Shown piece by piece: positions 1 to 64,000 of a DNA stretch of 64,000 nt. The stretch's first letter is position 1. Every line of letters begins with the position of its first letter. Below the pieces are notes generated by a model. The model made no database searches, was not told the origin of the DNA, and worked only from the letters and a program-made list of their open reading frames with translations. A program made the translations under genes and the position numbers. The DNA is from Antedon bifida (Eukaryota; Echinodermata; Crinoidea; Comatulida; Antedonidae), in NCBI GenBank assembly GCA_963402885.1, contig OY727101.1, positions 9,620,917 to 9,684,916 on the forward strand. Reading direction: 5' to 3'.

Positions 1-1183
1 GTTTTTAAAAAATATTTTTTTTATAAAAGTATACATCATAAACGTACCTATAACTTCCAAAGTGGTGTTTTTATATCAATGAGGTTTTGTAATTTGATAG
101 TCAATAGGTTTGTCAACAATAATCACGAAAAAAACACTGGGGTAAATTACGTACATAGGTTTTGTGTTGCCAGGAAAATACGGAAAATACAAAAAAATAC
201 AAACAAAATATCAACAAACAAAACACATGAAACACAATTTAAATATGGCTAATCCAATAATAAAATAATATGTGGCTTGTCATAATGCTACTAGAGTCAT
301 ACGAATAGTTTAGATAAAATAGGAGAATGTGGTGCCAGGTTTATTTCAATTAATTGCCAGAAAAACAGTATTTTGCATTGAAATATTTAGTTGATGGAAA
401 ATAATGTTAAACTTTGAAATAATTGCGTCAAGGTTTTTATAAATTTTTACATCTATTTTGTGTAAAGAGATACAGAAAGACCTCCCAAAAAATCTGACCT
501 TGTAAATTGGTCATTTGAGGTCAAAAGGGGTCAGAATGCAAAACAGGACAGGTCCCCACTTTACTACAACTATTAATGTTTGATCAAAATTTATAAGATA
601 GTTCATAAAAATTCTCAACAATTTTCATTTTTTACCTATATTGTTACCTTAGCAACCATTTCTATGTGTAACTAAGGAAAGTCATTTTTTAAAAAATCGA
701 GAAAAAAAATGGCGTTTTTATGAATACAAAGAATTGATTGCATTTGTAATTTTTCTCAATTTTACTTCTACTGCATTCTAATAATCTTAAAGTGATCACA
801 AACTTGACCTTGTAAATTCATTCATTTTTAGGTCAAATGAGGTCAACATTTTACCATAGTAACTGTTTCTATGCGAAAATATTTTTAAAATATGGGTTTT
901 TTCATAATTTACATTTTACATATTAAGGTCAAATGACATCAACATTTTACCTACAGTGTATTGTAGCAACTGTTTCTATACGTAACTAAGTACAATATTT
1001 TTAATATGACTACAAAAAATTGATTACATAGCTACTACTTTCTCTCCAAATTAATACCTATCTACTGAATCCCAGAAAATGTCTGATCTTGTGAAAGGGT
1101 CATTTGTTGGGTCAAAATGTATTATTTATGTTATCTTAGAACCTGTTTCTATGCGTAACTAAGGATAATTGTTTTTTAAAATA
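1..1183. repeat. Array of diverged short repeat units, no gene
   Basis: No coding region is visible. Several diverged copies of one unit follow each other. Each has a GACCTTGTAAAT-like start, a GGTCAAATGAGGTCA-like middle and an end resembling TAACTGTTTCTATGCGTAACTAAG. The unit is recognisable near 490-690, 800-900, 925-1000 and 1085-1170, and again near 1788-1945 beyond an inserted MITE. Spacing is irregular, so the array is old or has been broken by indels. Confidence 0.6.
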
Positions 1184-1751
1184 CAGTTGAACCTCCCGTA
1201 AGTGGCCACCCTCGGGACCTGGAAAAGTGGTCTGCCGATAAAGGGCCAAAATCACGTATTATGGCTATGCACGATATTCTTAACGAAACGAGCCTCTCAA
1301 TTTTCCAGCTAATTTTATTATTATTTATAATCAGGTGGTTTAGTTTTTTTAGCATTTTCAGACAAATTTTAAAAGCTTTAACATATGAAAAATGGTCGGT
1401 CAAAATCTGTGTAGTTTTCTCATCTCTTCACAGTAATGTTTTTAAAACCGCTTCGAAATAAAGCTAATATATAAAGAAATACAATAAACATGGACCTCTA
1501 ATTCATAGGTCCATGCAATAAGTATCACATTTTTCGGGTGGCCGCTCCGAGTCGAAATTTGACACGATTTGTCGACTGGCTTTCCCACTGTTACGGGAGG
1601 TCATTTATCATACAAAAAATCTCATTTTTAGTATAAAAAGGTGCCCGCAGCTGCTTACGAGAGGTGGCCGCTTACGGTAGGTACCAAATGCACTAATTAG
1701 ATAGAACAAACAGGCTTTTCAAAGTGCGTTCGTTAAGGGAGGTGCTCGCTG
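1184..1751. mobile_element. Non-autonomous pogo/Tigger-like DNA element (MITE)
   Basis: The left end reads CAGTTGAACCTCCCGTAAG and is preceded by TA. The right end, read on the other strand, begins CAGCGAGCACCTCCCTTAA, so the ends form an imperfect terminal inverted repeat. CAGTTGAACCTC-type termini with a TA target are usual for pogo/Tigger members of Tc1/mariner. The interior repeats GTGGCCGC-TTACGG blocks in both orientations. The two open frames inside show no transposase motifs. It lies inside the repeat array that occupies 1-1183 and continues after 1752. Confidence 0.6.
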
Positions 1752-2309
1752 TGAATAAAAATAATCACAGAAGAAAGTCCTTACGAATATGACCTTGTGA
1801 AATGGTAATTTGAAAATGCTAATAAGGCATGCCTGCTAATAATCTACAAATTTAAATTTGTATAAGATAAGTATGAAAAATCTAAAGAATATCTCAATTT
1901 TAGTTACCATAGTAACTGTTGCTATGCATAACTAAGGGAAATTAAATAATTATCAGATAATTATTAATTAATAATTACTACTGAATCCAACCATCACAGT
2001 AAAAAAAATATAGAATTTAAAACCAATATTTAATATAAAGTGTGATATTTTACATGCTGACCTTAAATGAAAAGAAATTTCACATCAGGGCTTCAATATT
2101 TGCTAAGTAGCATTAACATATCTGAGTATATTAAAGACTTTTGATTTAAATAGTTAGGGGTTGGAGAAGAGGGCCTAAAAACTTAACTTTATGTCCTATC
2201 TTTTGCATTGCAATTTTTAACTTGGGGTGGGTGGGGGCTTGGAGAAAGGGGGAGGGGGTGGGATGGAGGAGTTTGAATCGGTCTATTGGTTGGGGCGATG
2301 GTAGCAGCA
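1752..2309. repeat. Continuation of the left repeat array, then AT-rich DNA
   Basis: Around 1788-1945 the same unit as in 1-1183 appears again (ATGACCTTGTGAAATGG, then a TAGTAACTGTTGCTATGC-like end), so the MITE at 1184-1751 split an existing array. From about 1960 to 2310 the DNA is AT-rich with a G-rich patch near 2222-2270. Nothing else can be supported. Confidence 0.5.
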
Positions 2310-4005
2310 GTGTGGGTTGTGCTTGAATGCATGAATTTGAAAATCGTAGGAAGGTGTATTCAAAAAATTATCAAAGATAAAGCAGAGGGAATCTTAATTG
2401 TCCCTAACTGGCCAACCCAGGCATGGTTTGCTAAACTACTAAAGATTTTAATTGATAATCCTATTGTGGTACCAAAAGCAAAAAACCTCCTTACATTAGT
2501 TGGTGTGAACAAAACCCATCCTTTAACACACAAATTACAACTATTATCTTGTAGATTATCAGGGGATCATTCAAAAGCAGAGGCGTACCGGATGCAGCAG
2601 TCAACATCTTACTGGCATCTTGGCGGACAGCAACCAAATCACAATATGGATCCTACATTAATAGATGGTGTGACTTTTGTAGTAAACAACAGAGTAATCC
2701 GTTGCAACCAGATTTAAATAATGTATTACTATTTCTCACAAATCTTTTTGAAAGTGGGATAGGTTATAGTGCACTCAATACAGCAAGGAGTGCATTATCG
2801 TCTTTTGTTACTCTTGAGGGGAATATCCCAATTAGTAATCATCCATTAGTAGAGAGGTTTCGCAATCTTACGAATACGATAACGAAAACGGATACGTCAC
2901 GCACACGTATTCGTTTTCGTAAGCCAGTAAAAACCTGTTTCGCATGGCAACGAAATATTGAGGGCGGTAAATTTGAGCGAAGCGCAGGTACGTGTTGCTT
3001 GGTGCTTGGCTACCTAGGCCTAGCGTAACATCAAAGCGAGTGAGGACTTTAAAAACTGCTATCAAAATTGACCTGGCATTTTAGTAAATTACTTTAGTAA
3101 ATTATTTTCAATAAATCTATAATTATATTATAATCATGAATCATTCCTGATTCAAATGCAAAATGTGCAAAATAGATAAAAAACTATACTCGTTTTGTAG
3201 TTACGAATATGACTGGTGATATTCGTCAACACGAATACGCTTTACGAATATGAAATGGGGATCAGCTCAAAAGTTTCACAAATGTGTGACGTATCCGTTT
3301 TCGTTATCGTATTCGTAAGGTTGCGAAACCTCCCTTTTGTCTAGATTTATGAAAGGCATATTTAATCTTAAACCACCTCAACCAAGATGTAATGATATAT
3401 GGAATGTAGGTGATTTGCTGAAATATCTTTGAACATTACAGCCTACTTGTCAGCTCAGGTTACGGGACTTAACTTATAAACTTTTAGCATTAATAACACT
3501 GATTACAGCCAGCCAAATCCAGACAGTTCATCTACTACGTATAGATAATATGATTATTGAGAATGATTATGTTGAATTTCGAATAAATGAGTTAATCAAA
3601 CAAAGTAGACCAGGCTACCATGGCCAAAGGATTCGTTTAGATGCCTATCAGGCTGAGGATAATTTGTGCATAGTAAATGTGTTGAAGTGTTATTTAGCAA
3701 AGACCGCAATGTTACGTAAAGATGAACAGCAGTTACTTATTAGTTATAGAAAACCTCATGATAAGGTTTCAAAAGATACCATAGCAAGGTGGATAAAAAC
3801 AATTTTATCAATTTGGAATTGATAGTAAATACAAACCGCATTCAGTGAGGGCAGCGGCGACGTCCGCTGCTAATACTAAGAATGTGTCAGTTGCCCAAAT
3901 TATGCTAAATGCGGGCTGGACAAGTGAACACACGTTTCGTAAATTTTATAATAAACCAGTTTTGGTAGAAAAATCAGAGTTTCAGGAGGCCATTCTTAAG
4001 ATGTA
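2310..4005 (+). pseudogene. DIRS-like retrotransposon remnant: RNase H end plus tyrosine recombinase
   Basis: The first part (about 2340-2715) encodes GILIVPNWPTQAWF followed by a LQLLSCRLSGD stretch, typical of the RNase H-to-recombinase region of DIRS-type retrotransposons. From 2702 a second frame starts the recombinase N-terminal domain (LFESGIGYSALNTARSALSS). After an inserted MITE (2855-3331) it resumes at RFMKGIFNLKPP, with a stop near 3430, and ends at about 4005 after a further frameshift near 3820. In the catalytic domain HSVRAAATSAA supplies the H-x-x-R pair, and GWTSEHTFRKFY the last His/Trp and the Tyr. The first catalytic Arg appears lost: TASQIQTV stands where family members have a TAQR-x-QT-like motif, consistent with CGA to CAA decay. 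The copy is dead. Confidence 0.8.
2855..3331. mobile_element. Short inverted-repeat element inserted in the tyrosine recombinase
   Basis: Starts AGGTTTCGCAATCTTACGAA and ends with its near-perfect inverse, about 45 bases matching at each end and running to CGGATACGTCAC inside. The 477-base interior repeats ACGAATACG-like words. It interrupts the reading frame of the DIRS-like recombinase between its PLVERF and RFMKGIF segments. I could not fix a target duplication. The superfamily is unknown. Confidence 0.75.
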
Positions 4006-4222
4006 GTTTAGTTACTTGGTTTTGCATACAGATTTCTGTTGAAGCATGTCTTAGTGTTGTTTTGAATTGGTTGATCTTTGATGAATAAATTGAAATGGAC
4101 ATTCATTAAAAAACGAAAAGTTGTATATAGTGCTTTTCTATTACGGTTTATTGTTGGTGAGATGACCACAGAGTAGCTCTCAATATCTCACAATAATCTT
4201 GTAACCACGTATTACGAGATGA

Positions 4223-4504
4223 AATGGAAATATTAAACAAATACTTACCTAAGTATGAAGTTTGGTCTTCATTTCATGAAGTAATGGTAGTGGGTAGAGA
4301 TTATGTGCCTGTCCTCGCCCACCCTTTACCTTTGCATAAAATATTTTATTAAATTTCATTGTTTAATTGGTGTTTATTACTCCGTGGTAATCTCAAGTTC
4401 AAGTCTGCTCTACGCATGCACTAGGCTCGCTACCCACTACCATTACTTCATGAAATGAAGACCAAACTTCATACTTAGGTAAGTACTCGTTTAATCTTTC
4501 CATT
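4223..4504. repeat. Hairpin: 75-base inverted repeat with 130-base loop
   Basis: The arm at 4223-4297 (AATGGAAATATTAAACAAAT to GTAGTGGGTAG) is repeated in reverse complement at 4430-4504 with few differences. It lies about 220 bases after the end of the recombinase, where a DIRS element would carry terminal or internal complementary sequences, but it could equally be an independent MITE. The rest of 4006-4803 is AT-rich with no gene visible. Confidence 0.7.
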
Positions 4505-4803
4505 AAGTAGGAAGAGCTTACCACCTAATTAAGCCCTCAGTAGCATATTCTGTCACCAAATTAAGTGCTTATATTATAGTTGCATGTATTATTATTTTAC
4601 TTGATCTTAATAATATGGTACCAAAACGTTTGTCATTTTGTATAAAAACTATTAAATTATATTTCAAAGAAATGTTATGATGGTATTTTATGTAAAGTGG
4701 TGCCGATTATAAATGCAGTACAATAAATGCTCTATATAAATTTACTATATATTACTACTATATTTGTTTTATTCACCCAATGCTATAAAATGTACTTGCA
4801 GGT

Positions 4804-6536
4804 ATGATAGTAAATAATGCCATCAAATCCAACAAAGGTATGCAGAGTGAATGGCCTCCAAGAGCAGCGGACATTAATGATGTGGACATATCTGAAATTG
4901 TGCCATATGAGTTATTTAATCTAATCGCAAAGTGTGTTGGTGCTGCAGAAGATACTATACAAACCTCAATTTCAGATGTTTCTGAAGAAACCCGAATGAA
5001 ATTTTATCGATATGCCAAGACATCCTGTACCTTGCTTGGAAGGGAAGAAGGCAGACTCCGAAGTCACTTGCTCTAGGATTGACTGTCCGACATTTGACAG
5101 GGTCATCACATCTTCTTAATATATTAAGTAAGTTTGGACATTGTCAAAATAAAGATCCCACTTTCCAATATTGGAGTTCCTTCTTGGAAATGATTTCATT
5201 ACTAATGACGCTGATTCTTGCAACACAACAATCGGATTGGGAACTGCACCTGGCCATCATAAGATTGATGATCCCATGGTATTTTGCATATGATCGAACA
5301 AATTATTCAAATGATGGAGTTGCCAACTACGCACCCAGAGGTTTACAAAGATCTAAGTAAACGATGCTCATGGACCGTCCAAAGGCAGGACAGACACACG
5401 TTTGCATCTATTGCTTGTGATCAAACAATAGAAGAAACCCTAAACCGGGACTGTAAAATTGAAGGTGGCATCCATCGTTTCACACTTAACTGGTCCGCTG
5501 TTAAGAGATGGATATGTGCACAGCCAGAAAGAGCAGAGATCAAACGATCATGTGAAAACATGTGTACTGTAACTTGCACAAAGAACCTAGAAACCCAAAA
5601 GAGCTTGACATTTCACATACTAAGAAGGTAACCAAACTTGATGAATTTGTAAACATCAGTTCTGGCTCTGTGGCTACAGAGCTGGTACAAAAAGATATCA
5701 GTAAAGCTTATGAAGTAGGAGAAAAACAAGCATCTGAGTATTTGAAATCAAAGATGGGCTCAGATGCCAGGAATGTATAGCACCATAAAGCATAATTGAC
5801 TTATGACATTCAAAAATAACTTTGAAAAAAAGGTCAAGGCTGGTTCTATGATCACTGACAATAAATCGCTGTATTCCCGCTTGCTTGTCGTTGGGCAAAG
5901 TAGAGAGGTAGATTTGAAAGAAGTCCTAACATACTGCTTAGGCAATATTCCCTTTTCTTTAGCCAATGACACAGATTCATTGATGAAAACTGATAAATCA
6001 AGTCTAATGAAACTTCTTGAAGTAAAAGCCAATGATGTACCGGACTTGTATGTCTCAAAGACCCCTGTTCAAGGGACGCTTCTCATTGATGGAATGGCAC
6101 TTCTACAAACACTAAACAATATACCTGAGACTTTCCAGCAATTGGCAAATGATGTGTTGAGAAAACTGATAGCGCTTGCCTCGTTTCACAAATGCAACAG
6201 GATTGACTTTGTTTGCGACACCTATCCAGAAATAAGTGTAAAAAGCCTTGAACGTTCTTGAAGAGCTGGCAAAGGAACCGTAATCATCAAGATTTATGGT
6301 AAAGATCAGAAAACACCTAGCCAATTCAAAAAGTACCTGGCAAGTGGATCGAATAAGGAAGAACTAGTATCATTCTTTTTTTAAACATGGAAAGATGTAA
6401 ACTTAGATAACAATCCGAACCTGAAAATTTACATGACTCATGGTATGCTATGCCACATGTTCACGTGGCCTGAAGCTGTGTGTCATTTAACAGAGGTTGA
6501 ACAACTCCGGTGTGATCATCTACTGTTTTCAGCTTA
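4804..6536 (+). pseudogene. Copy A of a large repeat-borne gene family (N-RAG-TP-associated type), internally deleted
   Basis: Pieces in at least five frames form one protein in order: a WPP-led segment (4804-5066), PKSLALGLTVRHLTGSS (about 5055-5142), DWELHLAIIRLMIPWYFAYD (5143-5313), an ACDQTIEETLNRD segment (5314-5580), then a C-terminal part with LIDGMALLQTL (about 6085) and RIDFVCDTYPE (about 6200), ending near 6536. Frameshifts lie near 5066, 5313, 5575 and 6260, with stops near 5778 and 6382. Compared with copy B (13674-15500), the stretch holding SWTGFN and YLPIIDASPTD is missing between GHC and QNKD. This family is common in invertebrate repeats. Its biochemical role is unknown to me; the IDGMA and RIDFVCD acidic motifs suggest, by inference only, a PIN/FEN-like nuclease end. 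Confidence 0.75.
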
Positions 6537-7228
6537 AGACCGTTTTGTACATTGGTTTATTTTGTCACTGTTCAGTTTCCCCCCACAATAAGGTTTAAGT
6601 CAAACTCTGGGAATAAAACATTTTTGATATGTTGTACTTTTCACAATCTTTTTTTTTAAAATTTATATTCTTCTTTCTTTTCACGAATTTTGTTCGCAGT
6701 GTATCTCTAATTCTGGCCAACATAAGACTGTATAACTTTGTCATAAGATTGACCTGTAGCTGTGCAAGAAACTTTGTTATATGACTTTAGAGTCGCGCAG
6801 CATAAGTTACGCTCGATCTTACGATTTCGCGTATTTAACATAGATCGAAAACCATATTACAATTTAAACTTAAAGATGTATTGTCCCTTTGACTAATTCC
6901 AAAAAATAAAAAAAAGATTTAGAAAAAAAGTAGGTCATTTTGAAGTATTATAATAGTTATTAACTTTCACCAAAAATTAGTCGAAAAAAAAATCATCACC
7001 TATAACTTGTACTTTTCTTGCAGTTTTTTTTAGGAATTGGTCCAGTCAAGCAAAAACAGAAGACAAAAGTTAATGCCAAATTTTTGTCATTGATTTTGAG
7101 TAGCTTCCATCTACTGTTTTCAGCTTAAGACCGTTTTGCACATTGGTTTATTTTTTCAATGTTCAGTTTTCCCCCACAATAAGGTTTAAGTCAAACTCTG
7201 GGAATAAAACATTTTTGACATGTTGTAC
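6517..7228. repeat. Two 121-base direct repeats flanking 470 bases
   Basis: 6517-6637 and 7108-7228 are nearly identical, both starting CATCTACTGTTTTCAGCTTA and ending with a TGTTGTAC word. A weaker continuation of the repeat (acagaag...aatgccaaa) is seen near 7060 and 7310. The first copy begins exactly where the coding similarity of copy A breaks off, after VEQLRCDH, so the repeat marks a recombination or insertion edge. No gene is visible in 6537-7347. Confidence 0.75.
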
Positions 7229-8765
7229 TGCATAGAGACATTCTAAGATAATGATGTGGTGTTTGAGGTCAAACAGTACAACATATCAAAAAATATGTTT
7301 TGTTAAAAACAGAAGAAAAAAAACTAAATGCCAAAGTTTTTTCATTAAGCGTGGTTCCCACTTGCGACGTAACGTAACGCAAACGACGCAACGTAAGAAA
7401 ATGCCCTTCCAATAATTGTGCTTGCCCCCGCCTGCGTGAAATCAAACCAGTTCGGTTGCGTCAACGTTAAGTTGTTGTTTTGAGTCGTACTTCTCGCGCG
7501 AAGTTTGAAACAGTATACACTTTAACGTACCTTGGTAGTGTTAAAAAAATGCCTAAAACTAACAAAAGAGAGTTGGCAAGAATTTGCATTCTTTACTTAC
7601 TATGGAAAAGAAAAAAAAATAGAACAAAATGACGCCAATTTTGGGTGGGAGATTTGAATTTACACTGAGATCATTATGGTCAGTTTGTAACAACATTCCA
7701 ATTGTTGAAAGTAGCTGATCGCGAATACTTTTTCAGGTACAGTATATTATAGGCCTATTTATAATTAATGTACTTTGTCTGTTTATATATAAATATATAT
7801 TTTTTTTATCAATTAGTGTATATGATCTATGTTTACCGTAATCAATAATAATAATTAATATCTAATTAAAATTAAATTTTTTTTGTTGTCTCTGGATAAT
7901 TAACACTATAATAGGCCTAGTTAAGGCCTAGCCTCCTAGGCCTGTTATTATCCTTGATATGTTCAGGTATAATATAATAATAATTATATTATTAAAAACC
8001 ATAGATAGGCCTAGATTTATAATTTTAATTAAGTAGACACTCAATGTATGGAGGTTCATTTTGGTGACTTATAGGTGCCATATGGGCATATGGGGTATGA
8101 ATTTAAGCCACAAGGGGTTCATTTTGGTGACTTATAAGATTAAAAATTCACTAGATCCATAATTAATTAATTAAAAATACAATAAATGATTCAGCACAAA
8201 CATCAAACCCAAAATAGTGTTTTATAACCCACCTACTGTTCTATTTTTATTCGATTAAATCGCCGCTCCCATTTACAATAAAAAGATACAAAAAATCAAA
8301 ACAAATAAATCAAAACCATCACTAAACATTTATTTTTGCCAAATTAGCTATTGTTCAATAACAACTACTACTCTTAAAACATGAACAAATGAGTCACAAA
8401 TTCAGCTCAACACTTCCATGATACAGCAGGCCTCATTCCTCATCTTCTATAAATATCTGTAAAAGAAGATTCAAGTACTAGATGTTAACATTTTGTTTAA
8501 CATAAAAACGTTTACAACCATCTTAGTATGAAAACAGTTAGGGTACTGCATGTCTATAATTCCTATTCTCTGTTAATTTCATGTTCATAGCATTGACAAA
8601 AATATTTATTATTTTATACAAATTATTTGTAAATAAAAAACATAACAAAACAATATATGATAGTAAGCACATCACCTAATATTGATTGCTATACAGAAGA
8701 GAAATATTGTGTTATGTTACCTGGAAAATCTCTATTTGAGCGATGGATATTTGCTTTTTGGGGAG

Positions 8766-11700
8766 CTACCGCAGTTTGTCGGCTACCAGCTCCCCAACAA
8801 GGGAACTTTCATCTTTGACATCAGATGTTGTCATTGTCATCTGGGCAATGGCTGCTCGCCACAGCTCATCATCATCATTGTCCTGAAATAAATGTTCATT
8901 TACTACTGTTACATATCATAAATTCTTGTGAATAATGTTGACAAATTTTTACAATATAATCAACATCACATTTTTCTTCTAAAATTATTGAAAAATTGAA
9001 ATACAGTTACAGCACATTTGTGATAGTGTAAAAAAAGTAAAAAATATTACCAATTTATGCTTCTTGGAGGACTCTGAAAAATGGGTTTAAAAAAGGTATT
9101 TATTAAAATGTTATCACAATTACAGGTGGTACATTAGGTGTGCTATTCTATTAATGATGCTTTCTTGATGATGAAATTGGTATGTGGAATTATTAAAGCA
9201 AACATGACTTGTTGTATGTATACATGTATACTTTATTTACAATACTTACTTCTTGGTCTTTTGAATCCATATTGCTTCTTCAAATATGTTTTAAAAAAAG
9301 CTTAATTTAGGGCCCTTAAATTATTTACTACTTTTCTTTTTATTCACATAATTTACAAAAAAAAAATATGTCATGTCATCTTTTTTATTTTGTGCACTCT
9401 CCTCAGTCTGTAATACTGCAAAATAAGCATGATACACATAATTATCTTTACAGTACATTTTTCATATGGTCATATGCAATAAATAAATCATTACTTTTAT
9501 TGTTACATTAATTATACAATAAGAATATTGTTTGTGTCTGCTGGTTCTACTTACCAACAATAGGCCTATCTTTAATTTCAGGAGATAGTCCAGATCCCTA
9601 TGTATTTTCGTGTGCAGATCATGGGGAAAGTGTAAACATTGTGTTTTATGAATATTTGAATCATGCTGGTTATAAAAACCCATGTTGTCAAATTTCTAAA
9701 ATTTATCTTTGACCTCTGACCTCAATTTGAATGTTTTGACCCATTGAAAACAAAATGGTCATATCTTTGCAACGCTTAGATTAAATGAAATAATTTTAGT
9801 GTCAAATTATTTGGGAGATGCATATTAATATTCGTTCTAATGGAAAAGTTTGTCCAAAAATGGCTGGAAGTATGATTTTTGGCATTTTTGACCTTTGACC
9901 TACATATCATATAACTCCGTAACTAACAGTTGGACAAACTTTAAATAGGGCTCAAATTAATCTGAAGGTATATGTTTCTATTCAGTCTAATAAGAACTTT
10001 TTCAAGAAAATGACCCAAAATATTTTTATTGACCTTTGACCTGTACTGGTACTACACATTCCTATAATCTCAAAAACTATTGGCCGTAAAAGGTGTTTTT
10101 TTTGTGAAATTTTTCGAAAAATTTACATTTATATGTTGTATAACAACAACATTTTATAGAAATGTAAAAGAATTCTATTTATGACCACTAACTTTGTAAT
10201 TTATTAACATCACTAGCATTTGTTATAATATTAAAATGTGCTATATTTACTGATTTTAAGCACTTCACATGAATTTATCAGAATTATGTGTATTTAATAT
10301 AAAGTTTAATTTTTTTGATATAAAGAAAATTTAATTATCAATCAAATAAGACTATTTTAAAATTATTATGGCTAAAACTTAATTAAATACAGACAAAAAA
10401 GTGTATTTTTACTTGTATGAACAGCGCCCTCAATCTTCATATTTTCCCTCAAAATACCACATTTTTATGTGGTTTCATAAACTTAGCTGGTTGTAACTTT
10501 TTAAAAGATTTGTTGTCAGTGACGAGTAACTTACATACCCCTTCTACCATATACTAAGTAAGTTTCTGAGATAAAATGAAAAAAATATTTTTATAGCTTG
10601 ATATTTTTCTTGAGGTTATTACATGGTGCACGCTAAAAAAGATTTTGATTTTGTGCTAAAAATCCATCTTTTTGGTCCAGTACAAACAATCTTGTAAAGA
10701 CATTCTTACACAAACAGCACATTTTATTGGAAAGATAATCATAATATCTATCCAATAAAATATGAATTTTGTGTATTAAGATCTGCTAGATAGCTTTTAT
10801 TAAACCAAAAAGATGGAATTTTAGCTCAAAATTAAAATATTTTTTGGTGTGTATCATAATAACCTCAACAAAAATATCAAGCTATCGGAATATTTTTCTA
10901 AATTTTTTTCTCAGAAACTGACCTAGTACGTTATAAAAGTGGTATGTAAATTACAGGTTACTGTAAAAAATCTTTAAAACAAAGTTATACCCTGTTAAGT
11001 TATAGAAACCACATAAAAATGTGGTATTTTTGGGGAAAAAATGAAGATTGAGGGCGCTGTTCATGCAAGTGAAAATACACTTTTTTGTCTGTATTTAATT
11101 AAGTTTTAGCCATAATAATTTCAAAATGGTCTTATTTGATAGATAATTAAATTTTCCTTATATCAAAAAAATAAAACTTTATATTAAATACACACAATTC
11201 TGATAAATTCATGTGAAGTGCTTAAAATCAGTAAATATAACACATTTTAATATTATAACAAATGCTAGTGATGTTAATAAATTACAAAGTTAGTGATCAT
11301 AAATAGAATTCTTTTACATTTCTATAAAATGTTGTTATATACAACATATAAAAGTAAATTTTTCGAATAATTTAACAAAAAAAACCTTTTACGGCCAATA
11401 GTTTTTGAGATTATAGGAATGTATAGTACCAGTACAGGTCAAAGGTCAATAAAAATATTTTGGGTCATTTTCTTGAAAAAGTTCTTATTAGACTGAATAG
11501 AAACATATACCTTCAGATTAATTTGAGCCCTATTTAAAGTTTGTCCAACTGTTAGTTACGGAGTTATATGATATGTAGGTCAAAGGTCAAAAATGCCAAA
11601 AATCATACTTCCAGCCATTTTTGGACAAACTTTTCCATTAGAACGAATATTAATATGCATCTCCCAAATAATTTGACATTAAAATTATTTCATTTAATCT

Positions 11701-12751
11701 AAGCGTTGCAAAGATATGACCATTTTGTTTTCAATGGGTCAAAACATTCAAATTGAGGTCAGAGGTCAAAGATAAATTTTAGAAATTTGACAACATGGGT
11801 TTTTATAACCAGCATGATTCAAATATTCATAAAACACAATGTTTACACTTTCCCCATGATCTGCACACGAAGGCACTTTTTTTGACATAGGGATCTGGAC
11901 TAAGATGTGATTTCGTAAAATATAGATAGAAAGAAAGCAATTAACATCTTTTAAAAAAAAGATAACACCAAAACTAGCATCATCTCATTTGGTATGACCA
12001 AAAACCATGTTATCAGACTAATAATGACACATAGCAAACTTTCATAATATCTTGAAATATAAATGCTTCACTTCCTTCAGATTCAGGTGCCGTAATTGAG
12101 CAATCTGTGTTAACAATATCATCTTGTTGAATGTCTGAAATTGAAATATCAATCCAATATAAAGTTATATCAAATTTTACATTAATAATACCAATAGTAA
12201 TATCTAATAATGATAAAACAAGAAGAAATCAAATTATATTATTATTTATTATTTTTATTTAAATATATATATTATAATATTGTATTACTTATTACTTATT
12301 CATTTATTTTTGGTAACGAATATTTCCTTGCAATATAGGCCTACTAATACCGTACCACTCATAGGCTAGGCCTAGCCTAGGTAATAATTATTAATATTAT
12401 ATTCTACCTAGGCTAGCTAGGTCCAGTAATATTATTATTTAGGCCTATTATTTAAATTAGGCTTATAGGCCTAGGCCTATAGAGGCCTGGGAGATGTGCC
12501 CTATACCAAGGCCTTGTATTGTATGTATTGATAGGCATGTATGGGCTAGGCCTAGCCTATGCCTACCTTGTAAACTGATCTCTGATGGTTTTATACAAAG
12601 TTTCTGGATTGTCAACAACACTAATTTCTTTCACCCTTTTCCATGCCTCAACTTGTGTATCCAGTTTTTTTAAACCAATCGAAGATTTGTCATACAGACA
12701 TGGAAACTGTCTTACAACATCCATGAACACCACCTCGCATTTTGAAACCAT
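8766..12751 (-). CDS. MADF-domain DNA-binding protein of the Harbinger-like element (partial exon set)
   Basis: The first coding exon runs from ATG at 12751 to 12567. It encodes a MADF (Myb/SANT-like) domain: start MVSKCEVVFMDVVRQFPCLY, then AWKRVKEI and a terminal LYKTIRDQFTR, followed by a GTAGGC donor. A good last exon is 8882-8766 (acceptor TTTCAG), encoding an acidic ELWRAAIAQM segment and ending at a stop. Candidate small exons lie near 12135-12060, 9280-9250 and 9078-9056, but their phases do not all join, so the middle of the model is unresolved. The palindrome at 9588-11900 sits in or next to a possible exon ending at a GTAAGT donor near 9553. MADF proteins bind DNA; here the likely role is recognition of the element ends. 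Confidence 0.6.
9588..11900. mobile_element. 2.3-kb near-perfect palindrome flanked by TA
   Basis: Arms of about 1.15 kb (9588-10743 and 10745-11900) are reverse complements with scattered mismatches and almost no loop. The ends read GTCCAGATCCCTATG inward, and TA lies outside each end (9586-9587 and 11901-11902). Inside each arm a unit with TTGACCTTTGACCT recurs about three times at roughly 150-180 bases, each followed by a TCATAT-CTTTGCAACG-like line. A minus-strand frame in the right arm and its mirror in the left are shadows. TA target use suggests Tc1/mariner-type mobilisation, but no transposase is present. Confidence 0.85.
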
Positions 12752-13086
12752 TTTGCTAGCACACACACTACACCCCACCCAGTGATAATGTGTAAAATAC
12801 CACCCGTCCAGACTACTCCCTCTGCTAGCTAGATGACCGCGAAACACAGCAGACGAAAAACTTTTTGATTTCATGGTCTGAGCTGTACTATGTTTCTCTT
12901 GCGTTTGCCTTACGTTATTGCGTAAAATCAAACTGATTTGATTTCCCGTAGCGACTGTTTGCAGCACTGTTGCGTCAACTGCACAACGTTACGTCGTTCG
13001 GTTCCCACTTGTGATTACGCAATACGGCACGTTGCGTCGCCACGTCATTGCGTTGCGTTACGTTGCGTCCTAGTGCGAACCACGCT

Positions 13087-13673
13087 TTAGGCTGTAGGGC
13101 ATGGCCTCATATCGTTCAAGCTTGTGATCTCCGGAAAGAGATTAGTCCATTTTTTCAAAATAAATCAATTAAAATCAAATATTGATTGATTTGATTTGAT
13201 TGTACACAAATATACATTACAATTGGTAAACAAGAACAATTAAAACATACGGTAGTCTTCCATGGATAACCCAAAAAGCCGGTAAATATCATTCCAGTTT
13301 ATTTCCATTGATCCCGCGTGCATACTACATGTTTTCATGAGATATTGAATTTTTAATTGCGCTAGTAATGAATTATTTGAGGTCACAATGGAGGTCGCAG
13401 TTTCAGTCAATCATAAAAATTATCAGAGTACCCATCTCTTTTTTGTTATTAACGGCCAGGTGTGGGCACAAAATTTATATTCTTTTGTACACAAATGTTC
13501 TAAATAGAGAGCCATTTTTAAAAATCCTGCCTGTACCTGGCCTTTAAATGAGTCTGTTATGCCTTCCTAACATGTCGGTACCCAATTATACACCTGGGTG
13601 AAGAGACAAACAAATATAAATGGAAACAATTATTGATCAATTGTTATGATTATTATCTATCTTTTTTTTTATC
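13087..13673. other. Unassigned spacer between the Harbinger-like element and copy B
   Basis: I see no gene, tandem repeat or clear inverted repeat here. It is AT-rich. A polypyrimidine run followed by CAG at 13673 looks like a splice acceptor for the coding sequence that follows, so part of this stretch may be an intron of the copy B gene. Confidence 0.4.
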
Positions 13674-15500
13674 AGGTGAAGTATTTGAAAACGCAGTATT
13701 AGAGCTAAAAGATCACCGACCAACGCTAGCTGACTCCAGGTTGAAAGACGCAGCATATTATTTAGCAAAATGTCCACAAGTACGTTTGCTTCCGTCATGG
13801 ACTGGATTTAACCAACTTCTTGCAAATGGAATTCCAGACAAAGCTACAGTGGTATATTTACCAATCATAGATGCGAGCCCTACTGATCTAAACACCGTCA
13901 ATACAATATTACACCGAAGTATAGAAATTGCAGACCAATTAAATCTTCCTTCTGTTGCTGTGGTGGTTGATCAAGCTATTTATTGCAAAGCTCAGAACAT
14001 CCGGTGGCAGACCCCACACTACATGGAGCGTCTTGTAATCAGACTCGGAGCGTTCCATATGACGATGACAGCGTTAGCATGTATTGGAAAACGATTTGGT
14101 GATGCAGGGCTTCAGGATATTCTAAGCCAATGTGATTGCACCAGGTTCAGTGAATGGTATTATGAATGGTCATAGCTATAATAACAGAAGCATGCGCTGC
14201 CATAACCAATGGCTATGGCACTACATCGTTTACGTTGGAACAGCTTTCTTGAAACCTTCGAAGCTGATGATGTTGAAAGATATTCCGAGCTAGCAAAGTG
14301 TTTACATTTAGCCTTTCCAGATGACAGATTTGGAGATATATTGGAAGGAGAGCGATATCGTAAAGCAATATCAACCTACAATGACTTTATCTATAACAGA
14401 AGCAGTGATGCAACTTTTGCATTTTGGAATTCTTACCTAGCAATGGTTGATGATGTCTAGAGAAGGGAATTGGCCTGTTCATCTAGCAGCTATAAGATCT
14501 CTTCTGCCATGGATGTTTGCTTATGACCGTACAAATTATTCACGTTATCTTCCCATATATTGGTGCGAAATGAATGCATTAGAAACTACTCATCCGTTTG
14601 TATTCAATTAGTTGCAGAAGGGAATTTTGCTGTTCAGAGACAAAATGTGCATGGATTTGCGCGTGTAGCTTGCGACATGACGATTAAACAAACAGCTAAC
14701 AGAGATTCGAAGACCAAAGGTGGAATGAAGGGATTTACTACAAATAAAGGAGCTAGTAACAGATGGATAATGTCACATCATGAGCGAGCTGCTATAACGA
14801 GGCAATGTGAGGAAATGGCAGGAAAAGGACAGAGGATAGGTACTCGCCATGATTTAAAGAAATCCCGTATGACACAAGATAGGAAGGATGTCAATAATAT
14901 TATTGACACTATTTCCATTATGATCAACCCTTTTGACAATGACCCAGAATCAAACTCATGTGACATTGTACATCTTTCGTCATGTGCCTTGGCATCGCCA
15001 GCTGTTTGTACTGACCTGTTGGCCGCACATGACAAAGGTGACGGGGCATTTATAACATTCTGCAAGGACCGTCTTCAAGGAGGAAAAATAAACATTAATG
15101 ACACCCTAAAGGAAATGAAACTTAAAACATTTGGAAGCAAAGAAAAAGTAGTAAAAGCCAAGGGAAAAGAAATAACCATGAGAAGTGACAGGAAACTATT
15201 AGCCAGACTTTTAGTGATTAGCAGGGTCCACCAAGTTTATGTGAAGGCTATGCTCTCATACTGTCTTGGGCCTTACCCATTATCCATAGCTTCTGCTGAT
15301 GGATACTTGGTTAAAACAACAAGGCCAAGTTATTACACAACATTGAAGCTATGCTGCATGTAACACCACATCTGGTTAATCATAGATGGAATGGCAATGC
15401 TCCAGCAGATGAGTCCGAAACAGATGCCTAAAGATATTGGTCAACTTGCTAACAATATTTTAAGGCAGTTAATCAATTTTTGGCATTTCAATTTGGCATG
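13674..15500 (+). pseudogene. Copy B of the repeat-borne gene family, C-terminal two thirds
   Basis: Begins after a TTTTTTATCAG acceptor and encodes, in order: LPSWTGFNQLLANGIPDK (about 13790-13845), YLPIIDASPTDLNTV (about 13856-13900), a VAVVVDQAIYC segment, RLGAFHMTMTALACIGKRFG (about 14040-14100), RSLLPWMFAYDRTNYSRYLP (about 14490-14550), an ACDMTIKQTANRD segment (about 14670) and finally IIDGMAMLQQ (about 15380). Stops or shifts occur at 14175, 14460, about 14590 and 15361, and similarity ends near 15500 where a repeat begins. Copy A shares FAYDRTNYS, the DQTIEET/DMTIKQT block and IDGMAxLQ. The N-terminal zinc modules seen at 48976-50342 are absent here. The start is set by the acceptor, not by a methionine. 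Confidence 0.75.
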
Positions 15501-15536
15501 CCGCAACAAATCCAACTCATTAGTTATCCGCTTAGT

Positions 15537-15705
15537 AGCGGATAACTCCTTGTAACTGTCCTGTGTTTCATTTTTTTTTTTCCTGTATTATTCTTCTTTC
15601 TTTCTGTCATTTTTGTGCAGAGCGCTCTAAAACGTGTAAAGTTAACATTTTATAACTTTGTCAACATGTGGGCATTTACGTGAAGTTGTGCACCTCATAT
15701 TGTGA
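15537..15705. repeat. Dispersed repeat, copy 1 of 2
   Basis: Starts at AGCGGATAACTCCTTGTAAC and ends at GTTGTGCACCTCATAT. It matches 17713-17880, with a shared pyrimidine-rich middle and a TCAACATGTGGGCATTTA-like tail. A weaker relative with a similar pyrimidine run and TATCTCTAA word occurs near 6660-6790. It directly follows the broken end of copy B. Confidence 0.65.
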
Positions 15706-17256
15706 ATGCGTCAGAATTGCGCAACGTGACTTATGCACGATTTTATGAATTTCGCACGATGAGTAGGCTAGAAAGGAGTGGCCTAGTACTAGTAGGCCTA
15801 GGAGTAGGTAGTAGTACAGTTCGAGCGGCTCACATCAGGCGGCCGGCTGCGGATGATAGCGTGATGCGCTCGTGGTCGGAAAGTAGGTCCTACGGTGTAG
15901 AGTGTAGGCGGCGACTCTAGTAGGCTAGCCTAGTAGAACTAAGCCTAGCCTAGCTTGCCTACAGTACTACTACTACTACGCCTAGCCTAGTAGGCCTTAA
16001 TTTTGTAGGCTTTTTTTTCATCAATTAAATTCCATCTAAATATTATAAAGACGAGACAAGTAGCCTGATCATGGCTGATGCGGCCTATCTAGGGCCAGGC
16101 CTAGTAGTAGGCTAGCTAGGCCTAGTAGTAGGCCTAATAACAACTTATAGGAGGCCTACTAAATTGTTATTATTATCTGATTTTATAATCTTCACTGTCC
16201 ATGTTTTTTGGGGGCAATACATCTTTATTAAATCTCTCTGAATAAAACATATCTGTTCTTGCCAATCTTGACCAACCCATCCCTGCCTAAACTAGCCTAA
16301 CATAGGCCTATAGGTCTTAGGCCTAGCTACTGCTACCACTCTTCTATGCTAACCTACTGTACAATATGTCATAGGAAAGCAGTAAAATTCCTCGAGAAAA
16401 TACATTTTCAGTTTACTTTTGAAAATTGTCTCCTATCTTTTAACACTAGCAGGTCTGAAATAATACTAAAAAGTAGTCCATAATTGGGACCCTAGTCCGG
16501 ATTGCCTCCAAAATTTAATGGAGTGGTCCTTGACCACATATCTATCTGTATTTTCATTTTGGTAAAGATCTTATGTAGGCTGCTAAAGTTTTAATTCATT
16601 CCAAGTTCATTTTGGTGATATATTGGTTAGTATCCCCTGAATGGGAGTATTCTTATTTAGGGGACAATAACCAACCTAAACCAACACAATTTTTTGGGTC
16701 CTGAAGATTAACTGCAGTATAAAGCAAATGCATACGTGTTTTTCATTTTTAGTTGTTGTAAATTTAACAAAAACTATTTTATGTACACTAGAATGTAGAA
16801 TGTAAATTCACTTTGATTCCAAATTCATTATAAAGCATCTTTATTTAGGTTTTGATTAGGTGTTTTTAGTTCATCATTTTGCGTTGCTGACCTACTGTAG
16901 ATCTAGCATGCTAACACTGAATATACTAAATCACACCCGCCAAGCCCGCATTTCAGGATCTGTAGTCTAGGTCTAGGAGGAGGCTGACTGTCATCACTTG
17001 AAAGCAACAGGGCAGAAGACACTTTGTACAACCGTCATGCTCTGTTAAAAAAACTTCCCCTTCATATACGGTTTTGATGTGAAAGCTCACTTTTAATCCA
17101 TGGCATATGACGGTAAGATGTAGAGTGAAAAGTCTTCAGTAAACTTTTTAAATTACATAACAAAACAGAAAAAAAAGCCAACCGTAGGTTTTCTTAGCAT
17201 ATGTTGGTCAGGCTGGAAGGGAACACATACAGTTGATAGATCTAATTGAAGACCTG
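15706..17256. other. Gene-free stretch rich in AGGCCT palindromes; 3' flank of the TTC9-like gene
   Basis: Between about 15760 and 16330 short TAGGCCTA, CTAGGCCTAG and CTAGCCTAG words recur many times, as they also do near 7905-7945, 12360-12560 and 25740-25865. A 72-residue frame at 15702-15920 is composed of this repeat and is not credible as a gene. The part just below 17257 should hold the 3' untranslated region of the minus-strand TTC9-like gene; TTTATT at 16840-16845 is a possible AATAAA signal on the minus strand. Confidence 0.5.
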
Positions 17257-17381
17257 CTATGATGAACATGCTGATCCATTTGACATCTTGCCAAACATGT
17301 TTTTATACATTTTTTTTGTTTTTTCCTCTTGACTAGCTAACTCTGACTCACATTTTGCAATATATTTCTTGATACTTGGAT
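17257..17381 (-). CDS. TTC9C-like: TTC9C-like exon 3 with stop codon
   Basis: 125 bases after a TTTTCATTTTCAG acceptor. They read, in phase with exon 2, a C-terminal helix with KKYIAKCESEL and MYKNMFGKM, then TAG. This exon is short; it was found by looking for the expected TTC9 tail. Confidence 0.87.
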
Positions 17382-20300
17382 CTGAAAATGAAAATAACAA
17401 TACTATTACCATTTTGTCCGAAGCTGGAGGAAATAATAATAATATAATTGATCATGATTTAGTGTCACTATCAGTTGCACATCATAGAAGCAATACCGTT
17501 TTTAGTGGTATTTATAGATACTAAATACTAATGACTTTATAGTTCTTGTTGCAAAGTAGCGGTATTCAGTTTGCAAAGTGAGTCAGCCACATCCAAAGAA
17601 TTGTCAATATAGCTCAGAAAATTGATTCAAGCTATTTGTAGTTGCTTTATTGGTTATCCGCACTTAATAATAAACCCTTGTTATTGTCAGGAACTTTTTA
17701 GTTATCACACTCGGCGGATAACTCCTTGTAACTGTCCTGTTTCTTATTTTTTTCTCTTTCTTTCACTATTCTTCTTTCTTTTTGTCATTTTTTTCTCGCG
17801 TATCTCTAAAATGTGAAAACATATGATATCATAACTTTGTCAACATATGGACATTTATGTAAAGTTGTGCACCTCCTATATTTGCATGACATCAGAGTTG
17901 ATTTTAAGAATTGTTAATGATTGATCATAGAATAAAAACCAATTTTTTATTGAAACTTGGTAAAAGCTTAATTCATATGAATGGCAAACTTTCTGTGGAT
18001 AAAAAAAGGCGTGTTGTACACAAAGTTACACGCGTATTCAAAATTTCAATGTGCATGTAGCGTAAAAACATATTTTTTTTGCATGAATTATGTATTTCCA
18101 TTCTTTTCTAGTACTTTTTTTTATCAAATTTGAAACCATTTCGACTTAAAATCACGTCATGCGAGCACAGCAAATTATACAATTCAAGCGCACGTTTTTT
18201 ATGAAAAAGTTCAAAAATGTCTTTTTTTAAACAGCCATAGTTTCTAAAATAAATTTTTGTTTATTACATATTCTGGAAGGTGATGAGTTGTAGATATCGG
18301 ATCTTGCATAATATGGCTAACCGGATATTGTGACGTCATCGTATGGCCACCCAAATATAAAACATAGGATTTTTGTCTCTTTCGTCATAGCTCATCACAT
18401 TTAATAAAGCACATCTCCGCTTATCCGTACCTCAATTTCCTCAAGATTTTGATATTGTCTAGTTCAATCAATTATCTTTCAGATGATTTACCATTTTTAA
18501 AATTTTGGTGACGTCATCATGTTCATAAGCGTGAATAACTTGGGTCACTAATTTTCAACAAGGTACAGTAAATTTCAATATGTTATAGCTCCTCAGAATG
18601 AAAAGTGATACTCATGATTAAAACGTTTTCTGGAAGCTGTTGAATTCATGAACAAATTTTGCGCATCAGATGTTGTCATCATATGGCCAGTTGAATTATA
18701 AAAGTCATATTTTCATATTTTTACGTCATAGTTTATCACATTTAAAAGACCGCGCATCTATATTCTACGTATCCACATTTCTTTAACATGTTAATATGTT
18801 GTTGCTCAGACAATTTTAATCCGAATTCATCCGAAAAAACACGACGTCATCATAAAGGATTTATTCATAAATAAAATACTTTCGGCTGAAGTGTGGTAAT
18901 CATTCATTATGGCAAATATAAATGCGCTTATCAATATCAATCATTAAAAGAATAGTAAATCACAATGAAATAATTTTGACAGCAAAAAATGAGACTTTTT
19001 AAAAAAGTCGAAGACCTAGTATTATAAGAATTCAATTGATAAAAATATGAAAAGAAAGTATTAAATTGTGAAGGAATCTGGATATTACTGAACCGAAACA
19101 TTAACATAGCTGTTGTTGAGTTTAAATATTTAATTAATAAATAGTTGTTTGGTGTGAGATTGAGATCCTCCAGTAAAAATTATAATGGCTTTCTTTTGAA
19201 TAAAACAATGAAATTTAGATGTTTCAGGTTTCAAGAATTACTTAAAAACTGGTTGCAAGAAAGTGAATTTCCTTAGTACGATTTTTATTTAAAATTCTTG
19301 TCAATTCTTGATGCAGATAATATGCCAATAGAGCAATCAGACTACGCATACGATTTTAACATTAAGATTTGTTGCTGATCCTGATATTAAATAAACAATT
19401 GATTGGCAACATTCTATAGAAGGAAAACAGGATGAGACACAAGAGTACAAAAGGTGTGTTTGTTTGGTACCAAAGCTTTAATAGCAGGCAATTGCTTTGT
19501 AGTATCCCCATTTTACACTTTCTCTGGGAAAAAATTAGAAACAAGTGTTTCTCAACTGATTTGTGTCATATGGGGTCTATATATCCACCAAAAAAAAGTT
19601 CCAGCTCATCTGGCCTGGGGAAAGCCGCCATTTTGGATTTTCAAAATGGCCGCCATAAATTACAGGTTTTTGCTCATATCTCCCTTCTACATCATGCATG
19701 GAAATGATTTTGGTGGCAAAGTGTATGTTTTGAGGGTCAAGGAATCTAAATACAGCATTTTGAAGTTCACTCAATGACCGCCATCTTGTTTTTCAAAATG
19801 GCCGCCTTAAAATACAGATTTGTGCTTATCTCAGCTTCTACATCATGTATAGACATGATTTTGGTGGCAAAATGTATGTTTTGACGGTCAAGGAATCCAA
19901 ATACAGCATTAATTTGAATTTCACCCATTGGCCGCCATTTTGAAAATCAAAATGGCTGCTATAAAATGTACAGATTTTTCCTCATATCTCAGCTTCTACA
20001 TCGTGCATGGAAGTGATTTTGGCGGCAATTTTTACGTTTTGAGGGTCAAGAAATCTAATACAGCTTTTTGAAGTTCACTCAATGGCCACCATTTTAATTG
20101 TCAAAATGGCCACCATAAGCTACAGGTTTTTGCTAATTTATGAGCTACTATGATTATGATTTTGCTAAGCCTATGTTTTGAAGGTTACAGAATAAAAACC
20201 AATTTCAGCTTTTGAAATACAGTTGGAAAGTGATGACGAGAATAAGTCAATATGTTGGTGATAATATATGGGAACCACAATGATTATGACCCCAGGCGAT

Positions 20301-23300
20301 ACTGTACACAAGAAGATATCAGCGATGTACTGTAACTATATCATTCGCGTGAAGAACCTAAAAATAAAATATTCTATAAAAGTTTGTTAGACAACATTTT
20401 AAGATATTTTCCAAATCCTAAAGAGAAGCATGGCCAACTTTAGTTAAGCATATTCCAATCAGATACATTATAGATAAAGCAAGTAAAGCAATTTAAAGCA
20501 ACATATCTTATGTGACTGAATGGATGGTTACCTAATACACTGGGGACTAACACTACTTCACCATAACTGGTCTGGATTTATGCATGTAGGTATAATGCGA
20601 TAACTGGACAAATCGACGATAGTTTATGCCGATCATTCCTTTTTATCCAATTAACATGTCAACAGTTTATACATTGGTACAGCCACTCTGAAAATGTATA
20701 TCTAGCTGCTCATCTACCAGTCATAATAATCAGACACGGAGGAGTTTGTCTTTTCAGGAGCTTTCTTGGTTATATTGGACATACTGGTGGGTTGAGGTTT
20801 TGAAGTTGTGCATAACCAACTATAAAGAGAGCTGTATATTCTAAAGCTCTTAGAGGATGCAGCTATGTATCATATAATGATGACACGAGATGAGGATGTA
20901 CCTTTTTGTCTCCAGATATAGACACAGTATAGGACAATTGACCATGATGGCCAATTTGCCTGAACGACAAATTTCCATATACATACAATACAAGATGTTC
21001 CAAAAGAATGGATATCATGCAACGTGTTATAATGGTGAAGAATCAGTTTTCAGACATGAGCACAATAGAGAAAACCTTATGTATCTTGAAATTTGTCTTT
21101 CAGCATTTCCAGATATAGCCTTCCACTTTTGGCATTTTGGCCATGACCAGCTGCTGCAAATATGAAAGCATACTGTAGATGCTATATCTGAACCTGGAGC
21201 TCCCAATTGCACAATCATGTTGTGCAGTTTTCTTTCTCCAACTATTTGCATTACTTTACGTCACATTGGTTGATCGAAGGTTATTAGGATGGCAGATAAG
21301 CAGCTAGATTTAAACATAAATGCAGACCATTTAGGGTGACTAGTGTATTACCATGTATTCATAAGATATGCTACTTGCTTTATCCATAAGTTGTACGTTT
21401 AACTGCAAGTTGGCCATGCTTCTCTTTACATGTCTATGTAACTTCTTTAGAATATCTTGTTTATTAGTTTCTTCTCGCGAATGATAGTTACAGTACACTC
21501 TCTGGTATCTTCTTGTGTACCTCTTTGGTCGTAATCAGTATGGAACTCGATCTTGTGATTAACTCACGACGTTGACATAGTAATAATGAGGATTGTGATA
21601 GCGATAGATCTCGGAGACTAGACAAAGGGGATTGTACATAAATGTTGTTATTATTATATGTTGTGCCAGTTTTATTGGGAATTTTAAAACTATTACTGTA
21701 TTTAACAAACTGTATGCAAAAAAAAAGCAACATCTAAAGCCAGTGGAGCAGTAGCCTTCAACTATGAAGTTTGGTCCTAAATGGAATAAGAGGATCTGAT
21801 CACTTAATTCCGACTCTGTATTTTAGAATGCTGATTTTTTATTCTGTAACAATCAAAACATAGACTTAGTTATCAAAATCATGTCTTCATTATGTATATG
21901 AGCTACGAAATTAGCAAAACCTGTATTTTATGGTGGCCATTTTGAAAAACAAAATGGTGGCCATTAAGTGAACTTCAAAAAATGCTGTAATTGAAATCCT
22001 TGACCCTCAAAATATATACATTGCCACCAAAATCACTTCCATACATTATGTGGAAGCTGAGATAAGAGCAAAAATCTGTATTTTTATGGTGGCCATTTTG
22101 AAAAACAAAATGGCGGTTATTTTGAAAAACAAAATGGCGGCCATTGAGTGAATTACGAAAATGTTGTTTTTCGATTGACACTCACAACTACACTTTGTCA
22201 CTAAAATCACGTTCATAGTACACGATGTAGAAGTTGAGATGAGTACAAATCTGTATTTTATGGCGGCCATTTTGAAAAACAAGATGGCGGACATTCAGTA
22301 AACTTCAAAATGCTGTATTTGGATTCATTGACCCTCAAAACATATACTTTGCCACCAAAATCATATCCATACATGATGTGGAAGCTGACATATGAGCAAA
22401 AATATGTATTTTATGGCGGCCATTTTAAAAATCCAAAATGGCGGCTTTCCCCAGGCCAGATGAGCTGGAACTTTTTTTTGGTGGATATATAGAACCTATA
22501 TAACTCAAATCAGTTGAGTTTTTCCCAGATTGGCCCTTTTTAGACTTAATATAGGGATACTATTGGGTAATCATTTGATCTCACCGTCGATGCAAATTCT
22601 TGTGTTCATTGGTGATATTATTATACACAAAAAGTAAATTTTACAAGATTGATTGATTGATGACAGGTTTATGTTATAAATATTTTGTTTCCATGAGAAT
22701 TATAACCTGACTTCACTCTCTAGAAACATACCAATTATGCCTTGTGAATGTTGCTTTGCTTGATTAAAACTTTCCAATGAAGCCATAAAGTTGTGTTTGT
22801 AATAGTAAGCTAAGCCTTGTCTGTAAAATGCTTTAACATTCTTTTTATCCAGTTCAGTAACAAATTTACTATATTCAATTATTCTGTCATAGTTAGGTTG
22901 TGTACCCTGCAGTAAACACACTATGGAGGAAAAAAAATGTTTACATTATTCTTGAAGTGGACAACAAAAACAAATACAGTAATAATAATAATCCAGTGTT
23001 ATATCAAATAATTATGGTGCCTGTTCAGACATACAAAGTTATGTTTGCATATCATACGCAGCATACAACTCCATAGCTCTGAACCAGGAAAAGATTAGTT
23101 GAAGCCACCTCTTACGACACTGATCTTTCATTCGTTATGACAGCTCAAGGTACAACATTAGTAAACGACGCTTACGATACGAAAGTCATGCATCAATGAT
23201 TTTGACCTCTAACTAATCAAATTTACTCTTGCATACCAGATGTCCGCCCAAATCGTTTCTAATAAAAGTATTAGTTAAGCAAATCTGAACACTTTGCTGT

Positions 23301-26300
23301 TACGACGCTAATTATAATATGACATTGCTTGTGATACGGAAGGATAACTCCATGGATCTGAACACACCCCGAGAGACTGAGAGATTAGAATGCTCCATTC
23401 ATCACCAAGGAACATGTGTGTATTGTTTAAAGAAAGTTGGTTTGTCTTCAACATTATGATGCTGTACTCAACCTGTTTACCCGTAACCGGTTTTCAGTTA
23501 TTAAAAACAATTATCGTAGTAGGAGATAGGTAAATGCAAAGCATCCTTGTATAATATTATATTCGGGTATTTTTCAAGGGGATTTAGTCAAGTCGCCTCA
23601 TCGCAAAGTCGCCCCAACGCAAAGTCGCCCACGGTTTTATTTCGGTATGGTATTTAAACCTTTATGAAGTGCCGCCGCTGCAGTAGTACGCTGTTTTAAT
23701 CATATCAGTTGCGTTTTATAACGATCGCATTGTTACTTTGGTCGCGCTAAATGTTGTATACATTAATGTTTATCCTATTATATACATAATATGTGCTTTT
23801 TGAAAATCATTTTAAAAATAGTTCCTTGTTTTGAAAGTTTCCACTGATTTAAAGTTTCGAAAAAATTAGTTACCAGAGCCACAATTATATAAATCTTTCA
23901 AGTGGATACCAGCTCATTTTTGTAGGATAATATAATAATAGTGTATAAATTTGATATCGTATAGTAGATTATATAAAACAAACAGCGTTATGTAAGACAA
24001 TGAGTGTTATAGGCTACTTATTATTACTAGATGGTATGCTCGCCTACCATCTAGGTCGTGTCCATAAATGGTTCTCGAATACTCAGTAATTTCACCGTAA
24101 AAAAACTGGCGATTTCAAATGTATGTACCGCAGGACTATAGTACATTGTCGTTTACAGAAACGAATAAATAGACACGATGATTTATGTAGTCAACTAAAA
24201 TTAGCACCCTGGGAATTAGGCCTACTTCCGAAGGAGAAACTTGTCTTAAAAATTTTGTATTTGAACTCATTTAAACAAACCCAATTTGTGTTTTGTATAT
24301 AACATTAGAGTTGAGGGATGGGGAAGAGGATGGGAAGAACAATGTTTAAATATATTCTTTATTCCCTCAGTAACGAAATATTGTATTAAATGTTTTATAG
24401 GCCTATCAATAATATACCACTAAATAGAGTAAAACACTTACGATTTAATACTTTTTAAAAACTCTCCCTGTTATAGTCGATTGAAATAGTAAAGTACATG
24501 TAACGATACACCACTACGACGTTTATATTTTTTATAATTATTAATACAAACGTTGAGAAGCAACTGTCAGTAATACAGTTTTTATTTGTATATTATGTGT
24601 TTATATCCAGCAGTAGAGCCTAACCACAGTCACAGTAATAAATGTTCTTTGTATAGACCTATGTACCTAACAGTAACCACATTCACAGTTAAGAAAATTT
24701 CGATTCAAATGGCGACCAAAAATGGTTAATACTTATTTACAATATTGTCAAAGTTTTAAGTTTATTCTCCAGGGGCCCATAAATTTATCTACAAACTGGG
24801 AGTCTGAGAGATTGGAATGTTCCATTCATCGCAAATCAATACATTTGTATAAATGTATATTAACTCTATCAAAATAGTATTTTTTAAAGAAAATCGGCCT
24901 GTCTTCAACATTATGAACTACTGTACTCGAGCTGTTCAACAGGTTTTCAGCCATTAAAAACAATTATCATAGGAGGAGATAGGAAAATGCAATGCATCCT
25001 CGTATTATTGTGTGCAGGTATATTCAAGAGGACATCCATTAGACAGTGTATACCACGATCAGAAAACACCCCTATTTGGGGCAAATCGTTGAACCTAAAT
25101 TCGTTTTAATCGTCAATAACTAATTATCTAACTCAATTTAATTAGTAAACAGGGTTACATCTGGTGGTTAAAATCAGTACCTAAGGTACGAACCAACTTT
25201 ATATACCATCGAGTAAACATTCTAGAGATAACGCGCGATTTACCGAATTTTGCCCTTACGTAAATTATAGATAGATACTTATTACAGTATATCATTTTGC
25301 ATTTATTGACAAGTATAATGTCTACTGTTATTTAATATTATTATGGTTTTGACTTTTCAAAATGAAGCAATAAAAAATACTTATCGTCGTTTTACATGCA
25401 GGTATTTTAGTTAATTAGTAAAATTACGACGCTGGATTTTGACCACGAAACAACCATCTTACAGTATCGTGTGCATGTTTTAAAGGGGAATCTCAGGTCA
25501 TCAGAAAAACATATCAGCCAGAAGGCACAGCTCCGATTGGTTTCAGAAATTGTGAGTAGCCTTTATAACAACAGCACAATGATCATTTTACTGAAATTCC
25601 TTTCAATCCTTTTGGTTATAAAACAATCTAATTATCATACCTTATAAACACAGTCGACTCCGCCTAAGTCGAATCTAATGGGACCGGTATAAAAATTCGA
25701 GTTACGCGAACCTCGACTTACAGATTTGCAAAAAAAAATGCTAGGCCTAGGCTCACTCACTAGCCGCGCTATGGCTAGGCCTAGTACACCCTGCCCTGTC
25801 GCGATCGCGGCCCACGCGATGAGCCTTCTTGAATTGAGTTTGCTTAGCTAGCTAGCTAGGCCTAATAAATGCTAAGCCTCTTTTATCGGCAATGATAAAC
25901 TGTATTTTCTTTTATGGTTTAAGCCCGAAACAATACGAAAACGTATAATAAATACATTTCGGTTCTTATTCGAAATCGGTATCCATTGTTTATTGCCATC
26001 TGTCTAGCACAAAATGGGTACCCACAAAACGCCGCTCAAGTTCTCAACTCTGAAACAACTCAACTCATACACTATTACACTAGCGCGAGTTGTAGGACGC
26101 CGCCTATACTATACAACCTGCTTGAGAGAACCGATATGGTCCCACATTATCTCCTCTGTCGTTTGTTTATCGAATTACGTACGTTTCATCGGCTTTTTTA
26201 GCCGCGTTGTTGCCGCGTGATTTGTGACTTCGACTTATACGATATAAATAACTAAAGAATGTGTGTATTCGGACCGCAAAAAGACGTCGACTTAGACGAA

Positions 26301-29300
26301 TTTCGACTTAGAAAAATTCGACTTAGAAATAAAAATTACACAGTAATGTATAGGAAAGAATTGGGACTTTCAAAAAAATTCGACTTTCGCGATTTTTCGA
26401 CTTACGCGAATTCGACTTAGGCGGAGTCAACTGTATTCTCATACCGGGTGTTTATTTAATTTTAAATTAGGCCTGAACAAGACAGTGAAGAGGCACGGAA
26501 TAATACGTACACGGACATACGACGAATACACACACACGCACGTCATCATTTTTACAACATATTTGGTGATATGATGCAATTTTATAATGGATAATGATGG
26601 GATTGCCTTTCCGGGCTTTAATCAAAAAATGTTCATTGTAATACTAATAATAGTTAACTAATTAATAATTAATAGTTAGTTTATTAATAAAGATTGTTTT
26701 AAATACTTAGTTTGTTGCATATGAAATAAAAGACACAGACGTAGCCTTCGATACCTATAAAATTTCATATTTAAATATCTTAAACTATGTTTACAAATTG
26801 TCATTTTTGAAGGCACACATCTTTCTCCTAGACCTGTAAAATAGAAAATAAAAACAATTTAATTATTATTAATAAATATTCATCGAACAAAGTAAAAATA
26901 ATTTAGATCAAAACATCATTTTATCGCGAACAAAATTAAATGATCGATGATCGATGTACTGTGACCTGAGAGGCTACTAGTACAACACGGCGGGGCTTCT
27001 TCTTTTTATTACCTACACGTTCCGTGTTATTTTGTGTTGAAATTGCGCAAAAATATCAAATTGCGTAATTTTAATTTTATGCATTTCAACACCCTGTGAT
27101 AACTGTTTGGCATTTCTAAGTGCTTTGTTAGTCACTTCAGTATGGGTATTAGGAATAATATCTTTAAATTTTTCATGGACACTCCTCTCAAACTTGTATT
27201 TAATAATATAAATAAAATAAATAAATAACTTTTCTGCACTTCGTATTATGAATATATTTACGTCATTACGTCAAATTTGAGTTCATAAAATTGAGAATTT
27301 GTTAAATTAGGGTTCATAATTAAGGGTTTTTCCTGTAAATGAGTTATTAAATTAATCTTAAATGTAGGTGAAAGTTTTACATAGATTCCATAGATAATCT
27401 GTAATCATGTTTTTCAAAGAATACATGATTACAATCTATTCTAATTCTTATATACACATTTTTGTTCATATCAAGCAGACAGGACTGACAAAATTTGCAA
27501 TTTTCCTGCAACATTTCATGTTTGTGGAAATTAAAGGCAAGCGCAAAAATGTTGGGACTTTACGGTATTCCTGATAGGCCTTTTTACTGGGATTTTGCTA
27601 AGCAAGATTGATGCATTATTGCATATAGTCTCCTGTAGATGAGGATAGTTTCTTCACAAACAATACAGCATTGAATATCTTAGATAACAATACCACACCT
27701 GTATATTATACATTGAAACTTAAATTACACTACACCTTTAACAAGACAATTAAAAGTAATAGTTATAAAGATGAAATCTTTAGTGGCGACTTTGCGATGG
27801 GGCGACTTTGCGATGAGGCGACTTTGTGTTGGGCGACTTTGCGATGTAACATGTAATTTTATTACGAATTTTGCTCTTACATAAATGTATAACAGATTAC
27901 CCACAAACATCAAATATTAAAAATATAAAATCTTTAAAATCACGAGGAAAATTAGCAGCTATCTATTCAACAAACCCAGAGGCCTATTTATAAAAGCTAT
28001 TGCAAAAAAAAAAAGAGAATGAGCGAAAGTCTGGGCACAATAAACCCTTAAACAAGAACTTTCCAGACATACCATTTTTATTCACATGGGTACATAAAAA
28101 ATAGTATATTTTTAACCTCAAAGACACAACACTTTTCGAAATGTCACGAACGTGTTCAAAAATGCTGTAACGAAATTCGCTTCATTGGGATACCTACTAT
28201 TAATAACCAGGTAAGCATAAGTTAAAGATGCTGTAACGAAATTCGCTTCATTGGGATACCTACTACAGTCGACTCCGCCTAAGTCGAATCTAATGGGACC
28301 GGTATAAAAATTCGAGTTACGCGAACTTCGACTTACAGATTTGCAAAAAAAATGCTAGGCCTAGGCCTAGGTTCACTCACTAGCCGCGCTATGGCTAGGC
28401 CTTAGACCCTGCCCTGTCGCGACCGCGGCCCACGCGATGAGCCTTCTTGAATTGAGTTTGCTTAGCTAGCTAGCTAGGCCTAATAAATGCTAAGCCTCTT
28501 TTATTGGCAATGATAAACTGTATTTTCTTTTATGGTTTAAGCCCGAAACAATACGAAAACGTATAATAAATACATTTCGGTTCTTATTCGAAATCGGTAT
28601 CCATTGTTTATTGCCATCTGTCTAGCACAAAATGGGTACCCACAAAACGCCGCTCAAGTTCTCAACTCTGAAACGAACTCATACACTATACACTAGCGCG
28701 AGTTGTAGGACGCCGCCTATACTATACAACCTGATTGAGAGAACCGATATGGTCCCACATTATATCCTCTGTCGTTTGTTTATCGAATTACGTACGTTTC
28801 ATCGGCTTTTTTAGCGCGTTGTTGTCGCGTGATTTGTGACTTCGACTTATACGATATAAATAACTAAAGAATGTGTGTATTCGGACCGCAAAAAGACGTC
28901 GACTTAGACGAATTTCGACTTAGAAAAATTCGACTTACAAATAAAAATTACACAGTAATGTATAGGAAAGAATTGGGACTTTCATAAAAATTCGACTTTC
29001 GCGATTTTTCGACTTACGCGAATTCGACTTAGGCGGAGTCGACTGTATTAATAACCAGGTAAGCACAAGTTAAGGTAAGCAGAAAATTGACAAGGAATAC
29101 ATACTGTATTAATGCTACCGTTTTTTTACCTGATAAATTATTGTAACATCCAATTTCAATGATCTTCATTTTTTCTTTCATTTCATCAGATATAACAAAT
29201 TGGTCAGAAATTTGCAACATTTGTGTAAGAGGGTTTGCTTTCTGCTGCAGACTCTTTATGAACAGTAATGCACGATGGTACTTTCCTATTGCTTTTCTGT

Positions 29301-29412
29301 ACTCTTTCTGTTTATATAATGTATTTCCTTCTGTTTTGTAGAGATCCGCTTGCATGATTTTTCCAGCTACTGATGAAGGCAAAGTTGTTCTACCTTCAAC
29401 TATCTCAGTCAT
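17257..29412 (-). CDS. TTC9C-like: TTC9-family tetratricopeptide repeat protein (TTC9C-like), three coding exons
   Basis: Three minus-strand exons join exactly in phase to 198 residues: 29412-29130, 22920-22732 and 17381-17257. Residues 21-55 form a first TPR (LYKTEGNTLYKQKEYRKAIG), residues 90-120 a second (CYNNLSVCLLQ across the first splice) and residues 124-155 a third (VKAFYRQGLAYYYKHNF). The end carries KKYIAKCESEL and MYKNMFGKM, matching the QLYLGMFG-type tail of vertebrate TTC9C. TTC9 proteins are about 170-220 residues long and act as TPR adaptors, probably binding chaperones or prolyl isomerases; this is family knowledge. The start is supported by an in-frame TGA just upstream (GTT TGA AAG) and by the match to TTC9 N termini. 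Splice sites are GTAAAA/AG and GTATGT/AG. Both introns are loaded with inverted-repeat elements, yet the coding frame is intact. Confidence 0.9.
17713..17880. repeat. Dispersed repeat, copy 2 of 2
   Basis: Matches 15537-15705: CGGATAACTCCTTGTAACTG, pyrimidine run, then ATAACTTTGTCAACATATGG and GTTGTGCACCTCCTAT. It lies in the second intron of the TTC9-like gene. The open frame at 17622-17816 is this repeat. Confidence 0.65.
18300..18900. repeat. Diverged direct repeat of about 340 bases in intron 2
   Basis: A block with TGACGTCATCGTATGGCC, CGTCATAGCTCATCACATTT and CGCTTATCCGTACC near 18330-18440 recurs as TGTTGTCATCATATGGCC, CGTCATAGTTTATCACATTT and CTACGTATCCACATTT near 18668-18780. A further weaker GACGTCATCAT word lies near 18842. 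No coding sequence is visible between 17900 and 19500. Confidence 0.6.
19502..22560. mobile_element. 3.1-kb long-inverted-repeat element flanked by TA, arms built of repeated units
   Basis: The ends read GTATCCCCATTTTA and, inward from the right, GTATCCCTATATTA, with TA outside each. Arms run to about 20560 on the left and from about 21280 on the right; even inner words pair (AGAAGCATGGCCAACTT near 20425 with AAGTTGGCCATGCTTCT near 21409). The outer third of each arm is four diverged units of about 140-170 bases. Each has AAAATGGCCGCC and its mirror, a CATATCTCAGCTTCTACATC line and a TTTGAGGGTCAAGGAATC line. The spacer 20560-21280 has a 91-residue frame at 20890-21165 that I do not recognise. 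The element lies in TTC9-like intron 2, 171 bases from exon 2. Confidence 0.8.
22732..22920 (-). CDS. TTC9C-like: TTC9C-like exon 2
   Basis: 189 bases starting after the acceptor CTCCATAG and ending ATAATTG before GTATGTTT. The alternative AG eight codons later would put a TAA in frame, so the upstream acceptor is chosen. It completes NNLSVCLLQ across the junction, as expected for TTC9C. Confidence 0.88.
23590..27846. mobile_element. Possible 4.3-kb element with short tandem AAGTCGCC termini
   Basis: The left end has AAGTCGCCTCATCGCAAAG followed by GTCGCCCCAACGCAAAGTCGCCC. The right end (27785-27846) is the inverse of this with four GGCGACTTTGCGATG-like units. Such multi-unit inverted termini are unlikely by chance, but I cannot show a target duplication. 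The interior is AT-rich, has no recognisable gene, and contains the pogo-like MITE at 25651-26433. All of it lies in intron 1 of the TTC9-like gene. Confidence 0.5.
25651..26433. mobile_element. Pogo/Tigger-like MITE, copy 1
   Basis: Ends CAGTCGACTCCGCCTAAGTC on the left and, inward from the right, CAGTTGACTCCGCCTAAGTC. TA follows on the right, while the left flank is CA, a probable mutation of TA. Subterminal words AATTCGACTTAGAAAAATTC repeat the end sequence. It is almost identical to 28266-29045, so both moved fairly recently. The small open frame with MGTHKTPLKFS occurs in both copies but has no known domain. Confidence 0.8.
28161..28265. repeat. 66-base tandem duplication that became a MITE target
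   Basis: 28161-28226 (AATGCTGTAACGAAATTCGC to AGCATAAGTTAA) is followed by a second copy starting at 28227. The second copy is cut at its TA by the MITE and resumes at 29048 (TTAATAACCAGGTAAGCACA). The intact first copy shows the empty-site sequence. Confidence 0.85.
28266..29045. mobile_element. Pogo/Tigger-like MITE, copy 2, with TA target duplication
   Basis: Ends CAGTCGACTCCGCCTAAGTC at both termini, TA at 28264-28265 and 29046-29047. The length of 780 bases is close to copy 1 (783). Insertion is dated after the local 66-base duplication. Its right end lies 84 bases from the exon 1 donor of the TTC9-like gene (29129), so it is in intron 1. Confidence 0.88.
29130..29412 (-). CDS. TTC9C-like: TTC9C-like exon 1 (coding)
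   Basis: Encodes residues 1-94 plus one base, ends TTATCAG before a GTAAAA donor. A possible 5' untranslated-region acceptor (TTACAG) lies 28 bases upstream of the ATG at 29441-29443, so the promoter and a non-coding first exon probably lie further right, in 29.5-30.7 kb. Confidence 0.88.
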
Positions 29413-29440
29413 TGTATAACTTTTCTTTCAAACTATTTTT

Positions 29441-30929
29441 CTGTAATAAAAAATGTTAAAAATGTAAGATCCGACAACAGCAAAGACATACTGTACATTT
29501 TTCAAAACCAAGCACAATAAGGAAGATAAAATAAGTGTAATACATAGTTAAGGAAAGGCCTGAAAGAAGGGCCCTTTAACCGAGGATACCAATCTGTTTT
29601 TTGATTGGCAAGTGTGGAGAGGCAGTGAAGTGTGTATTCCTTAAGCCTGGTTTCCAGTTGAAGTACACCAGTTTTGTTACGACTATGACGATTTATCGTA
29701 AGTGGAAAGGAAACCGATCGAGTAGATTGTTACGCGAAAATGACGTGTCTGACGGTAGTATCTCGGCCGTAAGACTGTTGAACAGGAAACCGCTAACGTA
29801 TGATACGTTTGTTACAACTATTATCCTGCATTTACAGGAAACCGATGATCTTGTACATTTTGGATGTTTACGCCGCGATTGTTACAACACTCCTGAAAGT
29901 TGGATTGAAGTCAACTTTGCATTATACGCAAGAACCAGCCAATCACCGACATCTACTATGAATATATAATGGCATTGAGAAAAATAGTTTTTTTTAAAGG
30001 TATTTAGACCTATTGTTAGATTTTTAAAGTAAATATGTTTACACAATAAACGTTATTTTAAATTTAATACAATCATATAAGATTTGAGGGAAAATACTTT
30101 AGCTACAAGTCTACGCACCCTGCTGTGGGTGGTGGTCAACCCATAGTCATGACAACTCATACCCAACTTGGCTATCTCGCACCCAAATAATTTGTCAACT
30201 CGTACCCACTTTGGCTAACCCGTACCCAAACCAACGCGTACCCATTCAAACTCGTACCTAATTATTTGGCTACGAGTTGGCATGGGTACGGGTTGACCTG
30301 CAAGTATTCCCTGCTGTTATTACAGCGAACCATGATGGTGGAATGATTGTGCTTGCTAGAGAGTAGGCTAGCTCATAAACAATATTCAAAATTTTGCTCG
30401 AAATATTCCTGCAAAATACACCTCAGATGACATCATCATCGTTGTGATGGACCAGTGGGGTTTTTTTAACTTTTCGTAGCAGTAGTCGTAACAACTGGGT
30501 TACAGTAAAAAATTCAACTTAAGCCTGTTATATCGCTCTTTACTTTGTGAACCGACACAGTCCAAACAGTCACTTCTGACTTTTTTTTGGGTTTGGGCCA
30601 ACTTTGCGTAACAGTTATGCATCGAGGGAGGAGATAACAATGATGTGTAAACTTTGTTGGTGACGTTTTCCATAAACCTATATTTTCCTATATTTTGTCG
30701 TTTTGAAATGTTGTTTGGTTTAATTGCTGTCAGTTGTTTCTTTAAGTGTTATGGTGTATCGTGGAACTAGTTTCATGTTTTTCAGTGTTTATTTTTTTGC
30801 CCCAATTGCTCTGGATGTGCCTAGCCGTACCCGCCAGCACAAGCCATGCTGTTTTAGCTGTGAGATACATGAGCAAGGAGCTGCACGAACTACGTAACAA
30901 ATACACGTGTTGTGAGGCGGCCATTGCAA
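29441..30929. other. Upstream flank of the TTC9-like gene, with short repeated motifs
   Basis: This should hold the promoter and any non-coding first exon of the TTC9-like gene, but I cannot identify either. A 122-residue frame at 29601-29969 lies in sequence with recurring GTTTCC/GGAAACC and TTACGA words and looks repeat-derived. From 30110 to 30310 there is a separate cluster of CGTACCCA-type words. The rest shows nothing I can name. Confidence 0.4.
30110..30310. repeat. Cluster of CAACTCGTACCCA-like words in both orientations
   Basis: At least six variants of CAACTCGTACCCA or CACCCAAATAATTTG occur in about 180 bases. The right edge carries the inverse, ATGGGTACGGGTTGACCTGC. This resembles the multi-unit termini seen at 23590, 27785 and 48690. 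Confidence 0.55.
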
Positions 30930-33100
30930 AACCCCTCGTCTTATTTATATAGGAAAAAGAATCGGAAGAGATGGAAAAGAGGTGGTATTAAACAACGCTT
31001 ACGCCGTAGATTAAATGGACTTCCATTGCCCTTAATTCTTCTAACAAATATAAGGTCAGTAAAAAATAAAACTGATGAACTAAGTGCTCTGGTTAAATTT
31101 GATCAAACCTACCGTGATGCTGCTTTTAGGCCTTTTTATTTGCCAAGAGAATTTGGTTGCATTAAAGTTATTGTCGTTTATGTGCCAGGAAGCATTTCAA
31201 TTGCTGCGGATGCTATAGCTGAGCACACACATAGACTCCAAGCACGTTCTCCCGAGAGCCCTGTCCTAATACTAAGCGATTTGAATCAATGTAAACTTAA
31301 CAGTGTCCTACCTAATTTTAAACAGTATGTTTCATGTGCAACAAGAGGAGGTAATACACTTGACTGTTGTTATTGTAATATACCGCTCGTTCAAGTTATC
31401 AGGAATTATACAGCTACTGTCAAGTTACAAACAAAAATTAAAGGTGGACACCAAAACGATTAAATTATGGTACCCTGAACATCTTGAAAAGCTTAAAGGC
31501 TGCCTAGAGGCTACAGAATGTAGTGTCCTAATTAATAACACTAGTGATATCCATGAAATAACAAACTGTGTCATCATATATCTCTTTTTATGAGGAATTA
31601 ACTATCCCTCATAAGCAGGTGAAATTGTACCCAAATGTCCTGGTTAGATCAAAATATTAAGGTGGCCTTAAAAGCCAAAACACTTGCAATATAATGACAA
31701 TGCTGGGCTTAAGTTAGCTGAATCAAACTTGAAATATTGAGAAATATTTAGAAATTTAAGAACAAAATTGAGCAAATTTTTGCAGAGAAAACAGTAAATA
31801 CAAGGAGACTTGGAATGTTAAATCACTAACTGGGTGTAAAAATAAAACCTCTTTTAAAATGCTCACAGGTTTTAATGATGAAAAATTGGCACAATCGTTA
31901 ATTTTATTGTAGATTTGACACTAATAATTTTGAGGAAGAGACTCTCACTTTTTGTAATAATTTAGATACCGGAAGTAATCCTGTTAGCATCTCAGTCGAA
32001 GACGTTACACAGCTCTTTCGTAAATTAAAATTAGGAAAGCAGCTGGTCCCAATGGACTAGCAGGTATTTTAATTATAGAATGTGCAACTCAAATTTCCCC
32101 CATATTTTTCAGCTAACAGTTAACACTACAATCAGGTGTTATTCCCTCCATTTGGAAACATTCATTAATTGTCCCCGTTCCTAAATCGTCTACTGCAAAC
32201 AACTTAAATGATTACCGACCAATCGCCTCGACGTCACTGATCATTAAGTGTTTAGAGAGATTTATTGTAAATTTAATTAAGCCTGTTGTCGAACCAAAAC
32301 TTGATGCCAGGCAGTTCGCATACAGGGCGCATTGTGGTGTAGAGGATGCTATAGCAACCCTTGTCCACTATATCAAAAAGCATTTTGAATCTTCTAACTC
32401 CTATGCACGTCTTCTTTTTATCGACTTTTCCTCCGCCTTCAACACATTGCAAAGGCGTGTGCTTCTTCCTAAACTTCTAAATTTTGGCATTAACCCATAT
32501 CTTATTTTTTGGATCCGTAATTTTCTCCACCTTAGATCTCAACAGGTTAAAGTAAATAAAACATCTTCTCCTATCATCTTTAATAGCACTGGTTCTCTAC
32601 ATGGGTATGTCCTTTCTCCTCATAAAAACTCTATAAAAAAGGACAACGACGGCTATATCTGTTAAGACAACTTAGGAAATTTAATGTTAGCAAACACATT
32701 CTTATACTGTTCTAACAGTCGACCATACTTAGTGTTATACCTTTTTGTAGGGAGGGAGGCTTGTTTATATGAAAAAGATAAGGATTTATTAAATAAAATT
32801 ACCAGAAGGGCTGGTCGGGTTATTGGAGTTGATGTGTCCGTACTTAATTTCAACTATGATGCAGGTGTTCTCTCCTTGGTAAAACGTATACTTTCCCAAA
32901 CAGACCACCCACTCCATAAGGAATACACTTTTCTTCCATCTACAGTAATATTCGTATCCGTCTGCCTCGAAGCCGTACTAAACGCTATAATAAGTCATTT
33001 GTCCCACAGTCTATGGTCACCTATACCAAATTTGTCCAACGCAAACTCATGGAGAGAACACCCGGATCGTAGACTTTTTGATATTTTATGTGAATTTGTA
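30930..33100 (+). pseudogene. Non-LTR retrotransposon (CR1/L2-like), endonuclease and reverse transcriptase, decayed
   Basis: Starts with a basic segment, then TNIRSVKNKTDELSALV, the usual beginning of an apurinic-type endonuclease. Then come RPFYLPREFGCI, VYVPGSISIAA and LILSDLNQCKLNSVLPNF (endonuclease core with the LISGDFN-like motif changed to LILSDLN). After several frame changes the reverse transcriptase follows: AAGPNGLAG (about 32037), NDYRPIASTSLIIKCLERF (about 32207-32263), FAYRAHCGVEDAI and LLFIDFSSAFNT (about 32414). The run from GSLHGYVLSP (32605) jumps to KKGQRRLYLLRQL (about 32640), so the palm region with the YADD residues is deleted. The C-terminal part (ITRRAGRVIGVDV, SQTDHPLHKEY) ends near 33080. 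It is non-functional. Confidence 0.82.
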
Positions 33101-33440
33101 TTTTGTATGTATATTTTTTTATTATCTCTGCAGTGTATATAAGAAGAATTTTTGATTTTTTAATTAAAACCATAATATTAGGCCAACCTAAAAAATATGT
33201 TAGGAACAGTGAAGCTAAAGTTAACCCTCATACCAATGTCCAGAAAAGTCTACATATTGGTATGATAAGGGATGCTTAATGATGATAAGCTTTAAACCAC
33301 AACCCTACCAAAAGATACAAACAAGGTATGTCAGAATATTAAAATGGCTTCTACTCTAGATGAAAAGAAAATTAGCAACAAAAAGAAAACTCAAACAACT
33401 ACAGTAGTTGAGGAACTGATCACTCTTCACATTCCATATT

Positions 33441-33545
33441 TTCACTAAAACCCCTACCAAAGAAGCAATAGAAATAGTAGAAAGGAAACTTACACAAGAT
33501 AAAACACTGGAAAATTACAATCAACAATTTGTCCTTGTTAGGCTA
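33441..33545 (+). pseudogene. Small reverse-transcriptase fragment, possibly Penelope-like
   Basis: One frame reads FTKTPTKEAIEIVERKL and continues to QDKTLENY, resembling the PTKEAIEIVE-x-L-x-x-D-x-TL motif of Penelope-like and related reverse transcriptases. Stops surround it and no catalytic YVDD is visible. The rest of 33100-33838 is AT-rich without other recognisable features. Confidence 0.35.
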
Positions 33546-33840
33546 TTTAAATCTAAAAAAAAACAGCCCAAAGTGAAACAGATTGCAAATCACATCCCTG
33601 TCACTCATCCAGATATGCAAATTAGCTTAAATATGCAAATTAGGGTGAAATTACAGGGTTACCATATCTCAAAAACTACTAGTAGGTATCCCAATGAAAA
33701 AATTCAAATTAATTTTTCAGAAAGGACTTAATGTAATTACCCGTTCTAAAGTTATGGTTATTTAAAGTGGTAAAAAATATACGATTTTTTGCTTTAAAAT
33801 GGTGTTTTTTGCAGTTAAAAAGGTTATAACTTTTACAATA

Positions 33841-34617
33841 CCGTAGTTCCTCGGGTATAATCTCACCTCGGGTATAATCCCACCCCCGACTTTACGATTA
33901 CCTTCGCACGCAAGCATATCCCCGGGCAAAGTCCCAGTGTATAATTTAACATTAGGCCAGAGGTGGGCCTAGGCCTACGGTAGCTAGCTAGGCCGACGTC
34001 AATTTCTCACCAAAAAAATAGAGTAATTTCTCTGAATTTGGCTGACTTAAAACTCATCAAACATTGTTAAGTTGAATACAACATTAAGGCTAGCATGCCC
34101 CAATCGTCACGTTCTGTACATCCTTTCTCCGTCGTGTACATTCTTTCTTGTTGTTTACACTACTGTGCATGCTTGATTACCGTAAAAAAAACACCGCCCT
34201 CTATACCGACCGGCTTGTGCAGTAGAGTTTGTGTCACATGCAACAACATGCGATTTACACAGAGAGCTCGAGCGTGTGGGTGAACATGGAGAACTTGTAT
34301 GATCGAGTTCATGTCGATTTAGGAAGCTAGGCCTAGATCACATTTTAGGGTATTTTTTATTAGTAGAAATCTCGGGAAAATCTATACGGTAGGCATAGCA
34401 CAGGTAAGACCAATTAGGCCGCCTAGGCCTAGATGGCCTGGCCGTATAATTGCTGGCCTACATCGGAATATAGCTTTTAGATAGCCTACATCGTAGCTAG
34501 AAGAAATATCATCATTTTCAGTTCATGCAGCGGGAAATCCCCGGGTATAGTCCCACCTCCCAAATTCGGGCAAATTTCATGTACAAGGGGGGTGGGATTA
34601 TACCCGGGGAACTACGG
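33841..34617. mobile_element. Mariner-type MITE with TA target and GGTATAATCCCACC termini
   Basis: The left end starts CCGTAGTTCCTCGGGTATAA; the right end read inward starts CCGTAGTTCCCCGGGTATAA. TA lies at 33839-33840 and 34618-34619. A second subterminal GGTATAATCCCACCCCC is present on both sides. The interior contains AGGCCTAG words and no gene. A related sequence with GGTATAAGCCTACCC lies at 39048-39465. Confidence 0.75.
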
Positions 34618-34619
34618 TA

Positions 34620-35871
34620 ATGAGTTAAAAGTTTTGAATTTTGTTAAACCTATAGATATCACAGAGTTGTACAACTCTATTTTTTTTGGAGCCTCAACGA
34701 AACCTATTTTTAAAATTATTGGTCTGCAAAGTTGGTCGGAAAGCATTTTGCGTCCATTTTTGTTGAATTTCCCTAAAAAATGAAAAAACTGCAATTTTTT
34801 CAATGATCTATAACTTTTGTACTGTACTAATTCATTTAATTTTTGTTTTACTTGTTAGAATGTAGTGTATATTTCATTAATAAATATATCAGAGATATGT
34901 GTAATATGAAACAATAATATTTTTTTAATGGTGAAATTTTAAGTTATCCAAAAAAAAAATGAAAAATTATGTTAAAAACTGTGTTTACTGTTTCCTTTTT
35001 TTCACACTAATTTCGAGTCGTAAACTCAATAGTAGAGAGGCCAATACACAAAATTCCTCTATAAAAAGTGTGGGGGCATTTTTTGTTAATAGCAGGCAAT
35101 CCCTGTTGAATGTATCCTTTTTGGGGTGACAAAAATGATAGGGGTGGATGCCATCTTCAGTTTTGGGTTTTAAGGTCAGTTTATGTGGTCAAAAGGTGAA
35201 ACAAGTTCAAAATATAGGATTTTTATTTTATTCACGGAAAATCATCTACATCAACATATCTATCGACAACAAATATTTTTGAAGATCAACTGATGTTTCA
35301 TATTATAGTAATTATGAGATAACATTTTATTTTACACATAAAAACATAAATGAAATACAAAAGTGTCATTTTCTCAAAATACATATTTTTGATAGAACAT
35401 CTGTACACACCTGACTTTTATAGCAGACTTTCCCCATTTTTTTTTATGTTGTCCACCAGAAAAATAGGTCAAGTATTATATGTATGAAACGCCATATGTG
35501 CCAAAATATTGGTCTTGACTATAAAATTATTAATATTACCTATAATACACTAATGAAATATTGAGTAGTTCGGTTTTAGAAAAATCTCGAAAACAGAGAC
35601 CCTATATGACATAATGTTGAGATGTTTTTGTTGGGGTCTTTCAAAAAATCTTGAAAGAGAAACATGGGTATCGAGTCTTTGTTTTCAAAAACCCTAACTA
35701 TATTGGACTTTATCAAGGTTGGAAGGAGTGGTAAATGGATTCTCCTTTTTTAGGCCTTCGCATCTATGCTATCTTGGCTGACGGTGATAACAGATATGAA
35801 ACTCCTTAAGTAATTAAGAGGTCCTTTATATTATACACATGGATAAAGACTGTTTATCATAATTTACGAAC
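34620..35871. other. AT-rich spacer without recognisable gene
   Basis: Contains A/T runs and a few short frames around 34592-34803 that are mirror shadows. I see no inverted termini, tandem array or coding motif. It may include the eroded 5' part of the LINE whose C-terminal end starts at about 35872. Confidence 0.4.
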
Positions 35872-36029
35872 AGTACGCTACGTACTGTGTCCTGGTATGG
35901 AATCCATACCTCCAACAAGACATAAACGCACTTGAAAGAGAATAACGTTGTGCGACAAAACTAATTCCAGCTATCCATTCTTATTCTTATTAAGACCGTT
36001 TAAAGTTTCTTGGCCCAACAACCCTGTAT

Positions 36030-37968
36030 CAGTGTTCTCCCCAGGCCTTTGAAGCGTCACGGTACCGGTTCTATACCGTGACGCTTTACGGTCGGCCGTG
36101 AAGCTTAAAACCTTATCCGTGACGCTTAAAAATATCAACCACAACCAATCTAAAAATAGATTAATAACAGGCAGGTACTTTCTAGAGCTGAGGCGCGGCA
36201 TGCATAAAGAGCCTAATGCATACGAGACACGTGACATGACCACGAGCCAAGAAACAAAAGACTGGTGTTATAACAACTGAGACGCGCTTTCACCACCGGC
36301 CGCCGTCGAGAGATGTAAACACGTGTTTTGTTACTGCCATGTCTCTCTTTCGATCTCTCTAGTATTGGCTGTTGTCTGAATCGTCTAAAAAATGCGGTAA
36401 CTTGTATATTGTAAATAAAACAGTGATTGATTGTATTGTTTTTCTTGTAAAAACGTTATGTGTATTAAAAAATTAAATAATAAATATCAATGATATTTTC
36501 AATATCACACTGAATCGACTCTCTATGGATCGGTGGGATTTACTCTTTCGTCGGTAACGTTACAGGCCTCGAATTTTACCGCAGCCAGTGCCGTCGGTGC
36601 CCTCCCAGTTGGCCTCAATGCCCTCGAAAATGAACAGCACCCACGGCCACTACTGGCCTGCCCTTTTTTGCGTTGGCCGTGAGTGCCCTTCCCGAGTTTT
36701 ACCACAATAAAAACCACTGAAGTAGATAGAAAATAATGTCAAGAAGATTTGTTTACACGACTCAGACGAGACGCAAAACTATCGTCTGTCTTCGTTGCAA
36801 GGGATTTCTCTAAACGCTACACAGTAGACAAAACATCGAACATATTTGTGTAAACCACAACATTATCGTCCCGGCCGCCGTGTGCGTGGTAAATCGTGGT
36901 ATAGATAGTTACGTACATTAAAATACAGGGGTATACACTTTTAATAATCAAGCTAAAAACGATCCTCGATCGGAGGTCACTGAAAGTATTAAAGTCGCAC
37001 CACCCCCGCCTCAATAATCGAGCTAGCCGCCTTCGTTGAAAAAAAATTACACGCACTCCTAGCTTATCCTCCCACCACCGCCGATCCAACACACGCAATT
37101 CAATACATTGGGAAAACAATTCCATTTGACGCACACGCACCCTCTGATAAGAAATTTCACACGACGTACGTGTGTCGTGTACGACGAAGGAAAAACAATT
37201 CCTTTTGACGTACACGCACCCTCTGATAAGAAAATACCATGTGCGTTCCTGCATGGTGTAGTCCATTATACGTGTAAAATTAGGGGTGTCCACTTTTAGT
37301 ACCAAAGTTAAACCCACACCTCAACCCGACGATCGTTGAAGTATATTATATTTATATTTTATCGCACCCACCTCAATAATCCAGCCGACAGATCATCGAA
37401 AAATCTTGTTTAACAACGTCGTTGAACTACAGTTGTCCTACTGATGAGTATATTTTTTTTTCATTGGGGACTTCTCCTTGACGTTCGTAATGAACGCAAA
37501 AAATGTTTCTTATCGCGTATGTTTACTGGCGGAAAAAGTAGGCTAGGCTACGATCGTGCTGTTTGCTAGCGCGCTATGAAGTGTCCTTTCCGACCAACTA
37601 CAGAGTTGTCCTACTGATGAGTAGGCATATTTTTTTTCATTGGGGACTTCCCCTTGACGTTCGTAATGAACGCTAAAAATGTTTCTTATCGCGTATGTTT
37701 ACCGGCGGAAAAAGTAGGCTATGATCGTTTTGCTGTTTGCTAGCGCGCTATAAGTGTTGTTTCCGGACAAACTAGAGGTGTCACTCAACATGAATGTTAC
37801 GTGCGAGAGTACCATTTCCGGCCATCTAGGGTGTCAATTACCAAAAATCGCTTCGCCACAGCCCCAACCATGGTGGGGCTGTGACTCACGTACTTAGTGT
37901 CAGAATGGTCCCGGGGGGAGAGGGGGGGGGAAGCGTGACGCTTGATGTGAATCCTGGGGAGAACACTG
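36030..37968. mobile_element. hAT-like non-autonomous element with 7-base target duplication
   Basis: Inverted ends CAGTGTTCTCCCCAGG are present at both termini, with CCTGTAT outside each (36023-36029 and 37969-37975). A CAGTG start, short inverted ends and a 7-8-base duplication are typical of hAT. Subterminal GCGTCACGG words recur. A G-rich run is at 37912-37930. No transposase frame is visible; the 166-residue minus frame at 36817-37317 has no known motif. The interior includes two local tandem duplications. Confidence 0.8.
37108..37790. repeat. Two tandem duplications inside the hAT-like element
   Basis: First, a 60-70-base unit with AACAATTCCATTTGACGC and CGCACCCTCTGATAAGAAA recurs at about 37112 and 37188. 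Second, a unit of about 174 bases starting GTTGTCCTACTGATGAGTA occurs at 37433-37606 and again at 37607-37790. It includes GACGTTCGTAATGAACGC and TTGCTAGCGCGCTAT in both copies. Confidence 0.75.
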
Positions 37969-38559
37969 CCTGTATGACAGTCGAATTCGTGGTGACTTGA
38001 TTAAAACATTCAAAATTATCAAAGGTTTCGAGGGTGTGGACTTTTCAAAGACTTTCAAATGAGATGCAATGTAAGCAGAAATACATGAGGACATCAGCTT
38101 AGACTTTTCAAACCTAAAAGAGATCACTTTTTCACAACGAGTAATTACATATTTGCCAACTGAAGTCGTCATTTCTGAAACCACCAACACATCTAAAAAC
38201 CGATTGGATTCGTTGTAGAAATGAGGTTAAAAGGGTAAACCAATCAGAACCAAATATTTTTACCACCGAGTGGATGATCAATAGATTCAAAATAGAATCA
38301 TTTTTATTTTTTTTTCAATTATTTTATTAAACCTTATTTAGTGAGGATGATCCTAAACAGCATAAGCTGACAATCAAGGGGCCCTCATATAAACATTATA
38401 AAAAGAACTTATATTGGAAAAAAAAACAGATGAACTATGTTTAAAAAATATATTTATATATGTACATATTACAAAAATATATTCTACAATACTATACACA
38501 ACGTTGAGTTTTTTCTTTTGGGATTAAATATTTTTATTATTATTTATTTTAGTTTGGTG

Positions 38560-38820
38560 GGTAGCAAATTCAGGTATGTTGGTGCTCTATAGATGAAGCT
38601 GTTCTTAAAAGTTTCAGTTTTAGGGAAAGGGATGATAAATTTCCTCTCACTGACACTTTAGGTACATCGATGATTTGGAATTCTAGCAAGACGCAGGGCA
38701 AGGTATTCCGGAGCAAGACCATTTGCAGACCTGTAGGCAAGGCAGCCCAGTTGTAGATGTATGCGATCTTGGACTGTATGAAGATTTAAGGTGTTGTAAA
38801 TGTTAGTTCGTGGTGTGAGA
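38560..38820 (-). pseudogene. Minus-strand LINE reverse-transcriptase C-terminal fragment
   Basis: Read on the minus strand from about 38815, the frame gives DRIHLQLGCLAYRSANGLAP, EYLALRLARI and later KTETFKNSFIYRAPTYLN. This is the usual C-terminal pattern of CR1/L2-like reverse transcriptases (Q-LxxLxYR-xxNGxAPEYL). One stop is present. It is unconnected to the plus-strand LINE piece to its left. Confidence 0.65.
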
Positions 38821-39047
38821 GGATGAGCTTTAAGAATTCAAATGTATCCCAAACGTATTAAAAGGTACCGGTATCTGTTTGACAGTGAGGGTACATACAT
38901 ATGAATCGTATCGTATAAAACAGCAAAAAAATTAGATTGATAGGCGCGGCACAGAAAGAATGTCCTTGTTTTATTATCGATATAAATAATGAAGTATACC
39001 ATACTGACGCGGTTACAAGCCCTATTTTGACTAAATTTCATGCAAAA

Positions 39048-39465
39048 TGAGGCACTCGGGTATAAGCCTACCCATTAATTCGAAGATCTAGGTGCCGTAA
39101 TACATTATTTTGTAACAAAATACATAGTCTAAAATTACACGATTGACAGCTCTGAAACATCGTAAATCAGACCTGTTAGTGTTAACGATCTAAAGGCCAA
39201 AGGTGATAGGTGTTCAAAATGTACCGTAATTAAGATCGTGTACCTGGATTTTGTGTCACATGACTTGAAACGTAATTTACACTCTCTATAAACTGTTCCC
39301 ACACAATCGACTCGCATGTTTTTGTGACGTGATTTCATGTTCAAGGGGGGTCGGCTTATACCTGCGCTGCATTTTTGGATTCTCGGTTATAAGCTCACCC
39401 CCCAAACTTGACGGGATTTCATGTTCAAGGGGGGTGGGCTTATAACCGCATCAGTACGGTATTAC
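39048..39465. mobile_element. Probable MITE with GGTATAAGCCTACCC termini
   Basis: The left edge has CACTCGGGTATAAGCCTACC. The right edge has GGGGGGTGGGCTTATAACCG, its approximate inverse, plus a second internal pair (GGTTATAAGCTCACCCC near 39388). It resembles the element at 33841-34617. The exact borders and target are not fixed. The minus frames here are not gene-like. Confidence 0.45.
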
Positions 39466-39567
39466 TGGTGGTAAATAATTTATAAAATATCTAAACTAAT
39501 TTTTAAATTTATTTAAATAATACAATTTGAGAACAAAAATGTATTAGGTTTTTAATAAGCATTCTTA

Positions 39568-42302
39568 GGGGCCGTCCAAAAACTAATTTTCCGCGAGTTC
39601 CGCGATTATATACCCTATTACTTACTCAACCATGAAAGTGAACGTCTCTTGCGGTAATGAGGCAAAATCATTCAAGCTTGATTTTCTCGCGGAACTGAAT
39701 ATTAATTAATATCGCGAGACTCGCGGAAGCCTTGCAATATCACGGAACTCGCGGAAGTATTGCCGATACTGGAGAATATAGTGTTAACTCGTTTGTACGC
39801 TTTGCCGGCCAGGTATTACGGTAATTGATTTTTACGGAAGAACAAATTATATTTCAATATTGTTTACAATTAGGCCAAATAAAAAAACATACTTGTTAAG
39901 CGTCACCGCCCGCTCCTGATTATCCAGCCGCCTCTCTTTTTATTTTTATTTTTTTTTACCCATATACAACGGAAAGTTCAGCGGCCCGGCCCAGCTCCAG
40001 AGCAGGGCTCGAAATTCACGCTAGCAAACTAGCATTTTGCTAGTAGATTCTTCATAATTGCTAGTTGAAATTTCAAAACTAGCAAATATGTTTGCTGGGC
40101 TAGTGTAATTTTTGAAAAATACGTACTTTTTAGCTTAGCCACGCTAGCCGCCGATCGCTCTATGTCGACAACGGCAATTTGGTGAAAACAATTGTTTCAT
40201 TTACACGCCGCCGATTTTACGTCAAGAAAACGCGAATAGCACCGTGAATCATGTAATATGGTAAACAGCAAGCTTTTTCCCCCAACACATTAAATCACGT
40301 GCATTTAGTACGTCGCTGAGATTACATCATCAGTAACGTGATTACAGAATACGCGATTATCAATTTAGGGATTTAACGAAATAAATATTTTGCCTACACA
40401 GTGGTCGAAGCGCATTTTTTATAGGTTCGTAAATAGGAAACACCCCATACATAATGGACTCTACCAATTTTGTTTACGATGATCTCGAGATCGGCACACC
40501 ACGAGGTCCTGTTGGGCGATGGGTTTTCTTATGCCTGGTTTACCTGTGGAATAATTACACACACTTTTCGCATCACAACTTTAAATACTGATTTACACAG
40601 CAATTGGCAAAGGTTTCATCAAAGAAGAATGAATACGTTGAATAAAAATTCACTTAAGAAATGCCGTAAGCTGTTTTCAAACTATAAATCAGCCCACTGT
40701 TTAGTATTATTGAGACCAACATCATGGTTCTCGCGATAGAATAGGGAATTTCCTGGATAGATGAGTCGAGCGAGAGACGGCGGACCATGGCCGATGAGTG
40801 AGGCGGGAGTAGCAGCTTGGACGGATTAGTTAGCCTAGGGCCTACAATTTCGCTCGGTGGCAATTAAATTTAATGTTTTAATTACGTCTGGATATAAACA
40901 ATACAAAACTCAATTTTGTCATCGGCAATAATATTTCATACATAGTCAATTTTGTTCTGTTTCGCATTTTAAAAGTTTGACGTTTCGTCCTAAAAAAAAG
41001 TGGGCCAAAACGTCCATCGCGCAAAAATATACCTCCATAAAAAGTTTTAAAAAAAATAAAAAAACCAAAAATATTTTTGTGAACTCTTGACAAAAGAAAA
41101 AACAAAACAGTTTGAAGGTATTAAAGCATAATCTTTTATTTTTACAGTAGTTACAATTATTTTAAGAACGATATAGTATATAAGTACAATGCATGGTATA
41201 AACTATCGTACACAATACACAGAATCCACTCTCAGTCGCAGCAACTTTGATCATAAAAATATATAATATTTTGTAATCGTATTCGTTTCCTTCGTGCGTG
41301 TTATACCTACTCAACGGCGAATATAAATTTCCCACGTTGTAAATTAACGTAGAGACACGATCCAACACAATGAACTAGGCCAACTAATAAAAATAATATA
41401 GCGAACGTCCAGTCATCCAGAAACGATCCCGACAAAAAAGATCGTAAACAATTCATTCTAAATATAGTATCAGAACGTTCAGTCGGTCGCTCAAAAGGAC
41501 TGCCGACAGAAGACCGTAATTATACAGACCTAGTTTTTTTTGGTCACATGGCATGAAACACGATACTCTCTGTTTACCGCAACCTCTCACATGTTTTTTT
41601 TTCAACTCGGTACGAGGGGTGGCTAATTAAGATCGTGTACCTGGATTTTGTGTCACATGACATGAAACGTAATATAATACTCTTTTAGCTGCTCTAAACT
41701 GTTCCCACGATTCACATGTTTTTTTCCCTCCATCCAAATTCTAGTCGGGCATTTTCTTTACACATGTATATATAAGGCCTATCTTAAATCTTAACATGGA
41801 ATATATATTTATTTTGCATATTTTATTGTTGGTGTCCTAGCCTAGGTGTCGTTGTTTTTTATAATTCGCTAACAAAAGGTAGGATTAAATCATTTATAGT
41901 GTAGGCCGCCAAAACAATAATAATTATTATTATACTACTGTATGACGTGGGTACTACTAACTAGACTGGGCTAGCTGACATATCGGCTAGCTGGGCCTAG
42001 GAGGGATACTACTGTATACGAGATTATCGTCGTAAAAGGACCTAGTTGATTCATTAGTTCTGAATGTAATGTTTTTCCGTTTTAGCCTAGTCGTAGTTCC
42101 TGGTACATTGTAAACATTTAATTAGGCTCCCCGCGGAACTCGCGATATGTGGGCGGCAACATTTTGATTGTTTATATGAATATTCATCAATTGCGTTCCG
42201 CGAGCATTCCGAATGAATATTTTTGTATCGCACGTTCCGCGAAAATGAGGTTCAATGAACTATGAAGGTAAAATCGCGGAAAATTAGTTTTTGGACGGCC
42301 CC
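39568..42302. mobile_element. Harbinger-like non-autonomous element with TTA target duplication
   Basis: Both ends begin GGGGCCGTCCAAAAACTAAT and continue TTTTCCGCGA, with TTA outside each (39565-39567, 42303-42305). Subterminal CGCGGAACTCGCG words recur about five times on each side. Inside are a GCTAGCAAACTAGC-rich stretch near 40020-40100, no recognisable gene, and a 100-base sequence near 41625-41727 (AAGATCGTGTACCTGGATTT) that is also found outside the element at 39228-39318. Placement in PIF/Harbinger rests on the 3-base target. Confidence 0.75.
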
Positions 42303-44756
42303 TTACATTATAAACGGAGAGTGCAAAGTTTACTGAAAATATCACTGTAGTGATGACAATGTGCACGCCATAAATATCGCCGTTTCTGGAAGACCACCCA
42401 TTCGACTTAATAAATTATATTATTAGTAAATATTAACATTTCAACACACATTCCGTGTCATACATATTCAACAACAATTACAATTCTGGCGGCCGAAATG
42501 AACAATACATATTTTGTCCTTTCTGGCGTTTCATGAATTTGGAAATTCCATAACTGGCGGCCGATCAGACGGAACCAATCAGACACCTCCGTACCCATCC
42601 AGGACGACCATGCTATAGGCCTACTAGGCCTAGGCTATGTAAAATATATTTGTACTACATTTATACCATTAACTTACCAGTTTCATTACATTTTTAGATG
42701 CAAATCATAATAACTTATACTATAAACAAAAAAACTACTGACCTAAAAGTATAATATAATATGTAAAAACACTGCAGATACGAAAAAAGCACAGCTAGGC
42801 GGGATATCCCCTTTACGTATTCTCCTCTCAAATGCAAATACTGTATAGGGAAGTTAATGCAAAACTATAGAGGGCGTCCAAATCACTAGTGCGTAAAATC
42901 AAAGAACTTATAACACGTAAAATCAAAAGTTTACAGCCTAGCAGAGACAATGTTTCGCGATAAACCGATAAAAAGTTCGAAAGCCAATTATACAAGTACA
43001 TTTACGTAAATTTGCACATTTTAGTATGTTTTACGACCATGTAAGTAGATTCTATGATAATTATATTTATTCTCTTTAATAATTATAACTTTTTAGAGAG
43101 TTATTAAATGTTAATCGTTTATTGAACACAACACATTTCTAATAATGTCAATGAAAGCAATCTCGGTCTCATTATCCACTAATCTAATTAACATAGGCCT
43201 AGGCCTATCTATGATATTGACATAACAAAAGTAAATACATTTATTAAACGTAAAATTTAATTAATTTGAAGTTTTCCAGACCAAACAGGTTAGGTTAACT
43301 TTTTCATATATATACCTGAACAATAGTGCAATTATTTTAGCGAGTAAACAATTGAATTTGCCTGCTTTAATTGGGACTTGAATAGAATACAGATCACTCC
43401 GACCGCGCTTCACTCTCCGGCGTTCCGGCCGCGATTCATTCCGGCCGCAGCTATGGAGCGCCCAATGAGTCTTTTACAACCGAGACACGTTTTTTGTAGA
43501 GAATCAAAATAAACATTTGTAACATACAGTATATTTTTTCTCTTTCAGGATCACAACAACATCGCAAGTGTTTTAAATTAGGTCTAATGCTAAAACAAAA
43601 TAATTTATGTGTTTTATCCAATTTAATAGGCAAGTATATTAATTGTAATGTGATTGATTAATGTAATTGATTGCAATGTACCCTATATGTCATATTATTT
43701 TTATCATATATAAATTAAAATATAAAATCATTGTAAATTGGACTGTAAAAAAATGATATATTAATTCTTGATACAATTCCAGGTTTTATGCTTTATTAGG
43801 AAAGTGTGGGGTTTATGTTATACTTATTCCTTCCATTACTTATTAGTATAGTAATCACATATGAACCATCGAAAATAAAAATAAAAAGACCGTGCAGTTA
43901 TTGTATGGAGTCTTCTGTGACAATATAGCTATCTGTGCTTTAAATGGATTTAAAGAAAAGTGATTAAAGGTATGAGAGCTTAGTTATAAAGAAAAAGATG
44001 AGGCAGATTTGAAGGTGGAATTGGAAGAACACGACCTAATAGAGGCGGGTAAGTCATTCCATAAGCTAGAGGCAGCAGAAGTAAAGGTGCTTAGGCCATC
44101 GTTTTAGTATTAAAACCCGGAATGGAAATAAGATTTACTACATTGTCACTATCCTACAGTAAAAATTGTAGGATAATGTTGAAAAGTATGAAAGTTAAAT
44201 AAAATTCTTTTTTGGATACTATACATTTTTTTTCAGGGAGGGGCATAAATAAAACTGAAAGCCTCAAGTCTATGGGCTTCTAAAAAATAAATTGAATGTA
44301 ATAAAGGAACAAAACGTTACCATTGTATAAAATCGAAACAATATTATTTTGTGTTTTTTTGATTAAAAAAAAAAATAAAAGAACGAACGCGGTTCAAATC
44401 AATGCACATAAAGTAAAGTTAAAAACAGTACAGATTCTAAATAATAAAGTTCATAAGAAAGGAACGTCAATCATAAACTTTAATAGAAAATGAAAAGAAA
44501 GAAGGACTAACACTATATCTGGGTTTATAATAAATTGTTAAAACAAAGGGACGATGTACTGTATTCTGTCCAAATCAATGCACATAAAGTGAAGGGACAA
44601 ACAAATCGTAACATAATGCACAAAACAAACATACAAAAGAATGATATCTATTGGGCGTCTTTTTTTTTTCTCGAAAATTGATGTGACCAAAGCGTGCGTT
44701 CTACTTTAAAATGAGTTCCAAAAAGATAGTTGCTCACAAACTAAATCTCAGTCGAA

Positions 44757-46961
44757 ATGGATGTTTGTAAGGAATGCGATCTCGAAGTAACGGATAACCA
44801 AGAAGCTGTACAGTGCGATGGATGTGACTTGTGGCAACATAGAGAATGTGGGACGGAAATATCGCGAGTTGAGTATAGGGCGACTGTACGTGAAGGGCAA
44901 TTACATTGGTCTTGCACAGATTGTAGAGAAGACATCGGTATCCACAATGTTTATGCAGTGGAGATGGGTGATTTTGATGAACCTGAACATCATGAAGAGG
45001 TTGATTTAGACCTTCTGTATCCCATGCCTGAACCAGTCGCAGCAGAAGTGGAAGTTGAGCCTGAATTTAGACTCATTCCCGCAACAACACGCCGTGAGAA
45101 GGTATTTATTATTTTCATTTTATGTAAAATATTTAAGATAACCAATAATAATTACATTGTTGTAGTATCAGTAGTTTAGTAGGGATTTTTTTTCCCATTT
45201 ATTCTTCACAGTGTATCAAACATATGTATACATGTTATCAGTAACACATTATTAAGATGCAGAACCTACTATTACTTATTAGAGATCAAGTACCAACACA
45301 AAACAATCCATCCTATGTATATATATATATGTTATACTGTTTGTGCACTTTTTGCTGCTTGTAAAACGAAATCCTCACTTCAGTAAAAATATGATGGTTC
45401 ACATGACCCGTTAGGCTTAAATTGGCAGTTACAATCTGAAAATTTAATACATTTTTTTAAGTTTAAGTATAAACTACGCAAGTTCTTTGACAGTGATGGC
45501 TATCAATACACTAAAAAGATCGACAAGAGACGTATCAATGTTAATTGGCGTTGTAGCGTTCGCAGCAAGGCGTTTACGTGCAAGGCAAGTGTGATAGAGA
45601 GAGATGGCGAGTACACGAAGGGACTACATCACCACATCACCACACATGTGGGGCAGCTCCAGGTAAGTAATATTATGTTTTCTTTCAACTAGTTTTCTAA
45701 TGGAAATGATTAAAGTAATAAAATAAAATGGTTTATGACAGACATGGATATTGTCTTTATTAATTTGATCATCATGGAAATGTATTGCTCGTAATTGGGT
45801 TGTAGTCATAAAAATTCAAACAAGTTATTTTTATTGGCTCTTTTCTTTGAAATATTTTATTTTTACAGGCCGTCCACAGGTAGCAATCTTGCGACGTGAC
45901 ATCAAAGCTAAAGCTATCGCAAACCCATTTCAATCTGCAACTGAAATTGTAGAGCAGACAATAGTGAACGGCATTGGACCTGGGAACGTTGTACTACATC
46001 CAACACTACCTCGACCCAGCTTTTGCCAAACTGCACACTATCTGGCTGTTTATTTCATTTCAATCAGGTGCGTTAATACTTTTTAAAATTGTTTTCTTAC
46101 TTTATTAATTATATTGTTTTCTTACTTTATTATCTTTTTTATGCAACAAACATGTTTCTTACTGTCAATGATACATATGAAGTAAGTTCAGGATTATAAA
46201 TCACTTTTACGTAGCATGAATTGCTAGATTATAAAATGCATACTTCAATTTTATACAATTTGTTTTCATTTATCTCTTTCCAGTTGGTCAGACAGTTGAT
46301 GGCACTGCCGTTATTGCCATGTGAACATATCCCCAATATGTTTTATTTCCTTCAACGAAATGCTGGTGCGACACCTGCGATCCGAGACCTGCTGTTCTAT
46401 TACCGGACCACTTGGATAGAAGGAAACATGTTTACCCCGGACGACTGGACAGTGTATGGCCAAGTTACAAGGACAAATAATGATCTTGAGGGCTATCATA
46501 ATCGATTAAACCGCAAAGGTAGACATGGTAAGAACACTGTTGTTTTTCTCTATTGCATTTTAGTTGCTATACCTAAAAAAAAAATAACTGTTAGTTTATT
46601 TACATCACAAAAGGTTAAAATTCAAATATGCCTAACATTGCAACACAGTAACCATTACCTTGTCGATTTCCTTTTAGCTAAACTTCAACTGTACTTACTT
46701 TTAGAAGTATTGCACAAGGAAAGTTAGCAGGTTGCAGTTACTGCTGAATTGGTATACAGAGAAGATCTGACGCGTGTACAACGTGCTGCTTCTCGAGGTG
46801 CAACAACCAGACTGTCACTTCTACGTCTATGGGACCAGTATCACCAGGGCAACCGCTCAGCAAGATCTCTTTTAAAAGCTGGATCGAAATTACCTCGCAC
46901 AATGTCAGACAATTTGATTAGACCTACAGTATTACTAGCATTAAACATAAAATGTACATAG
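44757..46961 (+). pseudogene. MULE transposase with PHD finger and FLYWCH domain, catalytic core deleted
   Basis: Five exons. Exon 1 (44757-45101) encodes a PHD finger: C-x2-C, CDGCDLWQHREC, and a HWSCTDC end. Exon 2 (45462-45662) encodes a FLYWCH-type zinc domain (DSDGYQY, NWRCSVRSKAFTCKA, LHHHITTH). Exon 3 (about 45870-46068) begins GRPQVAILRRDIKAKAIANP. At about 46017 the frame changes and codons read LLPNCTLSGCLFHFNQ, the C-x-x-H motif of MULEs. Exon 4 (46284-46527) carries RQLMALPLLPCEHI and TRTNNDLEGYHNRLN, holding the catalytic Glu; exon 5 (46738-46961) joins in phase and ends PRTM plus a short tail. The region that should hold both catalytic Asp residues is missing, and exon 2 to 3 is out of phase, so it cannot act as a transposase. 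Expression as a DNA-binding protein is possible. Confidence 0.8.
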
Positions 46962-47465
46962 AAAGAAATTAAATATTGTTATTCAAACACTAATTAGACG
47001 GATATTTGATTATTTGAAATAAATTAATATTGTAAATATTGTTATTAACTATAACAAACATTAATTAGACGGATATTTGATTATTTGAAATAAATTAATT
47101 AATATTTTACATATTGTTATTAACTATAATTAGTAAGTATTGGTACTGGCAAGATAAAGTGTTATAAAAATAAGGTTTTTAACTAATTTTTAATGTTAAT
47201 GTAAAGCTATAAAATGTACATAGAAAGAAATTAAATATTGTTATTCAAGCATTAATTAGACGGGTATTTGATTATTTGAAAGGAAAAAAGTTAAGTTTAG
47301 TTTGAAAGAAAAAGCAGTTCCAACTTCTTTGAATGTTAATGAAAAAAGTAAAATTGTTGCTAATAAATATAAATTTATAAAGTTCCATTTAAATTCTTTT
47401 TTCTTTTTATTCTTTTGGTCACCAAGAATTTGTTATAACACTGAACAGTATAGAAAACGTAGATA
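46962..47465. repeat. Short direct repeats downstream of the MULE gene
   Basis: A block with AAAATGTACATAGAAAGAAA followed by TTAAATATTGTTATTCAA and TTAGACGGATATTTGATTAT occurs at 46950-47030, partly at 47050-47090 and again at 47211-47275. The period is uneven. No gene is visible. Confidence 0.6.
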
Positions 47466-48043
47466 TGGGCGCTCCATACTAACGGCCCCTTTGCACAGGA
47501 AGTCGAATTGAATAGCGGCCGGAGTGCATAACATCGCACTAAACTGATACGGCGGCCGGAGTGAAGCGTGGCCGGAGCTTCCCTTGAATATTAGTACAGG
47601 AAAACTATGAAATATGGTTGAAAAAATTGCAACAGAATTTATTTCAACACAATGCATTTCTATAAGGTCCCTATATGAACAAAAAAAATTCTGTTGCAAT
47701 TTTTTCAACCTTTTACTAATTCTGAACATATCTTTCCTGTACTATATAGGCCTAGTAGGCCCTAGCCTAAGGCTAGGTAGGCCTATGTCACATGTGCTAT
47801 TTTCTGGTCTTCATGGATGGTGTCTGATCATTTCGGCCGCCGGTTATGGAATTGCCAAATTCATGAAACGCCAAAAAGGACAAAATATGTATTGTTCATT
47901 TCGGCCGCCAAAATTGTAATTATTCTTGAATATGTATGACACGCCATGTGTGTTAAAATGTTAATATTTTACTAGGCCTAATACTGTGTTATTAAGCCGA
48001 TTCGGCGGTCTTCAATTCCAGAAACAGCAGTGATATTTATGGC

Positions 48044-48974
48044 AGGATTGCCCGCTTTTCGATACATTAAAAACAATCTCATTTGCCGACTGATACGTAG
48101 CCCTACACCAGTTTTAGTTTAAAATATATAGCTTTTATTTTATATAGAAAAAACGTCACCATTCCAAAAGGGGGAATCCCAGATTTTGTAGTTTTAGCGG
48201 CAGCGCGTGCATGGCAAGCGTGCAGCTCAATATGGCCGTTTCAGCAGCCAAAACAAAATATCTGTTAATTTTTCAATCAATAAAAAAAGTGCGCATGATT
48301 AGTCATTACCAAACAACCAGATGCCCAATCACATTGCAACAATTTGTCCTTCACGTCAAAGGTTAAAAATGATCGCATTTATCCGATAATTATCTGATTT
48401 AAATGAGAAAAAAAAGAATATCCGCTACGAATATTTCGATTCATTCTGGGAACATCCTTGTATCAAAATATAGATCTAATAAACACATTACTGAGGGTTC
48501 TTACTGAGACTAAACCAACCAACAATATAAATAAATACTACCTATCAATTCAAAAACGACCAGGCCCAGTGTGTTATAATTTACATTGAAATTTCCATTA
48601 TTTCGTCTATTATGTAGGCCTAACCGGACTAATATCCTGCCATTGTAATATGAACTACTATATTTGCACTTTTTGCGTTCCATACTTTTTAGAGGCCGAG
48701 TTGACGGATTAGTTTTTGGCCGAGTTGACTTGAGGCCGACTTGACTTGGGGCCGACTTGACGTGGGGCCGAAATGGTTTAGGGCCGAGTTGACCTGCACC
48801 CTTTTAACCCACTGTACTTGGTAAAGTAACACAATATTATTTTGCGACAGTAGTATGCACATACGTATAGGTATAGGCTTATTTGATATTAAAATTGTAT
48901 TGATTTGGTAACTATATTGAGTTAAAATGGATTATATTATAACTTAATGAAACTTTTTTATTTCTTTCACTCAG
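48044..48974. repeat. Spacer with tandem GGCCGAGTTGACTTG words (48690-48800)
   Basis: Between about 48692 and 48797 six variants of a 17-18-base word (GGCCGAGTTGACTTG, GGCCGACTTGACTTGGG) follow each other, ending AGTTGACCTGCACCC. The design resembles the termini at 23590/27785 and the cluster at 30110. An opposite copy is not seen nearby. The rest is AT-rich. An intron acceptor (TTTCTTTCACTCAG) ends it. Confidence 0.55.
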
Positions 48975-48975
48975 C

Positions 48976-50342
48976 ATGGACTGTAAACACCTTAAGAATA
49001 TACAATCTGTGTGTAGGGTTTGTGGCCAAGGGCTTAAACTTTACAAAGGAAATTGTGCCCCTTAAATCAAAAGATGTTACACAAACCGAGACCTCATAGT
49101 TAAAGAGATGAAATTTGTTGTTGAAAATGATGAAGTCGAAGTTCATCCACAAAATCTATGTCATCTGTGTTACATAAAACTCAAGTCGGGCACTCAACGA
49201 ATCCAACCCATTCAATTGGCAGCCTCATCCTTGTGTCGGAGAGTGTGAAACATGTAAATCATTTACAATTCAAGGCAGACCAGTAAAAAGGAAATGTGGT
49301 GTTGGGGCAGAACAGCATCAAATACAAACAATTATTAACCAAAAAATACATGATCATTTCAATTCACTTCATACACTACCATCAGTGCCAAATTCATTTG
49401 ATATTATTGGTTGTTTCGATGCATATAGTAATTGTCATAATGTCTGTACCAGTCCAGTTGCTTTTCCATGTAATCATGTATCATGCAAAGCTTGTGCAAG
49501 GCCATTATTTGTTGATGGTGTGGATACTGTACTGAATGTTCTTGTCATTTCAATGTTCATTTTTCATCAATTGTTGCAGGTAGATGAATATGACGCATTC
49601 AATAATGAGTATATTGATATAAATCGACTTTTAAAAGTGAAATAACACTAATGATTGTAGATGAATATGACAGACACGTAAATATGTTGATGAGTATATT
49701 GATATAAATTGACTTTTAAAAGTGAAATAACACAAATATTTGTAGATGAATATGACGTGGACACGATATACAATGTTTAGATTGTAACAAGCGCTGATTA
49801 ACTGCCGCTCAGGAAATTTCATTACAGCTCTAATAGCTAAACTAGCAAGATCAGATATGAGTGCTCTCGATGCTGTGTATCACACAACTTGTTTAGCAGG
49901 TTTGTATAATGAACAGCGAGCTTGTGAGAGAAAAAGAGAACGAGAAAATACAGATAATGAATCACACCAACAACATCTCTCTTCACTATCACAATCACTT
50001 GCATTTGCAGAGATAGTAACAGAAATTGAAGAAAAGAGATATTGTGAGGTTGAACCTGTTTTTATGCTGTCCCAATTGTATAACGGGTATTGTGATAGGG
50101 TGGCTGAACTAGAAACCAATGAATATCTAAGGAGAGAACTTAATAGAACACGGTTAAAAAAGAAACTCATAGAAGCATGTGGCTTGCATGATGAAGTTGA
50201 TGTTAAAGGACATGTCTTCCTCAGTTTCAAAAAGGGGAATTTAGCAAAGGCTCATCGGAATTTAGATGATGAAATCCTTATTCTAACAAAAGCTGCCAGT
50301 ATATGTCGTCGTGATAAATTCATTCATTGTCTTTTTACAATA
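48976..50342 (+). pseudogene. N-RAG-TP-type gene fragment: RAG1-N-terminus-like zinc modules
   Basis: After an acceptor at 48973-48974 the frame opens with ATG and encodes VCRVCGQGLKLYKG, an in-frame TAA at 49063, then VHPQNLCHLCYIKL. After a frameshift near 49195 come FNWQPHPCVGECETC and a basic GRPVKRK. Then comes a RING-like core (about 49400-49505): NCHNVCTSPVAFPCNHVSCK plus ACA. This order (C-x2-C, C-x2-C, CxxxCxxC, RING) is that of the RAG1 N-terminal region, and N-RAG-TP elements in molluscs carry it without the RAG1 core. After a gap with AT-rich direct repeats, 49857-50342 encodes AVYHTTCLAGLYN and a coiled, charged segment to ICRRDKF. This is the N-terminal module of the family of copies A-D. 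A stop and frameshifts make it a pseudogene. Confidence 0.75.
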
Positions 50343-51247
50343 CCCTTCATTTATGAATGTCCCAATAGCACCATAGAAGGCCGACTCCAAATGGAAGTTT
50401 CCAAGCAAGATGAGAAGCTTATCGAACAGAGCGCTTCCAATGCCTGGATCGAGTATGCCTGGATCGAGTATGCCTTGAGAGCCACAGCTAAATCGTAGGT
50501 AACAACACCATATTCTTGATTGGTTTCAATGGCAACATTCATACTTCTTTTCATGGTTTCGCGAACAACATCATTTCTGGTTGATGGGGCAGATATTGGA
50601 TCCATGTACATAATTTTCTGTTGTGGCAGGGCATCATTCACAAACTGTGTATAAAATCCAGGAAAAAGTGGAAGTGGCTCATCAACTTTGGACAAAAGCA
50701 ACCAGTAGAAATCAACTGTATGAAGTGATATAAGATTATTTGATGTTCTCTGATAATTGTTTGGAACTGATAAGTCAAATTTGGCTTTTTTTAACTGCTT
50801 GTAATATGGCTCAATTTCACGTTCCTTTCCATCAAACTGCCTTCTTTTCTTCCCACTTCTGATACTAGAAACACTTGCCATGTCATCTGGTTGGTCTGAG
50901 TTGGCCTCTTGTATGTTCTGGTAGCAGATCCCAACTGTAGCACGGAGGGTATCTTTCCCGTCAGTTGTATCCATATTAACGTCATAATTATCCCAAGCAA
51001 GTCCTGTGGTATAGTCTGAATACATTTCAACACCGTCTGGAGCATCTTGACCATTTTCCTCTGCTGAAAATGCAAACTCTGTCTCTAATGACTTGACTTC
51101 GTCATAACTTGGGCTGTGTCCCAGACGATTCAATATACGTAGGATTAATTTGGAACCAGTTAAAGTTCTTAGACCCAATCCAAGTACTGTGTGTTTCCAA
51201 GGCCGAACAGTACCCCTTGATGTGTTATACACTGCATCTGATGACAT
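50343..51247 (-). pseudogene. Copy C: middle part of the same family in inverted orientation
   Basis: Read on the minus strand from about 51247: GTVRPWKHTVLGLGLRTLTG, ILNRLGHSPSYDEV, AWDNYDVNMDTTDGKDTL, VGICYQN, MDPISAPSTRNDVV, TYDLAVALKAYSIQA. After a one-base shift, LFDKLLILLGNFHLESAFYG and a GTFINEG end near 50343. GLGLRTLTGS matches copy A (GLTVRHLTGS), and the DLAVALKAYSIQ block matches copy D (FDLGVIMKAF), so they are one family. A short duplication AYSIQAYSIQA is visible. The longer frame upstream to 51487 is an artefact running through the LINE. It meets the plus-strand fragment tail to tail at about 50343. Confidence 0.75.
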
Positions 51248-52595
51248 GCCTAAATTTAATTTATATTTCACAAATATTGCCCCAAAACTTGCAAATAAAA
51301 TCAATACTGACACCTGTAACAAATCTTTTGAACATTTTCTCTCAAATAAAACAAATAACTTTAATTTTGAAAATGTAAATGAAGATACAGTTTTGGAAAT
51401 TATAGATAAATTAAAATAAAAGTCAAGTTGTGGTTGGGATGGTTTATCAACGAAATTAATTAAATCAATTATAATCAAACCACTCACAATAATTATAAAT
51501 CAAATGATAAACACAGGAATTTTTCCTGATAAACTGAAAATAGCCAGAGTTATACCTTTGTTTAAAAATGGTGATAACTCTTGTTTTACAAATTATCGTC
51601 CAATTTCGTTGCTCCCTGCAATATCCAAAATTTTTGAAAAAGTAATTTACAACCAATTATATTTGCACTTTCAAATAAATAAATTATTTTATAGCAGCCA
51701 ATATGGTTTTCGGTCAGGCCATTCTACGGAATTAGCTGCACTTGAGCTTGTAGATAAAGTTATTCAAGACATGGAAAATGAAATTATGAAATACCAATTA
51801 ACATTTATTTGGACCTATCAAAAGCATTTGATACATTGGATCACAAAATAATGTTGCATAAATTGAATCATTATGGCCTTCATTCGAATTCACTTAATCT
51901 TATGAAGGATTATTTAACTAATTGTAAACAATATGTGGACATTAATGGAACTTAATCTGATATTTTACAGATAACTACAGGTGTTCCACAAGGATCAATA
52001 CTGGGTCTGCTTTTGTTTATCATATACATAAACGATATCGCAAACGTTAGCACTATTTTTAAAACTATAATATATGCAGACGATACAACACTTTCAAGCA
52101 CCCTCAGGACATCCAATTAACAACATTCTCAACATTGAACTTGATAAAGTTAGTGAATGGCTTAAATTAAATAAATTATCTTTAAATGTGTTGAAGTCGA
52201 AGTATATGATATTTCATATGAGTAAACGTCGTGTTGATACGTTGGATATAGAAATTGACAATGTTAAGATTCAGCGGGTTCATAATTTCAACTTCCTTGG
52301 TATAATAATTAATGAACTAAATTGGAATAGCCATGGTGATTATATTTCAAACAAGATTTCCAAAACTGTTGGCATTTTAAATAAACTCAAGCACTTTATC
52401 CCAGCAAATGTTATGAATATTTTATATAACTCTTTAGTTGTTTCACACATAAATTATGGTATACTGCTTTGGGGTTATGCTTGTAAAAGAGTAACAATAT
52501 TACAGAAGAAAGCTTTACATATTATTACTCAAAGTAAATACAATGCCCATTCAGAACCTCTTTTTAAAAAATTCAGATTTACATCAATTTGTTGA
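51245..52595 (+). pseudogene. Non-LTR retrotransposon reverse transcriptase (jockey/CR1-like), 5'-truncated
   Basis: Starts at PKFNLYFTNIAPKLANKI, then after a stop at 51418 SSCGWDGLSTKLIKS, a FTNYRPISLLPAISKIFEKV block, QYGFRSGHSTELAALEL, DLSKAFDTLDHKIMLHKLNH (after a shift near 51810), [20 protein letters not shown] and the catalytic YADDTTL (about 52074-52094). The C-terminal thumb (SEWLKLNKLSLNVLKSK, INYGILLWG) ends near 52595. At least one stop and two frameshifts are present, yet the catalytic residues remain. Its 5' end abuts the inverted family copy C, as expected for a truncated LINE insertion there. Confidence 0.85.
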
Positions 52596-53026
52596 AGAAA
52601 TTAAATATATAAATAGGTATTGATACAGTTGGGTGGGTGGCCTAGAAAAAAAAATTGGTTGCTATAATGTATACTACAGCACACAGTTAGGCCTACCACA
52701 GTTAGTGTACTATATTATTATTAACATATCCTCTATGATGATGATCTGTAGGTAACCACAGCGTTCCATTTTTGACGTATATACACTTTTATTTATGCTT
52801 GCTGACTGCCAGCGATCTAAACAATAGGTAGGCCTATGGGCGGTTGTATGGCGGTGTCCTTTGTACGAATCGTTCGTTCACCCCGAGTATGGGTACGATA
52901 CACGCGTCAATATCATGTTACATCCAGGGACCAAAATGCGTTTATTTTTCAAACAATATGTTTTAATCAAAAGTGAAAGTACTTTACTCTTTTTTTTCCA
53001 AATTTTTTTCCTTATGGTAGGATAAT
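52596..53026. other. Spacer
   Basis: AT-rich with a few AGGCCT words near 52690-52840. A poly-T run at 52988-53010 lies before the Gypsy fragment. I see no gene or clear repeat. Confidence 0.4.
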
Positions 53027-53301
53027 TTGCACCAAGATCATATGAGATCCAAACTTCAACAGGAGTTACAAGGCGAAATCGAAAACACCTTAGTAGACGG
53101 TCAGAGTTGTATCCTCCGAGGATGCATCCAATACGGGAGGGATCGACCTTGCCCCCGGTGGCAGGTCAAAATAACAATGATTTTGATTGCTTTACAGATA
53201 CTGGTACTGAACAGGTAGAAGGTCCTCAACTTAACCACAATCAACAATATAAGACTAGAAGTGGGCGACTAATCAAGCCCCCAGAAAAATTGGATTTGTA
53301 A
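53027..53301 (+). pseudogene. C-terminal tail of a Gypsy-type pol protein
   Basis: After a frame change within the segment, the end reads QQYKTRSGRLIKPPEKLDL followed by a stop. The SGRxIKPPxxLDL tail is characteristic of the end of integrase in Mag/Gypsy retrotransposon pol proteins. The polypurine tract and LTR-like start about 200 bases downstream support this. Only the last part of the protein remains. Confidence 0.6.
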
Positions 53302-53494
53302 TTTATGCAACAATGATTAAACTTAAATTGTTAACTACAAAAATCAGATGACTTGTTTATAATTCATATAACGGATGTATGATGTTAATTGTTGAGTTGG
53401 TGCTATAATTTTAAAAGAACAAAAGAAGATGCATGTTTAGTGTTTAAACTTCTATAAGCATATTTATTTAAAACCTTGTTTTACTAGTTCCTCC

Positions 53495-53720
53495 AAAGAA
53501 AGGGAGATGTAATGTTGAGTTACATTTAGGCTATAGCGCCACCTATAGACGAATGTCAAATAAATAGGTTGTTGGCCTAGCGATGTAAAACGTGTACATG
53601 AGCATATTTATTGTTGTACTAAAACATCATTATAAAGCCTGCCACGTCCACAAATTTCACTTTGTTCCTTTTCAAACTTGATTTGTTTCTCTCCAATAGC
53701 CGGTAACAACGCCTTTCAAT
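53495..53720 (+). mobile_element. Polypurine tract and start of a Gypsy 3' LTR
   Basis: AAAGAAAGGGAGA at 53495-53507 is directly followed by TGTAATGTTGAGTTACATTT, the expected arrangement of polypurine tract and TG-starting LTR after a pol tail. The LTR end is not certain, and no second copy of this LTR is in the window. Confidence 0.5.
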
Positions 53721-54380
53721 AACTCTTCTATGTTGTCCAGCTTGCCTAGTTTGCATAGAATTTAATCACTTTTATCGTCATTTCCAGTTATATTATGGCT
53801 TGTTTCTTCTAAATCTTTATTTCTCTGTGAGATTTTTGAAAATGAAACAAAATAAACATACCATAAAATAAACATACCATTACATCATCAACAAAGTCAT
53901 TCTCTTTACTGACAGATTCAGACTGGTCTTCACCCATATTGTTAACCTGTGACATAAACAAATTGTATGTTAGGCCTAGTTAAACCTTGTTTTTGATTTC
54001 AGGTTGAGGCTGCAACTGGTTTCTTATCATCTGACGAGATTGACAATGTGGTAAGTTGCCTGCCTTCACTCAGCCATACCGCTTACAAAACAGTCAAAAC
54101 AATAATGTCAAGTGTGACGACAGCAACGGCAATGACGACCTCTATGTAAATTAGCACAGCGATGAAAGAATGTGTTTTAATCAGAAGTCTTTTTTCCTTA
54201 TGGTAGGATAATTTTTTTTTATCCAGATTTATAGGGGAGCACACCCATGATGTATTTTTTTAACATATATTTTTGTAATCCTGAATATATATTATTATAA
54301 TTATATTATTATTATAATTCCGCTATGGCCAGTACACGTCGTTCTCATTACGTTCTCTATCTGTGTTTTATTATATGCCA
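53721..54380. other. Spacer with no recognisable gene
   Basis: AT-rich. A short direct repeat, ATAAACATACCATAAAATA, lies near 53855-53880. Near 54200 a CCTTATGGTAGGATAATTT word repeats one from 53012-53030, so the two flanks share a dispersed repeat. Confidence 0.4.
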
Positions 54381-54384
54381 TTTA

Positions 54385-54600
54385 AGATATAATTACATCT
54401 TAAAAACCAGCACATATCATCCTGAAGCAAATATAAACACTGTGCAATGTATCAACGGACGTAAGTTTATGCAGTTTGACGATTATTTACCTCTAATCAT
54501 TCACAACTTGCTAGGCCTCACTGTGCATTGCTCTACACAACAATTAATACCGATTTCCACCTTTGTTATGAACAATGGCTGGCCATTCATCCTGAAACAA
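54385..54600 (+). pseudogene. Gypsy integrase fragment
   Basis: The frame contains TSTYHPEANINTVQCING, DDYLPLIIHNL and TVHCSTQQLIPI. This matches the T-x-YHPQ-x-NG-x-VER motif and the LP-x8-YRTTVHSST-x-x-TPF motif of Gypsy integrases, with the catalytic Glu position changed. It could be a relic of the same element class as 53027-53301, but the order is reversed relative to a single element. Confidence 0.5.
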
Positions 54601-56040
54601 TGGTACTACTCAAGCCAGAGGTTTAGTCCAGGCTCATCCCCATATTGACATTTTTAATTCCAATCTTTATCTGTTTCGTCGTAATTTAAGTGTTTGTGAG
54701 TTGTTATAAATGTATTGTATCTGTTAAACCAAGCTGTAAGTGGCGGATTTGTTTCTGCTGTTGTTTCTGGTTTTAAAAATAAAATAAATAAAAATATAAT
54801 TTACATTTTTTGATGTTCCAAAGACGAAATATTGTCCCATGGGGTCTTTTGGGGGCCATATTTGGTGGCTATCTTGGATTTATCAAAAACGGTACTTGAC
54901 AACGAGTGATCATATTGGTCTGATTTTGGTCTTAAATTGTTCAGAATATGCACATTTCTATAATGAAATTACTATAATGAAAAGTTTTCGTTCAAAATAC
55001 CACTTTTGACTTTTGACATTGTTTTTACATAAGGATCATATCTCGGTAACCCTTGGTCATAAAAATTTTACTTTTGTCATAAATTGTTCAGAATATCAAT
55101 AATTATATTAGCTTTAATGAAACATATTTTTGAAATTTGCTGGGAAATATCTCTTTTGACCGTTTTATTCTGGTCTTTCCTATGTACTATAATAAAACAT
55201 TTTCATACAAAATGCCCGGAAATACAACTTTTGACCTTTGACCTGGTTTCCACCCGAGGGTCATATCTCGGTCATAAAGAATTAATTTTTATCTTAAATT
55301 GTTCACAAACTACATCTATCTATTTCTATCCACTCTAATGAATATTTATTTCACAAAATGATCATGAATGTTACTATTGTCACATTTAATCCTTGACCTC
55401 AATTTTCACAAAATTCTCATATAGTAAGAATTTTTCTGTTTTCAAAGTAAAAAATAAATTTAAAAGATGTACATAAAATAACAACATGCTGAAAAGGGGA
55501 AAATGACGTACTTTATAAAAGCCTACTTTCTTTTGAATATACATGTTTCTATCCACTCTAATGATGATTTATCCCAAAAACTGACAATAAAGGTCATTTT
55601 TTACCTTTGACCCCTATTTAAATATAATTCACATAATAAACGCGAGAATTCTTAACAATTCTCAAATTAGAAAAAAGGTAAAACAAAATGGTAAAATGTA
55701 AAGTATGGCTAAAATAATAAACACGAAAAAAAGTTTCTGATAACACATTTCATTACATAATAATTCATGGTAATTAAAGGTGGCTACTCTTAGGTCTGCA
55801 AACAACTTTTATCCAATAGAATGTGTTTATCTATTGTCCAATTGGAAGAGACAATAACAACATCTTCATAATCTTGGAAACAGTAAACGTGCATGCTGGC
55901 TACAAAAATACATTCTAATTATAATTAATGCTTCATTAAATAATGGAAAATTTAAGGAAAAGAAAAAGGGATAATTGTATTGGATTATTGGATAGCACCG
56001 AGGTTGTTACCAGTACTTCACCTAAAATCTAGGACGACTA
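54601..56040. repeat. Irregular repeat units with TTGACCTTTGACCT and TCATATCTCGGT
   Basis: From about 54780 to 55640 a unit recurs: a GATCATATCTCGGTAAC-like line, a TTAAATTGTTCAGAATAT-like line, then TTTCTAT-x-TAATGAA and TTTTGACCTTTGACCTG. It is seen near 54905, 55025, 55255 and, weaker, 55550. The grammar resembles the arm units in 9588-11900, but here no inverted partner is present. The rest to 56040 is AT-rich. Confidence 0.55.
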
Positions 56041-57800
56041 CAAAAGGTTAGTGATGAATCAACATCAGTTGAACGCTCGCTCCAAAAATCGCTTGTTCCT
56101 TCAGAATGCATTTTTTGTGTGAAAAACTGGAGATCAATGTTGGAGGAAAAACTAAGCGATGCATTACTTTTCCTGTTTTCAGGAATGAATGTGGATTTCT
56201 AAAAGAGCCTTTCTGGAAAAAAAAAACCACAAGTCCTACAGCTAGGCCAACATCGTTTATACAGTATGGTGCAAGGGGAAGATCTTTTTGCTAGAGAAGC
56301 AAATTTTCACCAGTTTCGTCGGAAATCATTTTCTTTAAAATATGCCACATTTGTATGTGATGATGCAGCCAAGAACAATACAGAACAAATCGCATGGCAT
56401 CTGCACATGAAAATGCATTTACTGCTGTTCTTAGTTTCATTCAAGATATTGTAAGTAAGCAATCTCTATATATTCAAAAGTTAGAGGAAAACGGCTTTCC
56501 CAATCCTAATTATAGAAGCGAAAAACTCAAGACCAAGCTTCAGAATCAAAACATTCACAAGTCTATAGTCTTCACTAACGTCGATTTCGGTTCAAAGGGC
56601 TATATCACTTATAATCTTATCTACAGTGCCAGTATATCTATCACAGATGCAGTGAACTATGCATATATTTTGAGGTCTAAAAACAAATATGATGACGTGG
56701 CTGGCTCCCCCCGTTGTAATATCCAACGGGCTTTCAAGAAATCAAAACCATTTACATGGCCGAGCTAATGATTTTGACGTCACAGAATCAGATATACTTC
56801 TTCCACATGAACTGGTAAGGTTCTTGAATCTACTCATTTCGGGTGATTCAGACGCAAACAAACATGAAAGACAAGACGTATCATGTTTTCTATAGGACAG
56901 GTAAGAACTATTCAGTTTTTTAATGAGTGTGGAGGGAGGCAATGGTCCCAGGCCAAAAAAATCAACATTACAATTTAATACTGTAATTTTATATGTATAT
57001 AAAACTTTACATTATTTACTGCAACTTTACTTTTTGTTATTCTATAGGACATTTGTCGTGCTGCAACAAATGCAGAATGGAAGTTACCAAAACACATTCT
57101 CTTATGTACCACCATTCGACACATGTATCGCAATAAACAGCTAACTACTATACTCAGTAGGCTTGGCCACTGCTAAAGTTATGATTTTGGATTAGAACTT
57201 GAGACAGCATTGGCAAAAGCTCTTGATGAGATCATTACTGGCGAAGGCAACAGTGTGTTTCATCTTGAGCGGGATAACCTAAATAAGATCATGAAAAATT
57301 GTTATGTTTCAAATGTGGTAAACAGTGCAGGTGGAATTATGATCCAGGAGTTAAAGCCATAATTTGTTGTCCCCAACCAAGACCTCTATCTCGTACAGTA
57401 GACATACCTGAAACACTGCCACCGTTCCATGTCTATAATTGTGTTGGTCCTAAATTTCCTGAAGGGACGGTATTTGCTTTTGGAGATTTTATTTCAGCTA
57501 CAGGCAAAAAAACCAACAGAAAGTCAACTATTTTACCCCATAACCCAGCCATTTACTGAGTATTCAGTAATGCAAGAGATACTAAAGCAGTCAGAATATG
57601 CTACTAATGAAGTTGAAGTTGGCCAGGAATATGTCATCAATACATTTGACCTTGGGGTTATATGAAGGCATTTCCTCTCATTCGGAAATTTCCTGATGTT
57701 TACAAGAAGCATGTGGTCATCCAGGTCCGTTTCACACTGGTATGAACTACATGGGCATGGTGACGATACATAAGTGTAGAGGATCAGGATATGACATTTC
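56041..57800 (+). pseudogene. Copy D of the repeat-borne gene family, CIFC-type N terminus to middle region
   Basis: In order and in several frames: ECIFC (about 56105), EDLFAREANFHQFRRKSF (about 56278-56332, a possible C/H zinc module), NYRSEKLKTKLQNQ (about 56508), LPHELVRFLNLLISGDSD (about 56798-56850), an intron-like gap (GTAAGA to TTCTATAG, about 56901-57049), DICRAATNAEWKLPKHILLC, TIRHMYRNKQLTTILSRLGH, ELETALAKALDE, PFTEYSVMQEILKQSE, NTFDLGVIMKAFPLIRKFP and a MNYMGMVTIHKCRGSGYD end. TTILSRLGHC and FDLG correspond to copies A and C. Many shifts and stops make it a pseudogene. The coding sequence stops at about 57800, where it runs into a 48-base piece of the downstream transposase. Confidence 0.75.
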
Positions 57801-57841
57801 CACCTGAAGTAAAACAGACATATTTGTAGACTCGTTTGTTA

Positions 57842-58150
57842 TCCGGAAATGAGACAATATAAGAGAAAAAAAGACAACATAACTAGTAAGAGAAATGATG
57901 GGGACGATAAGGATAGTATGGATGATAAAAAGAAAGAAAGAGGAACATAGATAATGAAGCCGTAAAAGGAGATTGTCATCCTGAAATGAGAAAATAAGAC
58001 AACATAACCAGTAAGAGAAATGATGAAGACGATGAGTATTACTTAATACGAAGTAAAAGATTTAGGAAACATGGATGATTATGATGATGATGGAGAAAAT
58101 ATAAAAAATGGAAAGAACAAAGATGATCAATATACCTAGGTCTTCAGTGA
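57842..58150. repeat. Purine-rich direct repeats between two transposon genes
   Basis: TCCGGAAATGAGACAATATA and the following AAGACAACATAACTAGTAAG, AGAAATGATGGGGACGATAA recur at about 57978-58035 as TCCTGAAATGAGAAAATAAG, with the same downstream words. The whole stretch is AAG/GAT-rich. Confidence 0.65.
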
Positions 58151-58169
58151 AGATAATAGCAGCGAATCT

Positions 58170-61044
58170 GATAATAAATGATACGAATGCAAATACGGAT
58201 GATTTTTATCGATTTAAGAATTGTGAATGACAATGACCAAAATAATGATTTACAGACAAATACCAATGAAGAACACGAAAATGATGATGAAATTGCTTCT
58301 GCTGTTGATAAAATGACACTAACTATTAGCAGAGAGGATTGGAATTCAATCAAACCAATTGATTATGCTCCAGGTCAAAGAATGCTCGTAGGTCCTTGGA
58401 CTGATATCCTATACGAAAAAGTAAATTTTGCATTTCCAGAATGTGTTTTGGCGTTTACGTACAACCGTGTAAAATCTGTACGTAGTAGAAAACAGTCATG
58501 CAATTTTGTTTACAGGAAAAGCGGTGTGCAAAGGAGACCAATGCAGGGGAACATTTTTCTTTCAAATAGAAATACAACCCAAAGAGAATGAACCTATTAC
58601 TATGCAGTGCACAATAAAACGAAGAAATATTCCACAGTGGCAGTGACATCAATAAACGCCAAGTTAAAGGGAAACGACGAAAAGAGCTTGCCGATAGATT
58701 GTTGAAGTGTCAAAACTTGCCAGTACTAAGAAAAGTAGTATCTGATTCAATTCAGCGGGAACTACTTCACCGTGATAACATCCAAGAGGTACAGTATTAC
58801 TTTTGAAAGAAAAATATGCTAAAGACAATAGTGATTACATACATGTGGCTGCAGATCCATTCACCGTATTTCTCTATTGTGATAAGCAAATAAATGTAAT
58901 ACGCAAATTATCTACAAATCATCAACTAGATATCTACTTAGACGCAACTGGATCGGTTATAAGCAAAATCCCACATCAAAGGATTCCTTTGTTGTACCCA
59001 TGTGTAATAAGACAGGTAGATAAAGTTCCAGCTGTTTCTGTTGCCGACATGCTTACAACCCACCACACAATAACAAATATCTCTAATTTCTTAGGTCACG
59101 TGCTATAACCCTTACTGGTCGTCTTATTCATGTTCATAAAGTTGAAACGGATTACAGTTTTGCACAAATTCAGAGTGCACTTTCTGTCTTCAATCTTATG
59201 AACATTAAGTCATATCTCAGGACCGCATACGACATTTCCACCAAAAGTAAAACAGACATATTTGTAGACTTGTTTACAACTGTTCATCTCTGTGCGGCAC
59301 ACACATGATCAAACCATTTCGAGAAAAATGTAAATTAATACCGGTATAAACTTCCATCAAGGTCTTGGCACTGCGATGTTTCGCACTTCTCCAAAACTCT
59401 ACAAAAACTGACAAGGCATTAAACATATTTCATAATGCTGGAAAAACAGTTTGGTAAAAACATCATAGAAGACGAAGAAGAGAGTAGCTGCAAACAAGAG
59501 GGCCTGCAAAACCTCTTAAAGGAAGAAGAAAATGTTGGATTTGATCATAAAACCAATCGTGAAGTGTCCCCGTTTACTGTCATTTTCGACGTGCAAAGCA
59601 CATCATGCTCACTGATTCATAATGAAAAGAATACAAATGATCCGAAATGTCCAGGATTTATTGGGATTTTAATAAACGATATAATGCCAATATACCCATT
59701 GTGGAGTGGACTTAATTATTAATGTGAAATCAAACAGTATCACAACTTAACTAGAGATACAAACGCACCTGTCGAGGGATGGTTTAAATCAATAACAGTT
59801 GATGTCTTACGAAAGCAATGCTTTAAGCAAACCGCCTCATTCATTGCTACCTTAAAGGGTACTATAAAGGGCAGGATCCGTGAAGGAAATTTCCTTAATA
59901 TAAGAAATGTTAAGAAAAAGACACAAGAAAGCATTTCAATAAATCTAAGCAAGAAGATTGGCAGAAAAAGAGACGAAAGGGCCGGACAAATGTGTTCCAC
60001 CCAAAACAGTCAACGACAGACTACCAGCAGTACCATGATGGGGTGGCAGAGTACAAGGTGTACAACTTAGTAATACATGCACTGTAGACAACTTCCATTA
60101 CAATTCCACTACGATGCATTTAAAAATCACTTGAAACGCCAATCGGACACAACTGTCGTACAACACATCCTTGCTGCCTTCTAATGTCAGAGAAACAAGG
60201 CCAAATTCACACGGTTAACATCATTTACTGAAGGTGAACTAAAGAAAGGACTAAACTGCTATGGGAGTGAATACAAAATTTTCAGCAAACATGTTTCGAA
60301 CATGTTGCAGACAACTGTGTAGAGCAAGTGCTCAAACAAAGAGTGTCCGCATCCGTACAGAGAGAAGAATACTAGAGGAATTGCAATAGGGTATGTAGGG
60401 CATGATGTAACATAAATGCAATAATATGAATTTTGCTCAAATTGAGATATTGTTAATTTTCAAATGATAATCATAATTTTTGATGATATAAAGAATACTG
60501 TATTGCGGCGAAACCAACTTCTTTACCGAAGAGAAAACAATATTGGAAACTGGAAAAACTGAGTAAGTTTAAACAATTTGCGTGTTACTGTAATAATTGT
60601 AATTTGTGTTTGTATAATTACTTTATTACATTCACTATATGGTTTAAATTTAACATGATATTGATAAATAATGTAATTTATAAAAATATATGTTGATTCA
60701 TCTGTTTTTCCAGAATGGGATATTATTGTGCTGGTGTGCGAACGCATTGCAGACATATTGTTGGTCCCCTTCCTGTAATAATAGTTATTCCGATTAGTGA
60801 CCTCATTTTAAATAAGTATCTATCGAATAATGTACTTGATTATGCCGATACATTGATTATCAGAGGATGTACATTCCGACTTGTTGGAGCTACTATGCAC
60901 AGACCAGGACATTTTGTAAGTGTTATCCAATCTCAAGAACACGGATGGTTATACTATGACGGTCTTCAAGGCAAATTAAAACAATATGAAGGTAGATATG
61001 TAAAGGGTTGTGTTCCAGAACATTTAATTCTAGCTCAGGTTTAA
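58170..61044 (+). pseudogene. DDE-type transposase linked to a papain-like (Ulp/UCH-type) protease domain
   Basis: The N-terminal part (58300-58560) reads SREDWNSIKPIDY and PWTDILYEKVNFAFPECVLA. 58640-58790 gives RQVKGKRRKELADRLL. The catalytic region shows IYLDATGSVISKIPHQ (about 58934), VADMLTTHHTITNISNFLG, KVETDYSFAQIQSAL (about 59139), HLCAAH (about 59289) and TRDTNAPVEGWF (about 59750). This is a D, D, C-x-x-H, E layout like the MULE at 46 kb (TNNDLEGYH). Further on, NTCTVDNF (about 60070), CSNKECPHP (about 60332) and, after an intron (60563-60714), GHFVSVI with GWLYYDG (about 60907-60962) supply Cys, His and Asp of a papain-like peptidase. Stops and shifts occur near 58590, 58800, 59105, 59308 and 59720. 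I cannot name the superfamily. Confidence 0.7.
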
Positions 61045-63122
61045 CAGAAAATATAACGATCAGACAATACCTTAGCCAATTGTCATTGTATGTGGGTGAT
61101 TTTTAATTCAGAGATTTGTACAACCATTCTAGGTCTACAGTGGTAAAATATTTAGTAATTTATAGATTTTATAATGAAAGACATTTATGCCGTAAACGAT
61201 ATGCGTAAGAACACCATTTAAACAACTTAATGTGATGCTTAACATTTAAATACAATTATCTTCCTACATTATAACCTGAGAAACAAATGCAATGCAAAAC
61301 AAAATTGCTTTTGACAGTTTTGAAAGAAATTATTGTATAATGTTATATAAGTTATGAAAGAATAATATTTAAGTTTTTAAATAACAAATTATTTCAGCTA
61401 CTGATAGTTTAAAATTACATTCGTTACATTACAATTGTTGTATTGTTTATAAAACAACTTTTATCACCCAGCGAAGAATGTGCGCTTTTTAATTAATTAG
61501 CGGATAAAGGATTATCATGTACCTATACAATTTATAGGTCCATGGGATAAATCATGAATATGTTAATTTTGCTATTGTAAAGTCTATAAACTGTTTTCAG
61601 TTAACAGTTGCTGTATTTGACACTGTAGAAATAACAACATTATTTCACATAATTTTTGTCTTTGTACACTATAATGGGTAATGTATTAGGTGAAACAACA
61701 TAGTTTTAAAACAAGGCCATATACATGGCTGCAGTCGCGTGCTCAAGTTAGTGTTTACCGACCAACCGACCGACATAGTGAGCTGTAAAAATTACATTCG
61801 ATCAAAATTGTTGTATTCTCTTTAATGAATATGTTAATTTTGCTATTATAAAGTCTATAAGCCTAAGCCGTTTTCAGGTAGCTTTTAACAAAATTATTTC
61901 AACATTTATTTTTGTGCGATATACTGTAGAAAATATAGTTTAAACAATATTACATTCGATCACAACTGTTGTATTGTGTTTAAAACGACTATTATCTCTC
62001 AAGGACTAATGGGCGCTTTTAATTGTTAATTAATAAAGGATTATTATTGAATATGTTTTCAGGTAACAGTTGATATAATGAAATTAAAAAAACAACACAT
62101 TAAAGCCAATTTCATTGTCATCATAATTGTTTAGTTTGTTCGCTAATAGATTGGTACTGTAAAAATATAGTTTAAACAAGAAATATTTCTTACAAAAAAC
62201 GCTGCTCGACATTTAAAAATTAATCATTGTTCTTTCTTCAGATATATTAATAATTTATAGAAAATATGTTTTTGTTACCATGTAAACGTGTAACAAAATA
62301 AAAATATGTTGGTTAATCGCAAAAATACACAAAATCTAACATAGCTATTTAATTATAAATCACATCATGCCCATTTTGGTGGGTGTTAGTAATCTGGTTG
62401 TATTTCATTGAATAATTGATATTTCTGCTAATTTTCAACGGCATTTGAAAGAAGACATGTGTACCTTTCCAACAATGTATTATTTGCCAACAAATATTAA
62501 TCTAGTAATTAAAAAATGGCATTTAAAAATGGTCAATTTTGAACTTTAATGTGCCGTGTGTGTGTGTGACCTCAACCTGTAGGCATGCAACTGAATACTC
62601 TCTAGAGACAACGTGACTTCACGGTGTTACAAGTGAGAAAATTCTTCCGCAGTCTCTTGATTCGCATCAACCAATCAAAGGGCGAAAATCCAAAATTGTT
62701 CAACCGTGAGCCCTCATAGACTCTCTTTTCCCAGACATTTTTTGGCTCCAGCAGCTGGGAACTATACATTATAGTCAAGTTTACAAATTCCCAAAACTGC
62801 CTTAGAACTATAGCTACCGCGATGATAGGGCTTCTTAATGAGTATGTCCTCTTGGGACATTGCTGGCTAAAGCTGCGGGGCGAAAATGGTACTGTATATC
62901 GTGTTTAAACGACTATTATCACTCAAGGAATAGTGTGGGATTTTGAATTGTTAATTAATAAAGATGTTTTCAGGTAACAGTTAATATACCTGTAATGAAA
63001 TTTAAAAAAAACACATTTTAAGGCCTATTTCACAATATGTTAATTTTGCTGTTATAAAGTCGATAAGCCTAAATCGTTTTTCAAACAATATTTCACCAAA
63101 TTGTTTAGTTTGTGCGTTATAG
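61045..63122. repeat. Diverged long-period repeat array, AT-rich
   Basis: Two modules alternate. Module 1: GAATATGTTAATTTTGCTAT followed by TAAAGTCTATAA and GTTTTCAG, at about 61556, 61827 and 63035. Module 2: GTTTAAAACGACTATTATC followed by TTAATTAATAAAGGATTATT and TTTTCAGGTAACAGTTGATA, at about 61446, 61979 and 62904. Order and spacing vary. No coding sequence is visible. A stretch at 62540-62890 shows none of the modules. Confidence 0.6.
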
Positions 63123-64000
63123 ACGGGTACTGTACAAAATATACATTGCGCACCACAGAGAAACATTGTAATTGAAATACACAAGTATAACACAACAAAT
63201 AAGAGTAGTGGAGAATCTATCCAAACATACGTCGCCACACTCAAGAAATTAGCAGGCACGTGCGAATTTGGTGAGCTACGAGATGAGTTAATCAGAGATA
63301 GAATAGTTGTAGGGATAGACAATGAGAGGGTCAGAAAGGCCCTACTCCGAGAAAAAGAACTAAAACTATAAAAAGCGATACAAATCTGCCAAATACACGA
63401 GGCCACTGACAAATCAAGTGAAATGCTTACTGGTGCTATGACCAATTCAGTAGAAAAGCTGACTATCTCAGATACACCAACAGGTAATAACAACAATATT
63501 AGTAGTACCACTAGGCCTAGTCCAAACTCATGGATTAAAGACTGTTCTCGCTGCGGAAAATCACACTCTCGTAAAAACTGCCCGGCATTTGGTGCCAGCT
63601 GCAGAAAATGTGACAGAAATGTCATTTTGCTATACTATGTCAAAGCAGAACAGCAAATCGGCACAATGCAGACGACAGTATCCGACAGGAGCGAAGGCGT
63701 CCAAGCTACTCGCGTTTTAAAAACGTTCAAGAAATCAGCCAATTGCCTGAAAGTGACGAGTGCGATTATGAAATGGAACAAATTGACCCAGTAATTGAAA
63801 TCAACCTACTCAATAAGGTAAATTATATCAAGGTTAACGTCACCACACACAGCAAACCTCTAACTTTAGTTAGACACAGGTGCAAAGTGTAATGTCTTAC
63901 CATATCACATGATACAAGGTATTGGACAAGAACTTGCAATTGACAGCACAAAGCGTGCCAGAGCTTTCAGTGGTACAATTATTCATACAATGGAACAAAT
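63123..64000 (+). pseudogene. Gypsy (Mag-like) LTR retrotransposon gag and protease start, runs off the window
   Basis: The frame from about 63170 carries GESIQTYVATLKKLAGTCEF and LIRDRIVVGI, the conserved end of the gag capsid region of Mag-type Gypsy elements. It has one stop near 63369. Then come SRCGKSHSRKNCPAFG and CRKC, two closely spaced zinc knuckles (nucleocapsid). After frameshifts near 63625 and 63875 a protease active-site motif DTGA is visible at about 63876-63890. The element continues to the right of the window, so reverse transcriptase and integrase may lie there. The minus-strand 207-residue frame (63002-63625) is its shadow. Confidence 0.8.

Follow-up and report, generated by a model that had tools for sequence, protein, structure and literature searches.

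RAG1-like zinc modules beside a repeat-borne protein family in a crinoid: probably the decayed 5' end of a Chapaev-type transposon

Zinc modules resembling those of the RAG1 N-terminus lie close to the N-terminal part of a large repeat-borne protein family ("the body") in a 64,000-nt stretch of Antedon bifida DNA, the whole of which was analysed and is referred to here as the window. We interpreted the modules, with high confidence, as the decayed 5' end of a Chapaev-type transposon adjoining the remnants of unrelated elements. The arrangement is probably not a new fusion gene. Since no Chapaev catalytic sequence was found in the window, the copy was assigned through its relatives, and by sequence it would belong to the Chapaev group.

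The modules would correspond to the first coding exon of a cut-and-paste DNA transposon, now decayed. Among relatives in this genome, a first exon that is open over 326 aa and contains the zinc modules, the RING and a further Cys/His cluster would lead into the exons of a DDE-type transposase. By analogy with RAG1, the front part probably serves zinc-dependent contact with DNA or protein, dimerisation and possibly ubiquitin transfer, and cutting and joining would be carried out by the downstream DDE-type domain, judging from the relatives.

The window element appears to be truncated at a minisatellite. What lies beyond it would be left over from another family of large-protein elements, most likely from two of its members, which are placed tail to tail; one of these was apparently cut by a retrotransposon. 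In all likelihood the window copy of Chapaev is dead: a stop and frame changes interrupt it, and its catalytic part was not found. The whole assembly would be a pile-up of dead elements without a working function.

Zinc modules and RING in the window

Positions 48958-49579 (+) encode a degenerate RAG1-N-terminus-like zinc module and a RING, as seen in the translation and the Pfam matches. From 48976 on this strand, the motifs CRVCG, LCHLCY, CVGECETC (CxxxCxxC) and the RING core follow one another as they do at the N-terminus of RAG1. The zinc (Chapa) module, delimited by PF12560 and tblastn, covers 48958-49300 (+) and contains one stop and one frame change. The RING core (C..C ... C.H..C..C) covers 49430-49531 (+), and its last Cys pair, located by eye, is out of frame. 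The stop is at 49063-49065, and the frame changes are near 49196 and within the RING.

The unmodified single-frame ORF at 49066-49248 matched PF12560 (RAG1_imp_bd) with E=0.0014, under the family cut-off. When the zinc stretch was read through, the match to PF12560 rose to 28.3 bits (E=1.6e-6), above the cut-off of 23.3 bits. None of ten Cys-preserving shuffles of the read-through matched any Pfam family. The proposal of the earlier note that zinc modules in RAG1 order are present at this site was thus borne out, both by the motifs and by the RAG1 profile.

In a PDB sequence search, the RAG1 chain 21wb_A aligned in register with the zinc stretch, weakly (E=0.0064). A hydrogenase (5odc_E, E=0.0058) ranked just above it and was judged to be a chance match, as were the matches to DUF465 and NCBIfam.

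The scores of the window RING were under the cut-off for all RING profiles, including zf-C3HC4_3 (14.3 bits). The earlier note had allowed for a RING from an unrelated E3 family; taken on its own, the RING was assigned to no family by Pfam profiles or PDB sequences, and the best PDB matches of its ORF were to RNF168 (E=0.1). The intact first exon of a Chapaev-type copy on contig C8 aligned by tblastn with the Chapa module and RING of the window (E=1.8e-17), and the alignment reached 49531.

The window has 214 ORFs that reach 60 aa, and the 150 longest of these matched 23 Pfam families at E<=0.05. Neither a RAG1 nor a Chapaev catalytic family was among them, and the PF06918 catalytic domain was not found in the window copy among the window ORFs. 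Two of the 150 ORFs (unnamed in the result) matched tetratricopeptide-repeat families; an ORF at 29032-29427 (-) has a look that we take to be TTC9-like.

Chapaev-type and P-type relatives in the genome

The 315.6-Mb assembly containing the window (27 contigs) was searched for relatives. The sole other long DNA copy of the zinc/RING stretch among the matches listed was on contig C10. It aligned by blastn with window 48811-49490 at 84.7% identity in an alignment of 708 columns, 165 bp of which are 5' flank (48811-48975, +) common to the two copies. This flank is probably an untranslated part of the Chapaev element and ends in the pyrimidine-rich ..TTTCACTCAG ahead of the ATG. Immediately 5' of the Chapaev piece, at 48718-48793, the window contains a tandem repeat of the 16-bp unit GGCCGACTTGACTTGG.

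The homology of the C10 copy to the window broke off within the RING. After ~140 bp of unrelated sequence came, on the same strand, PF06918/DUF1280 (E=2.6e-16) and then further transposase exon pieces. DUF1280 (PF06918) is the Chapaev transposase family according to the available part of PMC3985635.

On contig C8, the copy at L040 has a 326-aa open frame with PF12560 (35.4 bits), the RING and further Cys/His clusters; the RING of the C8 exon gave 19.8 bits with zf-RING_5, under the cut-off of 27.9. Its downstream exons matched PF06918 (2.9e-13) and contained the motifs GDYEYL and GRHYCLW. The DDE-type transposase exons of the relatives carry GGDKGGG ... FGDYEYL.

Nineteen Chapaev-type places were found at C8:21.55-22.21 Mb (0.65 Mb, on both strands), together with one on the small contig C22. 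The 326-aa first-exon frame was open at 17 of the 19 places on C8, one of which, L031, was also read as 290 aa. One C8 copy was 98.5-99.9% identical to parts of two further C8 copies and to the C22 copy, and it shared with one of these a unit of ~8.7 kb with common ends. In this unit we saw a direct repeat of 176 bp but could make out no clear inverted termini. The clustering may reflect hopping or amplification within the region. On C12, all seven exon pieces were matched by a diverged relative.

The position of PF06918 relative to the zinc module was examined over the genome. PF12560 was listed at 26 places at E<=1, some of them weak; this number is a lower bound, as the broken window copy was itself absent from the list and other broken copies, possibly beside bodies, can be missed. 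At 23 of the 26 places the module was followed on the same strand by PF06918, 0.4-1.6 kb away, against an expectation of about 0.001 per site for uniform placement. The co-locations amount to about four independent cases, 20 of the 23 being one element family (C8 and C22) and the rest being C10 and two on C12.

The remaining three places were two P-type transposases and C8:21145021, which matched residues 1-155 of C8 exon 1 at 89% and had no other exon within its 10 kb. Counted from the catalytic domain, 23 of 68 PF06918 places had PF12560 within 10 kb upstream; many Chapaev copies were without a detectable module, and these counts are again lower bounds.

These results bear on whether the zinc module came from a RAG1-like (RAGL/Transib) transposon instead of Chapaev. 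Mollusc RAG1L proteins retain N-terminal zinc motifs and a RING, as described in the accessible part of PMC7204232, and such a source would fit the motifs. However, the Chapaev catalytic family lies downstream of the closest copy and at 23 of the 26 genome places, and no RAG1 core family was matched by the 150 longest window ORFs. An origin from RAGL is therefore extremely unlikely, and a decayed Chapaev-type 5' end remains the preferred reading.

At C8:20158272-20160479 (L043 4773-6980, -), a single 736-aa open frame contains a zinc module of RAG1/ZAD type and a P-type transposase. Its module gave 20.0 bits with zf-AD and 18.2 bits with RAG1_imp_bd, both under cut-off, and PF21787 was matched with E=3.2e-24. 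At C8:22963235-22968621 (L044 2736-8122, +), the zinc module gave 30.1 bits with RAG1_imp_bd, above cut-off. The module lies upstream of a weak P-type HTH match and also, at a distance of ~4.2 kb and on the same strand, of PF21787 (RNase H piece, 7.9e-25).

Of four comparisons between the Chapaev and P-type modules, that of C12 with L043 was the best, at 40% over 67 columns, and the others gave 26-32%. The E values, 6e-14 to 1e-8, are those of pairwise, one-against-one searches. P elements usually carry a THAP finger at the front. No published joining of a RAG1-type module to a P-type transposase was found in the open-licence literature searched. In 2015, it was stated that Chapa and RING are not encoded by any known transposable element beyond the Transib/Chapaev group (PMC4411706, in the part available).

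It is possible, if somewhat doubtful, that different transposase superfamilies (Chapaev, RAG1 and P-type) have adopted the RAG1-type N-terminal zinc module as a portable part. If this were true, the RAG1 N-terminus would reflect module exchange among DNA transposons, and elements with 'RAG1-N-terminus only', such as N-RAG-TP, may be Chapaev-type first exons read in isolation.

The seam and the two body halves

The RING and the YHTTC module of the body (49878-49892, +) are on the same strand, with a spacing of about 350 bp. The seam between them is occupied by a minisatellite of ~2.3 units of 85-90 bp (49580-49780, +), arrays of which also occur on C7, C10, C11 and C13. The earlier note had placed the YHxxC module directly downstream of the zinc modules; the module was found where expected, and the direct junction was not, with the minisatellite intervening.

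The minisatellite was considered as a part of the body element and rejected. Six array loci (L011, L013 and L015-L018, with flanks L012 and L014) were without a body or Chapa match, in a comparison that left out RING-query rows matching the minisatellite alone and DNA rows inside the minisatellite.

The plus half of the body, the N-terminal part of the family, occupies 49788-50342 (+; tblastn span 49830-50321) and stops after CRRDKF. The minus half (50343-51253, -; tblastn to L051) represents the middle of an element from a different body subfamily, with both ends cut. The two meet tail to tail at about 50321-50343, the minus segment running from 51253 down to 50343. This confirmed an opposite-strand body middle meeting the first half at ~50343, as had been claimed.

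At its other end, the minus segment is bordered and cut at ~51254 by a 5'-truncated non-LTR retrotransposon (reverse transcriptase; 51254-52595, +), recognized from its ORFs and, by eye, a YADD-type motif. RVT_1 was matched by two of the 150 window ORFs, which are not named individually in the result.

The closest relative of the plus half among the matches listed was a 601-aa open frame on C16 (E=1.0e-9). Next in rank (E=3.8e-7) were open frames of 1,397 aa on three contigs, C7, C11 and C12, which represent an open multi-copy protein (on C7, L052 488-4678, -; equal-length frames at C11:26449124 and C12:2350502). With the C7 protein, the plus half showed 30% identity over 171 columns (E=3.6e-12, in a blastp search against this single protein). 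No other DNA-level copy of the N-terminal part of the body was found in the genome search.

Two alignments related the minus half to pieces of L051, one of 240 columns at 45% and one of 43 columns at 65%. The minus half had at least 45 genome matches, itself included, and a short piece on C1 was 90% identical to it.

Within the window, body pieces at ~5.1-6.4 kb and 14.5-15.3 kb were significant against the open 1,397-aa protein, and pieces at 5.0, 13.5, 57.0 and 57.5 kb gave z scores of 8.5-13.4 against the minus segment at 50-51 kb. The plus half (49788-50342) alone showed no significant similarity to the other window body copies. The multiple copies in window and genome established the body as a genuine repeat-borne family. 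Its presence at 4.8, 13.7 and 56 kb, as described in the earlier note, held for the pieces at ~5.0-6.4, 13.5-15.3 and 57.0-57.5 kb, without reaching significance for the plus half taken alone.

A question separate from that of fusion is whether the two halves are one element with an internal inversion. Both fall in order on the 1,397-aa protein, the plus half on residues 153-310 (30%) and the minus half on 395-535 (27%) and 655-678, as an inversion would predict. However, the minus half was 45-65% identical to L051, the N-terminal part of which had no similarity to the plus half (z -0.3), and the plus half resembled the 1,397-aa type instead (30%). In addition, the window search did not recover the body stretch that precedes the minus half in L051 (residues 1-112 of its piece d). 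An internal inversion is therefore unlikely. Since the halves resemble different subfamilies, two elements would be favoured by sequence, and of the 'inversion or two-element collision' proposed earlier, which stands, collision is the preferred form.

The family, about 1,400 aa long, was without a Pfam family above cut-off. The C-terminal part of the 1,397-aa protein contains the motifs EADTR, DTD and GCDTTS, followed in another frame by a Cys-rich stretch. These motifs recall, we presume, a FEN/XPG-type nuclease, and we assumed that the family might be Academ-like, with a nuclease-like C-terminus. Academ was not adopted as its name: the match to DUF6589 was marginal (E=0.011), and the best PDB match of the nuclease-like C-terminal part had E=0.45. 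Structure prediction of the minus segment alone was uninformative (mean pLDDT 30). It had no relative among plasmid and phage proteins, and no relatives were found in viral contigs or genome contigs of the viral and prokaryotic collections.

A true fusion would require an element, lost or rare, with RAG1-type zinc modules and a RING ahead of the YHxxC body. The common strand, the correct order and the spacing of about 350 bp in the window are as such an element would have them. However, a detected body match was within 70 kb of none of the 26 PF12560 places (nearest 70.6 kb), the minisatellite occupies the seam, and the genome search gave no further copy of the N-terminal body part at the DNA level. 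The body matches compared were 54, of which two were the window itself and several were pieces of one place; they are lower bounds, since the searches listed neither the 5-kb nor the 14-kb window pieces, and 'never adjacent' applies to detected copies alone.

Moreover, both body relatives examined carry zinc modules of their own. The C7 1,397-aa protein starts with CIIC..HHSC and CIFC..YHMDC, and contained no RAG1 module or RING over its entire length. L051 has its own YHxxC and CIFC modules, and no zinc/RING match was found in it (best E 0.40). We therefore considered a true fusion very unlikely. The earlier idea that the zinc modules are part of the YHxxC body was not supported, PF06918 being the partner at 23 of the 26 places, and among the matches listed there was no second copy in which the modules and the body are in that order as one gene.

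Significance and comparison with known systems

The result takes away a tempting case, probably a mistaken one, of a foreign body fronted by a RAG1 N-terminus. The clustered Chapaev-type copies on C8 provide material for the study of a RAG1-type zinc/RING front part outside immunity, and the P-type transposases, which have this zinc module too, are directly relevant to how RAG1 gained its N-terminus.

N-RAG-TP of Aplysia was reportedly described by Panchin and Moroz in 2008. Like the window, it has RAG1 N-terminus-like sequence on a mobile element; the two were compared by description only. In the parts of the sources available (PMC8355894, PMC2996935 and PMC13337447), N-RAG-TP is entirely RAG1 N-terminal-like sequence and, unlike the picture given in the earlier note, is not described as fused to a foreign body. 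Both halves in the window, plus and minus, are pieces of the large-protein body family (~1,400 aa).

With RAG1, RAGL and ProtoRAG, the window shares the order of N-terminal zinc motifs and RING, and PF12560 is above cut-off on read-through. It differs from RAG1 and RAGL in having no RAG1 core in the 150 longest window ORFs, and its relatives carry the Chapaev catalytic domain.

Within Chapaev, two subgroups only have the Chapa domain together with a RING, as stated in the available part of Kapitonov and Koonin 2015 (PMC4411706). This N-terminal order, a Chapa zinc module and then a RING, with PF06918 downstream, is shared by the relatives on C8 and C12; in C10, PF06918 goes with the module and half of the RING, and in C22 with the module. 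The window copy differs from them in being merely a broken 5' piece, which carries the Chapa module (28.3 bits on read-through) and, at scores under the cut-off, the Cys/His pattern of the RING.
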